DNA of 64,000 nucleotides. It comes from Magnetococcales bacterium (lineage in GTDB: Bacteria; Pseudomonadota; Magnetococcia; Magnetococcales; Magnetaquicoccaceae). This document shows, one piece after another, positions 1 to 64,000 of this stretch (position 1 is its first letter; each line of letters starts with the position of its first letter). The notes beneath the pieces are model-generated. The model was not told where the DNA came from and ran no database searches. It worked only from the letters and a program-made list of their open reading frames with translations. The DNA lies in assembly GCA_011089965.1 (NCBI GenBank), contig JAANAU010000018.1:1-64000 (forward strand), read 5' to 3'. Both the position numbers and the translations under genes were made by a program.

Positions 1-451
1 CAAAGAATCGTGAATTTGTAGTGCCACTCGCCAAAAAATAGCCTCGCAAGCTATTGATATATAAATTGATTTTTTATAGCATGTTAAACCTGGGTTAAAA
101 AAACCAGCAAAATTAAACAATTGCTGGTTTTTTTTGTCTCCTCTGGACATGTCCTCGCCACTTGGCAAGAGATCTACATTCGTTCCCACTGGCCATCACG
201 CAGTCCATGCGATCCATAGCGTCTCCTCTCTGCGAGACAGGTTACGGATCAAATTATTGAATATCAGTATGCGCCAACTCATCTATGCATACCCTCGCGC
301 TCTCCTGGCGTCCCCAAAGCGGCGAGGTGTCACGGAGCAAACGGCCTTCTTTCGGGAGACTCAAGGATTGCCTGACACAACGGTATCAGGCACACTGGGT
401 GCAGAAATTGGTCTCTTTTGTCCACTATTTGTGATCGTAAATCGGAACCAT
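1..451. other. AT-rich stretch without a recognised gene
   Basis: No convincing coding sequence is visible in the first 451 bases. A frame is open from 134 into the following gene, but its residues before position 452 look like random translation and no ribosome binding site precedes it. The stretch holds a strong intrinsic terminator (101-136) and a short inverted repeat at 369-392 (TGCCTGA/TCAGGCA with a 10-base loop). Any gene ending before the terminator lies mostly left of the window. Confidence 0.5.
101..136. terminator. Rho-independent terminator
   Basis: A perfect 9-bp stem, AACCAGCAA paired with TTGCTGGTT, has a 10-base AT-rich loop. It is preceded by a run of A and followed by eight T. 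It can work for either strand. It probably ends a transcript entering from the left edge. Confidence 0.85.
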
Positions 452-823
452 ATGATTATCAAAACACTGAGAATTGCTTGTGACCTGTTCGATGCTGCCG
501 GACGCATGCGGACCCAATTGGGTGAGGAACGGTTTTTCAAGGAGTTGCACCCCCGTTTGATGCGGATCCGGGAGAATCTGGCCGCAGGGCCGAATCCGGA
601 TGTGGGCATTGTCGTGGTGGAGCTGTTGGAGTGGGGCTTTTATACCGAAATCCAACCGATATTGGATGTCATCATTGCCGGGCATGGATTTGACTGGCGC
701 CTGGTGACCGGACGTCGGCGTCGTTTCGCTGCACTGGCGTCCGGACCGGCCATTTCAATGGAGGTGCTGGGTTTGTGGGAGCGCGCGTTGGAAAAAGCAA
801 CGACTTTCCTGGCCGGGTGTTGA
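452..823 (+). CDS. Hypothetical protein (123 aa)
   Basis: Small soluble protein that I do not recognise. It begins MIIKTLRIACDLFDAAGR, has a charged helical middle (about residues 30-50) and ends with a Cys. The ATG at 452 is chosen because upstream codons in the same open frame look non-coding; the ribosome binding site is weak, so the start is uncertain. It lies 84 bp upstream of the methylmalonyl-CoA mutase gene on the same strand, but a possible promoter between them makes co-transcription doubtful. No signal peptide or membrane segment is seen. Confidence 0.55.
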   Translation: MIIKTLRIACDLFDAAGRMRTQLGEERFFKELHPRLMRIRENLAAGPNPDVGIVVVELLEWGFYTEIQPILDVIIAGHGFDWRLVTGRRRRFAALASGPAISMEVLGLWERALEKATTFLAGC

Positions 824-830
824 AGAACTC

Positions 831-859
831 TTGAAAAATGGTGACGGTCATTCCATGAT
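831..859 (+). promoter_or_regulatory. Possible promoter of the propionyl-CoA operon
   Basis: TTGAAA at 831-836 is followed after 17 bases by CATGAT at 854-859, five and four matches to the sigma-70 consensus. It lies about 50 bp before the mutase start. Spacing is ideal, but two hexamers alone are weak evidence. Confidence 0.3.
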
Positions 860-907
860 GTCGCATGTCAATGGATTGAGAAGGACAGTAAAAAAAAGGA
901 GATTCAA

Positions 908-3058
<2,151 letters not shown>

Positions 3059-3063
3059 CACGC

Positions 3064-4065
3064 ATGGTCGTTGCGGAGTTGGTGGCCGGAATCCGGCGTG
3101 GAGAACGTCGCGCCCTGGCCAAGGCGATCACCTTGATTGAAAGCAGCCGTCCCGAAGATGACCGGTTGGCTGTGGCGCTGCTGGAGGAGTTGGCCCGGTC
3201 GAATGCCGGTGGTACAGGTTTGCGGGTGGCCATCAGCGGTCCACCCGGTGCCGGGAAAAGTACCCTGATCGAGACCTTGGGCATGCAGGCCGTGGCTGCC
3301 GGGCTGCGTACGGCGGTTCTGACCATCGACCCTTCTTCCCGGCGCAGTGGCGGCAGCATTCTGGGAGATAAAACCCGCATGCCCCGTTTGAGCAGCCACC
3401 ATCTGGCGTTCATTCGGCCCAGTGCCGCTGGTTCGACCCTGGGAGGGGTGGCGCGCCGTACCCGCGAAAGCATGGTCGTGTTGGATGCAGCCGGTTTTGA
3501 TCTCATCTTCGTGGAAACGGTCGGTGTGGGACAGAGCGAAACCGAGGTGGCGGGCATGGTGGATCTGTTTGTCCTGGTACTGCTGCCCAATGCCGGTGAT
3601 GAGTTGCAGGGGATCAAACGCGGGATCATGGAGTTGGCTGATCTGGTGGTGGTCAACAAGGCCGATGGGGTGTTCCGCGCGGCGGCGGAGTTGACCCAGA
3701 CCCAGGTCGCTGCCGCATTGACGCTGCTGCATCACGACCGGGCGCATGGGTGGCAACCTGCGGTGCTGTTGGTCAGCGCCCATGAAGAGCGCGGAATCGA
3801 TGCGCTGTTGACGACTTTGCGCACCTTCCACAGCGAGATGCGCGCCAATGGCAGACTGGAGGAGAAACGGTTGCAGCAGGCGGGTGGATGGATGTGGGAG
3901 CGGCTGTTCGACGGGTTGCGTACCCGTTTCCTGGCCGATCCGCACATGCAGAGGCTGGCAGAAGCAATGGAACCCGCAGTGCGCTGCGGAAAACTGGGGG
4001 CTGTGGCCGCAGCAGAGCGTATGCTTGTGGCCTTTTTCGATAGGCAAGAGCGAAAACCATGTTAG
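3064..4065 (+). CDS. meaB: MeaB/ArgK-family GTPase, mutase chaperone
   Basis: G3E-family P-loop GTPase that guards methylmalonyl-CoA mutase, gating cofactor loading and protecting it from inactivation. Walker [10 protein letters not shown] is near residue 59, the switch segment [11 protein letters not shown] near residue 150, and the base-specificity motif NKAD near residue 199. It starts 5 bp after the mutase stop and overlaps the next gene by 7 bp, so the three are translationally linked. The older ArgK annotation (arginine kinase) is misleading; context supports MeaB. Confidence 0.93.
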
Positions 4066-5603
4066 AGATTATCGATAAATTTGATCAGTTGCGTGCCCAG
4101 GCGCGTATGGGTGGTGGCGAAGAGCGTATTCATGCCCAGCACAGACGCGGCAAATTGACCGCGCGCGAACGGCTGGAAGTGTTGATGGATCAAGGCACTT
4201 TCGAGGAGTTGGACACTTTTGTCGAACACAACTGCGCAGACTTCGGCATGCAGGAGACCCATGTTGCCGGCGATGGTGTGGTGACCGGTTTCGGCCTGAT
4301 CCATGGACGGCGGGTGTTCGCTTTTTCCCAGGATTTTACCGTCTTCGGGGGGTCTTTAAGCGAATCCAATGCCCGCAAGATCTGCAAGATCATGGATATG
4401 GCGGTCAAGGTGGGATCGCCGATCATCGGCATCAATGACTCGGGTGGCGCGCGTATCCAGGAAGGGGTGGCCTCTCTGGCCGGTTATGCCGAGGTGTTTC
4501 AGCGCAATGTCATGGCCTCCGGAGTGGTGCCGCAGATTTCCGCCATCATGGGGCCGTGCGCCGGCGGGGCGGTCTACTCCCCGGCTTTGACCGATTTCAT
4601 TCTCATGGTCAAAGACACCTCCTATATGTTCCTCACCGGACCGGACGTGGTCAAGACCGTCACCCATGAGGAGGTGACCGCCGAACAGTTGGGTGGGGCC
4701 GTGACCCATGCCACCCGTTCCGGTGTTGCAGATTTTGCTTTTGACAATGACCTGAATCTGATTCGGCATCTGCGCAAACTGCTGTCGTTTCTTCCCTCCA
4801 GCAACCGCGCCCCGCGTGAATGCATTGCAACCGGCGATGATCCCAAACGGCAGATCCTTTCTTTGGATACGTTGGTGCCCGATGATCCGCAGCGCCCCTA
4901 CGACATGAAAGAGTTGATCGAAAAGGTGGTGGACAACCACGATTTCATGGAAGTCCAGGCCGGTTATGCCAAGAACATCATCATCGGTTTTGCCCGCATG
5001 GGCGGACAGAGCGTGGGGATCGTTGCCAATCAGCCTTTGGTCCTGGCAGGGTGTCTGGATATTGCCAGTTCGGTCAAGGCAGCCCGTTTTGTGCGCTTCT
5101 GCGACTGCTTCCATATTCCCATCATCACCTTTGTCGATGTTCCCGGTTTCCTTCCCGGTTTGCAACAGGAGCTGGGGGGGATCATCAAACATGGGGCCAA
5201 ACTGCTGTTCGCCTTTGCCGAAGCCACAGTGCCCAAAATTACCGTGATTATTCGCAAGGCGTATGGCGGTGCCTATGACGTGATGTCCTCCAAACATCTG
5301 CGTGGGGATCTCAACTATGCCTGGCCCAATGCCGAAATCGCGGTCATGGGACCAAAAGGGGCGGCAGAGATCATCTTCCGCAACGAGATTCGCAAGGCGG
5401 ATGACCCGGAAGCCAAACTCAAGGAGGTCACTGCTGCGTACGCGGCCAACTTTGCCAACCCCTTCATCGCCGCACGCAAGGGCTTTATCGACGATGTGAT
5501 CATGCCACGGGATACCCGCTTCCGGGTGATACGCGGTCTGCAAACCATTGCCGGCAAACAGTTGTCCAATCCTTGGAAAAAACACGACAATCTGCCATTG
5601 TGA
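4059..5603 (+). CDS. pccB: Propionyl-CoA carboxylase beta subunit
   Basis: Carboxyltransferase subunit that moves the carboxyl group from carboxybiotin to propionyl-CoA, giving (S)-methylmalonyl-CoA. The 514-residue chain has the two crotonase-like halves of the family: the N-terminal half with [13 protein letters not shown] and the oxyanion region [12 protein letters not shown], and the C-terminal half with DVPGFLPG and [14 protein letters not shown]. The length is normal. It overlaps meaB by 7 bp and is followed after 16 bp by the biotin-bearing subunit. The acyl-CoA preference is inferred from the operon; acetyl-CoA may also be used. Confidence 0.94.
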
Positions 5604-5619
5604 ACAGGGGCGGTCGAAC

Positions 5620-7578
5620 ATGCGCAAAATTTTGATTGCCAATCGCGGTGAAATTGCCTGTCGGGTCATCCGCACCGCCAAAAAAATGGGGATTGCCACG
5701 GTCGCCATCTATTCGGACGCAGATCGGGACTCTTTGCACGTCCGTCAGGCCGATGAACGGGTGCGGGTGGGACCAGCCGCCAGCTCTGCTTCCTACCTGG
5801 TGGTGGAGAACATCCTGGCCGCCATTGACCAGACCAAGGCCGATGCCGTGCATCCGGGTTATGGTTTTCTTTCGGAGAACACCTACTTCTGTCAGCGTTT
5901 GGAAGAGAGCGGCATCATTTTCATCGGTCCCGGTCCCCATGCCATTCGCGCCATGGGTGACAAGATCGAATCGAAAAAATTGGCGCGCGCTGCGGGTGTC
6001 AACACCATTCCCGGCCATGACGCCACGATTGAAAGTGCCGAACATGCGGTGGCTGTGGCCCGGGAGATCGGCTATCCGGTGATGATCAAGGCGTCGGCGG
6101 GCGGCGGCGGCAAGGGGATGCGGTTGGCCAACAATGATCGCGAAGTCGAAGAGGGGTGGCGCTCCGCAGCCAGCGAAGGACGTAATTATTTCAAGGATGA
6201 TCGGGTCTTCATCGAAAAGTTCATCGAAAGACCCCGTCATATCGAAATTCAGATCCTGTGCGACTCCCACGGCAATGGCGTGTGGCTCAACGAACGGGAG
6301 TGTTCCATTCAACGTCGCAATCAAAAGGTGATCGAAGAGGCACCATCCTCGTTTGTCGATCCGCAGATGAGGCGGGCCATGGGGGAACAGGCTCTGGCTT
6401 TGGCCAAGGCCGTGGGTTATGTCTCTGCCGGTACGGTCGAGTTCGTGGTTGGGGCAGACAAGAGTTTCTATTTTCTGGAGATGAATACCCGGTTGCAGGT
6501 GGAACACCCGGTCACGGAGATGATCACCGGATTGGATCTGGTGGAACAGATGATCCGGGTGGCGCGCGGCGAACCGTTGGGCTTTACCCAGGCCGATGTG
6601 GCGCTGAACGGTTGGGCCATGGAGAGCCGGATCTATGCCGAAAATCCCTATGCCGGATTCTTGCCCTCATCCGGACGTCTGGTGCGTCACCAGACCCCGC
6701 CGGAGAGTGAACAGGTGCGCGTGGATACCGGGGTGTATGCGGGCGGCGAGGTGTCGATTCACTATGATCCGATGATCGCCAAACTGATCACCTGGGGTGA
6801 AGACCGCACCACAGCCATTGCCACCATGCGTACGGCACTGGACAACTACCTGATCGATGGTGTGGCCCACAACATCGATTTTCTCAATGCGGTTTTGGCT
6901 CATCCCCGTTTCCTGTCCGGGGAGATCACCACCGCCTTTATTGCCGAGGAGTATCCATCCGGCTTTTCCGGAGCACCGCTGACCGAGGAGTTGAAACGGT
7001 TTTTTGCCTTGGTGGCAGTGAGCGTGGAGCAGGCCGAGGAGGCGCTGTTGATGCCCCCTGCTCCCAAGGAGGAGTGGATGGTGACCATGGTGGGTGAGGT
7101 GATCCATGTGACGGTCGAGCATTTGGGAGACCGGAACCGGATCACTCTGGAAGACGGATTGAGTTATGAGGTTGGCAAAAGCTATTGGCCCGGGAACCGT
7201 CTGGCAACCTTCATCATGGAAGGCCGGGAACGGACGGTGCGGGTGCGGCGCATGGAAGGGGGGTATCAATTGGCTCATGGCGGGCGTCGCGTCCAGGTGA
7301 CGGTATGGCCATGGCGCTTGTATGAAATGGCCAAGCGGATGCCGGAGAAACGGCTGGCCAGCAATGCCAAGACCATCATCACCCCGATGCCCGGACTGGT
7401 GCGTGAGGTGATGACCGTAGCCGGACACAGCGTGGCCCTGGGGGATCCGCTTTGCATCCTGGAGGCGATGAAAATGGAAAACACCATCCGCTCGGATCGG
7501 GATGGTGTGGTGGCCAAGGTGCATGTCAAGGCCGGTGAGGCGGTCGAGGCCGATGCCGTGTTGTTCACCTTTATTTGA
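5620..7578 (+). CDS. pccA: Propionyl-CoA carboxylase alpha subunit (biotin carboxylase + BCCP)
   Basis: ATP-dependent biotin carboxylase fused to its biotin carrier domain, 652 residues. The N-terminus MRKILIANRGEIACRVIR is typical; the glycine-rich ATP loop SAGGGGKGMR lies near residue 160 and the MNTRLQVEHPVTE motif near residue 290. The C-terminal biotinyl domain carries EAMKMEN with the acceptor Lys at about 618, some 35 residues from the end. The frame opens upstream at 5548, but that would overlap pccB; the ATG at 5620 gives the conserved N-terminus. It partners with PccB. Confidence 0.94.
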   Translation: MRKILIANRGEIACRVIRTAKKMGIATVAIYSDADRDSLHVRQADERVRVGPAASSASYLVVENILAAIDQTKADAVHPGYGFLSENTYFCQRLEESGIIFIGPGPHAIRAMGDKIESKKLARAAGVNTIPGHDATIESAEHAVAVAREIGYPVMIKASAGGGGKGMRLANNDREVEEGWRSAASEGRNYFKDDRVFIEKFIERPRHIEIQILCDSHGNGVWLNERECSIQRRNQKVIEEAPSSFVDPQMRRAMGEQALALAKAVGYVSAGTVEFVVGADKSFYFLEMNTRLQVEHPVTEMITGLDLVEQMIRVARGEPLGFTQADVALNGWAMESRIYAENPYAGFLPSSGRLVRHQTPPESEQVRVDTGVYAGGEVSIHYDPMIAKLITWGEDRTTAIATMRTALDNYLIDGVAHNIDFLNAVLAHPRFLSGEITTAFIAEEYPSGFSGAPLTEELKRFFALVAVSVEQAEEALLMPPAPKEEWMVTMVGEVIHVTVEHLGDRNRITLEDGLSYEVGKSYWPGNRLATFIMEGRERTVRVRRMEGGYQLAHGGRRVQVTVWPWRLYEMAKRMPEKRLASNAKTIITPMPGLVREVMTVAGHSVALGDPLCILEAMKMENTIRSDRDGVVAKVHVKAGEAVEADAVLFTFI

Positions 7579-7593
7579 ACACGGAGTGCGACG

Positions 7594-8010
7594 GTGATCG
7601 GACGATTGAATCATGTGGCCATAGCCGTTCCGGATCTGAATCAGGCCATTGCCACCTATCGTGATGTCCTGGGTGCGCGGGTGGAGGCACCTCTGGATCT
7701 TGTGGAGCATGGGGTCACGGTGGTTTTTGTGCGTCTGCCCAATACTAATGTGGAGTTGTTGCACCCTTTGGGAGAGAACTCTCCTTTGACCCGGTTTCTG
7801 CAACGCAATCCGGGTGGGGGCATGCATCATGTCTGTTATGAGGTTCCGGATATCCGGGCCGCAATCGAGCAGTTGCGTACTCATGGTTTGGCCGTGTTGG
7901 ACCCGGAACCGAAAATCGGGGCACACGGTCAGCCCGTGGTTTTTCTCCATCCCAAAGCCATGGGGGGAGTTTTGGTGGAGCTGGAGCAGCAGGCCAGCCT
8001 GGATTCATGA
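7594..8010 (+). CDS. mce: Methylmalonyl-CoA epimerase
   Basis: Glyoxalase-fold metal enzyme of 138 residues converting (S)- to (R)-methylmalonyl-CoA, linking the carboxylase to the mutase. It begins MIGRLNHVAIAVPDL, with the first metal His in NHVAIAV, then GGGMHHVCYEV and the C-terminal GVLVELEQ with the Glu ligand. The start is GTG, 15 bp after pccA, preceded by GGAG. Length is normal for the family. Confidence 0.93.
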   Translation: MIGRLNHVAIAVPDLNQAIATYRDVLGARVEAPLDLVEHGVTVVFVRLPNTNVELLHPLGENSPLTRFLQRNPGGGMHHVCYEVPDIRAAIEQLRTHGLAVLDPEPKIGAHGQPVVFLHPKAMGGVLVELEQQASLDS

Positions 8011-8035
8011 TATCTGAAAGGGAGTTGCAAGAGTT

Positions 8036-9211
8036 ATGAGTGACATCGTGATCGTCTCAGCCGCACGCACCGCCGTCGGCACCTTTGGTGGTGGGTTGAG
8101 CCAGGTTCCGGCCCACAAATTGGGCGAGATTGCCATTGTCGAGGCGCTGAAACGGGCTGGTGTGGCCCCGGCAGATGTTTCGGAGGTGGTGTTGGGGCAG
8201 ATTCTGGCCGGTGGTGCCGGGCAGAATCCGGCGCGTCAGGCTGCGGTCAATGCCGGCATTCCGGTGGAAAAGACCGCCTATGGTCTGAATCAGTTGTGCG
8301 GCTCGGGGTTGCGTGCCGTAGCGAACGGGTATCAGTCGATCTCCATGGGCGATGCCGAGATCGTGGTGGCTGGCGGTCAGGAGAGCATGAGTATGGCTCC
8401 CCATCTGCTGCATCTGCGCAATGGCGTCAAGATGGGCAGTGCGGAAATGCAGGACAGCATGATCCGCGATGGCCTGACCGATGCTTTCCACAACTATCAC
8501 ATGGGTGTGACCGCCGAGAATGTGGCCAAGAAATGGGGATTGACCCGCACCGAGTTGGATGCCTTTGCAGCGGCTTCCCAGCAGAAGGCCGAAGCGGCCC
8601 AGAAGGCAGGGCTGTTCCGGGAAGAGATCGTGCCGGTGGTCATTCCCAGCAAGAAAGGGGATGTGATCATCGATACCGACGAGCATCCCAAGCATGGCAC
8701 CACGGTCGATACCCTGGCCAAGCTGCGTCCGGCTTTTGACAAGGAAGGTGTGGTGACAGCGGGCAATGCCTCGGGCATCAACGATGGTGCTGCCGTGGTG
8801 GTGCTGATGAGCGCGGCCAATGCGGCCAAGAGAGGTCTGCAACCTCTGGCGCGGATCGTCTCCTGGGCAACCTGTGGTGTGGATCCGGCCATCATGGGCA
8901 CCGGACCCATCCCTTCCAGCCGTCTGGCTCTGACCAAGGCGGGTTGGACCATTCATGACCTGGATCTGATCGAGGCCAATGAGGCATTCGCGGCCCAGGC
9001 TGTGGCGGTCAATCGTGACATGGGTTGGGATCTGTCCAAGGTGAATGTCAATGGCGGTGCCATTGCCCTCGGACATCCGGTGGGAGCCTCTGGAGCGCGC
9101 ATTCTCGTCTCCTTGCTCTATGAGATGAAGCGCCGCAATGCCCGCAAGGGACTGGCCACGCTCTGCATTGGTGGCGGCATGGGTATTGCCCTGTGCGTGG
9201 CCCGGGATTGA
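8036..9211 (+). CDS. Acetyl-CoA acetyltransferase (thiolase II)
   Basis: Condensing thiolase of 391 residues (acetoacetyl-CoA formation or cleavage; it may also act on C5 beta-ketoacyl-CoA). The nucleophile Cys88 is in [12 protein letters not shown], the EANEAFAAQ loop is near residue 315, the [17 protein letters not shown] motif near 340, and the C-terminal [12 protein letters not shown] carries the second active-site Cys. It is the last gene before an intrinsic terminator. It could be called phaA or atoB; the sequence does not show whether it works in polyhydroxyalkanoate synthesis or beta-oxidation, and no phaB or phaC is nearby. Confidence 0.92.
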
Positions 9212-9260
9212 GTGGGTGACCGTGTGCGTGCGTCAGATCCTGTGGGTCTGAAGTGATCGG

Positions 9261-9306
9261 GGTCGGGGGAGTGGGGAGGATTTCACTGCTCCTCCGACCT
9301 TTTTTG
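9261..9306 (+). terminator. Rho-independent terminator after the thiolase gene
   Basis: GGTCGGGGGAG (9261-9271) pairs with CTCCTCCGACC (9289-9299), 11 bp with one G-T wobble, followed at once by a T run. It separates the mutase-to-thiolase operon from acuI-prpE. Confidence 0.8.
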
Positions 9307-9344
9307 TTTGGGAGTTGCACCACTGACCAGGTATGGAGGGTGGG

Positions 9345-10346
9345 ATGAACGCCACGAATACGGTTTTGTTGTTGGAACGGGATGCAGAAGGGAAGATCCT
9401 GCCGCGCGTGACCGAACTGGCAGATGCGGAACTGCCGGAAGGGGATGTACGGGTGCGCATCATGCGCTCCGGGATCAATTACAAGGATGCGCTGGCCGTC
9501 ACCGGCACCAGTCCGATCATCCGGCGTTTTCCCATGGTGCCTGGCATTGATTTGGCCGGGGAGGTGGTGGAGTCGTCCCATCCGGATTGGCATCCAGGGG
9601 ATGGGGTGGTTTTGACCGGTTATGGGGTTGGTGAGGTGCGTCATGGCGGTTTTGCCCGGTACACCCGTGTGCCAGGTGGCTGGTTGACCGGTTTGCCCCA
9701 TGGCATGGATGCGGATCGGGCCATGATTCTGGGGACTGCCGGTGTGACGGCCATGCTGGGGGTGATGGCCCTGGAGACCGGGGGCGTCCGACCGGAGAGC
9801 GGTGAAATCCTGGTGACCGGAGCCACGGGTGGCGTCGGGGGGTGGGCTGTGGTCTTGTTGGCGCGTTTGGGGTATCGGGTGTGCGCAGCCACGGGACGGC
9901 GCAGTCATGAGGCGTATCTGCGCCAGCTTGGCGCAGCTTCAGTAATCGACCGGAGCGAGTTGACCGCATCCACTAAACCTCTGGATGTACAGCGGTGGAG
10001 CGGTGTGATCGATGTGGCAGGGGGGGCCACTCTGGCTGGATTGCTGAAACATGTGAACCATGGCGGCACAGTGGCCGCCTGTGGTCTGGCAGATGATTCC
10101 TCTCTGCCTGCCACGGTTTTTCCATTCATATTGCGCAATGTCCGTTTGCAGGGGATCGACTCCGTGCAGATCGATGCAGCTGCGCGGCGTGAAGCGTGGA
10201 GTCGCATGGCGCGACTTGTCCCGGACGATCTTTACCCCCTTTTCAAGGATCGCACGATCTCTTTGGGCGAGACGGCAGCGGCTTGTCAGGATCTCTTGGC
10301 AGGTCGGGTGCGGGGGCGGGTGTTGGTCGATCCATTTTTGCAGTGA
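9345..10346 (+). CDS. acuI: Acryloyl-CoA reductase, AcuI/YhdH family
   Basis: NADPH-dependent zinc-free MDR-family reductase; characterised AcuI proteins reduce acryloyl-CoA to propionyl-CoA. The N-terminal GroES-like domain contains GINYKDALAVTG and MVPGIDLAGEVV; the Rossmann segment VTGATGGVGGWAVVLL near residue 150 matches the family signature. An earlier ATG at 9333 is in frame, but the GGAGGG at 9335-9340 is spaced correctly for the ATG at 9345, giving 333 residues. Placement between the propionyl-CoA operon and prpE fits the AcuI role better than general quinone reduction. Confidence 0.9.
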   Translation: MNATNTVLLLERDAEGKILPRVTELADAELPEGDVRVRIMRSGINYKDALAVTGTSPIIRRFPMVPGIDLAGEVVESSHPDWHPGDGVVLTGYGVGEVRHGGFARYTRVPGGWLTGLPHGMDADRAMILGTAGVTAMLGVMALETGGVRPESGEILVTGATGGVGGWAVVLLARLGYRVCAATGRRSHEAYLRQLGAASVIDRSELTASTKPLDVQRWSGVIDVAGGATLAGLLKHVNHGGTVAACGLADDSSLPATVFPFILRNVRLQGIDSVQIDAAARREAWSRMARLVPDDLYPLFKDRTISLGETAAACQDLLAGRVRGRVLVDPFLQ

Positions 10347-10372
10347 CTCATTATGAACATGGAGTAGAGACG

Positions 10373-12250
10373 ATGAGCAATCAGGAAGCTTATGAAAAAA
10401 TGTATCGCCGTTCCATTGAGGATCGCGAGGGGTTCTGGGGTGAGCAGGCGCAGTTGATCCATTGGCACAAGCCCTATGATCGCGTCCTGGATTATGACAA
10501 TCCGCCGTTTGCCCGTTGGTTTCCGGGGGGATTGACCAATATCTGTTATAATGCGGTGGATCGCCATCTGGCGGAGCGTGCAGATCAGGCTGCCATTGTA
10601 TGGGTCTCCACCGAAGCGGATGTGCGCCAATCCATCACCTATCGCGAGCTGTATCGCCAGGTCAATGAGATCGCTTCCCTGCTGCTGGAGTTGGGGATCG
10701 GGCAGGGGGATCGGGTGTTGATCTATCTGCCGATGATCCCGGAAGCGATTGCCGCCATGATGGCCTGCGTGCGTATCGGGGCAGTTCATTCGGTGGTGTT
10801 TGGTGGCTTTGCCTCATTGGCCCTGGCCTCGCGCATCGATGACGCCAGCCCGAAACTGGTGATCACGGCAGATGGCGGGATGCGTGGCGGCAAGGTGACC
10901 CCCTACAAGCCGCTCCTCAAGGAGGGGTTGGCGGCTGTGACCGTGGAGCTGCCCAAGGTGTTGGTAATCAATCGGGGGTTGGATGCACCGCCCTGTCCGA
11001 TTGACGGGGAGATCGATTTTGCCACGGCCATGGCCCGTCATGCCAATCGGGAAGTGCCACCGGTCTGGGTCGATTCCACCCATCCGTCGTACATTCTGTA
11101 TACCTCCGGAACCACCGGGCGTCCCAAAGGGGTGCAACGCGACACTGGCGGTCACATGGTGGCCATGCGTCAGTCGATGAAATACATCTATGGCGTTGAG
11201 CCGGGTGAGGTGATGTTTGCCGGTTCCGACATCGGTTGGGTGGTGGGACACTCGTATATCGTCTATGCCCCGTTGCTGACCGGAGCCACCACCATCTTGT
11301 ATGAAGGATTGCCGATTCGCCCGGATCCGGGTATCTGGTGGTCACTGGTGGCCGACTATCGGGTGAAGTGTCTCTTCACCTCGCCGACTGCCATTCGTCT
11401 GCTCAAAAAGACCGGAGCCGAGTGGATCCAACGGCATGATCTGTCGTCGTTGAGCACTCTGTTCCTGGCGGGTGAGCCGCTTGACAAAGAGACCCATCGC
11501 TGGATCAGCGAGGCCCTGGTGCATGCCCCGGTGGTTGACAACTATTGGCAGACTGAGACCGGTTGGCCGATTCTTACCAACTTTGCCGGGTTGGGGCTGA
11601 TGGAGCTGAAATTCGGCTCTCCCACCAAACCGTCTTTTGGTTACGAGACCGTGCTGTTGGATGAAAACGGCGCAGAGCTGGGTGCCAATGTGAAGGGTTC
11701 TCTGATGGTGCGTCCGCCCTTGCCGCCGGGTTGCATGAGCACGATATGGGGCGATGACGAGCGTTTTGTCAAAACCTACTTCTCCAGTGCCAAAGAGCTG
11801 CTGTACGCCACCTTTGACTATGCCATCTTTGATGATGACGGGTATTATTTCATCATGGGGCGCAACGATGATGTCATCAATGTGGCGGGTCATCGTCTGG
11901 GCACCCGGGAGGTGGAAGAGGCACTCTGCACCCACAGTTCGGTGGCCGAGGCGGCTGCTGTGGGGATCAAGGATGATCTCAAGGGACAGGAGATCGAGGC
12001 ATTTGTCGTGTTGATGGCCAATGCCCCGGTTCCGACCGAAGATGAACTCAAGGCCGTGGTCTCCCGTCAGATCGGGGCCATTGCCCGTCCCAAGTATCTG
12101 CACATCGTGCCGGGTCTGCCCAAAACCCGTTCGGGCAAGGTGATCCGCCGTGCCATTCTGGCCATTGCCGAAGGGCGTGATCCGGGTGAACTGCCCACCA
12201 TCGAAGATGCCAAAATGCTCGACGTGATTCGCAACGCCGTGCAACGCTGA
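10373..12250 (+). CDS. prpE: Propionyl-CoA synthetase
   Basis: AMP-forming acyl-CoA synthetase of 625 residues activating propionate (and probably acetate or 3-hydroxypropionate) with ATP and CoA. The ATP loop TSGTTGRPKGVQRDTGGH near residue 245 carries the RDTGGH extension typical of PrpE rather than Acs. GWVVGHSYIVYAPL follows, then YWQTETGWPI, and the C-terminal KTRSGKVIRR contains the conserved lysine that is acetylation-controlled in this family. The long upstream open frame from 10196 overlaps acuI; the ATG at 10373 has GGAG 9 bases before it. Confidence 0.93.
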   Translation: MSNQEAYEKMYRRSIEDREGFWGEQAQLIHWHKPYDRVLDYDNPPFARWFPGGLTNICYNAVDRHLAERADQAAIVWVSTEADVRQSITYRELYRQVNEIASLLLELGIGQGDRVLIYLPMIPEAIAAMMACVRIGAVHSVVFGGFASLALASRIDDASPKLVITADGGMRGGKVTPYKPLLKEGLAAVTVELPKVLVINRGLDAPPCPIDGEIDFATAMARHANREVPPVWVDSTHPSYILYTSGTTGRPKGVQRDTGGHMVAMRQSMKYIYGVEPGEVMFAGSDIGWVVGHSYIVYAPLLTGATTILYEGLPIRPDPGIWWSLVADYRVKCLFTSPTAIRLLKKTGAEWIQRHDLSSLSTLFLAGEPLDKETHRWISEALVHAPVVDNYWQTETGWPILTNFAGLGLMELKFGSPTKPSFGYETVLLDENGAELGANVKGSLMVRPPLPPGCMSTIWGDDERFVKTYFSSAKELLYATFDYAIFDDDGYYFIMGRNDDVINVAGHRLGTREVEEALCTHSSVAEAAAVGIKDDLKGQEIEAFVVLMANAPVPTEDELKAVVSRQIGAIARPKYLHIVPGLPKTRSGKVIRRAILAIAEGRDPGELPTIEDAKMLDVIRNAVQR

Positions 12251-12255
12251 GTGTC

Positions 12256-12291
12256 CTGAATGGCAGGCCCAGGATTGGGCCTGCCATTCAG
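12256..12291. terminator. Perfect 16-bp hairpin between convergent genes
   Basis: CTGAATGGCAGGCCCA (12256-12271) pairs without mismatch with the complementary arm 12276-12291 across a 4-base loop. It lies between the stops of prpE (+) and acr3 (-), so it probably ends both transcripts. There is no proper T run on either side. Confidence 0.7.
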
Positions 12292-12296
12292 ACCGA

Positions 12297-13376
12297 TTAT
12301 TTTGTCCCGATTCTCTCATACCACGCCCGGGATGCCAGGGTGATCCGTACCACGGAGAGCATCACCGGCACCTCCACGAGTACGCCGACCACCGTAGCCA
12401 AGGCAGCGCCGGAGTTGAAACCAAACAGACCAATGGCCGTGGCAACCGCCAGTTCAAAGAAATTGCTGGCTCCGATCAAAGCCGAAGGCGCAGCCACGCA
12501 GTGGGCTACACCCAGCTTGCCGTTGAGCCAATAGGCCAGACCGGCATTGAAATAGACTTGAATCAGGATTGGTACTGCCAACAACACGATGACCATGGGC
12601 TGGGTCAGAATCTGTTCGCCCTGGAACCCGAACAGAAGAACCAAGGTGGCCAGCAAGGCACTCAGTGACATGGGATGCAGGGTTTTCAGAACGGCATCCA
12701 ACCTCTGTTGGCCCCCCTGTGCCAGCAGAGAGAGCCGCCAGAGTTGCGCCACTACCACCGGGATGACGATGAACAGTCCCACGGACAACAACAAGGTCTC
12801 CCATGGCACGGTGATGGCCGACAGGCCAAGCAGCAATCCCACAACCGGGGCAAAGGCAAACACCATGATCAGGTCATTCAGGGCGACCTGGCTTAACGTG
12901 AAATGGGGTTCGCCATCGGTCAGATGGCTCCAGACAAATACCATGGCCGTACATGGAGCAGCAGCCAGAATGATCAATCCGGCAATGTAGGAGTCGATTT
13001 GTGCGGCTGGCAGCCAGGGTCGAAACAGTTGACCCACGAACAGCCAACCCAATAATGCCATGGAGAAGGGCTTGACACCCCAGTTGATGAACAGCGTGAC
13101 TCCCACCCCTTTCCAATGCTCCCGCACCTGATGCAGTGCCCGGAAATCGATTTTCAGAAGCATCGGGATGATCATCAACCAGATCAGCAACGCTACCGGC
13201 AGATTGACCTGCGCAACTTCCAGACTGCCGATGAATTGAAAGGGAGCAGGGGCGGCATGTCCCAGGAGCACTCCGGCAAGGATGCACAATCCCACCCATA
13301 AAGAGAGCCAACGCTCGAAAAAACCCATTTTTGCGCCCAGTGTCTGACGGGCAGTTACCGTACATTGTTCACTCAT
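12297..13376 (-). CDS. acr3: Arsenite efflux transporter, ACR3 family
   Basis: Inner-membrane arsenite/proton antiporter of 359 residues with about ten hydrophobic segments. ACR3 hallmarks are present: FINWGVKPFSMALLGW, and AAAPCTAMVFVWSHL with the essential Cys in the middle membrane region, then LNDLIMVFAFAPVV. An upstream in-frame start at 13418 exists, but MSEQCTV at 13376 is the usual N-terminus. It overlaps arsC by 8 bp, so arsenate reduction and arsenite export are translationally linked. Confidence 0.93.
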   Translation of the reverse strand: MSEQCTVTARQTLGAKMGFFERWLSLWVGLCILAGVLLGHAAPAPFQFIGSLEVAQVNLPVALLIWLMIIPMLLKIDFRALHQVREHWKGVGVTLFINWGVKPFSMALLGWLFVGQLFRPWLPAAQIDSYIAGLIILAAAPCTAMVFVWSHLTDGEPHFTLSQVALNDLIMVFAFAPVVGLLLGLSAITVPWETLLLSVGLFIVIPVVVAQLWRLSLLAQGGQQRLDAVLKTLHPMSLSALLATLVLLFGFQGEQILTQPMVIVLLAVPILIQVYFNAGLAYWLNGKLGVAHCVAAPSALIGASNFFELAVATAIGLFGFNSGAALATVVGVLVEVPVMLSVVRITLASRAWYERIGTK

Positions 13377-13908
13377 GATTTGATTTTCCCTCGTCATCTT
13401 GTTCATCCATATGACCAATCCGATCCAACTCTTGTTTCAATGTCCGGGCATCCAGAGTGGCCAATGGCAGATCCAGAAAGCGTTGAATGCGGCGGCGTAA
13501 TTTTATTGCCACTTGCATAAACAGATCCAATGCTGCTTCCGGGGGTTGTCCGGCAGCAAGTGCGCCAGGCTCTTCCACACCCCAATGGGCCTTGAGTGGT
13601 CCACCTGGCCAAATCGGACACATTTCGCCAGCTGCCTGATCACATACCGTCACCACCAGATCCATGGCGGGAGCAGCTGGTTGTGCGAATTCATCCCAGT
13701 TCTTGCTGCGCAGGTTGTTTGTCGGTATGTTCCAATGATCCAATACGGCCAGGGCCATGGATTGGATCTGGCCACTGGGGTGACTTCCGGCAGAATAACC
13801 GCGTACCCTTCCTGTCCCCCAATGGTTGAGCATGGCTTCAGCCATGATGCTGCGGGCAGAGTTGTGGGTGCATAAAAATAATACATGCAATGTGGTGGAT
13901 CCGGACAT
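13369..13908 (-). CDS. arsC: Arsenate reductase, LMW-phosphatase (thioredoxin-linked) type
   Basis: Cytosolic reduction of arsenate to arsenite. The low-molecular-weight phosphatase P-loop CTHNSARS starts at Cys13, and the two further redox cysteines are at about 89 and 97 (VCDQAAGEMCPIW), which points to the thioredoxin-coupled class. At 179 residues it is longer than the usual 130-140 because of a C-terminal charged extension that overlaps the acr3 start. AGGAGG precedes the ATG at ideal spacing, and a sigma-70-like promoter lies 35-70 bp upstream. Confidence 0.92.
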   Translation of the reverse strand: MSGSTTLHVLFLCTHNSARSIMAEAMLNHWGTGRVRGYSAGSHPSGQIQSMALAVLDHWNIPTNNLRSKNWDEFAQPAAPAMDLVVTVCDQAAGEMCPIWPGGPLKAHWGVEEPGALAAGQPPEAALDLFMQVAIKLRRRIQRFLDLPLATLDARTLKQELDRIGHMDEQDDEGKSNHE

Positions 13909-13949
13909 GTCGCCTCCTGTAGATACTTTGTTAAATATATGTTAATCTA

Positions 13950-13978
13950 AATATACATCTTGACATACATGCTGTCAA
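13950..13978 (-). promoter_or_regulatory. Promoter of arsC-acr3
   Basis: On the minus strand TTGACA (13978-13973) is a perfect -35 box and TATATT (13955-13950) a near-perfect -10 box, 17 bases apart. The predicted start near 13943 gives a leader of about 35 bases before arsC. The -35 box is one arm of the shared palindrome. Confidence 0.75.
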
Positions 13979-13979
13979 G
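13959..13979. promoter_or_regulatory. Palindromic operator shared by divergent arsenic promoters
   Basis: CTTGACA, 7 bases, TGTCAAG: a perfect 7-bp inverted repeat whose two arms are the -35 boxes of the two divergent promoters. A dimeric repressor bound here would block both directions. A second, wider inverted repeat, AATATATG (13934-13941) with CATATATT (13980-13987), flanks it. An ArsR-type regulator is the natural candidate, but no arsR gene is in the window. Confidence 0.6.
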
Positions 13980-13987
13980 CATATATT
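13960..13987 (+). promoter_or_regulatory. Promoter of gapdh-arsJ
   Basis: TTGACA at 13960-13965 and TATATT at 13982-13987 are separated by 16 bases, matching the sigma-70 consensus in 11 of 12 positions. The start predicted near 13994 gives a leader of about 40 bases with GAGGAG ahead of the gapdh ATG. Confidence 0.75.
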
Positions 13988-14034
13988 CTGATCTTGTGCA
14001 TTTCACCATCCACATTGGCATTGAGGAGAGAGTC

Positions 14035-15048
14035 ATGGCGATTCGTGTGGGCATCAACGGTTTTGGACGCATGGGGCGGTTGGGATTGCGGGCAGCCTGG
14101 GGTCGGTTGCCGGAGTTGGAGTTTGTGCATGTCAACGAGATTCTGGGGGATGCGACCTGTGCTGCGCATTTGTTGAAATATGATTCGGTGCATGGTCGTT
14201 GGGAGCGTGAGGTGACTTCGGATGGGACCGGGATCATCGTGGATGGAAAGCGTTTGGGCTATTCCATGTCTGCCACGGTGGGTGGTGTGGACTGGAAGGG
14301 GTTGGGTGTGGATCTGGTACTGGAGTGTACTGGAAAATTCAAGAGCATGGCGGCCTTGCAACCCTATTTTGACAGCGGGGTCAGGAAAGTGGTGGTGGCC
14401 TGTCCGGTCAAGGAGAGCCAGGCGTTGAACGTGGTGGTGGGGGTCAATCATGATCGGTATGATGCAGCCAACCATCATGTTGTGACGGCTGCTTCCTGTA
14501 CCACCAACTGCCTGGCTCCGGTGGTCAAGGTGATCCTGGAAAAGATTGGCATTGTGCGGGGATCCATGACCACCATTCATAATATCACAAATACTCAAAC
14601 CATCATCGACTTGGGTCACAAGGATTTGCGTCGGGCACGGGCCAACTCTCTGTCGCTGATTCCAACGACCACTGGTTCGGCCAAGGCGATCACGCAGATC
14701 TTTCCGGAGTTGACCGGCAAGATCAATGGTACTGCCGTACGGGTTCCTCTGCTCAATGCTTCGCTTACCGATATGGTGTTTGAAACCCCCAGATCAACCA
14801 CTGTGGAAGAGGTCAATGGTCATCTCAAAGAGGCAGCCCAGGGAGAGTTGCGCGGCATTCTGGGTTACGAGGAGTTGCCTTTGGTCTCCATCGACTATAA
14901 CAACGATACCCGTTCTTCGATTGTCGATGCCCTTTCCACCATGGTGATCGATGGGACGCATGTCAAGATCATGTCCTGGTATGACAACGAAGTGGGTTAT
15001 GCCAACCGACTGGTGGAGTTGGCTGCCCAGGTGGCGCGTTCTTTGTAA
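14035..15048 (+). CDS. gapdh: Arsenic-island glyceraldehyde-3-phosphate dehydrogenase
   Basis: GAPDH of 337 residues with the NAD-binding start [15 protein letters not shown] and the catalytic Cys at about 155 in [11 protein letters not shown]. In arsenic islands this paralogue makes 1-arseno-3-phosphoglycerate from arsenate and glyceraldehyde 3-phosphate. Immediate linkage to arsJ and divergence from arsC-acr3 support that role over glycolysis. The frame opens at 13960, but the ATG at 14035 has GAGGAGAG before it and gives the conserved N-terminus. Confidence 0.9.
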
Positions 15049-15075
15049 TCTTGTCCGCCATCCATTCCACATGCC

Positions 15076-15092
15076 GGAGGGCTATGCCCTCC
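15076..15092. other. Intra-operon hairpin between gapdh and arsJ
   Basis: GGAGGGC and GCCCTCC pair perfectly around a TAT loop, with no T run after. It may tune arsJ expression or protect the gapdh message. Confidence 0.4.
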
Positions 15093-15117
15093 CTTATCTG
15101 TTCGGCACGAGGTGATC

Positions 15118-16344
15118 ATGACCACGGAATCGACTTCCACGCTGGGTTTTCGCGTCTATTTGATCATAACATTGGCCTATTGGGCCTTCACGTTGACCGA
15201 TGGCGCCATCCATATGTTGGTGGTACTGCATTTTCACAACCTGGGATTCAGTCCGATAGCCATCGCTTTTCTGTTTCTCTTTTATGAGATTTTCGGGATT
15301 CTTACCAATGCCGTTGGCGGCTGGATCGCAGGTCGAATCGGCCTGAACCAGACCATGATCATCGGAGGAATGATGCAGGTGTTTGCTTTGGGCATGCTTG
15401 CCATGGATCCTTCCTGGTTGACGGTTGCCTATGTCATGACCGCCATGGCCCTGTCCGGTATTGCCAAGGACTTGAACAAGATGAGTGCCAAGGCCGGGGT
15501 CAAGTTGGTCACACCCAAAGGAGGAGATGCCGAGTCCAGATTGTTCAAATGGGCAGCTGTGCTGACCGGTTCAAAAAATACGCTTAAAGGGGCGGGATTC
15601 TTTCTGGGGGCATTGTTGCTGCAACTGTTGGGTTTCCAGATTACACTCGCCGCCCTCTCAGGAACCTTGCTGGTGGTTTATCTGCTGACCTGGTGGGCAT
15701 TGCCAGCCAGTATGGGGCTGTCGAAGAGCAAGGCAAAAATCACCCAGATCTTTTCTGCGAATCGGCAGATCAATGTTCTGGCTGCGGCCCGTTTTTTTCT
15801 GTTTGGCGCACGGGATGTCTGGTTTGTGGTGGGACTGCCGGTATTTCTGCAATCGGTCGTGGGATGGAGCCATGTGCAAGTGGGCAGTTTTTTGGCCTTG
15901 TGGGTGGTGTGTTATGGTTTCGTGCAGGCTGGAGCGCCTTTGCTCTTCCGAGGTCGGTGGCATCCAACGGGAGCCATTGCCAGGAATGTGGCTTTCTTGC
16001 TGGCTTTGTTGCCGGCATCCATGGCCCTGGCCCTGAATTACGGTTATGATCCGGCCCTGGCCCTGATGACCGGATTGGCTGCTTTTGGGGTTTTATTTGC
16101 CATCAACTCTTCGGTCCACTCATATCTGATTCTTTCGTATTCCGATCATGACAAGGTGGCCATGAATGTCGGTTTTTATTATAGTGCCAATGCGGCTGGT
16201 CGTCTGACCGGTACTCTCATTTCGGGATGGGCGTTTCAGACTCAGGGGTTGACCGGTTGTCTGTGGTGGTCAGCGGGTTTTGTTTTGTGTGCCGCTTTCT
16301 TGTCTCTTTTCCTGCCCAGGCAGGTGGCAACAACTGAAGAATAA
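15118..16344 (+). CDS. arsJ: Organoarsenical efflux transporter ArsJ (MFS)
   Basis: Major-facilitator protein of 408 residues with about 12 membrane segments. The N-terminal LTDGAIHMLVVLHFHNLGF and the loop SGIAKDLNKMSAKAGVK are typical of ArsJ, which exports the unstable 1-arseno-3-phosphoglycerate made by the neighbouring GAPDH; that product falls apart outside to arsenate. A GTG at 15112 is in frame, but GAGG before the ATG at 15118 fixes the start. The pair gives a route to remove arsenate without reduction, beside the ArsC/Acr3 route. Confidence 0.9.
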   Translation: MTTESTSTLGFRVYLIITLAYWAFTLTDGAIHMLVVLHFHNLGFSPIAIAFLFLFYEIFGILTNAVGGWIAGRIGLNQTMIIGGMMQVFALGMLAMDPSWLTVAYVMTAMALSGIAKDLNKMSAKAGVKLVTPKGGDAESRLFKWAAVLTGSKNTLKGAGFFLGALLLQLLGFQITLAALSGTLLVVYLLTWWALPASMGLSKSKAKITQIFSANRQINVLAAARFFLFGARDVWFVVGLPVFLQSVVGWSHVQVGSFLALWVVCYGFVQAGAPLLFRGRWHPTGAIARNVAFLLALLPASMALALNYGYDPALALMTGLAAFGVLFAINSSVHSYLILSYSDHDKVAMNVGFYYSANAAGRLTGTLISGWAFQTQGLTGCLWWSAGFVLCAAFLSLFLPRQVATTEE

Positions 16345-16397
16345 TCAAGCGGTGCCATAACGGCAACCGTATACATGGAGCAAAAGAGGAGTGACGG

Positions 16398-17543
16398 TCA
16401 TTCTGCCACGTTGCATGCGCTTATGCCTGATATGTGTGACAGGCTTTTAAGCACATCAAGATACTTGTCAATCACGATCTTTTCGTCGAATTCCCGTTCT
16501 ACTTTCTCACGGCCTTTGTGACCCATTCGGGCGCGATCACAGAGCGGGAGTTGCATCATTTGTTCCATTTTTTTTACAAGATCCGGTACATCCTGCATCT
16601 TGCACAGATAACCGTTCACCCCATCATCAACCACATCTCGACACCCGGCTGAATTTGTCGTGATGATTGGTCGGCCAATGGCCGCTGCTTCAAGCAAAGA
16701 TCGCGGTGTACCTTCTGGATAGAATGATGGCAGTACGCAGCAATCGGCATCAGAAATGTAAGGTCGCACATCCGAGGTGGCACCCAGATAGCACACGACA
16801 CCCTCGGCAACCCATGCATTCATCTGGCTTTGTGAAATTGCCGAAGGGTTTTTGACATCGAGGAAACCCAGCAAGCAAAACTCGACATCCGGATATTTGG
16901 GCTTGAGAATCCGTGCAGCTTCGACGAATTCACCAACTCCCTTCTCCCATAGCATGCGCGCAACCAACAAAAATCTGAACGGTGCTTCCCGTTCAGGCAA
17001 AGGAACAACAGAAAATTCTGATAAGTTAACACCTGAACCAGGAAGCCGGTCGGTCAATGCAGATTTCACCAACCCGTTCTGGACGAATAACGTGAGGTTG
17101 CTCTTGTTCTGAAAGAAAACTTTTCGTGATTTTGTAATGGAAAGATGATAAAGTTTTTTGACAAGCATCTGCAACCAGTTTGGTTTGTTGAACACCGTAC
17201 CAAGACCGGCAATATTATTAATTACGGGAATCCGGAGTATGTGGGCCGCCAGTGATCCATAAATATTTGGCTTGATCGTATATCCAAGATAGACATCTGA
17301 TTTTAACAAGAAAAACAATCTAATGAAACGCAGAGTGAGTAACAAGTCTTTGAAGGGGTTGGTACCATTATTATCTATGGGCAATGGATGGAAGCGACAC
17401 CCCAATTTCTCCACGCGCGTAACGTGCTCATCCGGTGGGGCGGCAGCATCCACCTGGTATCCAGAATGGATCATTGCTTGAATCAATCCCGCCCGAAAAT
17501 TGGCTATATTCCATGCGGAATTCGAGGCAATCAAGATGCGCAT
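16398..17543 (-). CDS. GT4-family glycosyltransferase
   Basis: GT-B fold glycosyltransferase of 381 residues, probably acting on a polysaccharide or lipid-linked oligosaccharide at the cytoplasmic membrane. The N-terminal half holds FRAGLIQAMIHSGYQVDAAAP and YTIKPNIYGSLAA; the C-terminal donor domain has LLVARMLWEKGVGEFVEAA and the E-x7-E motif region YPEGTPRSLLEAAAIGRPII. This architecture is common in capsule, O-antigen and exopolysaccharide loci. The gene is visibly AT-richer than its neighbours (for example 17100-17350), which suggests recent acquisition. It lies 84 bp after the small gene upstream and may be the last gene of the rarA transcript. Confidence 0.85.
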   Translation of the reverse strand: MRILIASNSAWNIANFRAGLIQAMIHSGYQVDAAAPPDEHVTRVEKLGCRFHPLPIDNNGTNPFKDLLLTLRFIRLFFLLKSDVYLGYTIKPNIYGSLAAHILRIPVINNIAGLGTVFNKPNWLQMLVKKLYHLSITKSRKVFFQNKSNLTLFVQNGLVKSALTDRLPGSGVNLSEFSVVPLPEREAPFRFLLVARMLWEKGVGEFVEAARILKPKYPDVEFCLLGFLDVKNPSAISQSQMNAWVAEGVVCYLGATSDVRPYISDADCCVLPSFYPEGTPRSLLEAAAIGRPIITTNSAGCRDVVDDGVNGYLCKMQDVPDLVKKMEQMMQLPLCDRARMGHKGREKVEREFDEKIVIDKYLDVLKSLSHISGISACNVAE

Positions 17544-17627
17544 TCAGGTTCCAACCTTGGCAAGAGGGGTACAAATCCGGGCAATGTCATTTTATTCGGA
17601 CAATATCAGGGGGCTCGCATCACACCT

Positions 17628-17831
17628 TCAGGAGGAACGCAAGGTCCGTGCCTTTTCGATGGCGCGCATGACATGGGCCTGGGCAGCATTGAGCAGGGAG
17701 CGGACTGAAGAGCTTTCGACAAACTCTCCCCGTTCATCCCGCTCCAGACGTTCCAGTCCATCGAGCGCCTGTCTGGCTTTGGCGATCTGATCGAGAATCT
17801 CTCCAGAGGTTTTGGCCGGAGTTTTGGACAT
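17628..17831 (-). CDS. Small hypothetical protein (67 aa)
   Basis: Charged helical protein, MSKTPAKTSGEILDQIAK at the start, with an amphipathic heptad-like run over most of its length (IAKARQALDGLERLERDERG) that could form a coiled coil. I do not recognise the family. The frame continues upstream to 17918, but the ATG at 17831 begins the protein-like composition. It follows the small lipoprotein by 26 bp and probably shares the rarA transcript. Confidence 0.6.
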   Translation of the reverse strand: MSKTPAKTSGEILDQIAKARQALDGLERLERDERGEFVESSSVRSLLNAAQAHVMRAIEKARTLRSS

Positions 17832-17857
17832 CGCATGGTTCCGACAAGCAAAAAGGG

Positions 17858-18019
17858 TCAAGGTGAATTGGCGGACTGACGGGCACAGACGCCATGTGAT
17901 CCGTGTTCTTCCAGACATTTGTTCTGTTCCATGGCCCGATACATGGTGCGACCGATTTCGTGGCTTGTGCAGCTTGCGAGCAGCACGACCAGGCCAAGTG
18001 CATACAAACAGATTCGCAT
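17858..18019 (-). CDS. Small lipoprotein (53 aa)
   Basis: Begins MRICLYALGLVVLLASCTSH: a short positive N-region, a hydrophobic core and the lipobox L-A-S-C with the modified Cys at residue 17. The mature part is only about 37 residues, ending SHGVCARQSANSP, with three further features of note: EIGRTMYRAMEQ, NKCLEEHG and a Cys pair that could form a disulfide. AGGAG lies at good spacing in the end of rarA, and the gene starts 3 bp after the rarA stop. The residue after the Cys is Thr, so outer-membrane sorting by Lol is expected. Function unknown. Confidence 0.75.
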   Translation of the reverse strand: MRICLYALGLVVLLASCTSHEIGRTMYRAMEQNKCLEEHGSHGVCARQSANSP

Positions 18020-18022
18020 GGA

Positions 18023-19336
18023 TCAGGACTCCTGGTTCATCTGGCGTTGTTTGAGTTTGTGCCAGTAGTCGAGCCGTTTGGCGATCTCCCGCTCAAATCC
18101 CCGTTCCACCGGTTGATAAAAGGTTTGGCCTGCAAGCGGGGCCGGGAGGTAGTCGGCGGCCACATAACCGGTTTCGTAGTCGTGCGGATAGCGGTACTCC
18201 TGACCATATCCCAAAGTGCGCATCAGTTGGGTGGGTGCATTACGGATGTGCAGGGGTGGACCCAGTGAGCCGGATGAACCGGCACAGACCATGGCACGTT
18301 GAAAGGCAGTATAGACACTGTTGCTTTTGGGAGCTGTGGCCAGATAGATCACCGCCTGAGCCAGAGCCAGCTCCCCCTCCGGGGTACCGAGAAAATGATA
18401 GCTCTCCTTGGCAGCCAGGGCAATGGTCAAGGCCTGGGGGTCGGCATTGCCGATATCTTCGGAGGCAAAACGGATCAGACGCCGGGCAATATAGAGGCCG
18501 TCCTCACCTCCCTGGACCATGCGGGCCAGCCAGTACAAAGCGGCATCCACATCCGAACCCCGCAGGGACTTATGCAACGCCGAGATCAGATTATAATGGG
18601 CTTCACCCAGGCGGTCATGCAAGAGCGCCCGTCGTTCCAGGGTGTGTTGCAGAGCCTCCAGGGTCAGAGTGGCACCAGACTGAATGCTCTTGTGTTGCAG
18701 TTGAACGAACACCTCCAAAAGATTCAATGCATAGCGTGCATCCCCATCTGCCAGAACGGCAATCTGGTGCAACAGACCTGCTTCCATTTGCAGATTCATG
18801 GCTCCCAGACCATGTTCGGAATCCTCCACGGCCCGTTCCAGCAACCGGGTCACTGCCTCTGTATCGAGGGGATGGAGTACCGCCACCCGGCAACGGGACA
18901 AGAGCGCGCCATTCAGAACAAATGAAGGGTTTTCCGTGGTGGCACCGATCAGGGTGATGACCCCCTGTTCGACAAACGGCAGAAACGCGTCCTGTTGTGC
19001 GCGGTTGAAGCGATGGATCTCATCGACGAACAGGATGGTTCCTTTGGGTTGGGCGGCTTTGGCCCGCTCCACCACGGCCCGAACCTCCTTGACGCCGTCG
19101 AGAACCGCGGACAAGCCCTCGAAATGGTGTCGGGTATGGGTGGCAATGATGCGGGCCAGCGTGGTTTTGCCGCTTCCCGGTGGTCCCCACAGAATCAATG
19201 AGGGGATCTGATCCTGTTGGAGAGCTGCCGAAAGCAGTTTGTCCGGGCCGGTCAGATGTTCCTGACCCAACAACGCGCCAAAGTGGCGTGGTCGCATGCG
19301 GTCAGCCAATGGCGGGGTGTGCGGAGTGGTTCCCAT
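18023..19336 (-). CDS. rarA: Replication-associated recombination protein RarA (MgsA)
   Basis: AAA+ ATPase of the clamp-loader superfamily acting at stalled replication forks, 437 residues. Walker A GPPGSGKTTL is near residue 52, Walker B ILFVDEIHRFN near 101, sensor 1 GATTENPSF near 130, and the C-terminal tetramerisation domain includes SLRGSDVDAALYWLARM. Length matches the family. It starts 5 bp after the phosphoglycerol transferase gene and 3 bp before the small lipoprotein, so it sits inside a transcript otherwise devoted to envelope functions. Confidence 0.95.
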   Translation of the reverse strand: MGTTPHTPPLADRMRPRHFGALLGQEHLTGPDKLLSAALQQDQIPSLILWGPPGSGKTTLARIIATHTRHHFEGLSAVLDGVKEVRAVVERAKAAQPKGTILFVDEIHRFNRAQQDAFLPFVEQGVITLIGATTENPSFVLNGALLSRCRVAVLHPLDTEAVTRLLERAVEDSEHGLGAMNLQMEAGLLHQIAVLADGDARYALNLLEVFVQLQHKSIQSGATLTLEALQHTLERRALLHDRLGEAHYNLISALHKSLRGSDVDAALYWLARMVQGGEDGLYIARRLIRFASEDIGNADPQALTIALAAKESYHFLGTPEGELALAQAVIYLATAPKSNSVYTAFQRAMVCAGSSGSLGPPLHIRNAPTQLMRTLGYGQEYRYPHDYETGYVAADYLPAPLAGQTFYQPVERGFEREIAKRLDYWHKLKQRQMNQES

Positions 19337-19341
19337 GATCC

Positions 19342-21003
19342 TTATGGGTGGCGCGATGCCAGGCCCATGATGATGCGATAGTCATCACGCAACTGTTCCT
19401 GGTCCTGGGGATAGCTGAAATTGCAGGGCTTGGTGCGACAGTACTCCTGGTTGGTGACGTAATCCAGAATCATGCGGTAAATGTTGAAATGATAAAAAAT
19501 TTTATGCGTCTCGGCCCGTCCGTTGCGGAACACGATCAGGCGATTGCGGTGAAAGCGATCCACAATTTCAGGTTTCAGATAGCCATACTCTCCATAGGTT
19601 TCAAATCCCCCTTCCAAAGGGGGCAGATGGTCGCTCACCAGAATAATCAGGGATTCCGGATCCAACTGTAGCAACTGTTTCAGGTAGTCGGCCAGAGCCT
19701 TGCTGCGGTAGTAGTGTTGATTGATGATCCGTTCCAGATCCCAGGGCAGTTGGGTGTTTTCAAAGACCGGAGGTCCGATCCGGTTGCCGTATTCAAACGG
19801 GAAGTGCCCATAGACGGTCAGGACATAGTTCAAAAACGGTTTTTTCTCTGCCAAACGTTGTTTGACAAAGGCGAGATTCTGGCTGAACAGATCGCCATCG
19901 AAGAAATATTTATTATCTTGATCATCCCCTTTGGTCAAATAGGTATCCTGAGTGGGGGTGTACTCTTTGGAAAAATAGACAGCATCAAATCCAAGACCTC
20001 GGTAGGCAGGAATGGTATTGAAAAAATCGGGCTTGAAGGCGTTCGAGGCCATGGTGTGGTAGCCCAGCCGATGCAGAATGCGCGGCAGACAATAAGTCTC
20101 GGTTCCGGAGAAAACGTTGAACTCGATTTCGTCGAACTCCTGAAAGGCCGGGACACCGCACAGGATTTCAAATTCAGCCTGCGAGGTATACCCTCCAAAC
20201 ACCGGTGAGATGGAAAAGCCTTGTTTGTTGCCAATCAGAGCGGTCAGATCCGGATGGGTTGGCTTGATCCGTTTGGGGAGATTGGCCAGCAGGGTTGGAT
20301 CCAGAAATCCTTCCATGACGATCATGTGGACGTTGTGTCCATTGGCCCTGGTTGGATTTTCCAGTTCAGGAGGCAGGGTCAGCCGCAGTTTGGCGATGTC
20401 ACGGTATTGATCGATATGACTAAAGGTTTCGCGTCGTTTGGCCTCATTGTAGAGGGCTGTGACCAGGCGACCATTTTTTTCCACGTTGACCACAGTGGCG
20501 TAATGGATCAATTCATAGGAAAGATGTGTAAAAAGCGCAATGTAGCTGGCAGGTGCGAGCGATGGCAACGACAAAACGATCAGGCCCGGAATGGCCAATC
20601 CGACAGCGGTCCAGGAGAAGCGCACGAACAGGATGAGCAGATAGACAAACAGGGCAGCGGTTCCCATCAGCATCAGATTGCCGGTGAAACCCAGCACTCC
20701 GATCAGTTCCGGGAGTTGGTCCAGGTCATTGATTTTGGGAATGCGAAAGAAGCGCAGGAAATAGTAGTCATGGATCAGGTAGAGTCCTGCCAGGGGTAGG
20801 GCGGCCAGCAGGGGTTGCCAACGGGAGGGGCGTATGAACAGATTGAGGAGCCAATAGAGGTAGACCAACAGCGGGATCTCCATTCTCCAGACCCCTTTGG
20901 TCAATTCGATCAACTCGTCTGTGGCTGCCAGATAGAGATACAGCACTCCCATGAAGAGGGTGTAGCGATTGAATACGACTCTTCTGAGTTGTGTCAGGTT
21001 CAT
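19342..21003 (-). CDS. LTA-synthase-like phosphoglycerol transferase (sulfatase fold)
   Basis: Membrane-anchored alkaline-phosphatase-superfamily enzyme of 553 residues. Five hydrophobic segments occupy about residues 10-180. The periplasmic catalytic domain has the metal-binding Glu in VMEGF near residue 233, the nucleophile Thr in FGGYTSQAEFE near 270, TVYGHFPFEYG near 395, and the metal-binding pair in LVSDHLPP near 465. Relatives transfer phosphoglycerol to lipoteichoic acid or, in Gram-negatives (OpgB), to osmoregulated periplasmic glucans. Being 4 bp downstream of a beta-glucan synthase, the second role is the better guess here. Confidence 0.85.
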   Translation of the reverse strand: MNLTQLRRVVFNRYTLFMGVLYLYLAATDELIELTKGVWRMEIPLLVYLYWLLNLFIRPSRWQPLLAALPLAGLYLIHDYYFLRFFRIPKINDLDQLPELIGVLGFTGNLMLMGTAALFVYLLILFVRFSWTAVGLAIPGLIVLSLPSLAPASYIALFTHLSYELIHYATVVNVEKNGRLVTALYNEAKRRETFSHIDQYRDIAKLRLTLPPELENPTRANGHNVHMIVMEGFLDPTLLANLPKRIKPTHPDLTALIGNKQGFSISPVFGGYTSQAEFEILCGVPAFQEFDEIEFNVFSGTETYCLPRILHRLGYHTMASNAFKPDFFNTIPAYRGLGFDAVYFSKEYTPTQDTYLTKGDDQDNKYFFDGDLFSQNLAFVKQRLAEKKPFLNYVLTVYGHFPFEYGNRIGPPVFENTQLPWDLERIINQHYYRSKALADYLKQLLQLDPESLIILVSDHLPPLEGGFETYGEYGYLKPEIVDRFHRNRLIVFRNGRAETHKIFYHFNIYRMILDYVTNQEYCRTKPCNFSYPQDQEQLRDDYRIIMGLASRHP

Positions 21004-21007
21004 GATG

Positions 21008-23629
21008 TCATGCCTGCTCTGCGCGGACGGGTGACAGTGCCGAGGCGCGCGGTTCCGGGATGGGGAGACGTTTGGCCGGCAGACCGCTGATGGCAGCCAT
21101 GATCAGGGTGATGGCATAGGGCATGGACTGCACCAGCAGCACACCGACCCACACCCGTGTATCAAAGAAGTCGAATCCGACGCGCAGTTTGACTCCGATG
21201 GCAGCTGCCCAGAAGGCCAGCATCAGGATGGTTTCGGTACGGGCTGTGGCAATCGCGTGCCAGAAGTGGTGTCCATCGGCCTTCTTTGGGGTGCGGAAAA
21301 AGGGTTTCTCTCCTCCGAAAAAGCCCTGCATGATGGCAATCGAGATGGTATGGGTCAAAGAGAGTCCGGCCACTGCTGCTGCCAAGGATTGCAACGGTCT
21401 GATGCCGATATTGGTATAATAGAGATGCAGATGTTTCAAGATTTTGAATGCGAACAGGATCAACGGCAGCATGCTGAAGACGACCGATGGGGCGTCGGCA
21501 TATTCTGGGCCGATGATCATGGCCAACGACCAGACCAGGGCAATGATGTTGAATCCCAGATTGAGGCCATCGGCCACCCAGGGCATCCATCCGGCCAGGA
21601 AGTGATAGCGTTGTCCCCAGGTGAGTGCGGTTGGTTTCCAGCCGAACAGCTCCTTGATGTGGGCGCGCATGATGCGGACCGCGCCATAGGCCCAGCGGAA
21701 GCGCTGTTTTTTGTAATCGATGAAGGTGTCGGGCATCACCCCGCGTCCATAGCTGCGGGGCACGTAGAGTGCCTGGAATCCCTTCTCGAAGATGCGCAGT
21801 CCCAGTTCGGCATCTTCGGTGATGCACCATTCGGCCCATCCACCCACCGTTTCCAGCACCCAGCGGCGCACCATGGTCATGGTGCCATGTTGGATGATGG
21901 CATTGCGTTCGTTGCGCGTGACCATGCCGATGTAGAAGAATCCGCGATATTCGGCATAGCACATGGACTTGAATGTGCTTTCTTCCTGGTCGTGATAGTC
22001 TTGTGGTGCTTGAACAATGGCGATTTCCGGCTTTTGGAAGTGGGGTATCAGGTCGTACAGCCAGTCCCCGTCCACCAGGTAATCGCTGTCGATCACGGCG
22101 ATCACTTCGGCGCGCGGGTCGGTATGACGCAAGGCGAAATTGAGAGCACCAGCCTTGAAACCGGCCAAGGGATCGACATGGAAGAAACGGAACCGTGCGC
22201 CGAGTTGTGTACAGTGATCGCGCACCGGCTCCCAGATGGCTGGATTTTTGGTATTGTTGTCGATCACCAACACTTCAAAGTGGGGATAGTTCAGTCTGGC
22301 CAGGGAGTTGAGGGTATGGATCATCATCTCCGGGGGTTCATTGTAGGCCGGGACATGAATTGAGACCCATGGGAGTTGTGACTCGTCCTCCACTTCGGGA
22401 CGGGTCAAGGAGCGGCGGCGTGCCTGCACCCAGGCCGCTTCTGCCCACTCGTGGGCTTCGGCAAACAGCACCACGATGACACCGATCATGCCCAACCCCA
22501 GCAGCAACCCAAACAGCATGGCCCCACGGGTCAAATATTGTTGACTGTAGTCATAGACAACGTAGACCGCCAGCGAGGCAATGCCATAGGAGAGTATGGC
22601 CAGAAAGAAGCGGCCCCGTTTGCGCATGCCGTGGCTGTCCAGAAACAGGAGCGTGATCGTCAAGATGCCGACGAACATCGAAGCGCCGGCCAGAACATAC
22701 CATTGGGGGATGCTGACTATCGGGGCATGAAACGGGAATTTGGGTTGACGATCTGCATTGTAGACCCCCCAGTAGGAGCCGACCCCCCGTTCCAGGGAGT
22801 TGCTTTTCCAGGGTTGGTCAAAGGCTTCGATCACATAATAGACATATTTCTCCTTGTGGGCGCGCGCCAGGAAGCGACGCAGGAAGGTGGCCTGTTCGGC
22901 CTGTCCGGCTTTGGCGTCGATGCGGGTGCGTCCATCGCTGGGCCAACCGACCTCACCGATGACGATGGGTTTTTTCGGATAGGCATCCCGCAGTTCGTTC
23001 ATGCGGAATACGATGTAGTCGATGGCCTGGTCCTGGGCGATCCCTTCCCAGTAGGGAAGCATGTGTACGGCTATGAAGTCGGTATGTTTGACCAGTTCGG
23101 GATATTTCAGCCAGATATGCCAGGGTTCGGCAGTGCTCACCGGTGCATTGACGGCTGAACGTACCCGGTCGAGATATTTGATCAGTTTTTCGACCGGGAC
23201 GCGATCATGGAGCAAGGATTCGTTGCCGACAATCACGCGCACGACGCTTTGGGCATTGGCGTTGACGGTTTTGATCAACCGTTCGATTTCCGCGTTGTTG
23301 CGTTCTTCGTCGGTATCGATCCAGCCTCCGACCATGACATTGATGTCGTGTTTGTGGGCCAGACGGGGGATCTCCGCCAGTACCCCTTCCACGGTATAGG
23401 TGCGCACGGCATAGGTTTTGCCGGCCAGCAGGGCCAGATCTTCATCGATCTGTGCGGCAGTGGGGTGGATCCCTTTTTGCGGATCCTGATCGGCGCGATA
23501 GGGGGCAAAGGCAAACCCCATGACCCGATCCGGCCAGAGCGGCTCTTCCAGGGGGCGGTTGAACCAGGCCCAAAGACTGAGTGTAATCAGGGTGACAGCA
23601 CCGACAACCAACCAATGGCTAGGTTTCAT
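21008..23629 (-). CDS. Beta-glucan synthase: GH17 domain fused to GT2 synthase
   Basis: Two-domain membrane enzyme of about 873 residues. After an N-terminal anchor (HWLVVGAVTLITLSLWAWF) comes a periplasmic GH17-like domain with the acid/base VGNE and nucleophile IGEVGWPS. Two or three membrane helices lead to a processive GT2 domain with VIDNN, DSDY, ITEDAELG and QRFRW (the Q-x-x-R-W motif), then further membrane helices. This architecture is that of NdvB/NdvC-type beta-1,3(1,6)-glucan synthases, where the GH17 part is thought to act as a transglycosylase. The ATG at 23629 starts just before the anchor; in-frame ATGs at 23692 and 23725 are alternatives, none with a good ribosome binding site. 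Confidence 0.88.
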   Translation of the reverse strand: MKPSHWLVVGAVTLITLSLWAWFNRPLEEPLWPDRVMGFAFAPYRADQDPQKGIHPTAAQIDEDLALLAGKTYAVRTYTVEGVLAEIPRLAHKHDINVMVGGWIDTDEERNNAEIERLIKTVNANAQSVVRVIVGNESLLHDRVPVEKLIKYLDRVRSAVNAPVSTAEPWHIWLKYPELVKHTDFIAVHMLPYWEGIAQDQAIDYIVFRMNELRDAYPKKPIVIGEVGWPSDGRTRIDAKAGQAEQATFLRRFLARAHKEKYVYYVIEAFDQPWKSNSLERGVGSYWGVYNADRQPKFPFHAPIVSIPQWYVLAGASMFVGILTITLLFLDSHGMRKRGRFFLAILSYGIASLAVYVVYDYSQQYLTRGAMLFGLLLGLGMIGVIVVLFAEAHEWAEAAWVQARRRSLTRPEVEDESQLPWVSIHVPAYNEPPEMMIHTLNSLARLNYPHFEVLVIDNNTKNPAIWEPVRDHCTQLGARFRFFHVDPLAGFKAGALNFALRHTDPRAEVIAVIDSDYLVDGDWLYDLIPHFQKPEIAIVQAPQDYHDQEESTFKSMCYAEYRGFFYIGMVTRNERNAIIQHGTMTMVRRWVLETVGGWAEWCITEDAELGLRIFEKGFQALYVPRSYGRGVMPDTFIDYKKQRFRWAYGAVRIMRAHIKELFGWKPTALTWGQRYHFLAGWMPWVADGLNLGFNIIALVWSLAMIIGPEYADAPSVVFSMLPLILFAFKILKHLHLYYTNIGIRPLQSLAAAVAGLSLTHTISIAIMQGFFGGEKPFFRTPKKADGHHFWHAIATARTETILMLAFWAAAIGVKLRVGFDFFDTRVWVGVLLVQSMPYAITLIMAAISGLPAKRLPIPEPRASALSPVRAEQA

Positions 23630-23770
23630 GGGGGAGAGATCCGCATACGTGCAATAATAAGGTCGAAAACTGCGTCTTACCAAGCGACGCATTGGCCTTA
23701 TAGCACACTCCAATGACGGTGACAAAGAGTGCCAGGGCGTTTCTTGAACCAGGGCGTTTTTTTTCGTGGT

Positions 23771-24994
23771 CTATGGGGGAGGCGCGGCTGGATGGATCAG
23801 TGTCTGCAACCAGTTTTCCAACTGATCCACGCGGCGGTCCCAACTGTTTTCCAGGGCGCGGGCACGGCGGGTGGCGGGGGTGCCGACGCCATGACCGGCA
23901 ATGGCCTGTTTCAGTGCGTTCTCCCAGGCATCGGTATCGGAGGCGATCTGCATCACATCGGCAAATTCCCGCAATGCTTCCTGGGGCGCGGCCACCACCG
24001 GTCTGCCGGTGGCCAGGTATTCGTGCAGTTTGGTGGGGTAGCCGTGGACCACCCAGTCATCGGGTGCGCCCTGTTCGATGCGGGCGATCTTGTAGCAGAT
24101 GACATTGACATCCATGTGTACCACATAGGCCGGGATCTCGTCGCGTCCTTTGAGTCCCAGGAAATGGATGTTGGGCAGGTGCAGCAGACGCTCCCAGGCC
24201 TGGCGAGCCAGACGTTCCCGGTCCTGGGTGCCATTCATGTAGATCGGCCCCATGAAGACCCAGTGCCATTCCGGGTGACGGATGGCTATCATGGTCACCA
24301 TGTCCAGATCGATCTTTGGATTGATATTACCTACATAACCGATTCTGGGGGTTGGAATGGCTGCCAGATCCTGCGGGCATGGGGCGTGATCGGCGTTGGC
24401 AAAACGGTGTGCATCTGCACCGTTGGGGAGCAGACGGGCTTTCAGGTGACCTCCTGCCGGCAGGTGCCGGGCCATACCGGGCGAGGAGGCGGTGATCAGA
24501 TCCGCCCGTGTCACCAGTCGTTCTTCCATGGCGCTTTTGGCAGGGGACCAGTGATCCATGAGTCGATAGACATCATAGACATGATAGACGACCCAATCGG
24601 GTCGCAGCCACTCAAGGAGTGGTTCAAACTGAGGATGAAAGAGCATGGCCACGGTTGTTCCCGGGGTTTGGGAGCTGCGCAGCAGTCGGGCAGCATGCAT
24701 GGCCAGTACACGTTGGTTCCAGAACGATGAGCGGTCCCACAAGCAGGGCCAGCGACCCGGTCGGTCCACCCGCACTCCGGATTCGCGCGTTTCGAGTCTC
24801 CCCAGCCAGGGAGCGCGCTGCCAGCTTTCGGTATGCCGTGACCACCAGTGCATGGGACCATGACTGTAGATCACCGGCCAGCCACGTTGTGCCAGGCGGC
24901 TCAACAGTTGCTGACGACTGAGCCAATGGTTGTCCCAGGGGTGGGGGGCAAAGGCCAGGATCTGGGGGTGGTGGGTGGGTGCGTCAAACTCCAT
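23771..24994 (-). CDS. Glycosyltransferase, GT-B fold
   Basis: Probable 407-residue glycosyltransferase. The N-terminal part reads ILAFAPHPWDNHWLSRQQ and DWVVYHVYDVYRLM; the C-terminal part has RIGYVGNINPKIDLDMV and HGYPTKLHEYLATGRPVVA, the donor-binding region with the conserved Glu. It resembles TuaH-like and exosortase-associated transferases. The frame opens at 25066 through MIVYTMSSY, but composition favours MEFDAPTHH at 24994; neither start has a clear ribosome binding site. It lies 141 bp upstream of the glucan synthase and probably belongs to the same envelope glycan locus. Confidence 0.8.
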   Translation of the reverse strand: MEFDAPTHHPQILAFAPHPWDNHWLSRQQLLSRLAQRGWPVIYSHGPMHWWSRHTESWQRAPWLGRLETRESGVRVDRPGRWPCLWDRSSFWNQRVLAMHAARLLRSSQTPGTTVAMLFHPQFEPLLEWLRPDWVVYHVYDVYRLMDHWSPAKSAMEERLVTRADLITASSPGMARHLPAGGHLKARLLPNGADAHRFANADHAPCPQDLAAIPTPRIGYVGNINPKIDLDMVTMIAIRHPEWHWVFMGPIYMNGTQDRERLARQAWERLLHLPNIHFLGLKGRDEIPAYVVHMDVNVICYKIARIEQGAPDDWVVHGYPTKLHEYLATGRPVVAAPQEALREFADVMQIASDTDAWENALKQAIAGHGVGTPATRRARALENSWDRRVDQLENWLQTLIHPAAPPP

Positions 24995-25122
24995 GGGAAA
25001 GATACCAACCGTGGCCAAAAGAGGAAAAGAGACAAAAATGTAAGATGACATTGTATATACTATCATGGTCCATGCGTGCGTATCGAAGGGGAGGTGTCAT
25101 GGTGGACGCTTTTTTTTTCTGC

Positions 25123-25150
25123 TTGCAATTTGACGCGAGTCCGCTAGACT
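25123..25150 (+). promoter_or_regulatory. Possible promoter of the small-gene pair
   Basis: TTGCAA (25123-25128) and TAGACT (25145-25150) are 16 bases apart, downstream of a T-rich run, about 65 bp before the first small gene. Each hexamer has four consensus matches, so the call is tentative. Confidence 0.3.
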
Positions 25151-25218
25151 GATTTCGTTAAATCGGTGGCACCAGATGCATTGCTGGTCTCTCCCAAACT
25201 ACTGATAGGTAAAAGAAA

Positions 25219-25491
25219 ATGAGTATCTATGGCGCAAACGCACTGATGTTTGGACCGAGCGCGCAAGTCGCTTTTGAGGGATTGGCGCAGCGGACACGTG
25301 CCATGGCCGATACGTCCATGCTCCGCTTCTTTGAGCGCAATGCCGTACAGAGCATGACCGGAGTTGCCAACGATACTGCGCGCGCTTCGGTGGCTTACAA
25401 GGTCACGCTGTCCGAAGCGGCCATGCGGCTGTTCCACCAGAAAGCCGGTATCTCCACGGCAGAAGCGGTCTCTACCAAGCTGATTCTGTAG
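25219..25491 (+). CDS. Small hypothetical protein (90 aa)
   Basis: I do not recognise this protein. It has no signal peptide or membrane helix. The N-terminal third is rich in small residues (MSIYGANALMFGPSAQVAFE), the middle is an amphipathic helix with Arg-rich faces (GLAQRTRAMADTSMLRFFER), and the C-terminal part (AMRLFHQKAGISTAEAVST) is Ala-rich and helical. A purine-rich AAAAGAAA precedes the ATG. It stands 120 bp before a second small gene on the same strand, with a paired sequence in between. Composition is like that of the main chromosome, so it looks like a resident gene. Confidence 0.6.
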   Translation: MSIYGANALMFGPSAQVAFEGLAQRTRAMADTSMLRFFERNAVQSMTGVANDTARASVAYKVTLSEAAMRLFHQKAGISTAEAVSTKLIL

Positions 25492-25527
25492 TTTCCTGGC
25501 TCCTCTACGTCATTTCCAACAGATCTT

Positions 25528-25568
25528 CCCTGGCAAACCAATACGATTACGGTTGATCCCTGCCAGGG
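25528..25568. other. Paired sequence between two small genes
   Basis: CCCTGGCA (25528-25535) pairs perfectly with TGCCAGGG (25561-25568). Inside the 25-base loop AACC and GGTT can pair again, giving a nested hairpin. There is no T run, so it is not a standard terminator. It may separate or couple expression of the flanking small genes. Confidence 0.35.
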
Positions 25569-25614
25569 TTGCATCTGACCTCTGACAAAGTTTTTGCAAA
25601 CGCGAGACGTTGCT

Positions 25615-25869
25615 ATGGGCATGGATCATCGCACCTTTGAGCAACTGAAAGAACTGGGTCCCGGGCGCATCGCTTCGGACAATGTCGCTTCTCTCTATCA
25701 TCTGGCGTTTCAGGAATTTGGCCACCAGGCACTTTGGAGCCGTCAGCCAAGCGCACACCCGACGATTGCCCAAGCCCTGATCGTTTCCGACTGTCTGCGT
25801 CGTGAAGTCAACCAGATAACCCGCTCTCTTGCCGCTCAGATTAAAGAGGCTTGCCGTGCCGCTCTCTGA
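25615..25869 (+). CDS. Small hypothetical protein (84 aa)
   Basis: Mostly helical soluble protein beginning MGMDHRTFEQLKELGPGR. The central block FQEFGHQALWSRQPSAHPT and the C-terminal block ALIVSDCLRREVNQITRSLA look like conserved-type helices, but I cannot name the family. A TTG at 25594 is an in-frame alternative that would add seven residues; neither start has a strong ribosome binding site, and a second ATG follows two codons later. It is probably co-expressed with the 90-residue protein upstream. The stop is 56 bp before the convergent CapA-like gene. Confidence 0.55.
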   Translation: MGMDHRTFEQLKELGPGRIASDNVASLYHLAFQEFGHQALWSRQPSAHPTIAQALIVSDCLRREVNQITRSLAAQIKEACRAAL

Positions 25870-25925
25870 ACTGCAAAGCGCAATCTGAGCTGTAAGCTGT
25901 AAGAAGGTACAGTCCGATTGACACG

Positions 25926-27179
25926 CTATGGCGGGTTGTCCAGTGGATCGATGGAGATCTGGCGGGTGGCGGGTGGGGGTTGGCAGGAGTCAGGGTTGTC
26001 CGAAGTGCGAGTCAAAGCTTGATCGTAGCCGATCATGTTGGCTTTGGGGAGTACCTTGAGCAGGTGTTTCAGACCTGCATGGGAGCCATCGGGATCCAGT
26101 GCCGTCAGCAGTCGTTCTCCCTCCTGGTTGGCCATGAAAGCCGGAACAAACCGGACTTGTGCAATCCGGGTCTTTCCCTGATCTTGGATCAGATCCAGGA
26201 GCAACAGCGCGATGGATTGTTGCCAGATCTGTTTTTGCCCATTGACGAAATTGCCGAGCGAATAAACGATCAAGGTCTCGCGTCCATCCCGGGTGCGATG
26301 TTTGACCCATGGTTGCACGGTGTGCGGGTGGCTGCCCAGGATGGCCAACGCGCCCAATTCCAGCATCTCTTTGGCAAACTCCTCTTGGACCGGTGTGGGT
26401 TGGGTGGAGTTCTCCTCTCCCCAGTGCGGGGTGATGAACACGGCATCCACTTGATCTTTCCATAGGGTGACCAGTTGTCGGATCTCCTGCTGGTGGGCAT
26501 GGCAGAGCAATACCTGTCTGCGAAAATCGATCACTCCATTGGTGCCGTAGGAGCAGCCGATCCAGGCTGTGGTCAGCCCGTTGCGGGTGAGGATGGCAAC
26601 CCACGGTTGTCGCTGGACTTCATGATTGGAGCGTCTGGCCCCTGAATAGGCGATTCCGGCCTGCTCCAAAGCGGCAATCGTCCGGTCAATCCCCAATGCC
26701 TTGCGATCCAGGATGTGATTGTTCCCCAGTGACAGGATGTCAAAACCACTGATTGCCAGATCCGCCACCAGTTGCGCCGGGTAGTTGAAGAGCGGAAAAC
26801 TGTTGTAGACCTGTTGATCGAATATCAATCCTGGATCCTGGACATGGCCGCCAGTCGAGTTGACTCCGGCAGCTGCCGGTCCTTCCAGGTTGGCAAAGCT
26901 GATGTCAGCGGATTGAATCAATCCTGTGAGTTGTTGCCATAACGGGGCAAAAGAGCCGACACGCACGGCCTGTTTTTGCAAGGTGTCATGCAGCAAAATA
27001 TCCCCGACCGCCAGAATGCGTTGGCGAGGACCAGGATGACACGCATGCAGGAACTGTACCCCCTTGCGCAGCGCCATGGGCGCAGGAGCGGGTGGGGCTG
27101 CATTCAGTTCGGCCACCAGAAAACCTGCTGCCATCCACAGCAGCCAGATGGCATGCCATCGGAGAGAGTGCCGCACCAT
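25926..27179 (-). CDS. CapA/PGA-cap family protein
   Basis: Exported metallophosphatase-fold protein of 417 residues with a signal peptide (MVRHSLRWHAIWLLWMAAGF, then a likely cleavage site after LNA). Family motifs appear in order: AVGDILLHD, SFANLEGPA, SLGNNH, ITPHWG, LGSHPHTVQPW and YSLGNFV. Relatives include CapA of poly-gamma-glutamate capsule synthesis, but no capB or capC is near, so a periplasmic polymer role remains open. The frame opens at 27227; the ATG at 27179 gives a proper signal peptide. Confidence 0.85.
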   Translation of the reverse strand: MVRHSLRWHAIWLLWMAAGFLVAELNAAPPAPAPMALRKGVQFLHACHPGPRQRILAVGDILLHDTLQKQAVRVGSFAPLWQQLTGLIQSADISFANLEGPAAAGVNSTGGHVQDPGLIFDQQVYNSFPLFNYPAQLVADLAISGFDILSLGNNHILDRKALGIDRTIAALEQAGIAYSGARRSNHEVQRQPWVAILTRNGLTTAWIGCSYGTNGVIDFRRQVLLCHAHQQEIRQLVTLWKDQVDAVFITPHWGEENSTQPTPVQEEFAKEMLELGALAILGSHPHTVQPWVKHRTRDGRETLIVYSLGNFVNGQKQIWQQSIALLLLDLIQDQGKTRIAQVRFVPAFMANQEGERLLTALDPDGSHAGLKHLLKVLPKANMIGYDQALTRTSDNPDSCQPPPATRQISIDPLDNPP

Positions 27180-27333
27180 GAGTTGTGGTCGAGTGGTCCA
27201 GGTTGGATGGAAAAAGAAGAGAAACAAGGCTCAAGCGTATTTTTTTCGCGTGTGTACGTGGATGATATGCTAAAATGGGTCTGGGTTGCAAAGGCCAGGC
27301 ATGGATGATTTTTTCTTGAAACGAGGTGGTCTC

Positions 27334-28617
27334 ATGTTCGAGCGGATTTTGTTCAATCAATGGGGTCGATTCTCCAAGGCCATTGTGCCATTGACCCCGT
27401 TGACGCTGTTGATGGGCGCTTCTGCCACGGGAAAAACGCAACTTCTGGAAGGAGTGCGGCTGCTCTCCTGGTTGGCCAAGGGTCAGCCGTTGGATCGACT
27501 CGAAGAACTGGTGGGCCACACCGGGCATCATCGGGTACGTGGGTTGATCGAAGATCTGCCCAAGGCCGGAGCCAATCGTTTTGGTCTGGCCTGTTCCGGC
27601 ACACAAGCGGATGTTGAATTCCAGATGGGCATGATGCTCGAAATCCAGGCCGGGGGTTCTGTCCGCCTGGTGTATGAACACCTCAAGGAGATCCGGGGAA
27701 CAGAACCACGGACTTTGTATCAGGCGGCACCAGGTTCAAAAGGGCGGTTGAAAGTCGATCTGGATGCTTCTGGTCAGCCAGACTCCAGGCAGCGCGTCAC
27801 CCTGGATGATCGCCATCCGCTTTTTGCCCGCTGTGCTGGATTGGGAGGGGTGGATGGAGCGGCAGATCACCGGATCGCCAAGGGTTGCGCGGTTGTCCAG
27901 CAGTGGTTGACCTCGGTTGTGGATCTGGATTTTGATCTGGCGGCCATGCGTGCCTATGGCTCCACGCAGGCGCAGGTGTTGCAACCGGATGGAGGCAATC
28001 TCTCTGGGGTGTTGTATCGTTTGTGGGGTGGGGAGCGTCCGGAAGGGGAATTGACCCATGCCGAACAGGTGCAACGGGCCGATATCTGCGCCGCTTTGCA
28101 GATCCTGCCTGGTCTGGAACAGGCCATGCCCGGTTTTGTCCTGGGTGGACGTGGGGATGTGGTGGTCCGGATCCGTGAATCCATGAATGATGCGGTGCCA
28201 TCCTATGATGTTTCACGGTTTTCCGATGGGCAATTGCGTGTGTTGGGTCTGATGGCAGCCCTGTTGAGCTGCCCGGAGTCAACTCTGGTGGTGATGGATG
28301 GGATCGATTCCATGCTCTATCCGCAGATTGCACCACACCTGTTGCAACACATCCAAACCGTGGCTCAACGTCGTCATCTGCGGGTGTTGCTGGTGGGACG
28401 TGATCCGGCTTTGCTTGATGCCTTGCCTGATTCCGCCCTGGCCGATGCCCTGCTGTGTCATCGGGACAATTCTGCTATTGCCAGTCGAGTGGTGCGACTC
28501 GGGGATTTGTCGGATCATCCCGGTCGTTTGGCCGCAGGTCCGGTGGGTCATCTCCTGACCCGTGGAGTTCTGGAGCGGTTTGCCAATATCGTGCGGGTTT
28601 CCGGCGTTCCATCCTGA
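27334..28617 (+). CDS. AAA/SMC-type P-loop ATPase with unusual Walker B
   Basis: Cytosolic ATPase of 427 residues related to RecF/OLD-like AAA_21 proteins. Walker A GASATGKTQ is near residue 29, a signature-like FSDGQLRVLGL near 296, and the Walker B region LVVMDGIDSMLYP near 323, where relatives usually have an E-E-P-E or D-E-P-E tract before L-H-P. The glutamate after the Walker B Asp is Gly here, so hydrolysis may be slow or need a partner. GAGGTGG precedes the ATG at 27334; an upstream in-frame TTG at 27286 is less likely. It is followed 15 bp later by an HD-GYP phosphodiesterase, suggesting co-transcription. Function unknown. Confidence 0.75.
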   Translation: MFERILFNQWGRFSKAIVPLTPLTLLMGASATGKTQLLEGVRLLSWLAKGQPLDRLEELVGHTGHHRVRGLIEDLPKAGANRFGLACSGTQADVEFQMGMMLEIQAGGSVRLVYEHLKEIRGTEPRTLYQAAPGSKGRLKVDLDASGQPDSRQRVTLDDRHPLFARCAGLGGVDGAADHRIAKGCAVVQQWLTSVVDLDFDLAAMRAYGSTQAQVLQPDGGNLSGVLYRLWGGERPEGELTHAEQVQRADICAALQILPGLEQAMPGFVLGGRGDVVVRIRESMNDAVPSYDVSRFSDGQLRVLGLMAALLSCPESTLVVMDGIDSMLYPQIAPHLLQHIQTVAQRRHLRVLLVGRDPALLDALPDSALADALLCHRDNSAIASRVVRLGDLSDHPGRLAAGPVGHLLTRGVLERFANIVRVSGVPS

Positions 28618-28632
28618 GTCAGGGGATTGGTT

Positions 28633-30009
28633 ATGTCCTGGTTGACACGGGTCTCTTTGACCCAGAAAATCGTTTTCTTTTTGTTGTGGGCTTTTCTGAT
28701 CAATAGTTATATTTTGGTCATGGAGTCCGAGTCCCAGTTTGAAAGGGCCATGCTGGAACAGGTGTACAAGCAGGCGCAAAGCTATCTGATCGGTTTGTCG
28801 CAACGGCTGGAAGGGTTGCCAGCCAATGCCACAGCTGACCAATATCGCCAGGTGCTGTTGGATGGCATGACGCCGGATCACTACGATGTCATGGATTTCG
28901 TACCATCCGAGATCTATCTCTATGCCGCGACCGGACAGATCCTGGCTCATTCCCAACCGGGTGAACATCCCCGCAAATCCATGGATGGCCGCTATGGGCA
29001 GGTCATACGGGAAGGTCGTCCGCTCATCTCGTCCGATTTGCCGGATCTGGTGGAAAAAAATGCCTTTGATTCTCATCCAACTATTGATGTAATTGTGCCG
29101 GTACGTCTGGGGGGGCAAGAGGTCAATGCCGGTCTGGAGGCGGAGTTGCACATGGATGAGTTGATGGTGCATATCCAACGTATTGATGATATTTATGAAA
29201 AACGGATTGTTTTGATCGTTTCGATTTCCGGTCTGATTCTGTTCCTGTTTGTCTGGTGGTTGTTGCATCAGGTGGCGATCCGTCATGTGGTCCGTTTTGC
29301 GCACAGCACGACCCGTTTCGGTCAGGGCGTTCTGGAGGAGCGCATTTCCTTGCCTCTGCCCCGGGATGAGATCGGCAGGTTGGGTGGGGCGATCAACGGC
29401 ATGGCGGACAATATCCAGCAACTCATGCGCAGCCAGGAAGAGAGTTATCTGCAAACCCTGCAAGCCTTGAGCAAGGCCCTGGAGGCCAAGGATGCCTATA
29501 CGCAGAGCCATTCGGCCCGGGTTTCCAAATATGCGGTGATGCTTGGCAAACATTTGGGGCTGGCAGAAGAGACCCTGAAAACCCTCAACAAGGGTGCCCT
29601 GATGCATGATTTGGGCAAGATCGGGGTTCCGGATGCCATTCTCAACAAGCCAGGTCCATTGACCGAGGAGGAGTTTGCCATTATGCGCGGTCATGCCCGT
29701 TACACGGCAACGATCATGCGCCCTTTGCATCGTTTTCATGAATTCTTGGAAATTGCCGCCTGGCATCATGAACATTGGGATGGGAGCGGTTATCCGGATG
29801 GATTGGCTGGCGAGCGGATTCCCTTGTTGGCCAGAATTGTCTCCATTGCCGACACCTGGGATGCCATGACCGGAGATCGGGTTTATCGCAAGGGCATGCC
29901 GTTGGAAAAGGCGCTGGGCATTTTGGAAAAAGAACAGCACTCCGGCCAGTGGGATCCGCATCTGGTGGGGAAATTCATGGAGATGATCCGTCGGGAGGAG
30001 CGTTGTTAA
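28633..30009 (+). CDS. Membrane HD-GYP cyclic-di-GMP phosphodiesterase
   Basis: Predicted c-di-GMP hydrolase of 458 residues with a sensory N-terminus. Membrane helix 1 is at about 10-28, followed by a periplasmic sensor of about 150 residues, helix 2 near 192-214, a HAMP-like linker (LPRDEIGRLGGAINGMADNI), then the HD-GYP domain: HSARVSKYA, HDLGKIGVP at 325, GHARYT, and HHEHWDGSGYPDGL at 378 with the GYP signature. All metal-site residues look present. It opposes the diguanylate cyclase encoded at 32347-34014, so local c-di-GMP turnover is plausible. The ATG at 28633 has AGGGG upstream. Confidence 0.92.
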   Translation: MSWLTRVSLTQKIVFFLLWAFLINSYILVMESESQFERAMLEQVYKQAQSYLIGLSQRLEGLPANATADQYRQVLLDGMTPDHYDVMDFVPSEIYLYAATGQILAHSQPGEHPRKSMDGRYGQVIREGRPLISSDLPDLVEKNAFDSHPTIDVIVPVRLGGQEVNAGLEAELHMDELMVHIQRIDDIYEKRIVLIVSISGLILFLFVWWLLHQVAIRHVVRFAHSTTRFGQGVLEERISLPLPRDEIGRLGGAINGMADNIQQLMRSQEESYLQTLQALSKALEAKDAYTQSHSARVSKYAVMLGKHLGLAEETLKTLNKGALMHDLGKIGVPDAILNKPGPLTEEEFAIMRGHARYTATIMRPLHRFHEFLEIAAWHHEHWDGSGYPDGLAGERIPLLARIVSIADTWDAMTGDRVYRKGMPLEKALGILEKEQHSGQWDPHLVGKFMEMIRREERC

Positions 30010-30051
30010 ACCGCACCCATTTCGGGATGCATAGTTTATGTCAAGGGGGGT

Positions 30052-30097
30052 CCAGGGGCCAATGGCTCCTGGTGGGATCCAAGGGCAACGCCCTTGG
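30052..30097. repeat. Tandem REP-like hairpins
   Basis: Two compact hairpins lie side by side: CCAGGGGCC-aat-GGCTCCTGG (30052-30072, 9 bp with one wobble) and CCAAGGGC-aac-GCCCTTGG (30079-30097, 8 bp perfect). Both have 3-base loops. The arrangement is that of repetitive extragenic palindromes, which are usually scattered in many copies; only one copy is in this window. It sits exactly where the missing front half of the adjacent PIN gene should be. Confidence 0.6.
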
Positions 30098-30120
30098 TGG
30101 GGTTTGGGCAACGCGGTTTG

Positions 30121-30351
30121 TCTGATGAAATCAAGGAAACCGCCATCAGGTTCCGTCGCCTGCATCGACTCAGGATCCCGGATGCCCTCATTGCCGCCAG
30201 TGCCACCATTCACGGTGCGGTGTTGCTGACCAATGACGATCAACTGCATAAGGTGTCCGAGTTGATCTGCCGCAGATTGGAATTGACCGCCCCGGCACAT
30301 GGACTGGAAAAAACCATCGCCGCCAATGTGACAGGGATTTTGAGCGAATGA
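30121..30351 (+). pseudogene. 3' remnant of a vapC-type PIN-domain toxin gene
   Basis: About 76 codons reading LSDEIKETAIRFRRLHRLRI and then PDALIAASATIHGAVLLTND match the C-terminal half of VapC ribonucleases: the conserved Asp in PDALIAA and the last acidic Asp in TNDD. The N-terminal half, with the first catalytic Asp, is absent, and a REP-like hairpin pair takes its place. No start codon or vapB antitoxin gene is visible. The remaining frame is intact to its stop, so the truncation is probably recent. It should be inactive. Confidence 0.7.
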
Positions 30352-30500
30352 ACACGATGAGGTGGGATCGAAAGCCTTTATTATCTTTTTGTGATTGGTT
30401 GAATTCGGATGGTGACGATATTATAGTTATTAAACTTTTACTCTCTTAAGGCCAAGAACAGTCGGATTCCAGTGTCAATTTCATCGAAGAAAGGAAAAAA

Positions 30501-31292
30501 ATGATCATGCCAACATCAAAGATTTTGGACAATCCCCTTGTTCTACAGTATATGTTTTATCCCAGGCGTGAAATGGCGTTTGAAGGTACGGGGGACGCAC
30601 AAGTGGTCCGTTTACCGGTCGGCCCGGATATTGACCTCGGTGGGCGACTGCATGTCAGCAGTGTAGATGCGCCATCACTCTTATTCTGGCATGGCAATGG
30701 CGAGATTGCCGCCGATTATGACGATCTTGCCCCACTCTACACCGAAATGGGCATCAATTTCCTGGCCATGGACTATCGGGGTTATGGCATCAGCGGTGGA
30801 GTGCCAACGGGAACAGGGTTGCTTGCCGATGCCATTACCGTATACCGGCAGGTGCGGCAACTCTTGGCTGACAACGGCATTCGCAACAATCGGTTGTATG
30901 TGATGGGCCGTTCCTTGGGTAGTGCGGCAGCGATTGAGATTGCCAGTCATGCACAAGAAGAGATTGCCGGTTTGATCATTGAAAGTGGCTTTGCCTTCAC
31001 CATTCCCCTGATGGAACGGCTCGGCGGGATATCGTTAGATGGTATAGGGGAGGATCAGGGATTTGGCAACCATGGTAAGATGGCGCGTGTTCCAGTGCCA
31101 GTTTTGATCATTCATGGAGAGGAGGATCAAATGATTCCTGTCGCTGACGCCTATGCCCTGTTTGAAGGAATGCGGCATTTTCACAAAGAACTGGTAACCA
31201 TTACACGCGCCGGGCACAATGACCTCATGGTTATCGGTCAGAGCATTTATTTCGATGCTATTCGGGATTTTGTCTTTGATGATGCACCATAG
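30501..31292 (+). CDS. Alpha/beta hydrolase
   Basis: Serine-hydrolase-fold protein of 263 residues. The oxyanion region FWHGNGEIAADY is near residue 60, the nucleophile elbow GRSLGS near 137, the acid Asp in HGEEDQMIP near 211, and the His in AGHNDLMV near 235. The family covers esterases and acyl-aminopeptidase-like proteins; the substrate cannot be read from sequence. No signal peptide is seen, so it is cytoplasmic. AAGGAAAAAA precedes the ATG. Flanked on both sides by gene remnants, it may be cargo of a variable locus. Confidence 0.85.
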   Translation: MIMPTSKILDNPLVLQYMFYPRREMAFEGTGDAQVVRLPVGPDIDLGGRLHVSSVDAPSLLFWHGNGEIAADYDDLAPLYTEMGINFLAMDYRGYGISGGVPTGTGLLADAITVYRQVRQLLADNGIRNNRLYVMGRSLGSAAAIEIASHAQEEIAGLIIESGFAFTIPLMERLGGISLDGIGEDQGFGNHGKMARVPVPVLIIHGEEDQMIPVADAYALFEGMRHFHKELVTITRAGHNDLMVIGQSIYFDAIRDFVFDDAP

Positions 31293-31340
31293 GCATCCGG
31301 TCACATGGAAAGACGCATGCCATCAAGGGAGCTGTGAACC

Positions 31341-31408
31341 ATGACCAACACCCGATCCGTCATTGTAGGAGAGGCATGAGGCTTTGGACCATCCACCCGC
31401 AGTATTTG
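31341..31408 (+). pseudogene. Apparent 5' gene stubs (SRPBCC-like and Pyr_excise-like starts)
   Basis: Two overlapping starts with good ribosome binding sequence run for only a few codons before losing sense. MTNTRSVIV (31341 onward, stop at 31379) resembles the start of SRPBCC/AHSA1 proteins. MRLWTIHPQYL (31376-31408) closely resembles the N-terminus of pyrimidine dimer DNA glycosylase (Pyr_excise) proteins. They overlap as ATGA, as real operon partners do. After 31408 similarity ends and the sequence runs into the convergent chemosensory operon. The matches are very short, so this is a suggestion of deletion scars only. Confidence 0.3.
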
Positions 31409-31433
31409 ATTGCCGCTTGCCACCAAACAGCCT

Positions 31434-31841
31434 CTAACAGGCCACCGGTTTTGAGATCCGGGTCAAGTCCATCAACAGGATCACCTCTTGTTCGTGGGCG
31501 TTGGCAGGCCAGGCCAGGGCGCACACACCGGGCAGTCTGGCGCGCATGGCGAGCAAAGGGGGCAGAGGATGGATGGTTGTGATGGGAAGCGTACTCAGGG
31601 TGACCGGACCGGTTACGACCCAACAGGCCCGGGCGTTGCCATCGGTCCATTCCAGCACCAGTCTGGGCGCGTTGTGCGCATCCGGGGAGAGTCCCGGCAG
31701 GGTTGTCAGATCGGACAGAGCAGGGTCAGGAGTGTCCGGATCCAGTTGCCGACAGGCCAGCACGGTACGTGCCTCCACGGCTGCCGGCCAGTTTCCGAGG
31801 CAAAATCTCACCACCTCCAGGGTGTGGTGGTGTGCGCTCAT
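31434..31841 (-). CDS. CheW-like degenerate scaffold protein
   Basis: Protein of 135 residues translated from an ATG that overlaps the cheW stop as ATGA. The start (HTLEVVRFCLGNWPAAVEAR) follows the first CheW strands, and the end ILLMDLTRIS resembles the last CheW strand, but the central conserved Arg-Gly is not evident. It is the last gene of the chemosensory operon. It may be a second coupling protein, like WspB beside WspD, or a regulator unique to this system. Low similarity makes the family call tentative. Confidence 0.6.
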   Translation of the reverse strand: MSAHHHTLEVVRFCLGNWPAAVEARTVLACRQLDPDTPDPALSDLTTLPGLSPDAHNAPRLVLEWTDGNARACWVVTGPVTLSTLPITTIHPLPPLLAMRARLPGVCALAWPANAHEQEVILLMDLTRISKPVAC

Positions 31842-32350
31842 CCCAAGCCACGTGCATATTGGGTCAGGATGGCATCCAGATCCAGCAGCGTGACCGGAAC
31901 CTCCCGATAACGCAGCACCCCCAGCGCCAGGGTGTGCCAATGGGCGGGCAGGGAGGTGGGCAGGGGTTGAATGGCACTTTCCGGCAGATCGAGTACGTCC
32001 AACACCCGATCCACGCGGATGCCGCTGCGGATTTCTGCACCTTGGCCCAACAGAATGGCAGCAGCCTGACCAGGCTCTTGTTCGGGAAGCTGCAACAGGC
32101 CATGCAGGCGGATCACGGTCTCCATGTCCCCCCGCACATTGACCACCCCTTCCAGCGAGGGCGGACAACCGGGAATGAAAAAGACCCGCGCCCGTGCCAG
32201 GATTTCACGCACCTTGTGACCATGCAAGGCAAACCATTGTCCGGCCAACTCGAAAATCACCAGTTTGACCAGCGGGTCATCCAGCTCGATGACCGTCTGA
32301 CGCACGGTGGTGGGTTGTGTAACGATCTGGTTGAGCGTGATCCCGTTCAT
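31838..32350 (-). CDS. cheW: CheW-type coupling protein
   Basis: Coupling protein of 170 residues linking the MCP to CheA. The CheW fold is clear: LVIFELAGQWFALHGHKVREIL, the conserved GVVNVRGDMETVIRLHGLL with the Arg-Gly at about 74, and the last strand VPVTLLDLDAIL. An extra N-terminal 30 residues precede the domain. It overlaps the upstream diguanylate cyclase gene by 4 bp and the following gene by 4 bp. Confidence 0.92.
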   Translation of the reverse strand: MNGITLNQIVTQPTTVRQTVIELDDPLVKLVIFELAGQWFALHGHKVREILARARVFFIPGCPPSLEGVVNVRGDMETVIRLHGLLQLPEQEPGQAAAILLGQGAEIRSGIRVDRVLDVLDLPESAIQPLPTSLPAHWHTLALGVLRYREVPVTLLDLDAILTQYARGLG

Positions 32351-34014
32351 TCTTCAATCACCACCCGGTTGCGACCACTGTTTTTGGCTTGATACAAGGC
32401 ATTGTCCGCTGCCTCACGCAGTGCATCCGAATGCGGGTGTCTGGAGAGGCTGGCGATACCGGCACTGAAGGTGCAGGTGAAACTCCCTCTGGTCGAGTGA
32501 AACTGCACCCTGCTGAAATCGAGTCGCAGGATATTGATCAATCGGGCTGCCCGTTCCGGGGAGACGTTGTGCAGAATGACTGCGAACTCTTCGCCGCCAA
32601 ATCGTCCCACCACATCCGAATGGCGCAACCTCTGCTGCAAAATGCGGGCAAGGGCCATAATCACCTGATCGCCGACCGGATGGCCGTGGGTATCGTTGAC
32701 CGATTTGAAGCGGTCGATGTCGATCATGCAGAAACACAACAGATCGCCCTGGCGTTGGGCATTGGCCATGGCATTGTCCAGCATTTGGGCGGTTGTGGTG
32801 TGGTTGAACAGACCGGTCAGACTGTCGCGGGTCATCAGGGCACGCAACGAGCGCATCCGTTCGGCACGGATGGTAACGGCAGAGATCAATGCCTCCGGGA
32901 TGACCGGTTTGGTGATAAACCCTTCTGCAGCGATGCGCATGGCTGAGTCCTGTTTTTTGCGGTCGGTTTCGCCGGACAGAAAAACAATGGGTAAACCGAC
33001 ATAATCCGGGATCTGCCGTATGATACGTGCCAGTTCCTGTCCGTGACAGGTGGGCATGTACATGTCCATCAATACCAGATCGGATCGGAACTCGCGCAAT
33101 TGATTCAGAATTTGCGTCGGTTCGTGCAGGCAGCGTGTCACCATGCCTGCCTCTTGGAGAATCAAGGCATGATATTCTGCAAGTGTTGGTTCATCATCCA
33201 CCACCAGAATCCGGAATGGATCGGAATGTTGTTTGGCGGTCACGGTGTCCAGGACCGAGACCAGGTCCATGGCACGCACCGGTTTGAGGAAATAGGCATC
33301 TCCTCCGGCACGTACCGCAGCCAGACGGGCGGCAAAGTCGCTGCGTCCAGAGAGAAAGATCGTCGGGATATGGGCACCGCTTTCGCTTTGCAAGGCAGCC
33401 ATGGCATTGGTTCCGGCATCCGGATCATCGGGAAAGATGATATCCATGATTGCCGCATCCGGTGGATGGGTACGTACGGCGGCCAGAAACTCTTCCGGAT
33501 CTCTGAAGGTCTCCATCTTGAAGCCAAAACACTGCAATTGATAGGAGAGTTGCTCCAGGATCAACGGATCGTCATCGCACAGATAAATCCGTCGTTCCGG
33601 GTGGGAAATGTCTTGTGGCATGGATTCGGCTTGCCAGGCAGAGGGTGCGGCTTCCATGCTGGAGAGAGAAAGCGCGCTTTTGTCGCCCATTGATGTCAAC
33701 AGATCGAAATATTTTTCCATCTGTTCCATCCAGTCTGCCAGTTGTCGCTTTTCCGGAGACTCCAGAAGACGAGCGGTCCAGCTCTCTGCCTGGGCTGCTG
33801 CGACACCCAGTTCACGCATCCCAAAAGAGCGGCCTGTGCCTTTGATGCCATGAAAAAAACGATGCAACTCTTCAATGACCACCAAATTGTCGGGTTGTCC
33901 GTACAAAAGATGCATCTGCTCCCTGGCCTGACGAATCCGTTCTGGCAACTGCTCCATGAAGCTCGTGCGCAGGCGCAGGATTTTTTCGCGTACGGTTTCC
34001 GGTTGGGTGGTCAT
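32347..34014 (-). CDS. Output protein Hpt-REC-REC-GGDEF (diguanylate cyclase)
   Basis: Response regulator of 555 residues. An N-terminal Hpt-like helical bundle carries HGIKGTGRSFG near residue 54; REC1 is about 139-255 with phospho-acceptor Asp in IMDIIF; REC2 about 265-385 with VLMDMYMP; the GGDEF domain about 395-550 has TRDSLTGLFNH and RFGGEEFAV, with an inhibitory-site RHSD exactly five residues before GGEEF. It should make c-di-GMP when phosphorylated and be product-inhibited. Position between cheA/cheY-like and cheW makes it the WspR counterpart, though WspR has one REC and no Hpt. Confidence 0.92.
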   Translation of the reverse strand: MTTQPETVREKILRLRTSFMEQLPERIRQAREQMHLLYGQPDNLVVIEELHRFFHGIKGTGRSFGMRELGVAAAQAESWTARLLESPEKRQLADWMEQMEKYFDLLTSMGDKSALSLSSMEAAPSAWQAESMPQDISHPERRIYLCDDDPLILEQLSYQLQCFGFKMETFRDPEEFLAAVRTHPPDAAIMDIIFPDDPDAGTNAMAALQSESGAHIPTIFLSGRSDFAARLAAVRAGGDAYFLKPVRAMDLVSVLDTVTAKQHSDPFRILVVDDEPTLAEYHALILQEAGMVTRCLHEPTQILNQLREFRSDLVLMDMYMPTCHGQELARIIRQIPDYVGLPIVFLSGETDRKKQDSAMRIAAEGFITKPVIPEALISAVTIRAERMRSLRALMTRDSLTGLFNHTTTAQMLDNAMANAQRQGDLLCFCMIDIDRFKSVNDTHGHPVGDQVIMALARILQQRLRHSDVVGRFGGEEFAVILHNVSPERAARLINILRLDFSRVQFHSTRGSFTCTFSAGIASLSRHPHSDALREAADNALYQAKNSGRNRVVIEE

Positions 34015-34023
34015 GGGTGTTAT

Positions 34024-34392
34024 TTATGGTTGGGATGTGCGGGTCAACACCTCGGTGATGAGCGTGGGCAGGCTCTCTTCCAGGGTGAAATCCTTGGTGA
34101 GACACCCATCCAGACGTGGCTCCCGGCTGAGTGGGCCTTCCGGTTCATCGCCGGTCAACAGGATGAACGGGAGTTGGATCCCTTGCTCCCGGATTTCGCG
34201 AAACAGGTCGATTCCGGAGAGCAGAGGCATGTTCATGTCGCTGATGATCAGGTCAAAGGGAGGGAGACTCTCCAAAGCGGCCAGAGCTTCCATGCCATTT
34301 TCCGTCTGGTGGACCTCGTGACCATTGCCTTCCAGTACGGCCAGGATCATCTCACCAGCCACCGGATCGTCTTCCACTACCAGAATGCGCAT
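34024..34392 (-). CDS. Single-domain response regulator (CheY-like)
   Basis: Stand-alone receiver of 122 residues: acidic pocket VVEDDP at the N-terminus, phospho-acceptor Asp in LIISDMNMP near 54, Thr in LLTGDEP near 83, and Lys in LTKDFT near 103. With no output domain it may relay or drain phosphate from CheA to other proteins. It is 15 bp after cheA and 9 bp before the cyclase gene. A separate receiver is an addition to the standard Wsp gene set. Confidence 0.9.
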   Translation of the reverse strand: MRILVVEDDPVAGEMILAVLEGNGHEVHQTENGMEALAALESLPPFDLIISDMNMPLLSGIDLFREIREQGIQLPFILLTGDEPEGPLSREPRLDGCLTKDFTLEESLPTLITEVLTRTSQP

Positions 34393-34407
34393 GTTTGGAT
34401 CTCCTTT

Positions 34408-36579
34408 TCATTCGCGTCCGCGCCAACCCAGGAGGCTGCGCAAGGTTTCCACCAGATTGCCCTGACTGAAGTCCCCCTTGACCAGATAGGCATCGGCCCC
34501 GACCTGCATGCCGCGACGTTTGTCTTCGTCTTTGGCGCGCGAAGTGAGAATGATGATCGGTTTGTCCCGATATCTGGCATTCTGGCGCAGACGCTCGGTC
34601 AAGGTGAAACCATCCATGCCCGGCATTTCCACATCGGTCAGGATGGCATCGAACGGGTTCTCCTGGGCCAGCCGCAACCCTTCCAGCCCGTCGCCAGCCA
34701 GTGTGACCTGGAACCCGCAGCTCTCCAAAAGTTCTTTTTCTATTTCCCGGGTGTTGAGAGAGTCATCCACCACCAAGACCCGATCAGGCGGCAGTTGGGT
34801 TGTCGTCCCGGCAGTGCGCGTTCCGGCCCGCAAGTGCCGTGCCCGTTCAAACAGCTCCGGGACATGCAGTATCGAAACCAGTTCGTGGTTGCCAGTCACC
34901 ACCAGGCCGGAAACCAGAGGCAATTTCCGCAACAAGGGTGGCAGAGGATGGATCACCATGTCGTGTTCATCCAGCAGCGCATCCACGATGATGGCAATTT
35001 TATTATGAACAGAGGTCAGGATCACCGCCAGTATGCCGGAGGTTTGCCGGTTGGGAAAGTGTACATCTGCGTCTGAGGCAAAATCGTGACTGGGCAACTC
35101 CAGCAGTGTGGCCAAAGGCAAAAGCGGAATAAACTCATTGCGCACCACGATCACTTCGCGTTCTGCCAGGGTCATGCGGGCAGAGGCGGGGACGCGCAGC
35201 ATCTCTGCCACATATTGCGAGGTAAAGCCAAATGTGACTCCGGCGGTTTCCACCATCAACACGCGCATCATGGCCAGAGAGAGAGGCAGGCGCAACGTGA
35301 ACGTGGTGCCGCTGCCTGGCCGGGTTGCAACCGTCACCGTACCACGCAGATCATTGGAGATGGTTTGCCTGACCACATCCATGCCCACACCCCGGCCCGA
35401 CATGTCGGTGACAAAGGTGCTGGTGGAAAATCCGGGCAGAAAGATCAGCTCCAGCGTCTCCAGCTCTCCCAGGGTGTGTGCCTTGTCCGGAGGGACAAGA
35501 CCCATGCGTACAGCTTTGGAACGGACAGCCTCCAGCCCGATCCCTTTGCCGTCATCTGCAACTTCTATCACCACCCACCCCCCATCCTGACGTGCGGAGA
35601 GTGTCAGGGTGCCCTGAGGGAGTTTGCCCACGGCTGTGCGCTCTTCCGGAAGTTCCAGACCGTGATCAATGGCATTGCGGATCAGGTGAATGATCGGATC
35701 GGACAGCTTGTCGATGATGCGACGATCCAGTTCGATCCCGGCCCCTTGAATGTGGCAGATCGCCTGCTTGCCTATCGAGCGGGCCAATCCCCGGGCCAAC
35801 CGTTCGGCGGGCTCCAGAATCAAAGAGAGGGGCAGCATGCGCATCAACAGGGTTTTGTCGTGCAAGGCGACCATCAACGACTCCTGATCCAACACATCTT
35901 CGCGCAGGGTTCGGGAGAAGTGATGCAACTGCATGGCCAGCGGGTGATCCAACAACAAGGCAGAAATGCGGTGTTCCAGGGTGTTCAATTCCATGGTCCG
36001 CTGTCGCAGATGGGCGTGTCCGGAGAGCAACTCCCCCATCAGTTTGGTCAACTCATCCAGTTTCTCCAGACGGACCCGAATGGTATCTTCGGTCTTCAGT
36101 CGGGGTGCGGCCAAACCGTCATCGGGTGTGGTGCGGACCGGACGCGTGGTGGCGACAGCAGGTGCCACAGGAGGCGCGGAGGTGACCGGAGTGGGGATGG
36201 CGAGCTGTTGCAACTCTTCCAGCAGGGTTGGATCGGCTTGCGGGAGCAGGGTGCCATCCGGAGTCTCGGCCAAACGATCCACCAGGGCGGCAATGGCGTC
36301 GATGGCGGTCTGGAGACCGGTGATGCGCTCTGCGGACAGGGTGAGGGTGCTGTTGCGCAAACCATCCATCACCTCTTCGACCCGATGGGCGATCTCGGTG
36401 ATCGGGGTGAGTTTGAGCATGCGCGAAGAGCCTTTGATGGTGTGCGCCGAACGGAAAATCGCATGCACCTGAGCGGAATCTTCGCCATTCATGGACTCCA
36501 GACCCTGATGAATCTGACGGATATGGTCGCGCGCCTCCTCGACAAAGCGTCCGATGAATTTCTTGAGGTCAATGGCCAT
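34408..36579 (-). CDS. cheA: Hybrid chemotaxis histidine kinase CheA-REC (WspE-like)
   Basis: CheA-type kinase of 723 residues. P1/Hpt has the phospho-His46 in FRSAHTIKGSS; an Ala/Thr/Pro-rich linker (about 130-160) leads to dimerisation and ATPase domains with LIRNAIDHGLELPEE (N box), VADDGKGIG and MSGRGVGMDVV; a CheW-like P5 domain follows; the C-terminal receiver (about 600-720) has VLVVDDS and ILTDVEMPGMDG. The fused receiver is the hallmark of WspE and other alternative-function systems. The gene starts 3 bp after the end of the cheR frame. Confidence 0.94.
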   Translation of the reverse strand: MAIDLKKFIGRFVEEARDHIRQIHQGLESMNGEDSAQVHAIFRSAHTIKGSSRMLKLTPITEIAHRVEEVMDGLRNSTLTLSAERITGLQTAIDAIAALVDRLAETPDGTLLPQADPTLLEELQQLAIPTPVTSAPPVAPAVATTRPVRTTPDDGLAAPRLKTEDTIRVRLEKLDELTKLMGELLSGHAHLRQRTMELNTLEHRISALLLDHPLAMQLHHFSRTLREDVLDQESLMVALHDKTLLMRMLPLSLILEPAERLARGLARSIGKQAICHIQGAGIELDRRIIDKLSDPIIHLIRNAIDHGLELPEERTAVGKLPQGTLTLSARQDGGWVVIEVADDGKGIGLEAVRSKAVRMGLVPPDKAHTLGELETLELIFLPGFSTSTFVTDMSGRGVGMDVVRQTISNDLRGTVTVATRPGSGTTFTLRLPLSLAMMRVLMVETAGVTFGFTSQYVAEMLRVPASARMTLAEREVIVVRNEFIPLLPLATLLELPSHDFASDADVHFPNRQTSGILAVILTSVHNKIAIIVDALLDEHDMVIHPLPPLLRKLPLVSGLVVTGNHELVSILHVPELFERARHLRAGTRTAGTTTQLPPDRVLVVDDSLNTREIEKELLESCGFQVTLAGDGLEGLRLAQENPFDAILTDVEMPGMDGFTLTERLRQNARYRDKPIIILTSRAKDEDKRRGMQVGADAYLVKGDFSQGNLVETLRSLLGWRGRE

Positions 36580-36582
36580 GGT

Positions 36583-38040
36583 TCATCTCGCGTTGCCTCG
36601 CTCCATGGCTGGAAGGTTTTGCATCAGTTTGGTCTGGCACAACAGACGCACTTCGGCCATGGGCCATTCCAGGGGGAGATAACGCAGGCCGGTCGTTGGC
36701 ACCTTGGGGGCAGAGAGTTGCTGCATCACCACACGATAGCCGTGTCTGGCCCGTTCCCATTGATGACCGGCCAGGTAGAGGTCGGCCAGATGGTAGTGGG
36801 CTGGCCAACAGTCATGATGCCAGTAAATGGCCTGCTTGAACCATTGGATCGCCTCTTGGGGTCGATGTTGCCACTTGGCCACCAGTCCCAGCAGCAGCAA
36901 GGCATCGATGGAATCGGCATCCGCAGCCAGTGCCGAGCGGGCCAGGTTTTCAGCATCCGGGTACTATTTATGGATCATATGCAGATAGGCGCGCAGCAAT
37001 CGGGCTGGAACCGAGGCCGGGGTGGTCGCCAACATGCCGTCCAACAAGGTTGTGGCCGTGTAATACTGTTTGGCTGCCAGCGCATTGTGCACCGGTTCCA
37101 GATCATGCGTTGTCGGCGGCACGCTGTGCAGAGAGCAGGGGAGCGGGTTGGAGAGTGTGGTATTGCTGCTGATGGGGTCCAGATCTTTGGAAGAGAGGGG
37201 GGGCAGGGAACGGGAACCGTTTTCCAGGAGTGGAGCAGAGTTGAGAAAGATGTAGCATCCATCCTCTTCCACCAGGTGCAGTATCCCCAGATCATTGGCC
37301 ATGGTCTCCGAGGTGCCAGGGATCAGAATACCGTCCGGATTCAACAAGCTGGCCAGTTTTTCCAGAATGATGCGCCGTGTTGGCGCGTCAAAGTAGATCG
37401 AAACATTGCGAAACAGAATGATATCGATACGTCCGGGTTCCAGAGAGAGCGTATCGGCCAGCAGGTTGCACTCCAGAAACGTCACCAGAGAGCGTACCCG
37501 CTGATCCAGATGATAACCATCCGCTCCTTTATGAAAATAACGGCTGCGCAGCCCGGGATCCAGACCGCGAAACGAAAATTCCGAATAGCGGGCCAGTCGT
37601 GCCTTCGCCAGTGCTGTGCTGTCGATATCGCAACCAAACACCTGAAACAGTCGCCCTGCGCTTTCGCCATATCGCTCCATCAAGGCGATGATGATTGTGT
37701 AGGGTTCTTCGCCAGAGGAACACCCGGCACTCAACAGACGGATGGGGCCTTGTCCCTGTCGGGTGGCCAACAAGCGCGGAATCAACCGATTGGCAACCAA
37801 AGCAATTTGTTCCGGTTCGCGGAAGAAATAGGTTTCGTTGATGGTCAGACGATTGACCAGCTCCTGGAACTCCTGGGAGCGGGTCAGAAGCAGGGCATAA
37901 TAGCCATCAGGCCGGGTATGCAGAAAATCGATCCTTTCTTGCAAGGCGCGGCGCAGAATTGCTTCGTTGCCAGCCTCGAATTGCAGTCCGCAACGGTTTT
38001 TGATCAACTCCTTGAAAGGGGAGAGATCCAGCTCTTTCAT
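36583..38040 (-). CDS. cheR: CheR methyltransferase with TPR tail, interrupted by in-frame TAG
   Basis: MCP glutamate methyltransferase, WspC-like. The first 275 residues form a complete CheR domain: NETYFFREP near 69, the SAM loop LLSAGCSSGEEPYT near 103 and DIILFRNVSIYF near 206. A linker and TPR helices follow. Codon 359 is TAG (36966-36964, after HMIHK). Beyond it the same frame continues without another stop to 36583 with clear TPR sequence: YPDAENLARSAL, EAIQWFKQAIYWHHDCWPAH and LADLYLAGHQWERARHGY. So one 485-codon gene is split by a single codon; CAG to TAG is the simplest origin. Without readthrough, a 358-residue protein with an intact catalytic domain but a truncated TPR is made. 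It overlaps cheB by 4 bp. Confidence 0.9.
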
Positions 38041-39104
38041 GGTTGGCCTCCGGAAGTGAACACCGGACCACCTGACCTGGAGAGACGGATCATCTCACCG
38101 GCCATGGCCTCCAGGGGCAGAATCCGTTGGATGGCGCCGGCCCGAATGGCCGCCTGATTCATGCCGAAGATCATGGAAGAGGCTTCATCCTGGGCCAGGG
38201 TGATCCCTCCCCGTTCACGGATGCGCAACATTCCGGCTGCGCCGTCGTGGCCCATGCCGGTCAGGATGATGCCGATGGCGCGCGCTCCAAACCAGTGTGC
38301 CACCGAGAGCAGCAGGTGATCGCAACTGGGATGGTAGATGTCCTGGGCGCTGCGGGGCAGGAGGGCGATCCGGCTGGCAGAGGTGACGGTCAGATGGGCT
38401 TCGGATGGAGAGACATGGATGACGCCTGGCTCCAGCAGTACGCCATCCACGGCCAGACGTACCGGAAGACGACACAAACCGGATAACCACTCCACGATTC
38501 CGTGGGCAAAGCCGTCGGAGATGTGCTGGGCAATGAGAATCGGACAGCAGAAATCTTCGGGCAGATCGGGCAGAATGCGCGCCAAGGCCTGGGGTCCGCC
38601 CATGGAAGAGGCGATGGCGAACAGACGTGGATAGGCGTGGAGAGATGACCATGAGTGCTTGCTTTCCGGCATCCGGGTGGCAGCCGTATGACTCATCCGA
38701 CCGGGTCGCAGCCGGGTCACCACCGCAACTCCGGCCAGCAGTTGGACCTTGGCGATCAGTTGTTCTGCCGATGCCGCACCGATCTCCGGTTTTTCGATCA
38801 CATCCAGGGCACCAAGCCGCAACGCCTCCAGGGCAGTCGGAGCGTCGGTCAGGCTGCTGACCACCAGGATGGGTACGGCCTTGGTACACATGATCTCGGA
38901 GATGGCCTCCAGTCCGCCCATCACGGGCATCTCCAGATCCATGGTGACCAGATTGGGATGCAGTTGTTGCACCAGGGCGACCGCCTGTTGGCCATTGGTC
39001 GCCTCGCCGACCACCTCGATCCCTTCGACCTCTTCCAGAAGGTGACGCAACAATTCTCGGGCGAACGGACTGTCGTCAGCAATGACGATGCGAATGCGAC
39101 GCAT
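38037..39104 (-). CDS. cheB: Chemoreceptor methylesterase/deamidase CheB (WspF-like)
   Basis: Methylesterase of 355 residues that removes methyl groups from MCP glutamates when phosphorylated. The N-terminal receiver has IVIADDS, TMDLEMPVMGG and SSLTD. The C-terminal esterase domain has the catalytic Ser in AIASSMGGPQAL near 175, His in IAQHISDGFA and Asp in TGMGHDGAAGM. It lies 20 bp after the MCP gene and overlaps cheR by 4 bp. In Wsp systems loss of this protein locks c-di-GMP production on. Confidence 0.94.
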   Translation of the reverse strand: MRRIRIVIADDSPFARELLRHLLEEVEGIEVVGEATNGQQAVALVQQLHPNLVTMDLEMPVMGGLEAISEIMCTKAVPILVVSSLTDAPTALEALRLGALDVIEKPEIGAASAEQLIAKVQLLAGVAVVTRLRPGRMSHTAATRMPESKHSWSSLHAYPRLFAIASSMGGPQALARILPDLPEDFCCPILIAQHISDGFAHGIVEWLSGLCRLPVRLAVDGVLLEPGVIHVSPSEAHLTVTSASRIALLPRSAQDIYHPSCDHLLLSVAHWFGARAIGIILTGMGHDGAAGMLRIRERGGITLAQDEASSMIFGMNQAAIRAGAIQRILPLEAMAGEMIRLSRSGGPVFTSGGQP

Positions 39105-39124
39105 GGTCAGGGCACCTGGGCCGC

Positions 39125-41041
39125 TTAAGCCTGATTGGAAAATTTGAACTGCCCGACCAATCCTTCCAGATGTTCTGACAACCCCAACATCTCCTTGCTG
39201 ATCTGTGAAATGCGCGTGATCGATTGGGCCGTATGGGAGCTGGCCGAGACGATTTCGCGCAAGGCGATCACCACCTGATTGCTGGCAATCTTTTGCTGTT
39301 GGGTCGAAAGTGAAATCTGTTGTGCGGCATTGGTGGTTTGGGTGGCCGCCTTGACGATCTCATGCAGTCTGTCGGCTGTATGACTGGTGGCCGTGGTTCC
39401 GGCCTGGATTCCGGCGCTTCCTCTTTCGGAGTTGACCACGAGACGGGTGATGGAGTCTTGAATTTCGTTGATTTTGCCCTCGATCTCGCGGGTCGATTCG
39501 GTGACGCTGTCGGCCAGGCGGCGGATTTCGCTGGCCACCACCGAAAAGCGTTTGCCTGCCTCTCCGGCGCTGGATGCCTCCAGGGCGGCATTGAATGCAA
39601 TCAGACGGGTCTGGTCTGCAACGGTATTGATGATCTCCATCACCTTGCTGATCTGTTTGGATTTGACCCCGAGATCGACGATCTCTTGCAGACTCCCCTG
39701 CCGCTCTTCGCGGATGTCATGCATGCGACCGAGAACGATCTGCATGGATTCTGTCCCTTTGCGACTCCCCTCCAGGGTCTGGGTGGCGATTTCGACCACA
39801 GAACGGGATTGTTCGGCAATTTCCGTGGAGGAGGCGGACAGCTCTTCCATGGTGGAGGTGATTTCAGCCACCGACGAGGACATCTGGGTGGAGGTGGTGG
39901 CCTGACCAGCCACGGCCTCGCTGATCTCCCGGGCGGCCTTGTGGACCTGGATGGCCCGTGCACCGACCTCAGAAGCCAGTTCATGGAGTTTGCGACGCAT
40001 TTCGGCAGTGGCCTGCGACAAGGCCGCCACCTCGTCACTGCCAGCCAGTGGCACCTCGATGGAGAGATCCCCGGATGCCACGCGATTGACCTCCGTCACC
40101 ACGGCATTCAGCCGATGCACCAGATGGCGGGCCACCACCATGGTCAACAGCAATCCGAACGCCATGGAGATTACGCCCATGGTCCAGGAGGTGAGACGCG
40201 CGGAGTGGAGCATGGCATAGTAGGTGGTTGACTCCATGGAGATCTCCACCACTCCGAGGGGGGTGCCGTTGAAATCCTTGATGCCGGAAGCCAGAATGGC
40301 ATGGGGTTCCCCGTGTATCTCCCGATGATCGAGTTGCGGGGTGTTCTCCAATGCCTTTTTCAGGGTGTCGGGTTCCAGAGTCGGTTTGGACCCCAAGGTG
40401 GAACCCAAAGTTTTGAAACCCTCCTTGTCCACCAGATGCAAGGCGATATCCACGCCATTCATCTGTTTGAAGCCATCAAAAAAGGGTTGTCCGATGTTCA
40501 GCCCGAATTCGACGGATCCCAGATGTTTTCCCTGGATCTGGATGGGAACCACGCCGCGTGCGCCCAACCCAGCGACACCTCCCTCCAGGCCACGGGTCGG
40601 TTTCAGCTGCTTGTTGGTGGTCACAACCGTATGGCGGAACGCGGAGAGATCATCCCCGAATTTTTCCGGTTTGTGGACCCGCAGCCAGGAGGTGGCTGGT
40701 GGCGTGTGAAACTGGAACTGTTCCACACCATATTCCTTGGTCATTATGGAGAAACCTGGGATGAAAAGCTCCCCGATGGCCTTGCGATCTCCTGTGGCAA
40801 ATTTTTCTTGCACAATCGGGATGTTGGCCACCAGGGCGCCCATCGCTTCTGCTGCCCGGCTTTCGGCAGCGATGGCATTATGAAAGGCTTTGAGATGGGC
40901 ATTCAGCGCCGTATGTTCGGACTCCAGGATCAACTCCCGCATGCCGGACAGATGCACCAGGGTCAATGAGACCCCAACCACGATGATGGCCAACCCCATT
41001 GCCAACATGATTTTGGCCCACAAACGTAAATGCAGCAGCAT
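39125..41041 (-). CDS. Methyl-accepting chemoreceptor with periplasmic Cache-type sensor
   Basis: Receptor of 638 residues: membrane helix 1 about 10-32, a periplasmic sensor of about 240 residues that looks like a double Cache domain (FIPGFSIMTKEYGVEQFQFH, then VPIQIQGKHLGSVEFGL), membrane helix 2 near 285-305, HAMP and a cytoplasmic coiled coil. The hairpin tip reads DQTRLIAFNAALEASSAGEA, with R-L-I-A-F in place of the N-L-L-A-L of classic receptors; the variant is typical of WspA-class receptors of alternative-function systems. It is the first gene of the operon, 67 bp after prfB with no obvious terminator between. Confidence 0.92.
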   Translation of the reverse strand: MLLHLRLWAKIMLAMGLAIIVVGVSLTLVHLSGMRELILESEHTALNAHLKAFHNAIAAESRAAEAMGALVANIPIVQEKFATGDRKAIGELFIPGFSIMTKEYGVEQFQFHTPPATSWLRVHKPEKFGDDLSAFRHTVVTTNKQLKPTRGLEGGVAGLGARGVVPIQIQGKHLGSVEFGLNIGQPFFDGFKQMNGVDIALHLVDKEGFKTLGSTLGSKPTLEPDTLKKALENTPQLDHREIHGEPHAILASGIKDFNGTPLGVVEISMESTTYYAMLHSARLTSWTMGVISMAFGLLLTMVVARHLVHRLNAVVTEVNRVASGDLSIEVPLAGSDEVAALSQATAEMRRKLHELASEVGARAIQVHKAAREISEAVAGQATTSTQMSSSVAEITSTMEELSASSTEIAEQSRSVVEIATQTLEGSRKGTESMQIVLGRMHDIREERQGSLQEIVDLGVKSKQISKVMEIINTVADQTRLIAFNAALEASSAGEAGKRFSVVASEIRRLADSVTESTREIEGKINEIQDSITRLVVNSERGSAGIQAGTTATSHTADRLHEIVKAATQTTNAAQQISLSTQQQKIASNQVVIALREIVSASSHTAQSITRISQISKEMLGLSEHLEGLVGQFKFSNQA

Positions 41042-41108
41042 CGGTCATATCCTGAGAGCGAAAGGTCTGTCGTACCGGCAGGGACAGGTGTCGGGTGGTC
41101 TGCGTTTT

Positions 41109-42225
41109 TCAAGCAGACTGCTGCCCCTCTCCGATTCTCTGGGCAAGTGCAGCCTTGATGAAATCATCCAGATCGCCATCCAGCACGGCATCTGCCGCCC
41201 CCTTTTCCACGCCGGTGCGCAAATCTTTCACCAAGCGATAGGGGTGCAGCACATAGGAACGGATCTGACGGCCCCAACCGATCTCGCTTTTGGCATCGTT
41301 GACCAGTTTGGCCTCTTCGGCGCGTTTGTCCAGTTCCAGTTGATAGAGTCGCGCCCGCAGCATGCTGAAGGCTTCATCCTTGTTGCGATGTTGTGAACGT
41401 CCGTTTTGACACTGCACGACAATTCCGGTGGGAAAGTGGGTGATGCGGATGGCCGAGCTGGTCTTGTTGACGTGCTGTCCTCCGGCACCGGAGGCGCGAT
41501 AGGTATCGATGCGCAGATCCTTGTCTTCGATTTCGACCTGGATGCTGTCATCGATCTCCGGATAGACATACACCGACGAAAACGAGGTGTGGCGTCGCGC
41601 CGAGGCATCAAACGGACTGATGCGCACCAGCCGATGCACGCCGCTTTCGGTCTTCAGGCGTCCATAGGCAAACTCCCCTTCGATGCGCAGGGACACCGAC
41701 TTGCAGCCTGCCTCATCTCCGGGCTGGTAGTCGTTCATCTCCACCTTGAAACCGTGGGATTCGCACCAGCGCAGGTACATGCGCAACAACATGTCCGCCC
41801 AGTCCTGGGATTCGGTGCCGCCTGCTCCGGGATGGATTTCCAGAAAGGCGTTGTTGATGTCGGCCTCGCCGGACAGCATGCGTGCCAACTCCAGCGCATC
41901 GACCCGTTCCAGCAGGGTTGCCGACTGTTGGGCCACATCGGCCAGCAGCGCCTCTTCCTGCTCTTCCAGGGCCATGGCATGGAGTTCGCGCGCATCGCGC
42001 AACTCCCGGTCCAGATGTTCCCACTCACCGATGGTTTTTTCCAGGCGGCTTTTTTCGCGCATGACCTCTTTGGCGCGGGTGGGGTTGTTCCAGAGGGTTG
42101 GGTCTTCGGTAAAGGAGTTCAGCTCCTCCAGGCGTTTTTTTCCATGATCGTAGTTAAAGATGCCCCCTAAGGAGAATTAATTTCTCCTTGATGGCGTCCA
42201 GGTTGCGCGGAACATTCTCTTCCAT
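41109..42225 (-). CDS. prfB: Peptide chain release factor 2, with programmed +1 frameshift at UAA
   Basis: RF2 of 371 residues made from two frames: codons 1-23 from ATG at 42225 to CTT at 42157, then after skipping T42156 the frame 42155-41109. The junction protein reads LRGHL then NYDHGKKRLEELN, matching the RF2 N-terminus. The conserved GGQ lies in ASGAGGQHVNKTSSA, and the anticodon-like SPF in VRISPFDASARRH. Taken without frameshift, only a 317-residue fragment from an internal ATG at 42062 would be annotated. The shift-site stop is TAA, not the TGA normally found, so the residue encoded after the shift is Asn instead of Asp. The chemosensory operon follows 67 bp downstream. Confidence 0.93.
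42154..42168 (-). promoter_or_regulatory. prfB: prfB programmed frameshift site with UAA stop
   Basis: On the minus strand AGG GGG CAT CTT TAA C: an internal Shine-Dalgarno AGGGGG, then three bases, slippery CTT and a stop. It is identical in layout to the classic RF2 autoregulation site except TAA for TGA (and CAT for TAT). RF1 also reads UAA, so the sensing of RF2 level should be weaker. Confidence 0.85.
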
Positions 42226-42311
42226 AGTTGTTAAACCTTTACTGACTGAGTCGTAACAGGGAAACTTGAACATAAAATTTTAGCACAATGGAGAACATGG
42301 CGTCAAACCCA

Positions 42312-43025
42312 TCACGAACCATTTCCGGGAGTCGGAAGATTCTCCACCAGCCAGGCCAGCAGCGATTTCTTGTTGCGGGAGGCCAAGAGGATCTGTCCCT
42401 GTCCGGAAAAACGCAATACCAGGACTTCCCCACTGGTGGCCGAGCTGATCAACCCCCCAAGAAAACCGCGACTGCTGTTGGGGGTGGCGACTTCATAATC
42501 CAGAGTGGTTTCCCAGGCCACGATGTGCTCATTGTCGATGGTCAAAGGTTGTCCAGGTTTGACATCCAACAGGAAAACCGATCCAAAGGCCGCAACTGCC
42601 ACCTTGCCATGCCCTTCGGTCTGCTGGATGAAAAAACCGCCAGTCCCGCCAAACAAGGCATTGCCCAGATTCTGCATGACCGCTTTCACCGCCACCCCTT
42701 CGCTGCTGGCCAGAAAAGCACCGTCTGCCAGATAATACTGTCTGGGACCGACCTCCAGAACATGCATCCCTCCGGGAAACGGGGCAGCCAGGAGCAGATC
42801 ACCAGGACCGTTTCTGGCCGTGATTTTTTGTTGAAAGATGGTCTCCTCGTTGGCCAGACGGCGCATGAGCGATCCCATGATGCCGCGATTGCCAAAGGTT
42901 CCATCCAAGGTCAGGGTCTCTTCCATCATGACCATGGCATTGGATTCGGCCAGAATCGACTCGCCTGAACGCAAGGAGACATGCAAAAACGGGTCAATCT
43001 CTCCGGTAATCGTGAATTCAGCCAT
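42312..43025 (-). CDS. AIM24/TIGR00266-family protein
   Basis: Beta-rich soluble protein of 237 residues with the family pattern: ESILAESNAMVMMEETLTLD near the N-terminus, GPGDLLLAAPFPGGMHVLEV, GGTGGFFIQQTEG and IVAWETTLDYEV. Relatives form trimeric TRAP-like beta barrels; their function is unclear. The ATG at 43025 is preceded by GGAG; an upstream ATG at 43046 is in frame but less likely. It lies 86 bp before prfB on the same strand and 48 bp after the channel gene. Confidence 0.88.
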   Translation of the reverse strand: MAEFTITGEIDPFLHVSLRSGESILAESNAMVMMEETLTLDGTFGNRGIMGSLMRRLANEETIFQQKITARNGPGDLLLAAPFPGGMHVLEVGPRQYYLADGAFLASSEGVAVKAVMQNLGNALFGGTGGFFIQQTEGHGKVAVAAFGSVFLLDVKPGQPLTIDNEHIVAWETTLDYEVATPNSSRGFLGGLISSATSGEVLVLRFSGQGQILLASRNKKSLLAWLVENLPTPGNGS

Positions 43026-43073
43026 TTTGTTTTCTCCGGTACGCACAGCCAGGATGCATGGGTGGGGTGTCGG

Positions 43074-45095
43074 TCAGCTCAGAACGCTCTGCAATCGATC
43101 CAGATCGATCCGACTGCCCAGACACAAAATGATCTCATCTCCGGTAAACCGATAGTCAGGTAACGGATCCAGAGTGAGCGTGCCACCGAGAGGTTGCACG
43201 GCGACAATATTGCAGGCAAAGCTTTCGCGCAGCATGGAGTGGCGCAAGGATTTGCCGCGCAGAAAGGAGCGTACCGGCACATGCATGCGCTCCAGATACA
43301 ATCCCAGGTGGTTCACCGGCGGTTGGGCCGCTTCGCCAATCACCGCCTCCACCAGATCCAACTGTTCGCGAAAACCCAGGCAGACCAGCAGATCCCCTTC
43401 GGTCAGACGCAATTCCGGATCCAGTTTGAACAATACCTGTTGATCGTGAATCATGGCCACCAGTTGGACCCGGAAACGGGAGCGGAATCCGGTATCCTTG
43501 ATGCGTGTTCCGATGAAACCGGAGTGGGGAATCACCCGAATCCAGGAGAGTTCCATTCTTTCCAGGACGTTTTCAATGGCCATCTTGCTGGTGGCATGCT
43601 TCAATCGTTCCAGATCGAGCTTGTGACCCAGGCAGATCAACACGTCGCCGGCAATCAGACGATAGTCAGGGGGCGGGGTGGTGATCATCTTCACCCCTTG
43701 TGAAAGGATGCCCACGACATAGCCATGAAAATCTTCCCGCAATTTGGAATCGCGCAGCAACGTGAAATCAAACACCGATCCGGGTGCAATGGAGATCTCT
43801 TCAACCACCAGATCGGTGTAACCCTGGTTGAGGGCCAGGTTGAGAAACTGTAATGCATGGGGACGAATCGCGGTGTGGGCCAGATACTGTCCGGCATTCT
43901 GGTAGGGTGACACCACGCGATCCGCCCCGATGCGCAGCAGTCTTTGTTCGGAGTTCTGTTGATTGCCACACGCTACGACAAAACATTTAGGGTTGAGTTC
44001 CCGCGCCATCATGATCAAATAGATATTGGTCGCTTCGTTGAGAATGGAACTGATCACCCCGGATGCGTGCCCGATGCGTGCCCGTTGCCAGGTCTTGGCA
44101 TCGTTCACATCTCCGCAGATGGCGATCCACCCTCTCTCCAGTGCCGCATCCACCTGTTTTTGATCGTGGTCGATGGCAATGAACGGACGATTCTCTGTGA
44201 TCAGGCTTTGACAGGTGAACTCTCCAAGCGCATTCAGACCGCAGACGATGAAGTGGTTCTGAATGCGGGCGATCATCTGCTCCATGTGGTACTCCTTGAG
44301 ATTGAAAATGCGGTCGGTAAAAATCGTGACGATCAAAGAGGTCAACATGACCGTGATCGACATTCCTACCAGCACGCCCAACGAGGCGATGAGGCGGCCC
44401 GTCTCCGTCACCGGTGTGATATCTCCATAACCCACCGTGGTGATGGTGATGATCGACCAGTAGATGGCAGCACTCAGCGTGGGAACCTTGTCATTGACGT
44501 TGTGTTCCACCGTGAAAAAGGCGATGGCTGTCATGCCCCAGATGATCACCCCCGCATAGATCAGAGAGGTCATCTCATAGCGTCGTTCGCTCAACAGGTT
44601 GGAGAAGAACCGGACGCGCTTGGAATATCGGAACAGCTTCAACAGCTGTAATGCGGTCAGGCTCCGAAAGAGGGGAAACAGTGGCAGAATCGCCACCAGG
44701 TCCACCAGCGATAACGGTCTGACCATCCAGCGCAATTTGTGCAACAGAGCGAATGACAGGCCGTAAAAGATCTCGGTGGAGCGGTTCGTCCGATACCGGC
44801 TGCGGCGGTGTTTTTCGACCGCAATGCGATAATCTTCCAACAAAGAGGTGTTGACCCACCAGCGCAGCAGATATTCCACAGCAAATATGGCCGTCAGGCC
44901 TATCCCGACCATCTGATAGATTTTGGCATGCGGTCTACTGTTGTTTTGCACCTCCAATATCAGCAGTACAACAGAACATAAAATACAAAGCGTCATGAAA
45001 AAATAGAAATAGGTCCGATACGGACAGCTGTTCTCCTCCATGAACCAATGGATTCGTTGTTTGATGCGTCGATAATTGGTTATCCATTGGTTCAT
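43074..45095 (-). CDS. Voltage-gated-type potassium channel with one TrkA-N and three TrkA-C domains
   Basis: 673-residue ion channel. The first 260 residues hold about six membrane segments, an S4-like stretch with few positive charges (LQLLKLFRYSKRVRF), and the pore with potassium filter TTVGYGD near residue 225. A TrkA-N/RCK domain follows (HFIVCGLNALGE near 290, then FIAIDHDQ), and after it three successive TrkA-C modules, each ending in a GD-x-x-(I/L)-CLG motif (ICLGHKLDL, VCLGFREQL, LCLGSRIDL). Three RCK-C modules in one chain is more than usual. The RCK site often senses nucleotides or ions; the ligand here is unknown. Confidence 0.88.
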   Translation of the reverse strand: MNQWITNYRRIKQRIHWFMEENSCPYRTYFYFFMTLCILCSVVLLILEVQNNSRPHAKIYQMVGIGLTAIFAVEYLLRWWVNTSLLEDYRIAVEKHRRSRYRTNRSTEIFYGLSFALLHKLRWMVRPLSLVDLVAILPLFPLFRSLTALQLLKLFRYSKRVRFFSNLLSERRYEMTSLIYAGVIIWGMTAIAFFTVEHNVNDKVPTLSAAIYWSIITITTVGYGDITPVTETGRLIASLGVLVGMSITVMLTSLIVTIFTDRIFNLKEYHMEQMIARIQNHFIVCGLNALGEFTCQSLITENRPFIAIDHDQKQVDAALERGWIAICGDVNDAKTWQRARIGHASGVISSILNEATNIYLIMMARELNPKCFVVACGNQQNSEQRLLRIGADRVVSPYQNAGQYLAHTAIRPHALQFLNLALNQGYTDLVVEEISIAPGSVFDFTLLRDSKLREDFHGYVVGILSQGVKMITTPPPDYRLIAGDVLICLGHKLDLERLKHATSKMAIENVLERMELSWIRVIPHSGFIGTRIKDTGFRSRFRVQLVAMIHDQQVLFKLDPELRLTEGDLLVCLGFREQLDLVEAVIGEAAQPPVNHLGLYLERMHVPVRSFLRGKSLRHSMLRESFACNIVAVQPLGGTLTLDPLPDYRFTGDEIILCLGSRIDLDRLQSVLS

Positions 45096-45373
45096 GTAGG
45101 CTTACCAGGATAAACAAACGGTTCGCGTGCTGATCGTCTGTGTCATCGTGCGGTTATCCGTGTCAACGCTCCCTGATATCCTGAAACCCGTTGAAAAAAA
45201 ACGATAACGTTACACTTGTAAGATACCTTCTCTTCTGTGGTCAGTCAACACTCCATAGAGGCCAGGTCGGGTTGCACCCATCCGCCAACAGCATCAACAA
45301 AGAGTTGCCAATACGGTTTCATCACTCTATTCTGACCAGTCCATGATCTACAGTCGGCAGAAGAGGCCAACCG

Positions 45374-46483
45374 GTGAACTCTTGTACGCAGATGCTTGTG
45401 TTGTGTCGGCCCGGATTTGAACCGGAAACAGCCCGTGAGTATACGGCTCATGCTGCGCAATTGGGTGTGGCTGGTCAGAGCCGTTTTCAGGAACGCACGG
45501 GTTGGGCACTCTTCATACCAGAAAAATCTGAACAAATTGAACATCTTGTCCAGCATCTTTCCGTGCAGCGGTTGATCTTTGCGCGTCATGTGCTGGCCGT
45601 GGATGATGGAACGCCCTCCTTGCCTCCCGGAGATCGGCTCGTCCCCTTGCAGCAGCGTCTGGACGTTTTGGCCAGTCAGGTTGGTTCGTTTTCTGTCTTG
45701 TGGCTCAGTCATTCCGATTCCGAGTCGGGTCGTGCGCTCGCGCCATTGTGTCGCGCCTTGCAGGGGCGTCTGGACCAGTATCTGGCGGACAAGGGTCTGC
45801 TGAACCAAGAGGCTCAAGGTGTGCGGGCTGAAGTGGTCTGGATCTCCGGGAGTGCGGCCTGGGTGGGCTATTCGCATCCGGCCTCCGGTGCGCGGTGGCC
45901 CATGGGGATTCCGCGCGTGCGTCGTCCGGTCGGCTCGCCCAGTCGGGCAGCGTTGAAACTGGAGGAGGCATGGATGATCATGTTGACGCCATCTGCCCGT
46001 CAACAGTTGCTGGCCCCGGGACGTACGGCGGTCGATTTGGGTGCTGCACCCGGAGGATGGAGTCGCATGCTGTTGCAGGACGGACTCTCTGTGGTAGCCG
46101 TGGACCGGGCCGATCTGGCGCTGGAGTTGCGGAACTCTCCCCGATTGCACCATGTGCGTGTCGACGGTTTCCGTTTTCGTCCCGAACGCTGTGTGGATTG
46201 GCTGCTGTGCGATATGGTGGAACAACCCAGAAGGATCGCATCACTGGTCAGCCACTGGGCGCTCTCTGGCTGGTGCCACAATGCACTGTTCAATCTGAAA
46301 TTGCCGATGAAAAAACGTTATACAGAACTGGAAATCTGTCGTAATCTGCTGCAACAACCGCTTGTTGATGCCAAACGGTTCTTTCACCTCACCATCCGCC
46401 ATCTTTATCATGATCGTGAAGAGGTGACCGGTTTGTTGCAGCTCTTCGACCATCCCGGCAAGCGCAATGGAAAACCGCGATGA
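45374..46483 (+). CDS. rlmM: 23S rRNA 2'-O-ribose C2498 methyltransferase RlmM
   Basis: Rossmann-fold SAM methyltransferase of 369 residues with an N-terminal THUMP-like region ([16 protein letters not shown]). The SAM loop [16 protein letters not shown] is near 222, [11 protein letters not shown] near 243, and the catalytic tetrad region includes CDMVEQP near 280 and [10 protein letters not shown] near 318. The start is GTG at 45374; an ATG six codons later is an alternative. Its stop overlaps the following kinase start as ATGA. Confidence 0.92.
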
Positions 46484-49400
46484 TTGACGGCACTCAGCGA
46501 TTGATTGCACTGGCGCGATTTGTATTGGCTTTTTTGATCAATACGTTCCTGTTTGCCAAACGGAGTACGGCCCAACGCATTCTGATCCCTTTGGTCGTGG
46601 TTGCCGTGGCTTTCTTTCTGCGTGCCATGATCGGTTCTCCAGAGATGGGGCTGCCGTTCATCACCTTTTTTCCGGCTGCCGCCATATCGGCCTTTCTGGG
46701 TGGGTTCTGGTCTGGCATCTTTGCGGCTTTGCTGGGTTCATTGATCGCCACCTATTTTTATATCCCACCGTATCGGGCCTTGGTGTTTGAGTTTCACTCG
46801 TATGTGGTTTTTGGAAATTTTTTCTATCTTTTGGATGAACTGATCGTCTGTTCAGCCATGGCCGCATTGCGTCGTTATCATCTGCGCTCCCGGGAACAGC
46901 TCACGGAACTGCAAACTTTGGTACAGACCATACCGGAGATGATCTGGCTGAAGAGTCTGGATGGAATCTATTTGAAGTGCAACGATGCCTTTGCGCGTCT
47001 GGTGGGCCGCTCCCCAGAGGAGATCGTCGGCAAAACCGATCTGGAGCTGTTTGGTGTGGAGTTGGCACAATGGATTCGTGTCCGGGATCGCGTCTGTCTC
47101 TCCTCCAGTCAACCGTTCAAGTATGAAGCGTGGATCCACAGCGCAGAACTCCAACGCCCGATTTTGCGGGATACCACGAAGGTGGCCGTGCGTGTTCCGG
47201 ATGGACGTTTGTTGGGGGTGCTGGGGATTGGTCGCGACATCACCGAACAGCGCGAGATGGAGGCGGCCATCGCCAGCCAGCAGCGTGAGTTGGAAAGCCA
47301 GGTGGCGGCACGCACCCGCCAGGTCATGGAGTTGAACGCCAATCTGGAAACCATGGCAGCCAGGGCCATGGCCGCCAATCAGGCCAAGAGCGCATTTTTG
47401 GCCAATATGAGTCATGAAATTCGTACCCCCCTGAATGCGATCATGGGGTTGTCGCATCTTCTTGGGACCACCTATTTGAACGCCGAGCAACGCGACTTTG
47501 TGCGCAAGATTCATGGCTCCGGACAGTCGCTGCTTGCCATCATCAACGATGTACTCGATTTTTCCAAAATTGAAGCCGGGCATCTGGAGTTGCATCCAGT
47601 GCGCTTCAATCTGGATGATGTGTTGGAGGATGTGGCCACGGTCATGGCCGGGACCGTGGGTACGAAATCTGTGGAGTTGATCATTGCCGTGGAGCCTTCC
47701 GTGCCCAGGCATCTGTTTGGCGACTCTCTGCGGCTGTCGCAGGTATTGATCAATCTGGTCGGCAATGCCATCAAGTTCACGTTGTCCGGTCATGTTCTGT
47801 TGCGTGTCCGCCTGGCAGAACGGCAGGAGGAGCGGGTGGAGCTGCAATTGACCGTCGATGATACCGGCATCGGCATTTCCACGGAGAGCCTGGCACAACT
47901 CTTTCGGCCCTTTACCCAGGCCGATCCTTCCACCACCCGCACTTTTGGCGGGAGCGGTCTGGGACTGGCGATCTCCAAACGGTTGGTCGAGTTGATGGAT
48001 GGACGCATGGGGGCGACCAGTCAACAGGGGGTGGGCAGCCAATTCTGGGTGATCGTGCCATTGGAAATCATGACAGAACCGTCTGACGGCGCATTGGCAC
48101 TCTCTTCCTGGCAGATGGCTTGTGCGGTTGCATATGAACCATTGCGTGCGGCTTTGGAAAACAATGCCCGGGCCTTGGGTTGGCGTGTGGTTGAGGGGTT
48201 GGGTGCAGATCCCCTTCCATCCTGTGTGCTGGATCCGTGGCGCGCGGTGGATCTTTGGATTGTGGATGTCCGTGATCCATATCGTGATGATCTGTTGCAA
48301 CTGTTGCGGGAATTGCGCCGGGAGCGTGTTGAGTCGTGCTTTAAAGTTTTGTTGACACTCTCTTTGGCGGACCAGGAGTCCTGGTGTTTATCGTCCCGGG
48401 CAGGTTGGGTCGATGGTCTGTTGATCAAACCGGTGACACCGGCAGCCATGACACGGGCCATGTTGTCAGAGATGCCTGATTCCCTGGAGCTGTCCGGTCA
48501 TGCTCTGGAGAGCCTGGAGCCGGTTCTGAGCGGTGTGCAGATCTTGCTGGTGGATGATTGTGCCATCAATCTGGAAATTGCCGAGCGCATCCTGAAACAG
48601 GCCGGGGCTGGCGTGACCACGGCAGAGCATGGCCAGCGTGCCCTGGAGCTGTTGCAGGCCGATCCTGCTGCGTTTCATCTGGTGTTGATGGATGTGCAGA
48701 TGCCGGTCATGGATGGCAACGAGACCGTACGCATCCTGCGTCGTGATCCGCGTTGTGCATCTCTGCCCGTGGTGGCGCTCACGGCAGGGGCCATGGATCG
48801 TGATCGCCACAAGGCCATGGAAGCAGGAATGACGGAAGTGATTGCCAAACCTTTTGAAGTCACCCGCATGCTGCGGACCATACTGGGTCTGATCAAACCA
48901 AACCGGATGGCTGACCCTTCCCGGGTTGGATCGTTTCAGAACAACCGTGTTTCCGTTCCCGATGTCTGGCCACGGATCCCCGGTATCGATGCCCAGGCGA
49001 CCTGGTACCGCCTGAATGGGGATGGTGTTCTGTTGTTGACATTGCTGGAGAGTCTGGTGGAGCAGTTTGCGCTGTTGGCTGGGGAGTTGGTCGCGCATCT
49101 GCAAGCCGGGGAGACGGAACCTGCACTCATGAAGCTGCACAAATTGCGCGGAACTGCCGGGAATGTCGGGGCAGGTCTCATACAGCGGCTGGCCGGTGAG
49201 CTGGAGATGCGGGTGCGTTCCGGGGCGCAACTGCATGAGGTCAGCGATCAGATCGCGGCCCTGGATCAGGCCATGCAGGCGTTATCCCGGGCTGTCCAAC
49301 CGCTGTTGGCACAGAAGAGACTCTCCATGCCGGAGTCGGCACCGGTTTTGTTGGATGCAGAGGCCTTGCTGTCGTTGCAACAGGCCTTGCTGAGCAACGA

Positions 49401-49617
49401 GTTTCAGGCCGTGGCAGGGTTTGAAACACTCAAACCCGCCTTGCTGCACCATTACGGACCGGAGAAGATGCAACCGGTGATCATGGCGATGGAACAGCTT
49501 GATTTCTCCACGGCCTGGCATCACCTGGAAGGGTTATTGACCCGGACCGAGCACCGTGCCTTCGACTCCGGCCTGCCTGCTCACCAGACCGGCGGCGAGC
49601 TTGGCGCGGGCAGCTGA
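46480..49617 (+). CDS. Hybrid sensor histidine kinase (DUF4118-PAS-HisKA-HATPase-REC-Hpt)
   Basis: Membrane kinase of 1045 residues. An N-terminal DUF4118-like membrane domain ([17 protein letters not shown], then YFYIPPY) is followed by a PAS domain (about 140-265), a coiled coil, HisKA with His312 in [17 protein letters not shown], HATPase with [18 protein letters not shown] and [11 protein letters not shown], a degenerate receiver (about 535-665, lacking the expected acidic pocket), a normal receiver from about 688 with Asp in [12 protein letters not shown], and a C-terminal Hpt with His887 in [10 protein letters not shown]. It looks like a multistep phosphorelay sensor; target unknown. 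It is translationally coupled to rlmM and its 3' end overlaps the convergent SPOR gene by 84 bp. Confidence 0.93.
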
Positions 49618-50211
49618 AGGGAAGGGGCCGAGACGGACCCGATACATGGTTTTGTTGCCCACCTTGATGGGTTGCTGACTGACAGGCAGTGGTTTGCCCT
49701 CCAGTTTGACCGCAGCCAGTTTGGCAATCAGGCCCGCCGCTTTTTCTTCGCTGGAAAAGGCCCCCAGTTGGACCGAATGGTTCCCCTCGGCAGGTGTGGC
49801 TTTGTCCTGGGTCTGGCTCTCTTCCAGGGGCGGTTTGGGTGGGGGCAGTGGCGTGGAGGCGGTCGCCGGGGTTTGGGCCAGGGCTGCCAGTCCGGGGATG
49901 GGGGGGCGACTTTTGGCGATATCGGGTTTGTGTTCCGCCGGACCATCCAACGGCTTTACCTGGGGTGGTGTGGCAGAACGCAGCACCTCTTCCATGTTCC
50001 GGGGTTCCGGTTTGGTCTCTTGAGACGGGGTTGCTGCCTGGCGCTCCTGGCCATCCCCCTTGTCTGCCGCGACGACCGGGCGTTCCGAGCGCACCACCGG
50101 CGGGCGTGCCGAGAGCAGCGATTCCACACTCAAGGCGGCAATCATAAAGAAAATCAATCCATTCATGATCATGAACAGCATGAACTGTTCACGGTTTGGC
50201 GATATTTTCAT
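49534..50211 (-). CDS. SPOR-domain membrane protein
   Basis: 225-residue bitopic protein. The cytoplasmic N-terminus MKISPNREQ leads into a single membrane helix (about 10-33), a Pro-rich periplasmic linker with EP/KP repeats (about 40-150), and a C-terminal SPOR domain starting [20 protein letters not shown] and ending near [17 protein letters not shown], which binds denuded septal peptidoglycan. A cell-division or envelope role is expected. The ATG at 50211 fits the anchor; the frame extends to 50262. Confidence 0.88.
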
Positions 50212-50385
50212 GGCGTCAACCTTTCCATGAGGGGTCAATCGATCACAATAACAGGTGGCCAACTTCTATGATCCGGCCATTGCAAACAGTGACGTTCATT
50301 GCGATGGTATGGTATCATGATGGACTTGTTTGGCAATCATCCTTCATGGCAATCAACAAAAAAAACCTGCATCCGAGTGGTCATC

Positions 50386-51864
50386 ATGTCCAAGGAAGAA
50401 AATCCCCTGATCGAAGCGCGCAAGGCCAAACTGGCGGCATTGGTGGCGACAGGAGTCAATCCCTATCCGAACGATTTCAAACCGACGGACGCTTTGGGTC
50501 AGATTCGCAATCACCATGCGGAGATCACCGATGATGCCAGCCTGGCTGCGGTTCAGGTGCAGTGCGCCGGACGCATCCTGCTGCTGCGCAACTTTGGCAA
50601 GCTCACCTTTGCCACTGTGGCCGATATGTCCGGATCCATGCAGATCGCCGTGCAACGCGACGAGGTGGGTGAAGCACTCTATCGGGATGTGTTTCGCAAG
50701 ATCGAGGTGGGGGATATCCTGGGGGTGGCGGGTACGCTCTTTCGTACCCAGACCGGTGAGTTGACCATCCGGGTCAGCCGGTTTCAACTCCTCTCCAAGG
50801 CCGTGCGTCCCTTGCCGGAGAAGTGGCACGGTCTGGAGGATGTGGAGGCCCGTTATCGGCATCGCTATGTGGATCTGATCGTCAACCCCGAGGTGCGTGC
50901 CCTTTTCCAGATCCGTTCGCGGGTGATCCGGTTGATCCGGGAGTTCATGGAGGCGCACGGTTTCCTCGAAGTTGAAACACCCATGATGCATCCCATTCCG
51001 GGTGGGGCTGTGGCCCGGCCTTTTGTGACCCACCACAATGCCTTGAATCGCAATCTGTTTTTGCGCATTGCCCCCGAACTTTACCTGAAACGGTTGATCG
51101 TGGGGGGCTTTGAGAAGGTCTTTGAGATCAATCGCAACTTTCGCAATGAAGGGTTGTCGGTGCGGCACAACCCCGAATTCACCATGATGGAGTTTTACCA
51201 GGCCTATGCCGATTACCGGCAGCTCATGGATTTCACCGAACAGCTCATCACCTCGTTGGTGCAGAAGATTCATGGTACCCTGATCATCACTCATCAGGGC
51301 CGTCAGATCGATTTCACCCCGCCCTGGCCCCGTCTGACTCCGGGTGAGGCGTTGGTCCGGCATGCCGGGGCAGAGTCGGAGCGCATCCACGAGCGCAGTT
51401 ATCTGGAAGCATGGGCTGCCGACCTGCATCTCAAAACCGAACCGGGATGGGATGTGGGGAAGTTGCAACTGGAGCTGTTCGAGGCCAGGGTCGAAGCGCA
51501 ACTGATTCATCCCACCTTTATCGTCGATTATCCGGTATCGGTTTCGCCCTTGTCCCGGCGTTCGGACCGCAACCCGGAAATTGCCGAGCGATTTGAACTG
51601 TTTATCGGTGGCTGGGAGATTGCCAATGCCTTTTCCGAGCTGAACGATCCGGTGGATCAGGCCGAGCGGTTCCTCATGCAGGTGGCGGCCAAAGAGCGTG
51701 GCGATCAGGAGGCCATGCACTTTGATGCCGATTATATCCAGGCATTGGAGTATGGCATGCCGCCAACAGCCGGTGAAGGGATCGGTATCGACCGGTTGAC
51801 CATGCTGTTGACCGATGCGGCGGCGATTCGCGATGTGATCCTGTTTCCGGTTCTGCGTTCATGA
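50386..51864 (+). CDS. lysS: Lysyl-tRNA synthetase, class II
   Basis: 492-residue synthetase. The N-terminal OB-fold binds the anticodon (VQCAGRILLLRNFGKLTFA); class II motif 2 is FRNEGLSVRHNPEFTMMEFY near residue 255 and motif 3 GEGIGIDRLTMLLT near 465, with ERFELFIGGWEIANAFSELN between. The frame opens at 50299; MSKEENPLIEARKAKL at 50386 is the right N-terminus. It overlaps lolC by 4 bp, a common lysS-lolCDE arrangement. Confidence 0.96.
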   Translation: MSKEENPLIEARKAKLAALVATGVNPYPNDFKPTDALGQIRNHHAEITDDASLAAVQVQCAGRILLLRNFGKLTFATVADMSGSMQIAVQRDEVGEALYRDVFRKIEVGDILGVAGTLFRTQTGELTIRVSRFQLLSKAVRPLPEKWHGLEDVEARYRHRYVDLIVNPEVRALFQIRSRVIRLIREFMEAHGFLEVETPMMHPIPGGAVARPFVTHHNALNRNLFLRIAPELYLKRLIVGGFEKVFEINRNFRNEGLSVRHNPEFTMMEFYQAYADYRQLMDFTEQLITSLVQKIHGTLIITHQGRQIDFTPPWPRLTPGEALVRHAGAESERIHERSYLEAWAADLHLKTEPGWDVGKLQLELFEARVEAQLIHPTFIVDYPVSVSPLSRRSDRNPEIAERFELFIGGWEIANAFSELNDPVDQAERFLMQVAAKERGDQEAMHFDADYIQALEYGMPPTAGEGIGIDRLTMLLTDAAAIRDVILFPVLRS

Positions 51865-53111
51865 TCCGCTTTGCTGACCGCTATGAGTGGCGGATTGGTC
51901 TGCGCTACCTGCGGGCCAAGCGTTCGGAATTTTTCATCAGCGTCATCACCTTTCTGTCAACGGGCGGAGTGTCGCTGGGGGTGGCAGCCCTGATTACCGT
52001 GTTGGCGGTCATGACCGGTTTTCGCGAGGAGTTGCAACGTCATATCCTGGGTGTGACCAGCCATGTGACCATTCGCGCTGCCGAGGGCCACCTGGCCGAA
52101 CCGACCAGGGTCATGGCCACCACCCTCAAGGAGCCGGGGGTGACGGCAGCAGCCCCATTTGTGACGGCTCAGGGCATGGTTTCGCTGCAAAATCGTTCTG
52201 CCGGTGTGGTGTTGCGCGGCATCGATCCCGAACAGGAGGCCAGGATCTCCAACCTGGCCATCAATATCAAACAGGGGAAACTGTCCGACTTGTCGGAGTT
52301 CGGGATCATTCTTGGCAAACGGCTCGCGCGCAACCTCTATGTGGAGTTGGGGGATCCGGTGACGGTCACCGTGGCCTCGGTTTCGGTGACAGCGGTCGGT
52401 GCCTTGCCCCGCATGAAACGGTTCAAGGTGGTGGGCATTTTTGATGCGGGCATGTATGAATACGATCAGGGTCTGGTCTATATCCGTCTGGAGGATGCCC
52501 AACGACTGCTGCGCATGGACGACCAGATCAGCGGTGTCGCGGTCCTGACCGCCAATCCGGAACTGGCCCTGAGCGTGGGCAAGGCGCTCCGTTCTCAGCT
52601 TGGCGACCGCTATGCGATCCAGGACTGGATGGAGATGAATCGCAGCTTCTTTCGTGCCTTGCAAATGGAAAAGGTGGTCATGTTCGTGATCTTGTTGTTG
52701 GTCGTGTTGGTGGCGGCTTTCAACATCGTCTCCAGCCTGATCATGGTGGTCATGGAAAAAGGCAAGGAGATCGCCATTCTCAAGACCATGGGGGCCAGCT
52801 CTGCCGGGATCATGCAGATTTTCATGATCAATGGCGGGGTGATCGGTGTGGTGGGCACCACCTTGGGTACGCTGTTGGGATTGACCCTCTCCTGGAATCT
52901 GGATCGGGGTCTGCGGGCGCTGGAACGGTTGTTTGGTATCCAATTGATTTCAGGGGATGCCTTTTTTATTGATCATGTCCCGGCTACGGTGTTGACCGGG
53001 GACGTGGTGTGGGTGACCGGCATGAGTCTGACGATCACGCTGCTCTCCACGCTTTATCCGGCCTGGCGGGCATCCCAGGTGGATCCGGTGGAGGCGTTGC
53101 GCTATGAGTGA
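51861..53111 (+). CDS. lolC: Lipoprotein-releasing ABC permease LolC/E, first copy
   Basis: 416-residue inner-membrane permease with the MacB-like layout: membrane helix 1 about 28-50 (GVSLGVAALITVLAVMTGF), a periplasmic domain of about 220 residues, then three C-terminal helices near 272, 325 and 378. The coupling-helix region MEKGKEIAILKTMGAS is present. The complex extracts outer-membrane lipoproteins for transfer to LolA. It overlaps lysS and lolD. Its sequence is strikingly similar to the second copy. Confidence 0.94.
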   Translation: MIRFADRYEWRIGLRYLRAKRSEFFISVITFLSTGGVSLGVAALITVLAVMTGFREELQRHILGVTSHVTIRAAEGHLAEPTRVMATTLKEPGVTAAAPFVTAQGMVSLQNRSAGVVLRGIDPEQEARISNLAINIKQGKLSDLSEFGIILGKRLARNLYVELGDPVTVTVASVSVTAVGALPRMKRFKVVGIFDAGMYEYDQGLVYIRLEDAQRLLRMDDQISGVAVLTANPELALSVGKALRSQLGDRYAIQDWMEMNRSFFRALQMEKVVMFVILLLVVLVAAFNIVSSLIMVVMEKGKEIAILKTMGASSAGIMQIFMINGGVIGVVGTTLGTLLGLTLSWNLDRGLRALERLFGIQLISGDAFFIDHVPATVLTGDVVWVTGMSLTITLLSTLYPAWRASQVDPVEALRYE

Positions 53112-53814
53112 TGCGACCCCCTTGTTGGAGGCGCGTGGGATTTGCAAATACTTTGGCCCCGGGTCGCAACGGCTGGAGGTGCTCAAGGGGGTGGAATTCA
53201 CCCTGCATCGTGGCGAAATGGCGGCATTGCTCGGGGTCTCCGGATCGGGCAAGAGTACCCTGTTGCAGATCATGGGCGGACTGGACCGTCCCAGTGCCGG
53301 GACCATTTATATGGATGGTGCGGATTTGTATGCGCTTTCGGCAGAACGGGCAGCAGAGTTTCGCAACCGGCACATCGGCTTTGTCTATCAGTCCCATCGG
53401 TTGCTGCCGGAGTTCTCTGCGCTGGAAAATGTCATGATGCCGCTTTTGATTGGCCGCCAATCGGCGCAACGGGCCACCGAAGCTGCGACACGCTTGTTGG
53501 AAGAGGTGGGGCTGGCCCATCGGCTGCATCATCGACCCGGACAGCTTTCCGGCGGGGAACAACAGCGCGTGGCCATAGCACGTGCCTTGGTGACCGGACC
53601 AGCCTTGTTGCTGGCCGATGAACCCACCGGCAACCTGGATCGCAAAACCGCCTTGGAAGTGTTTGCCTTGCTGCGCCGTCTGAACGCCAAGCGGGGATTG
53701 GCCTGCCTGATGGTCACCCACAACCCGGAGTTGGCCGTGGATCTGGATCGCCGTCTGCACCTGGTGGAAGGGGTCTTGACCGAGGAGCCGACCATTGTCG
53801 GGGAGAGGGCATGA
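53104..53814 (+). CDS. lolD: Lipoprotein-releasing ABC ATPase LolD
   Basis: 236-residue ATPase of the MacB/LolD class: Walker A GVSGSGKSTLLQ near residue 43, Q loop FVYQSHRLLPEFSALEN, signature LSGGEQQRVAIARAL near 145 and Walker B LLLADEPTGNLD near 168, with H-loop VTHNPELA. It overlaps both flanking permease genes (8 bp and 4 bp). Confidence 0.96.
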   Translation: MSDATPLLEARGICKYFGPGSQRLEVLKGVEFTLHRGEMAALLGVSGSGKSTLLQIMGGLDRPSAGTIYMDGADLYALSAERAAEFRNRHIGFVYQSHRLLPEFSALENVMMPLLIGRQSAQRATEAATRLLEEVGLAHRLHHRPGQLSGGEQQRVAIARALVTGPALLLADEPTGNLDRKTALEVFALLRRLNAKRGLACLMVTHNPELAVDLDRRLHLVEGVLTEEPTIVGERA

Positions 53815-55049
53815 AGCGATACGAATGGTTTGTGGGTCTGCGCTATCTGCGTGCCAAACGTTCCGAGCGGTTCATCAATGTCATCACCTTGCTCTCCATG
53901 AGCGGCGTGGTGCTGGGGGTGGCGGCCTTGATCACGGTGTTGGCGGTCATGACCGGGTTTCGTGATGAGTTGCAGCGGCAGATTCTGGGGGTGACCAGCC
54001 ATGTGACGATTCGTTCCACGGTTGGCAATATGGGGCACTATCGTCAGACATTGGATCAGGTGACCGGGGTGCCGGGGGTGATGGCCGCAGCTCCTTACAT
54101 TGCCGTACAGGGCATGGTGGCGCGGCAGGGGGTTTCGGCGGGATTGATGGTGCGCGGCATGGATCCCGGGCTGGAAGGGGCGGTCTCCAGTCTGGCGGCC
54201 AATCTGGTGCAGGGGAAGCTGGAAGAGATGCCTGAATTTGGCATCATTCCTGGCAGACGACTGGCTGAGCGGTTGCACGCAGAGTTGAACGACACCGTGA
54301 CCCTGACCGTGGCCGTGGGTGCAGCAGACTCCTTGAAAGCACAACCGCGCATGCAACCGTTTCGTATCGTCGGAATCTTTGACTCCGGGATGTATGAGTA
54401 CGACAATGCCATGGCCTATATCCGGCTTCAGGATGCCCAGCGCCTGCTGGAGATGTCCGAGGCCATCACCGGCATTGAACTGCGCACGACCACGGCAGAA
54501 GCGGCCCCCATGGTGGCCGAGGCCGTGCGTAAACGTCTGGGCAAAGGGATCTGGATCCAGGATTGGATGGAGATGAACCGCAACTTTTTCAAGGTGTTGC
54601 AGGTTCAGAAAACGGTTCTGTTCGTCATCCTGCTGCTGGTGGTGCTGGTGGCCGCTTTCAATATCATCTCCAGCCTGATCATGGTGGTCATGGAAAAGGG
54701 CAAGGAGATTGCCATTCTCAAGACCATGGGTGCCCGTTCGTCCGGGATCATGCAGATTTTTGTGGCCAATGGCGGGGTGATCGGCGTGGTGGGGACCGGA
54801 ATCGGAACAGTGTTCGGGCTGCTGCTCTCCTGGAATCTGGAGGCTTTGGTCCAGTGGATCGAGCAGAGTTTCGGGGTGCAACTGATCTCGGGTGAGGTCT
54901 ATTTCATTGATCGGCTGCCGGCCAAGGTGGTGACCTCGGATGTGTTGTGGGTGACTGGAACCAGCCTGGCGATTACATTGCTGGCCACCTTGTACCCGGC
55001 CTGGCGGGCGGCGCGTGTCGATCCTGTGGAGTTGTTGCGCCACGATTAA
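53811..55049 (+). CDS. lolE: Lipoprotein-releasing ABC permease LolC/E, second copy
   Basis: 412-residue permease with the same four-helix layout as the first copy: helix 1 near 25-47, the periplasmic domain and three C-terminal helices. Long stretches are nearly identical between the two (LRYLRAKRSE, LGVAALITVLAVMTGFR, ILGVTSHVTIR, MVVMEKGKEIAILKTMGA). Together they should form the heterodimer around LolD. The labels C and E are by order only; sequence does not decide which copy contacts LolA. Confidence 0.93.
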   Translation: MKRYEWFVGLRYLRAKRSERFINVITLLSMSGVVLGVAALITVLAVMTGFRDELQRQILGVTSHVTIRSTVGNMGHYRQTLDQVTGVPGVMAAAPYIAVQGMVARQGVSAGLMVRGMDPGLEGAVSSLAANLVQGKLEEMPEFGIIPGRRLAERLHAELNDTVTLTVAVGAADSLKAQPRMQPFRIVGIFDSGMYEYDNAMAYIRLQDAQRLLEMSEAITGIELRTTTAEAAPMVAEAVRKRLGKGIWIQDWMEMNRNFFKVLQVQKTVLFVILLLVVLVAAFNIISSLIMVVMEKGKEIAILKTMGARSSGIMQIFVANGGVIGVVGTGIGTVFGLLLSWNLEALVQWIEQSFGVQLISGEVYFIDRLPAKVVTSDVLWVTGTSLAITLLATLYPAWRAARVDPVELLRHD

Positions 55050-55064
55050 TGGTGGAGTCAAGTT

Positions 55065-55736
55065 GTGAACGCGATTGTGCAAAGCATCATCATTTGGGCG
55101 CCGGGCATCCTGTTCGCCATTACCTTGCATGAATGGGCGCATGGGCGCATGGCCACCTGGTTTGGTGACCCCACCCCCAAACTGTATGGACGCTTGACAC
55201 TCAATCCCATCCCTCATATTGATCTGGCCTGGACCATCATCATTCCGGGTGTGATGCTGATGGTGTCGTTGTTGACCACCGGCAATCCGTTTGTCTTTGG
55301 AGGGGCCAAGCCGGTGCCGATTGATCCGCGTTATTTCGTGCAGTCGGGTCGTTCATTCCGGGTCAGCATGTTCTGGGTTTCGGCAGCAGGTCCGTTGATG
55401 AATCTGTTGTTGGCATTGTTGTGTGCCGTGTCGTTTCGACTGGTCACCTATTTGCCGGACTATTTCATGATCCCCATCGCCAACATGCTGGTGGCTGCAA
55501 TACAGATGAATGTTCTGTTGGCCGTGTTCAATCTGTTGCCGATTCCGCCGTTGGACGGTGGACGTATGCTCGGGGCCGTGCTGCCCCACCCCTGGAACGG
55601 CTATCTGGAGGGGATCGAGCGGTTCGGCATGCCGATTGTTCTGATATTGGCCTTTTCGGGGGCCATGAGCCATCTTCTGGTTCCAGCCATGACGGGTTTG
55701 AACCACTTCTATTTGCGCATGGCAGGACTTAATTGA
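55065..55736 (+). CDS. Site-2-protease-family (M50) membrane metalloprotease
   Basis: 223-residue multi-pass protein with zinc ligands in HEWAH near residue 21 and the third ligand in NLLPIPPLDGGRM near 155. The insertion FVFGGAKPVPIDPRYF is typical of the short bacterial branch that lacks a PDZ domain. Substrates are not evident. The start is GTG with GGTGGAG upstream, 15 bp after lolE. Confidence 0.9.
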   Translation: MNAIVQSIIIWAPGILFAITLHEWAHGRMATWFGDPTPKLYGRLTLNPIPHIDLAWTIIIPGVMLMVSLLTTGNPFVFGGAKPVPIDPRYFVQSGRSFRVSMFWVSAAGPLMNLLLALLCAVSFRLVTYLPDYFMIPIANMLVAAIQMNVLLAVFNLLPIPPLDGGRMLGAVLPHPWNGYLEGIERFGMPIVLILAFSGAMSHLLVPAMTGLNHFYLRMAGLN

Positions 55737-55755
55737 ACCGATCAACCTGGGATGA

Positions 55756-56802
55756 ATGCAGACCATCATGAATCGACCCATCGTTTTTAGCGGTGCTCAA
55801 CCCACCGGACACCTGACCCTTGGAAACTACCTCGGTGCCCTGCGTCAATGGACGGCCATGCAGGCCGATCATGACTGCATTTTTTGCGTGGTGGATCTGC
55901 ATGCCCTGACCGTGCGTCAGGATCCGGTCCAGTTCCGGGAGAGGATTCTGGATCTGGCGGCGCTGTTTCTGGCCAGTGGCATTGATCCGGAACAGAGCGT
56001 CATTTTTGTGCAAAGCCATGTCCCGGCTCATGCCGAGCTGGCCTGGCTGCTCTCCACCTTCACCATGATGGGAGAGCTGGACCGCATGACCCAGTTCAAG
56101 GATAAATCCCGCAGCCATGCCCATAATGTCAATGCCGGGCTGTTCACCTATCCCGTGTTGATGGCGGCGGATATCTTGCTGTATGGCACGCATAAGGTGC
56201 CGGTCGGAGAAGACCAGAAACAGCATCTGGAGTTGACCCGCGATGTGGCGGTGCGTTTCAATGGTTTGCATGGAACGGTGTTTGTGGTGCCGGAGCCGTT
56301 GGTGACCGGTGGGGGAGCAGCGCGGATCAAGGATCTGCAAGAACCGACCAAAAAGATGTCCAAGACCGCCGAATCGGATCTGGCCAAGGTGATGATCCTG
56401 GATGAACCTGATGCCATCATGAAAAAGTTCAAAAAGGCGGTCACCGACAGTTTGGGTGTGATCCGGGATGACGAGGAGCAGCAGCCGGGGGTGGTCAATC
56501 TGCTCAACATCTGGCGGGCAGCACGCGGAGCCACCATGGAGGAGGCCCTGGCCCATTTTTCTCACCATCAATATGGCCGTCTCAAAGTCGAAACCGGCGA
56601 GGCGGTGGTGGCGTTGCTGGATCCGGTCCGGAGACGTTTTCAGGAGCTGCGTTCTGATCCAAAAGAGCTGGAGGGGATTTTGGCGCGCGGTGCGGATCAG
56701 GCCATGGAGCGGGCCGAGCGCATGATGCAGAAGGTGTTGACCGCATTGGGCGTGCCGTTGCAGGGTTCCCGTTTCCCCATCCGCGAGCAGGGCCGTCCAT
56801 GA
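55756..56802 (+). CDS. trpS: Tryptophanyl-tRNA synthetase
   Basis: 348-residue class I synthetase. The HIGH-like motif is in SGAQPTGHLTLGNYLGAL near residue 15, the D-x-H-A-x-T motif in VVDLHALTV near 50, GEDQKQHLELTRD near 155 and the KMSKS counterpart KKMSKT near 205. Two ATGs four codons apart (55756, 55768) are possible; the second gives the more usual N-terminus MNRPIVFSG. Its stop overlaps the next start as ATGA. Confidence 0.95.
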   Translation: MQTIMNRPIVFSGAQPTGHLTLGNYLGALRQWTAMQADHDCIFCVVDLHALTVRQDPVQFRERILDLAALFLASGIDPEQSVIFVQSHVPAHAELAWLLSTFTMMGELDRMTQFKDKSRSHAHNVNAGLFTYPVLMAADILLYGTHKVPVGEDQKQHLELTRDVAVRFNGLHGTVFVVPEPLVTGGGAARIKDLQEPTKKMSKTAESDLAKVMILDEPDAIMKKFKKAVTDSLGVIRDDEEQQPGVVNLLNIWRAARGATMEEALAHFSHHQYGRLKVETGEAVVALLDPVRRRFQELRSDPKELEGILARGADQAMERAERMMQKVLTALGVPLQGSRFPIREQGRP

Positions 56803-57536
56803 CCGTCATGCGGTTGCAAAAATGGTTGTCGGAGGCCGGAATCTGTTCCCGTCGCGAGGGGGAACGGTGGATCGAGGCGGGTCGGGTGGCGGTCAACGGT
56901 GAAGTGGTGACCCGGCAGGGGGTGCAGATCGGACCCGAGGCTGTGGTCACGGTGGATGGCCAGCCGGTTGCCTTGAGAAAAGGGAATCTGCGGGTTGTGG
57001 TGGCCTTGCACAAGCCGGTTGGGGTGATCTGTTCCCGTCGGGATCCGGAGGGGCGGCCTTCGGTCTTTCCATTGGTCGAGGGGGCGGGAGCCAGACTGGT
57101 CAGTGTGGGGCGTTTGGATTACAACTCGGAAGGGTTGCTGCTTTTTACCAGCGATGGGGATCTGGCCAATCGTCTGACCCATCCCCGCCACGAGGTGCCC
57201 CGGATCTACCGGGTGCGGGTGCATGGCCGGATCAGTGAGACGTTGTTGGCCAAATTGCGGGCCGGAGTGGTGTTGGAAGATGGTCCGACCGGGCCTTTGC
57301 AGGTTGAGCTGGAACGGGTGGTCGGGGCCAACAGTTGGCTCAATCTCACCTTGAAGGAGGGGCGCAACCGCATCATCCGGCGCATTTTTGCCGCGCTGGA
57401 GATGGATGTGGCCCGTTTGATCCGCGTCTCGTATGGCGGTATTGATCTGGGGGATCTGCCGTCCGGGGCGTGGCGCTATCTGACCCGCAGTGAGGTTGGG
57501 GGATTGATGAATTGGGTGAGGGCTGACCGGCCATGA
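56799..57536 (+). CDS. rluB: RsuA/RluB-family pseudouridine synthase
   Basis: 245-residue rRNA pseudouridine synthase. An N-terminal S4 domain (LQKWLSEAGICSRREGER) precedes the catalytic domain with the Asp in GRLDYNSEGLLLFTSDG near residue 107 and the C-terminal LKEGRNRIIRRIF. RluB (23S U2605) is the likeliest member; RluE or RsuA cannot be excluded by motif alone. Confidence 0.88.
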   Translation: MTVMRLQKWLSEAGICSRREGERWIEAGRVAVNGEVVTRQGVQIGPEAVVTVDGQPVALRKGNLRVVVALHKPVGVICSRRDPEGRPSVFPLVEGAGARLVSVGRLDYNSEGLLLFTSDGDLANRLTHPRHEVPRIYRVRVHGRISETLLAKLRAGVVLEDGPTGPLQVELERVVGANSWLNLTLKEGRNRIIRRIFAALEMDVARLIRVSYGGIDLGDLPSGAWRYLTRSEVGGLMNWVRADRP

Positions 57537-57583
57537 TTGTCGGTGTTCATGTGATGATGGGTTCAGGACTTGTGTGAGGTTGT

Positions 57584-59173
57584 ATGGGTTCCATGGAGCA
57601 GGAGGTGCGGCGTCGGCGGACGTTCGCGATCATTTCTCATCCCGATGCGGGCAAGACCACTCTGACGGAAAAGCTGTTGTTGTTCGGCGGTGCCATTCAG
57701 GAGGCAGGGCGGGTGCGCGCGCGCGGAGAGCAGCGTCGTGCCCGTTCCGACTGGATGAAGGTGGAACGGGAGCGCGGCATCTCGGTTACGGCTTCGGTGA
57801 TGACCTTTGAGTATGATGGGCATGTGCTCAATTTATTGGATACACCGGGTCATGCCGATTTCTCCGAGGATACCTTTCGCACCCTGACGGCAGTGGATTC
57901 GGCGGTGATGGTGTTGGATGCGGCCAAGGGGATCGAGTCGCAAACCCTGAAGCTGTTCGAGGTGTGCCGGTTGAGGGATGTGCCGATCATCACCTTTGTC
58001 AACAAGATGGATCGGGATGCCCTGGATACGTTCAGTTTGATGGATCAGATTGCCGAGCAGTTGGCCCTGGAGGTGGTTCCGGCCAACTGGCCGGTGGGAA
58101 TGGGAGGGGAGTTTCAGGGTTGTTATGATTTGTTCAATGAACGCATGATCTTCATGGAGCGGGTACGGGCCGGAGCGGACAATACCTCGGAAACCTGTAC
58201 CGGGATTGACGATGCGCGGTTGGATGGTTGGCTGCCAGCCCGGCTGTTGGCTCAGGCGCGTGAAGAGATCGAGATGGTGCAGGGTTTGTGTGCTCCGTTT
58301 GATCCCAAATCTTATCGTGAAGGGCATTTGACTCCGGTATTTTTTGGCAGTGCCATGTATGATTTTGGGGTCAAGGAGTTGTTGCAGGCCATGGTTGATC
58401 TGGCCCCGCCGCCGCGACCGCAGTTGGCGGAACAGCGACTGGTGGATCCGGAAGAGGAGAAGGTGTCGGGTTTTGTTTTCAAGATCCAGGCGAACATGGA
58501 CCCCAATCATCGGGATCGGATCGCCTTTCTGCGGTTGGTTTCCGGTCGGTTCCGGCGCGGCATGAAACTTAAGCATGCGGTCAACGGCAAGATTCTGGCG
58601 ATTCACAACCCTCTGTTGTTCCTGGCGCGGGAACGGGATCTGGCTGAAGAGGCGTATGCCGGGGATGTGATCGGGATTCCCAACCATGGGGTATTGCGTA
58701 TCGGAGATACGTTGACCGAAGGGGAACCTTTGAAATATACCGGGGTGCCGAGTTTTGCTCCGGAGTTGTTGCGGCGCGTGCGTCCAGAGGATCCAATGCG
58801 GGTCAAGCATCTGGAGAATGCCTTGCGCCAGTTGGGCGAGGAGGGGGCGGCGCGGGCCTTCAAGACCTTGTTGGGTTCGCAATGGATTGTCGGGGTGTTG
58901 GGGGCCTTGCAGTTCGAGGTGTTGGCAGACCGGATCCGCACCGAATACGATGTTCCGGTCCGTTTTGAGGATGCGGGGTATATCACGGCCCGCTGGTTGG
59001 AGTCGGATGATCCCCGGTTGTTGAAGCGGTTCGTGGATGCGGCCCAGGCTGAGATGGCCGAGGATTATGATGGTTCTCCGGTGTTTTTGGCGCGCAATCG
59101 CTGGCGGTTGGACGATGCCATCAAGGAGTGGTCCGGGGTGCGTTTCCTGAAGGTGCGCGAGGGGACCAATTGA
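57584..59173 (+). CDS. prfC: Peptide chain release factor 3
   Basis: 529-residue translational GTPase that recycles RF1 and RF2. G1 is SHPDAGKTTLTEK near residue 20, G3 LLDTPGHADFSEDTF near 90 and G4 VNKMDR near 145. Domains 2 and 3 follow with normal length. It ends a long + strand run; a strong hairpin follows 39 bp after the stop. Confidence 0.95.
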   Translation: MGSMEQEVRRRRTFAIISHPDAGKTTLTEKLLLFGGAIQEAGRVRARGEQRRARSDWMKVERERGISVTASVMTFEYDGHVLNLLDTPGHADFSEDTFRTLTAVDSAVMVLDAAKGIESQTLKLFEVCRLRDVPIITFVNKMDRDALDTFSLMDQIAEQLALEVVPANWPVGMGGEFQGCYDLFNERMIFMERVRAGADNTSETCTGIDDARLDGWLPARLLAQAREEIEMVQGLCAPFDPKSYREGHLTPVFFGSAMYDFGVKELLQAMVDLAPPPRPQLAEQRLVDPEEEKVSGFVFKIQANMDPNHRDRIAFLRLVSGRFRRGMKLKHAVNGKILAIHNPLLFLARERDLAEEAYAGDVIGIPNHGVLRIGDTLTEGEPLKYTGVPSFAPELLRRVRPEDPMRVKHLENALRQLGEEGAARAFKTLLGSQWIVGVLGALQFEVLADRIRTEYDVPVRFEDAGYITARWLESDDPRLLKRFVDAAQAEMAEDYDGSPVFLARNRWRLDDAIKEWSGVRFLKVREGTN

Positions 59174-59212
59174 GGGGTTTGCACTGCAATTTGTCTGGCA
59201 ATGGTTGAATTT

Positions 59213-59242
59213 GGCATCCGGGAACGATTGGTCCCGGATGCC
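59213..59242. terminator. Hairpin between convergent prfC and purA
   Basis: GGCATCCGGGA (59213-59223) pairs perfectly with TCCCGGATGCC (59232-59242) over an 8-base loop. It lacks a T run on either strand, like the hairpin at 12256. It lies in the 77-bp gap between the two gene ends. Confidence 0.6.
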
Positions 59243-59250
59243 GAGATGGT

Positions 59251-60660
<1,410 letters not shown>

Positions 60661-60808
60661 TCAAACCGGTCGCGATGCCACCGGTAAAATGCATCCGCTG
60701 GGTCTGGGGTGCGGAAAACTTGATTAATTAATGGTCTGAAAATTGCATATTGCCTCGTGGAAGCGGTATTTCAGGTTGCGGTCCGTAGCGAAGGCGAGGT
60801 GGCAAGCG

Positions 60809-63800
60809 ATGAGATGGGGGTTGAAAGGGATCGGCGTGGTGGTACTCGGCATGCTGTTGACCGCCTGTGGAGGCGGTGGCAGTGGTTCGGGTGGCAGCAG
60901 AACTTCTGCCGTCACCACCCCCTCCACCACGTTGCAAGGGGTATTCCAGGGATCGACCGTGGTTGGGGTCCATTATCGGGCGGAACTCAATGGCGAGGTC
61001 CGGGAGGGTGAAACCGATACCCGGGGACGGTTTGAATATCTGCACAGTGGCAGCACGTTCAGTCCGGTCACCTTTTCCGTGGGTGGTGTGGAGTTGGGAA
61101 CCGTGACCCCAACCGGGGTGACCAGCGGTTCTTACAGCATGAGCGTGCATGATCTGGTCAGCCCGGCAGATCCGGAAGTCGGCACCAAGGTGACCAATCT
61201 GCAACGTTTTATCAGTACCGTGAACACATCGACCGTCAACGATGTGATCCAGGTGAATGCCGCCAGCCGCGCCGCTCTGGCCCAGGAGACGCTCAAACTC
61301 CATGAAGTGGCTCCGCATGAATTTGATGCGCGGGCGCAACAGTTGGTCCAGACCCTGGTCAATGCCAGTGCCGTGCCCTCCGGAACCACGCTGTTGAGCA
61401 GTGCGGCAGTTGCCGCCCACATGCAGGAGACCAAGAATCAGGTCGATGCGGCGCGCATTGCCACGCTGACCATTCAGGCCGGATCAGACGAGGTGCAGGC
61501 CGATGGTCAGACCCGGGTGATGATGCGGGTGCGGGCGGCCCGTGCGGATGGTTCGGCGTTGGCGGGCGGGTTGGTGCGTCTGGAGACCACAGCCGGAACT
61601 TTGGGGAGTGAAAGCAATCTGTGTGATCCGGCAACAGCCGTGACCTCGACACTGGAGCGTCTGACCGATGCCAGCGGTCAGGTGGTGGTGATGTTGACCC
61701 CCCGTTGCCAGGTTGGAACCGCAACCGTGACGGCCACGCTGGGCGGCATGCTGGCCCGTTCCACCATCGATTTTGTGGCCTCGCAGCTATTGCGGACCGT
61801 GACCCATACCGGCGTATTTCAGGGATATACCCTGGTGGGTGTTCATTATCGGGCGACTCTCAACGGGGTGATCCGGGAAGGGGAGACCGATGGCGAGGGA
61901 CGTTTTGAGTTTCTGTCCGATGGGGAGTCGTTCAGTCCGGTTGTTTTTTCGGTCGGTGGCGTGGTGGTGGGAACCATGACTCCGCGTGTGGCCATGGACA
62001 ACTATCCGGTCACCGTGCACGATCTGGTCACCCCTACGGATGGCCAGGCAGAGAGTCGTGCAGTCAATATTCAACGGTTTCTGGGTTCGATCAATACGGC
62101 AGCCAATACTGGCACGGTGATTCGCATTTCGGCTGCGGAGCGCACGGCATTGGCCGATCAGAACCTCCATCTGGCCGGGCAGAGTGTTGGTGAATTCCAG
62201 GGGGTGGCTGCCAACCTGATCACCACCCTGATTCAGGCCCAGGCTCTGCCGGCAGGAACCGCACTGTTGTCTGCCAGTGCCGTGACCCAGGTTTTGCAGG
62301 ATGCCAAGACCCGGGTTGATGCCATCCGCTTTGGAACCTTGACCATCACCTCCGGGGCAGAATCGGTGCAGGCCGATGGAACGACGCGGGTGATGATTCA
62401 GGTGCGTGCCAGCGGGGCGTCTGAGAATGGTTTTTTGAGCGGCGGATTGGTCCGTTTCACCACCTCTGTAGGTACGCTGGGGAGTGAGACCAACCTTTGT
62501 ACAGTCGGGACGCAGGTAACGTCGAGTGTCGAGCGATTCACCGACAGCAGCGGGGTGGCAACCGTCACGCTGACCCCGCGCTGTCAGGCGGCGACGGCCA
62601 CGGTATCGGCCTCCCTGGGCGGAAGGATCGTGACCACCCGGGTTCGTTTTTTACCCGGTGTGACGCATGCGGCCAACTCTTCCATCCAGGTTGTACCGAC
62701 GACATTACCCGCAGATGGGAACTCCAGGGCCACGGTCACGGTGTTTTTGCGGGATGCGCACAACAATCCGGTGGCGGATAAGACGCCGGTGACGTTGTTG
62801 ACAGATGCAGGTCGGGTGATTTTTTCGTCGGATGAAACCACCTCCGGGATCGCCACTTTTACCTTGGTGGCACCCAATACCGAGGGTGTGGCCCATTTGA
62901 GTCTGGGTGAGCAACCCACGGTGACAGCGTCTGTACCGATCCTGAACGATTCCGCCACCAGCCGTGAAGGGGTGTTTCACGATTTGGGCCTGGTTGGGAT
63001 TCACTACCGGGCCGAACTGGATGGGGAGGTGCGCGAGGGGGAGACCGACAGCGAGGGTAGGTTCCGCTATATTGCCCGGGGTGAGGTGGTCAGTCCGGTA
63101 CTTTTTTCGGTGGGTGGCGTGGTGTTGGGGCAATGGACCCCGACGGTGGGTGTGACCGGGGTGCAAAGGATTTCATTGCATGACCTGATCAATCCTTCGG
63201 ATGTGGATGCGGAAGGCAAGGCAATCAACCTGTTGCGCTTTTTGCAGAGTATCCATACGGAGAGCGACACCGGGATTCTGGAAACCGTACAACGGGTGTG
63301 GCGCACCCTCACCAGCAGCCAGACGACCATAACGATCACATCAGGCGTGCGTGCTGCGTTGGCCAACGAGAGCGTGCGGCTGCATGAGCTGCCGCTCTCC
63401 CGGTTTGAAGAGCGCGTCACGGCTTTGGTGAACGTGTTGATCGCAGCGGGTCAGTTGCCGGAGGGCAGTGCCGTGGTGCCAGCCAGCAGCGTGGTGGAGC
63501 GGTTGCGCGCAGTGAAACAGGCGGTGGATGGCCAGAGGATCGGTGCCCTGGAGTTGACCGTGGGAGCGGATTCGGTGTTGGCAGATGGCCGCACCCGGTT
63601 GTTGGTGAGGGTGCATGCCACAACGCCTGCGGAAGCGGATCTGGCGGGTGGGCTGGTGCATGTGGAGACCACGGCAGGCACCTTGGGTGCTGAAGCCGAT
63701 CCGTGTGCAGCCAATACCATCCCGACAACGGCTGTGGACCGGTTGACCGATGCTGCGGGTCAGATCCATCTCTTCCTGACCCCCCGGTGTCAGGCTGCCA

Positions 63801-64000
63801 CGGCCACGATCACCGCTTCTCTGGGCGGGCGGGTGGTGACGCGCACCGTGGAGTTTACGGGCACGGGTGCCACGGCGGTTCCTGTCGAATATTCCGGATA
63901 CTGGTCCGGCTTTCTGCCACAGGGGATCCACTACCGGGCCGAGTTGAACGGGGTGATCCGTGAGGGGGAGACCGATGCCGAGGGGCGTTTCGTGTTCCTG
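60809..64000 (+). CDS. Large repeat-containing lipoprotein with Ig-like domains (3' end beyond window)
   Basis: The frame is open from ATG 60809 to the right edge, 1064 codons without a stop. GAGGTGG sits 6 bases before the ATG. The N-terminus MRWGLKGIGVVVLGMLLTAC is a lipoprotein signal with lipobox L-T-A-C, then a Gly/Ser linker. The mature part repeats a composite unit. First comes a domain starting HYRAELNGEVREGETD, with FSVGG-x-x-LG, HDLV and LQRF motifs, of the type seen in many secreted or surface proteins (GETD-x-x-G-x-F pattern). Next is a helical spacer, then an invasin-like Ig domain with VQADGQTRV, ETTAGTLGSE and LTPRCQ. Each Ig domain has two spaced Cys likely to pair. A surface adhesin or scaffold is likely. 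Confidence 0.85.
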   Translation, partial: MRWGLKGIGVVVLGMLLTACGGGGSGSGGSRTSAVTTPSTTLQGVFQGSTVVGVHYRAELNGEVREGETDTRGRFEYLHSGSTFSPVTFSVGGVELGTVTPTGVTSGSYSMSVHDLVSPADPEVGTKVTNLQRFISTVNTSTVNDVIQVNAASRAALAQETLKLHEVAPHEFDARAQQLVQTLVNASAVPSGTTLLSSAAVAAHMQETKNQVDAARIATLTIQAGSDEVQADGQTRVMMRVRAARADGSALAGGLVRLETTAGTLGSESNLCDPATAVTSTLERLTDASGQVVVMLTPRCQVGTATVTATLGGMLARSTIDFVASQLLRTVTHTGVFQGYTLVGVHYRATLNGVIREGETDGEGRFEFLSDGESFSPVVFSVGGVVVGTMTPRVAMDNYPVTVHDLVTPTDGQAESRAVNIQRFLGSINTAANTGTVIRISAAERTALADQNLHLAGQSVGEFQGVAANLITTLIQAQALPAGTALLSASAVTQVLQDAKTRVDAIRFGTLTITSGAESVQADGTTRVMIQVRASGASENGFLSGGLVRFTTSVGTLGSETNLCTVGTQVTSSVERFTDSSGVATVTLTPRCQAATATVSASLGGRIVTTRVRFLPGVTHAANSSIQVVPTTLPADGNSRATVTVFLRDAHNNPVADKTPVTLLTDAGRVIFSSDETTSGIATFTLVAPNTEGVAHLSLGEQPTVTASVPILNDSATSREGVFHDLGLVGIHYRAELDGEVREGETDSEGRFRYIARGEVVSPVLFSVGGVVLGQWTPTVGVTGVQRISLHDLINPSDVDAEGKAINLLRFLQSIHTESDTGILETVQRVWRTLTSSQTTITITSGVRAALANESVRLHELPLSRFEERVTALVNVLIAAGQLPEGSAVVPASSVVERLRAVKQAVDGQRIGALELTVGADSVLADGRTRLLVRVHATTPAEADLAGGLVHVETTAGTLGAEADPCAANTIPTTAVDRLTDAAGQIHLFLTPRCQAATATITASLGGRVVTRTVEFTGTGATAVPVEYSGYWSGFLPQGIHYRAELNGVIREGETDAEGRFVFL
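60968..64000 (+). repeat. Four composite repeats inside the lipoprotein gene
   Basis: The conserved block beginning V/I-H-Y-R-A starts at 60968, 61841, 62999 and 63926. Spacings are 873, 1158 and 927 bp. The second unit is longer because it holds an extra Ig-like domain (about 62650-62950, with LPADGNSRATVTVFLRD). The fourth unit runs off the window. DNA similarity is high enough for slippage or recombination between units. Confidence 0.8.

Follow-up and report, generated by a model that had tools for sequence, protein, structure and literature searches.

WspC of the Pseudomonas Wsp system is a methyltransferase in which a CheR domain is followed by C-terminal TPRs, and it is encoded in an operon together with a chemoreceptor (MCP), CheW, CheA-REC, CheB and a GGDEF output protein. 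A second CheR-TPR methyltransferase, FrzF, is found in Myxococcus xanthus. An engineered form of FrzF, cut before the TPRs, methylates three sites on FrzCD rather than one (PMC2535941), and WspC deprived of its TPRs binds SAM and SAH normally (PMC3447774). Wsp-type operons, which resemble the locus described below, are often hit by mutation during experimental evolution (PMC8552884, PMC4748119). In Wsp systems of the R type, the reported wspC mutations switch the system off (PMC8552884), and a tail-end fusion of wspC to wspD turns it on (PMC4748119).

Here, we describe a WspC/FrzF-like CheR-TPR methyltransferase gene of a Magnetococcales-like bacterium that is interrupted by an in-frame TAG codon, probably because a genuine, recent substitution of one base turned a sense codon, most likely GAG, into TAG. 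The gene lies in a window of 64,000 nucleotides within a draft genome of 80 contigs that is 98.87% complete and 1.03% contaminated. This genome is probably metagenome-assembled, like those of its named congeners, which are Magnetococcales metagenome-assembled genomes. The features of the operon are as follows.

39125-41041, minus strand: chemoreceptor with dCache_3, HAMP and MCP signal domains, intact (Pfam; 65-80% identity in the congeners having the gene)
38037-39104, minus strand: cheB, a REC-methylesterase that overlaps the cheR start (ATGA) (Pfam, conserved synteny)
36964-38040, minus strand: short form of cheR-TPR, 358 amino acids, from the ATG at 38040 to the in-frame TAG that ends the frame
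36964-36966, minus strand: premature TAG, an in-frame stop at codon 359 of the cheR-TPR frame, a sense codon in congeners
36583-36963, minus strand: TPR remainder after the stop, same frame, 126 codons and the natural TGA at 36585-36583
36583-36900, minus strand: sole possible long restart after the TAG, from a TTG 21 codons downstream (open reading frame list)
34408-36579, minus strand: cheA with a C-terminal REC domain (Pfam, sequence, synteny)
34024-34392, minus strand: single-domain response regulator (Pfam)
32347-34014, minus strand: Hpt-REC-REC-GGDEF output protein, a predicted diguanylate cyclase (Pfam; NCBIfam GGDEF model over its cut-off)
31838-32350, minus strand: cheW, overlapping the stop of the GGDEF gene (PF01584, E 1.7e-23; sequence, synteny)

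The order MCP, cheB, cheR-TPR, cheA-REC, REC, Hpt-REC-REC-GGDEF, cheW is found genus-wide as far as contigs reach, and every gene of the operon other than cheR-TPR is open and syntenic. The presence of a multidomain response regulator gene, that of the Hpt-REC-REC-GGDEF protein, places the cluster among those with alternative cellular functions. The Wsp system proper has two CheW-type couplers, WspB and WspD, whereas this cluster has one CheW gene; it differs further in its dCache_3 receptor, in an extra single REC protein and in the interruption of the methyltransferase gene. The output protein (32347-34014, minus strand) is built as Hpt-REC-REC-GGDEF, in contrast to the REC-GGDEF arrangement of WspR.

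The first-pass annotation of this DNA had proposed that a single TAG splits a CheR-TPR gene, and the geometry of the frame bears this out: 358 codons precede the stop, 126 open codons follow it, and the spacing to cheA is correct, with the cheA ATG (36579) lying three bases past the natural cheR-TPR TGA. In Pfam searches of the frame, CheR_N matches residues 5-53 and CheR residues 68-250. The latter match ends well before codon 359, in agreement with the earlier assertion that the short form retains a complete catalytic domain. A TPR_19 match at residues 320-383 straddles the stop when the TAG is translated as a residue, and the piece after the stop matches TPR_19 by itself (E 2.3e-9). The TAG thus separates domains that the congeners spanning the site encode within a single open reading frame. 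When the read-through frame was modelled with AlphaFold (mean pLDDT 87.8), CheR was placed at residues 1-266, followed by a disordered linker spanning roughly 272-310 and by ten helices starting at 315. In this model codon 359 falls between the helices at 344-356 and 360-373, and the helices before the stop lie within 315-356; the short form is therefore predicted to keep three of the ten helices of the TPR region, corresponding to the first TPR and the first helix of the second. Foldseek searches with the same model matched solved CheR structures and, more weakly, TPR proteins. No Shine-Dalgarno-like sequence was seen by eye at the TTG restart, and a consensus scan found neither a promoter nor a terminator around the TAG.

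Comparison with relatives indicates that the stop is peculiar to this genome. In the six congeners whose orthologs span the site, the gene is full length and free of stops, and the frame beyond the TAG aligns to its end with these orthologs at 54-63% identity, as against 54-64% for the CheR domain, a level at which saturation of synonymous sites is to be expected. A first scan of GTDB genomes with the full protein as query yielded no confirmed relative; a scan with an alignment of the TPR part yielded 65, at least five of which duplicate the congener records. No stop occurs at the site in any of the 65, and 63 of them have a frame of over 420 residues counted from where CheR begins, although relatives chosen through the TPR region are no fair sample of the rate of truncation. 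The aligned codon in the six congeners is GAG (three), GAT, GAA or GCA, and the commonest codons among the GTDB relatives are GAG (18), GAC (11) and CAG (11). These codons make a GAG-to-TAG change likelier than the CAG-to-TAG change suggested at first, which is disfavoured since no congener carries CAG. The broader suggestion, that one base change created a nonsense codon in a Wsp-like CheR-TPR gene, stands: the stop is unique and the homologous frame behind it is intact, as in natural nonsense (pseudogene) alleles, in which one premature stop, present in one genome only and absent from orthologs, is followed by continuing homology.

The state of the sequence behind the stop constrains its age. 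Under neutrality about two new stops would be expected over this region per 0.1 substitutions per site, and its 126 codons contain none, so that neutral divergence is bounded at an estimated 0.15 or so. Twenty of 22 strongly conserved positions are kept (the departures are residues 417, an H, and 466, an L), which argues for either a recent stop or an error in the consensus. In a protein tree, the branch of this genome for the part after the stop is some 1.4 times as long as the CheR domain predicts, a value matched or exceeded in 9 of 120 simulations; all simulations were run on a single fixed tree, weakly supported at three internal branches (38-48%), and these figures are approximate. For the part of the TPR region that precedes the stop (residues 316-358; 36967-37095, minus strand; 43 columns), the branch on this lineage is about 3.5 times that expected from the CheR domain. 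None of 120 simulations reached this length, and 6 of 13 otherwise invariant residues are changed. A recent stop does not account for the fast evolution of this piece.

Does TAG have a special meaning in this genome? Release factor RF1 (prfA) is intact, and no CUA anticodon was found among the 39 tRNA genes of the 98.87% complete genome, the missing part of which could carry one. In 1.18 Mb from nine contigs, about a third of the genome, TAG ends 36 of 366 long open reading frames. Genome-wide reassignment was accordingly rejected, TAG being an ordinary stop in the presence of RF1, and suppression, which had been put forward earlier, finds no backing in the tRNA complement, which was searched for a suppressor, or in RF1. 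The same 1.18 Mb was scanned for other split genes. A strict scan for same-frame continuation overlooked the cheR-TPR case, since the low-scoring linker lies among the 80 codons ahead of its stop; in a looser scan this case had the top coding score over the 30 codons behind the stop, and no competing frame scored better. No second convincing same-frame split gene was recognized by eye in these stretches. Six other flagged stop pairs were judged by eye and dismissed, most as antisense shadow frames by composition and two as ordinary gene ends.

Several other explanations were weighed against a recent nonsense change. An error in the consensus or assembly, with a sense codon and a full-length CheR-TPR protein in the true genome, is unlikely but is the most serious of them: the genome is a draft with some contamination, the sequence after the stop is intact and conserved, and a rare error would fit the finding of just one such split in 1.18 Mb. 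On the other side, lone substitution errors are unusual in a short-read consensus of adequate coverage. Programmed or leaky readthrough yielding two isoforms, also raised by the first-pass annotation, would account for a post-stop frame that still looks coding and shows no clear acceleration. We nevertheless regard it as very improbable. The base after the stop is U, and UAG-U is a context of low readthrough in yeast data that PMC5289835 cites; the 94 bases after the stop fold no better than shuffled sequences (z 0.65), revealing no stimulatory RNA structure; RF1 is intact and a CUA tRNA was not found; and the stop is present at the site in no relative, which argues against a conserved readthrough mechanism.

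The stop might instead be older and selected, a TPR-regulated CheR having been exchanged for a TPR-less one with changed site choice and a retuned chemosensory output. The acceleration of the TPR remnant before the stop, as if constraint there had been lost or changed, and the precedent of FrzF speak for such a history. The half after the stop should then show equal or greater decay, yet it has not decayed, and we consider an older truncation improbable. A recent nonsense change thus remains our preferred reading, and what is seen is most likely a lone nonsense allele of one assembled genome, a common kind of gene damage.

If a recent nonsense change is the cause, translation would end at codon 359 and yield a protein consisting of the full CheR domain, the flexible linker and three of the ten TPR-region helices. 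In contrast to ordinary nonsense alleles, the catalytic domain is complete, and residual activity is plausible. It could still methylate the chemoreceptor of the operon, with altered site choice or targeting, as in TPR-less FrzF. Alternatively, a half-folded TPR may destabilize the protein, in which case methylation would fall and the output of CheA and the GGDEF protein would be lowered. The results with FrzF, WspC and the wsp mutants make both outcomes possible. The earlier view that WspC needs its TPRs for targeting or full activity is not supported by the studies of WspC (PMC3447774) or FrzF (PMC2535941). The comparison is inexact: the present gene is truncated naturally and within the TPR region, whereas FrzF was cut ahead of that region, and the wsp mutants are laboratory or clinical Pseudomonas, whereas this allele is known from sequence alone. 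The overlapping or nearly abutting genes of the operon suggest translational coupling, and a stop lying some 385 bases ahead of cheA could consequently lower cheA expression through the loss of translation just upstream. It is improbable that the allele is an active, naturally TPR-less WspC/FrzF-like enzyme with altered choice of receptor sites, by which one base retunes a c-di-GMP-linked operon. Should the allele be real and expressed, nature would have supplied an equivalent of the TPR-less constructs engineered from FrzF and WspC, one that could help to clarify the role of the TPRs.

Just upstream of the operon lies prfB (41109-42225, minus strand), with a programmed +1 frameshift site at 42153-42168, AGGGGGCATCTTTAAC. 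This RF2 frameshift site reads CTTTAAC, TAA replacing the usual TGA. Matches to the frameshift motif outside the genus all have TGA, only some of them being placed in prfB by their sequence context. A 2025 survey found that TAA at the RF2 frameshift site is not broadly fixed in clades (PMC12421855). TAA is present in all eight genus members whose prfB 5' end could be checked, and judging from these sequences the genus may be a case of clade-wide TAA at this site.

Follow-up and report, generated by a model that had tools for sequence, protein, structure and literature searches.

A prfB frameshift site carrying UAA instead of UGA throughout the assembled sites of one genus of Magnetococcales

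The prfB gene of release factor 2 (RF2) is the textbook example of an autoregulatory frameshift, and the UGA codon at its shift site has been argued to be the very point of the circuit. In the window (the whole stretch of 64,000 nucleotides that was analysed), the minus strand reads AGGGGG CAT CTT TAA C, with TAA at 42156-42154. The question raised by this locus is whether such a site still works as a prfB +1 site, and to which release factor it would respond. A prfB cassette with UAA for UGA and with RF2 in the +1 frame had already been proposed by the first-pass annotation, and both the cassette and its exact location were borne out by direct reading and by TIGR00020. The elements of the site are as follows:

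42154..42225, minus strand: zero-frame leader ORF1 of prfB, 23 codons plus TAA, with ATG at 42225-42223
42163..42168, minus strand: internal Shine-Dalgarno-like (SD) element AGGGGG, by direct reading
42162-42160, minus strand: CAT, the E-site codon and three-base spacer between the SD and the slippery codon, by direct reading
42157..42159, minus strand: slippery CUU Leu codon, CUUU together with T42156, by direct reading
42154..42156, minus strand: in-frame UAA stop where UGA is usual, with C 42153 as the next base, by direct reading
41109..42155, minus strand: RF2 coding frame reached through the +1 shift, 348 aa plus the TGA stop at 41111-41109, by translation and TIGR00020

When T42156 is skipped, the frame runs from AAC 42155 as AAC TAC GAT CAT and onwards for 348 aa, and NCBIfam TIGR00020 identifies its product as RF2 (514.3 bits, with the cut-off at 370). 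That is to say, RF2 in the +1 frame, a short zero-frame leader ending at an in-frame stop, an SD-like element three bases 5′ of the slippery codon, CUU U and a C after the stop are all in place, and the stop itself can be read by RF2 (PMC12421855); what is replaced, here and in the other genus genomes with an assembled site, is the RF2-specific UGA. No Rfam match was obtained at the frameshift site. The leader ATG lies at the same distance in 36/36 distinct Magnetococcales leaders, while AGGGGG belonged to the pattern by which the relatives were collected, and its constancy among them is given by construction. Compared with the E. coli-type prfB site, the leader ORF, AGGGGG, the three-base spacer, CUU, the stop, the C and the +1 RF2 frame are shared, whereas UGA C and the E-site UAU of that type are replaced here by UAA and CAU. 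The E-site CAU is also found in nearly all of the order Magnetococcales.

UAA at prfB sites is already known. In the survey of Prince et al. 2025, UGA was found in 98.6% and UAA in 1.4% of 8,164 motif genomes, with no UAG, and the UAA cases were scattered, not broadly fixed in particular clades (PMC12421855). UGA is thus near-invariant, as the first-pass annotation had stated; it is typical of known sites and not universal, and its absence is no bar to membership among prfB sites. The UAA-type sites of that survey resemble the present one in having CTTTAA inside an otherwise canonical cassette, but they are scattered, whereas here UAA is present wherever the site is assembled in the genus and goes back to one event; it is in this fixation throughout a genus that the finding goes beyond the 2025 survey. 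When about 85,000 species genomes were scanned with AGGGGGNNYCTTTAACYWNGA, 27 matches were obtained, among which 15 were real prfB genes by translation, a lower bound since the pattern is narrow. Six of the 15 belong to Magnetococcales, and the other nine come one each from Sumerlaeia, Sphingobacterium, Contendobacter, Legionella, Zixibacteria, Comamonadaceae, Schleiferiaceae, Thiodictyon intracellulare and Serratia symbiotica. Among these scattered cases, fixation within the own genus was checked for Contendobacter only: all gammaproteobacterial loci compared carry UGA (30/30), including the two nearest to the Contendobacter case (85-87% identity). With a UGA-or-UAA pattern in a sample of the phylum, 40 UGA and no UAA sites were found outside the class; with an alphaproteobacterial pattern the counts were 64 UGA and 1 UAA.

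Within the order, CTTTAAC with the full cassette is present in 8/8 separately assembled genomes of the same genus in which the site is assembled; three further members (G004, G007 and G009) have no assembled site and are uninformative. The whole cassette was found in every genus genome whose prfB 5′ part was reached by the protein search. In the pattern search of 48 class genomes, CTTTGAC is carried by all the other class genomes that match the motif (29/29), the sister genus of the same family included. TGA in a sister genome, which the first-pass annotation had named as a possible refutation, was not found among the other species of the genus with the site, which have TAA. In an RF2 tree computed with the site residue left out, the UAA rows group together with SH-aLRT 99, and a single change is needed. 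UAA has been stable while RF2 diverged within the genus down to about 84% identity, which suggests that the codon need not strictly be one read by RF2 alone. The retained A itself argues weakly for selection acting on the stop codon, because 9/48 two-fold purine codons of RF2 (about 19%) are invariant across the same 8 genes anyway, and a protein-level constraint on Asn would serve equally. In a neighbouring family, f11 (three genomes; L037, L038 and L040), the prfB frameshift has been lost and RF2 is encoded in frame with the leader; a 4.72 Mb single-contig genome is included in this family. One order thus offers a comparison between a UAA genus, UGA sister genera and a related family without the shift.

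Since UAA is read by RF1 as well, the first-pass annotation had supposed that the feedback loop is broken or rewired, and that either RF1 is unusually weak in this organism or the switch was relaxed. The readability by RF1 is right: in E. coli reporters with UAG in the prfB frameshift window, RF1 mutants cut termination about 10-fold, and so, given a stop that RF1 can read, termination at this site can be governed by RF1 (PMC2680264). A weak RF1 is not supported by the genus sequences: each of the 11 genomes has one prfA, with canonical PxT and GGQ motifs and no sign of weakness. RF2 carries SPF (RISPFD), GGQ (YRASGAGGQ) and Ala246, position 246 being one where Ala or Ser is expected and Ala being the efficient residue. 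It has been reported that RF2 with Ala246 plays a major role at UAA in E. coli, with footprint densities for RF2 about 6-9 times those for RF1 (PMC5373646). The gene of RF3 is also present:

57593..59161, plus strand: prfC (RF3), TIGR00503 at 665 bits, over the cut-off

About 15 kb of the window separate it from prfB. An extra release-factor paralogue was also sought in the window's genome and rejected, as only RF1 and RF2 matched; in a search for tRNA-Sec in this genome, the best match was under the cut-off of the family, and weak matches appeared in all controls too. The RF2 of the genus has several fixed changes at positions conserved in the rest of the class, namely Asp to Asn at the site, His to Arg (IGWGHQIR to IGWGRQIR), Asn to Ala giving GAADxVLDG, and EGGVH to ESGVH, and given these substitutions at otherwise conserved positions, RF2 activity in the genus may differ.

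Stop codon usage was sampled with a crude ORF caller (43-86 ORFs, 80-144 kb per genome). On this basis UGA makes up 63-78% of stops in four genus genomes, with UAA at 15-22% and UAG at 7-21%, and 47-55% in two sister-genus genomes. In other UGA-site families of the order UGA ranges from 33 to 74%, so that a high share of UGA does not set the genus apart. In the one sampled f11 genome, without the shift, UGA accounts for 40% of stops, which in this single case speaks against the simple view that the shift is lost through high UGA usage. The high UGA usage suggests that RF2 is abundant in the genus. A larger share of RF2 is reported to go with a higher ratio of UGA to UAG (PMC4989110), so that UAA in the genus is probably read mainly by RF2.

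On this evidence, we consider it likely, with good though not full confidence, that the site is a functional prfB +1 site in which one G-to-A transition on the genus stem turned UGA C into UAA C, and that the loop is diluted, not abolished; the same transition would have changed the shifted-frame Asp (GAC) to Asn (AAC). When the ribosome arrives at CUU, the internal SD would pair with 16S rRNA and a pause would occur at UAA C; if no release factor is at hand, slippage from CUU to UUU would follow and RF2 would be made. Because RF2 can terminate at UAA too, it would keep limiting its own synthesis, and RF1 would act as a second terminating input, probably smaller than that of RF2. Among the stop signals of E. 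coli the weakest is UGA C, and a change to UAA C would be expected to increase termination and to bring down the RF2 set point; that is, the set point of the loop would be shifted toward more termination. Since RF1 is intact, RF2 has Ala246 with SPF and GGQ, RF3 is present, and the SD, the slippery codon and the fourth-base C are unchanged, it is most likely that +1 shifting is retained, with RF2 as the main sensor. A loop broken outright, as was first suggested, is unlikely for an RF2 that reads UAA, carries Ala246 and belongs to a genus so rich in UGA stops.

Several other explanations have to be weighed against this diluted loop. Autoregulation might have been relaxed or lost, RF1 dominating termination at UAA and the site serving as a near-constant attenuator of RF2 instead of a sensor; RF1 does read UAA, and the complete loss of the shift in f11 indicates that relaxation occurs in the order. 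A decaying sensor, however, should lose the SD, the slippery codon or the fourth-base C over a divergence of this extent, all of which are kept in 8/8 genomes, and the high UGA usage speaks for abundant RF2, so this explanation is judged unlikely. The substitution might also have been driven by the protein, Asn being favoured over Asp in RF2 or equivalent to it, and UAA being a tolerated by-product. Asn occurs at the same residue in two of the three frameshift-free f11 relatives, and further RF2 residues fixed in the genus are unusual too; on the other side, Asp is found in all 22 aligned RF2s with a UGA site, but UGA C forces that codon, so this says little either way. Such a cause is rather unlikely, and as it concerns only why UAA became fixed, it is compatible with the mechanism preferred here.

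The remaining two explanations deny the frameshift or the codon itself. RF2 could begin at an internal codon without any frameshift, and an ATG does exist at 42062, which the first-pass annotation had put forward as a possible refutation; yet the leader ATG at 42225 is conserved in the compared leaders, the residues ahead of the Met at ATG 42062 are conserved in relatives, and the f11 relatives carry the same leader in one frame with RF2, which makes an internal start very improbable. As for a sequencing or assembly error, nothing was found in its favour, and the same codon in 8 separately assembled genus genomes refutes it, leaving it a negligible probability.

Besides the known elements of the cassette, an inverted repeat directly 5′ of the SD can be folded into a stem-loop:

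42169..42189, minus strand: predicted RNA stem-loop abutting the SD, fold -8.5 kcal/mol, prediction only
42189-42182, 42181-42177 and 42176-42169, minus strand: stem arm AAGGAGAA, loop ATTAA and stem arm TTCTCCTT, respectively

Since the tests of the stem were chosen after this inverted repeat had been seen, the stem-loop is presented as a hypothesis. Third codon positions within it are constrained in the Magnetococcales leaders: Glu is GAG in 35/36, the preceding codon ends in G in 36/36, and the Leu codon of the stem is CTC or CTT in 36/36, though CTG and TTG are mostly the commoner Leu codons. The 24-base segment that precedes the SD folds more stably than its synonymous shuffles do (mean z -2.25, 27 Magnetococcales leaders), and among the 19 segments tested it alone shows so large an effect. 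Weaker, but at the same place and with other stem sequences, the peak is seen in gammaproteobacteria (-1.11, 58 leaders) and in alphaproteobacteria (-0.94, 29 leaders); further loci with the predicted stem-loop are L128-L157, L200-L229 and L230-L259. After similar leaders were thinned, the two gammaproteobacterial sets stay significant (p 0.02 and 0.003); the effect is not significant in alphaproteobacteria (p 0.16) or in Magnetococcales, where 3 leaders are left (p 0.12). In the three f11 genomes, which have kept the leader peptide and lost frameshifting, the stem effect is gone (z +0.4, -0.8 and -0.6). As to covariation, a named gammaproteobacterial stem of 7 pairs beats shuffles, with 0/500 reaching the observed score under a control that ignores relatedness; in Magnetococcales the pairs are mostly invariant and no measure lies clearly beyond shuffles, and RNAalifold gave no consensus structure for 38 gammaproteobacterial sites. 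A stronger stem-loop as compensation in the UAA genus was considered and rejected, its energies overlapping those of the sister genus.

Working in vitro with 70S ribosomes, Huang et al. 2018 showed that +1 shifting at CUUUGA can be stimulated by a hairpin placed upstream (PMC6321510). The likeness lies in an RNA hairpin 5′ of a CUU shift site; the difference is that the engineered hairpin replaced the SD and stood next to the E site, whereas here a predicted natural stem stands directly 5′ of the SD. The open-access literature that was searched, a part of the whole, contained no description of a natural stem at this prfB position. If real, the stem-loop would add an element to the best-studied bacterial frameshift site and would matter for reporters in which the upstream region is recoded. 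It is tentatively proposed, as a possibility that we regard as doubtful when taken as a whole, that prfB in the genus senses the total UAA-reading capacity (RF1 plus RF2) as a stable two-input circuit, and that the Pseudomonadota cassette has a fourth cis element, a shift-aiding stem-loop at the 5′ edge of the SD that is gone where frameshifting has been lost.

At this same edge, 18/36 Magnetococcales leaders have CTA as the Leu codon ahead of AGG, although in the sampled genomes CTA makes up only about 1-7% of all Leu codons; the window's own codon before AGGGGG is CTT (42171-42169, minus strand). In two gammaproteobacterial prfB genes (L200 and L201), the internal SD is CGGGGG in place of AGGGGG.
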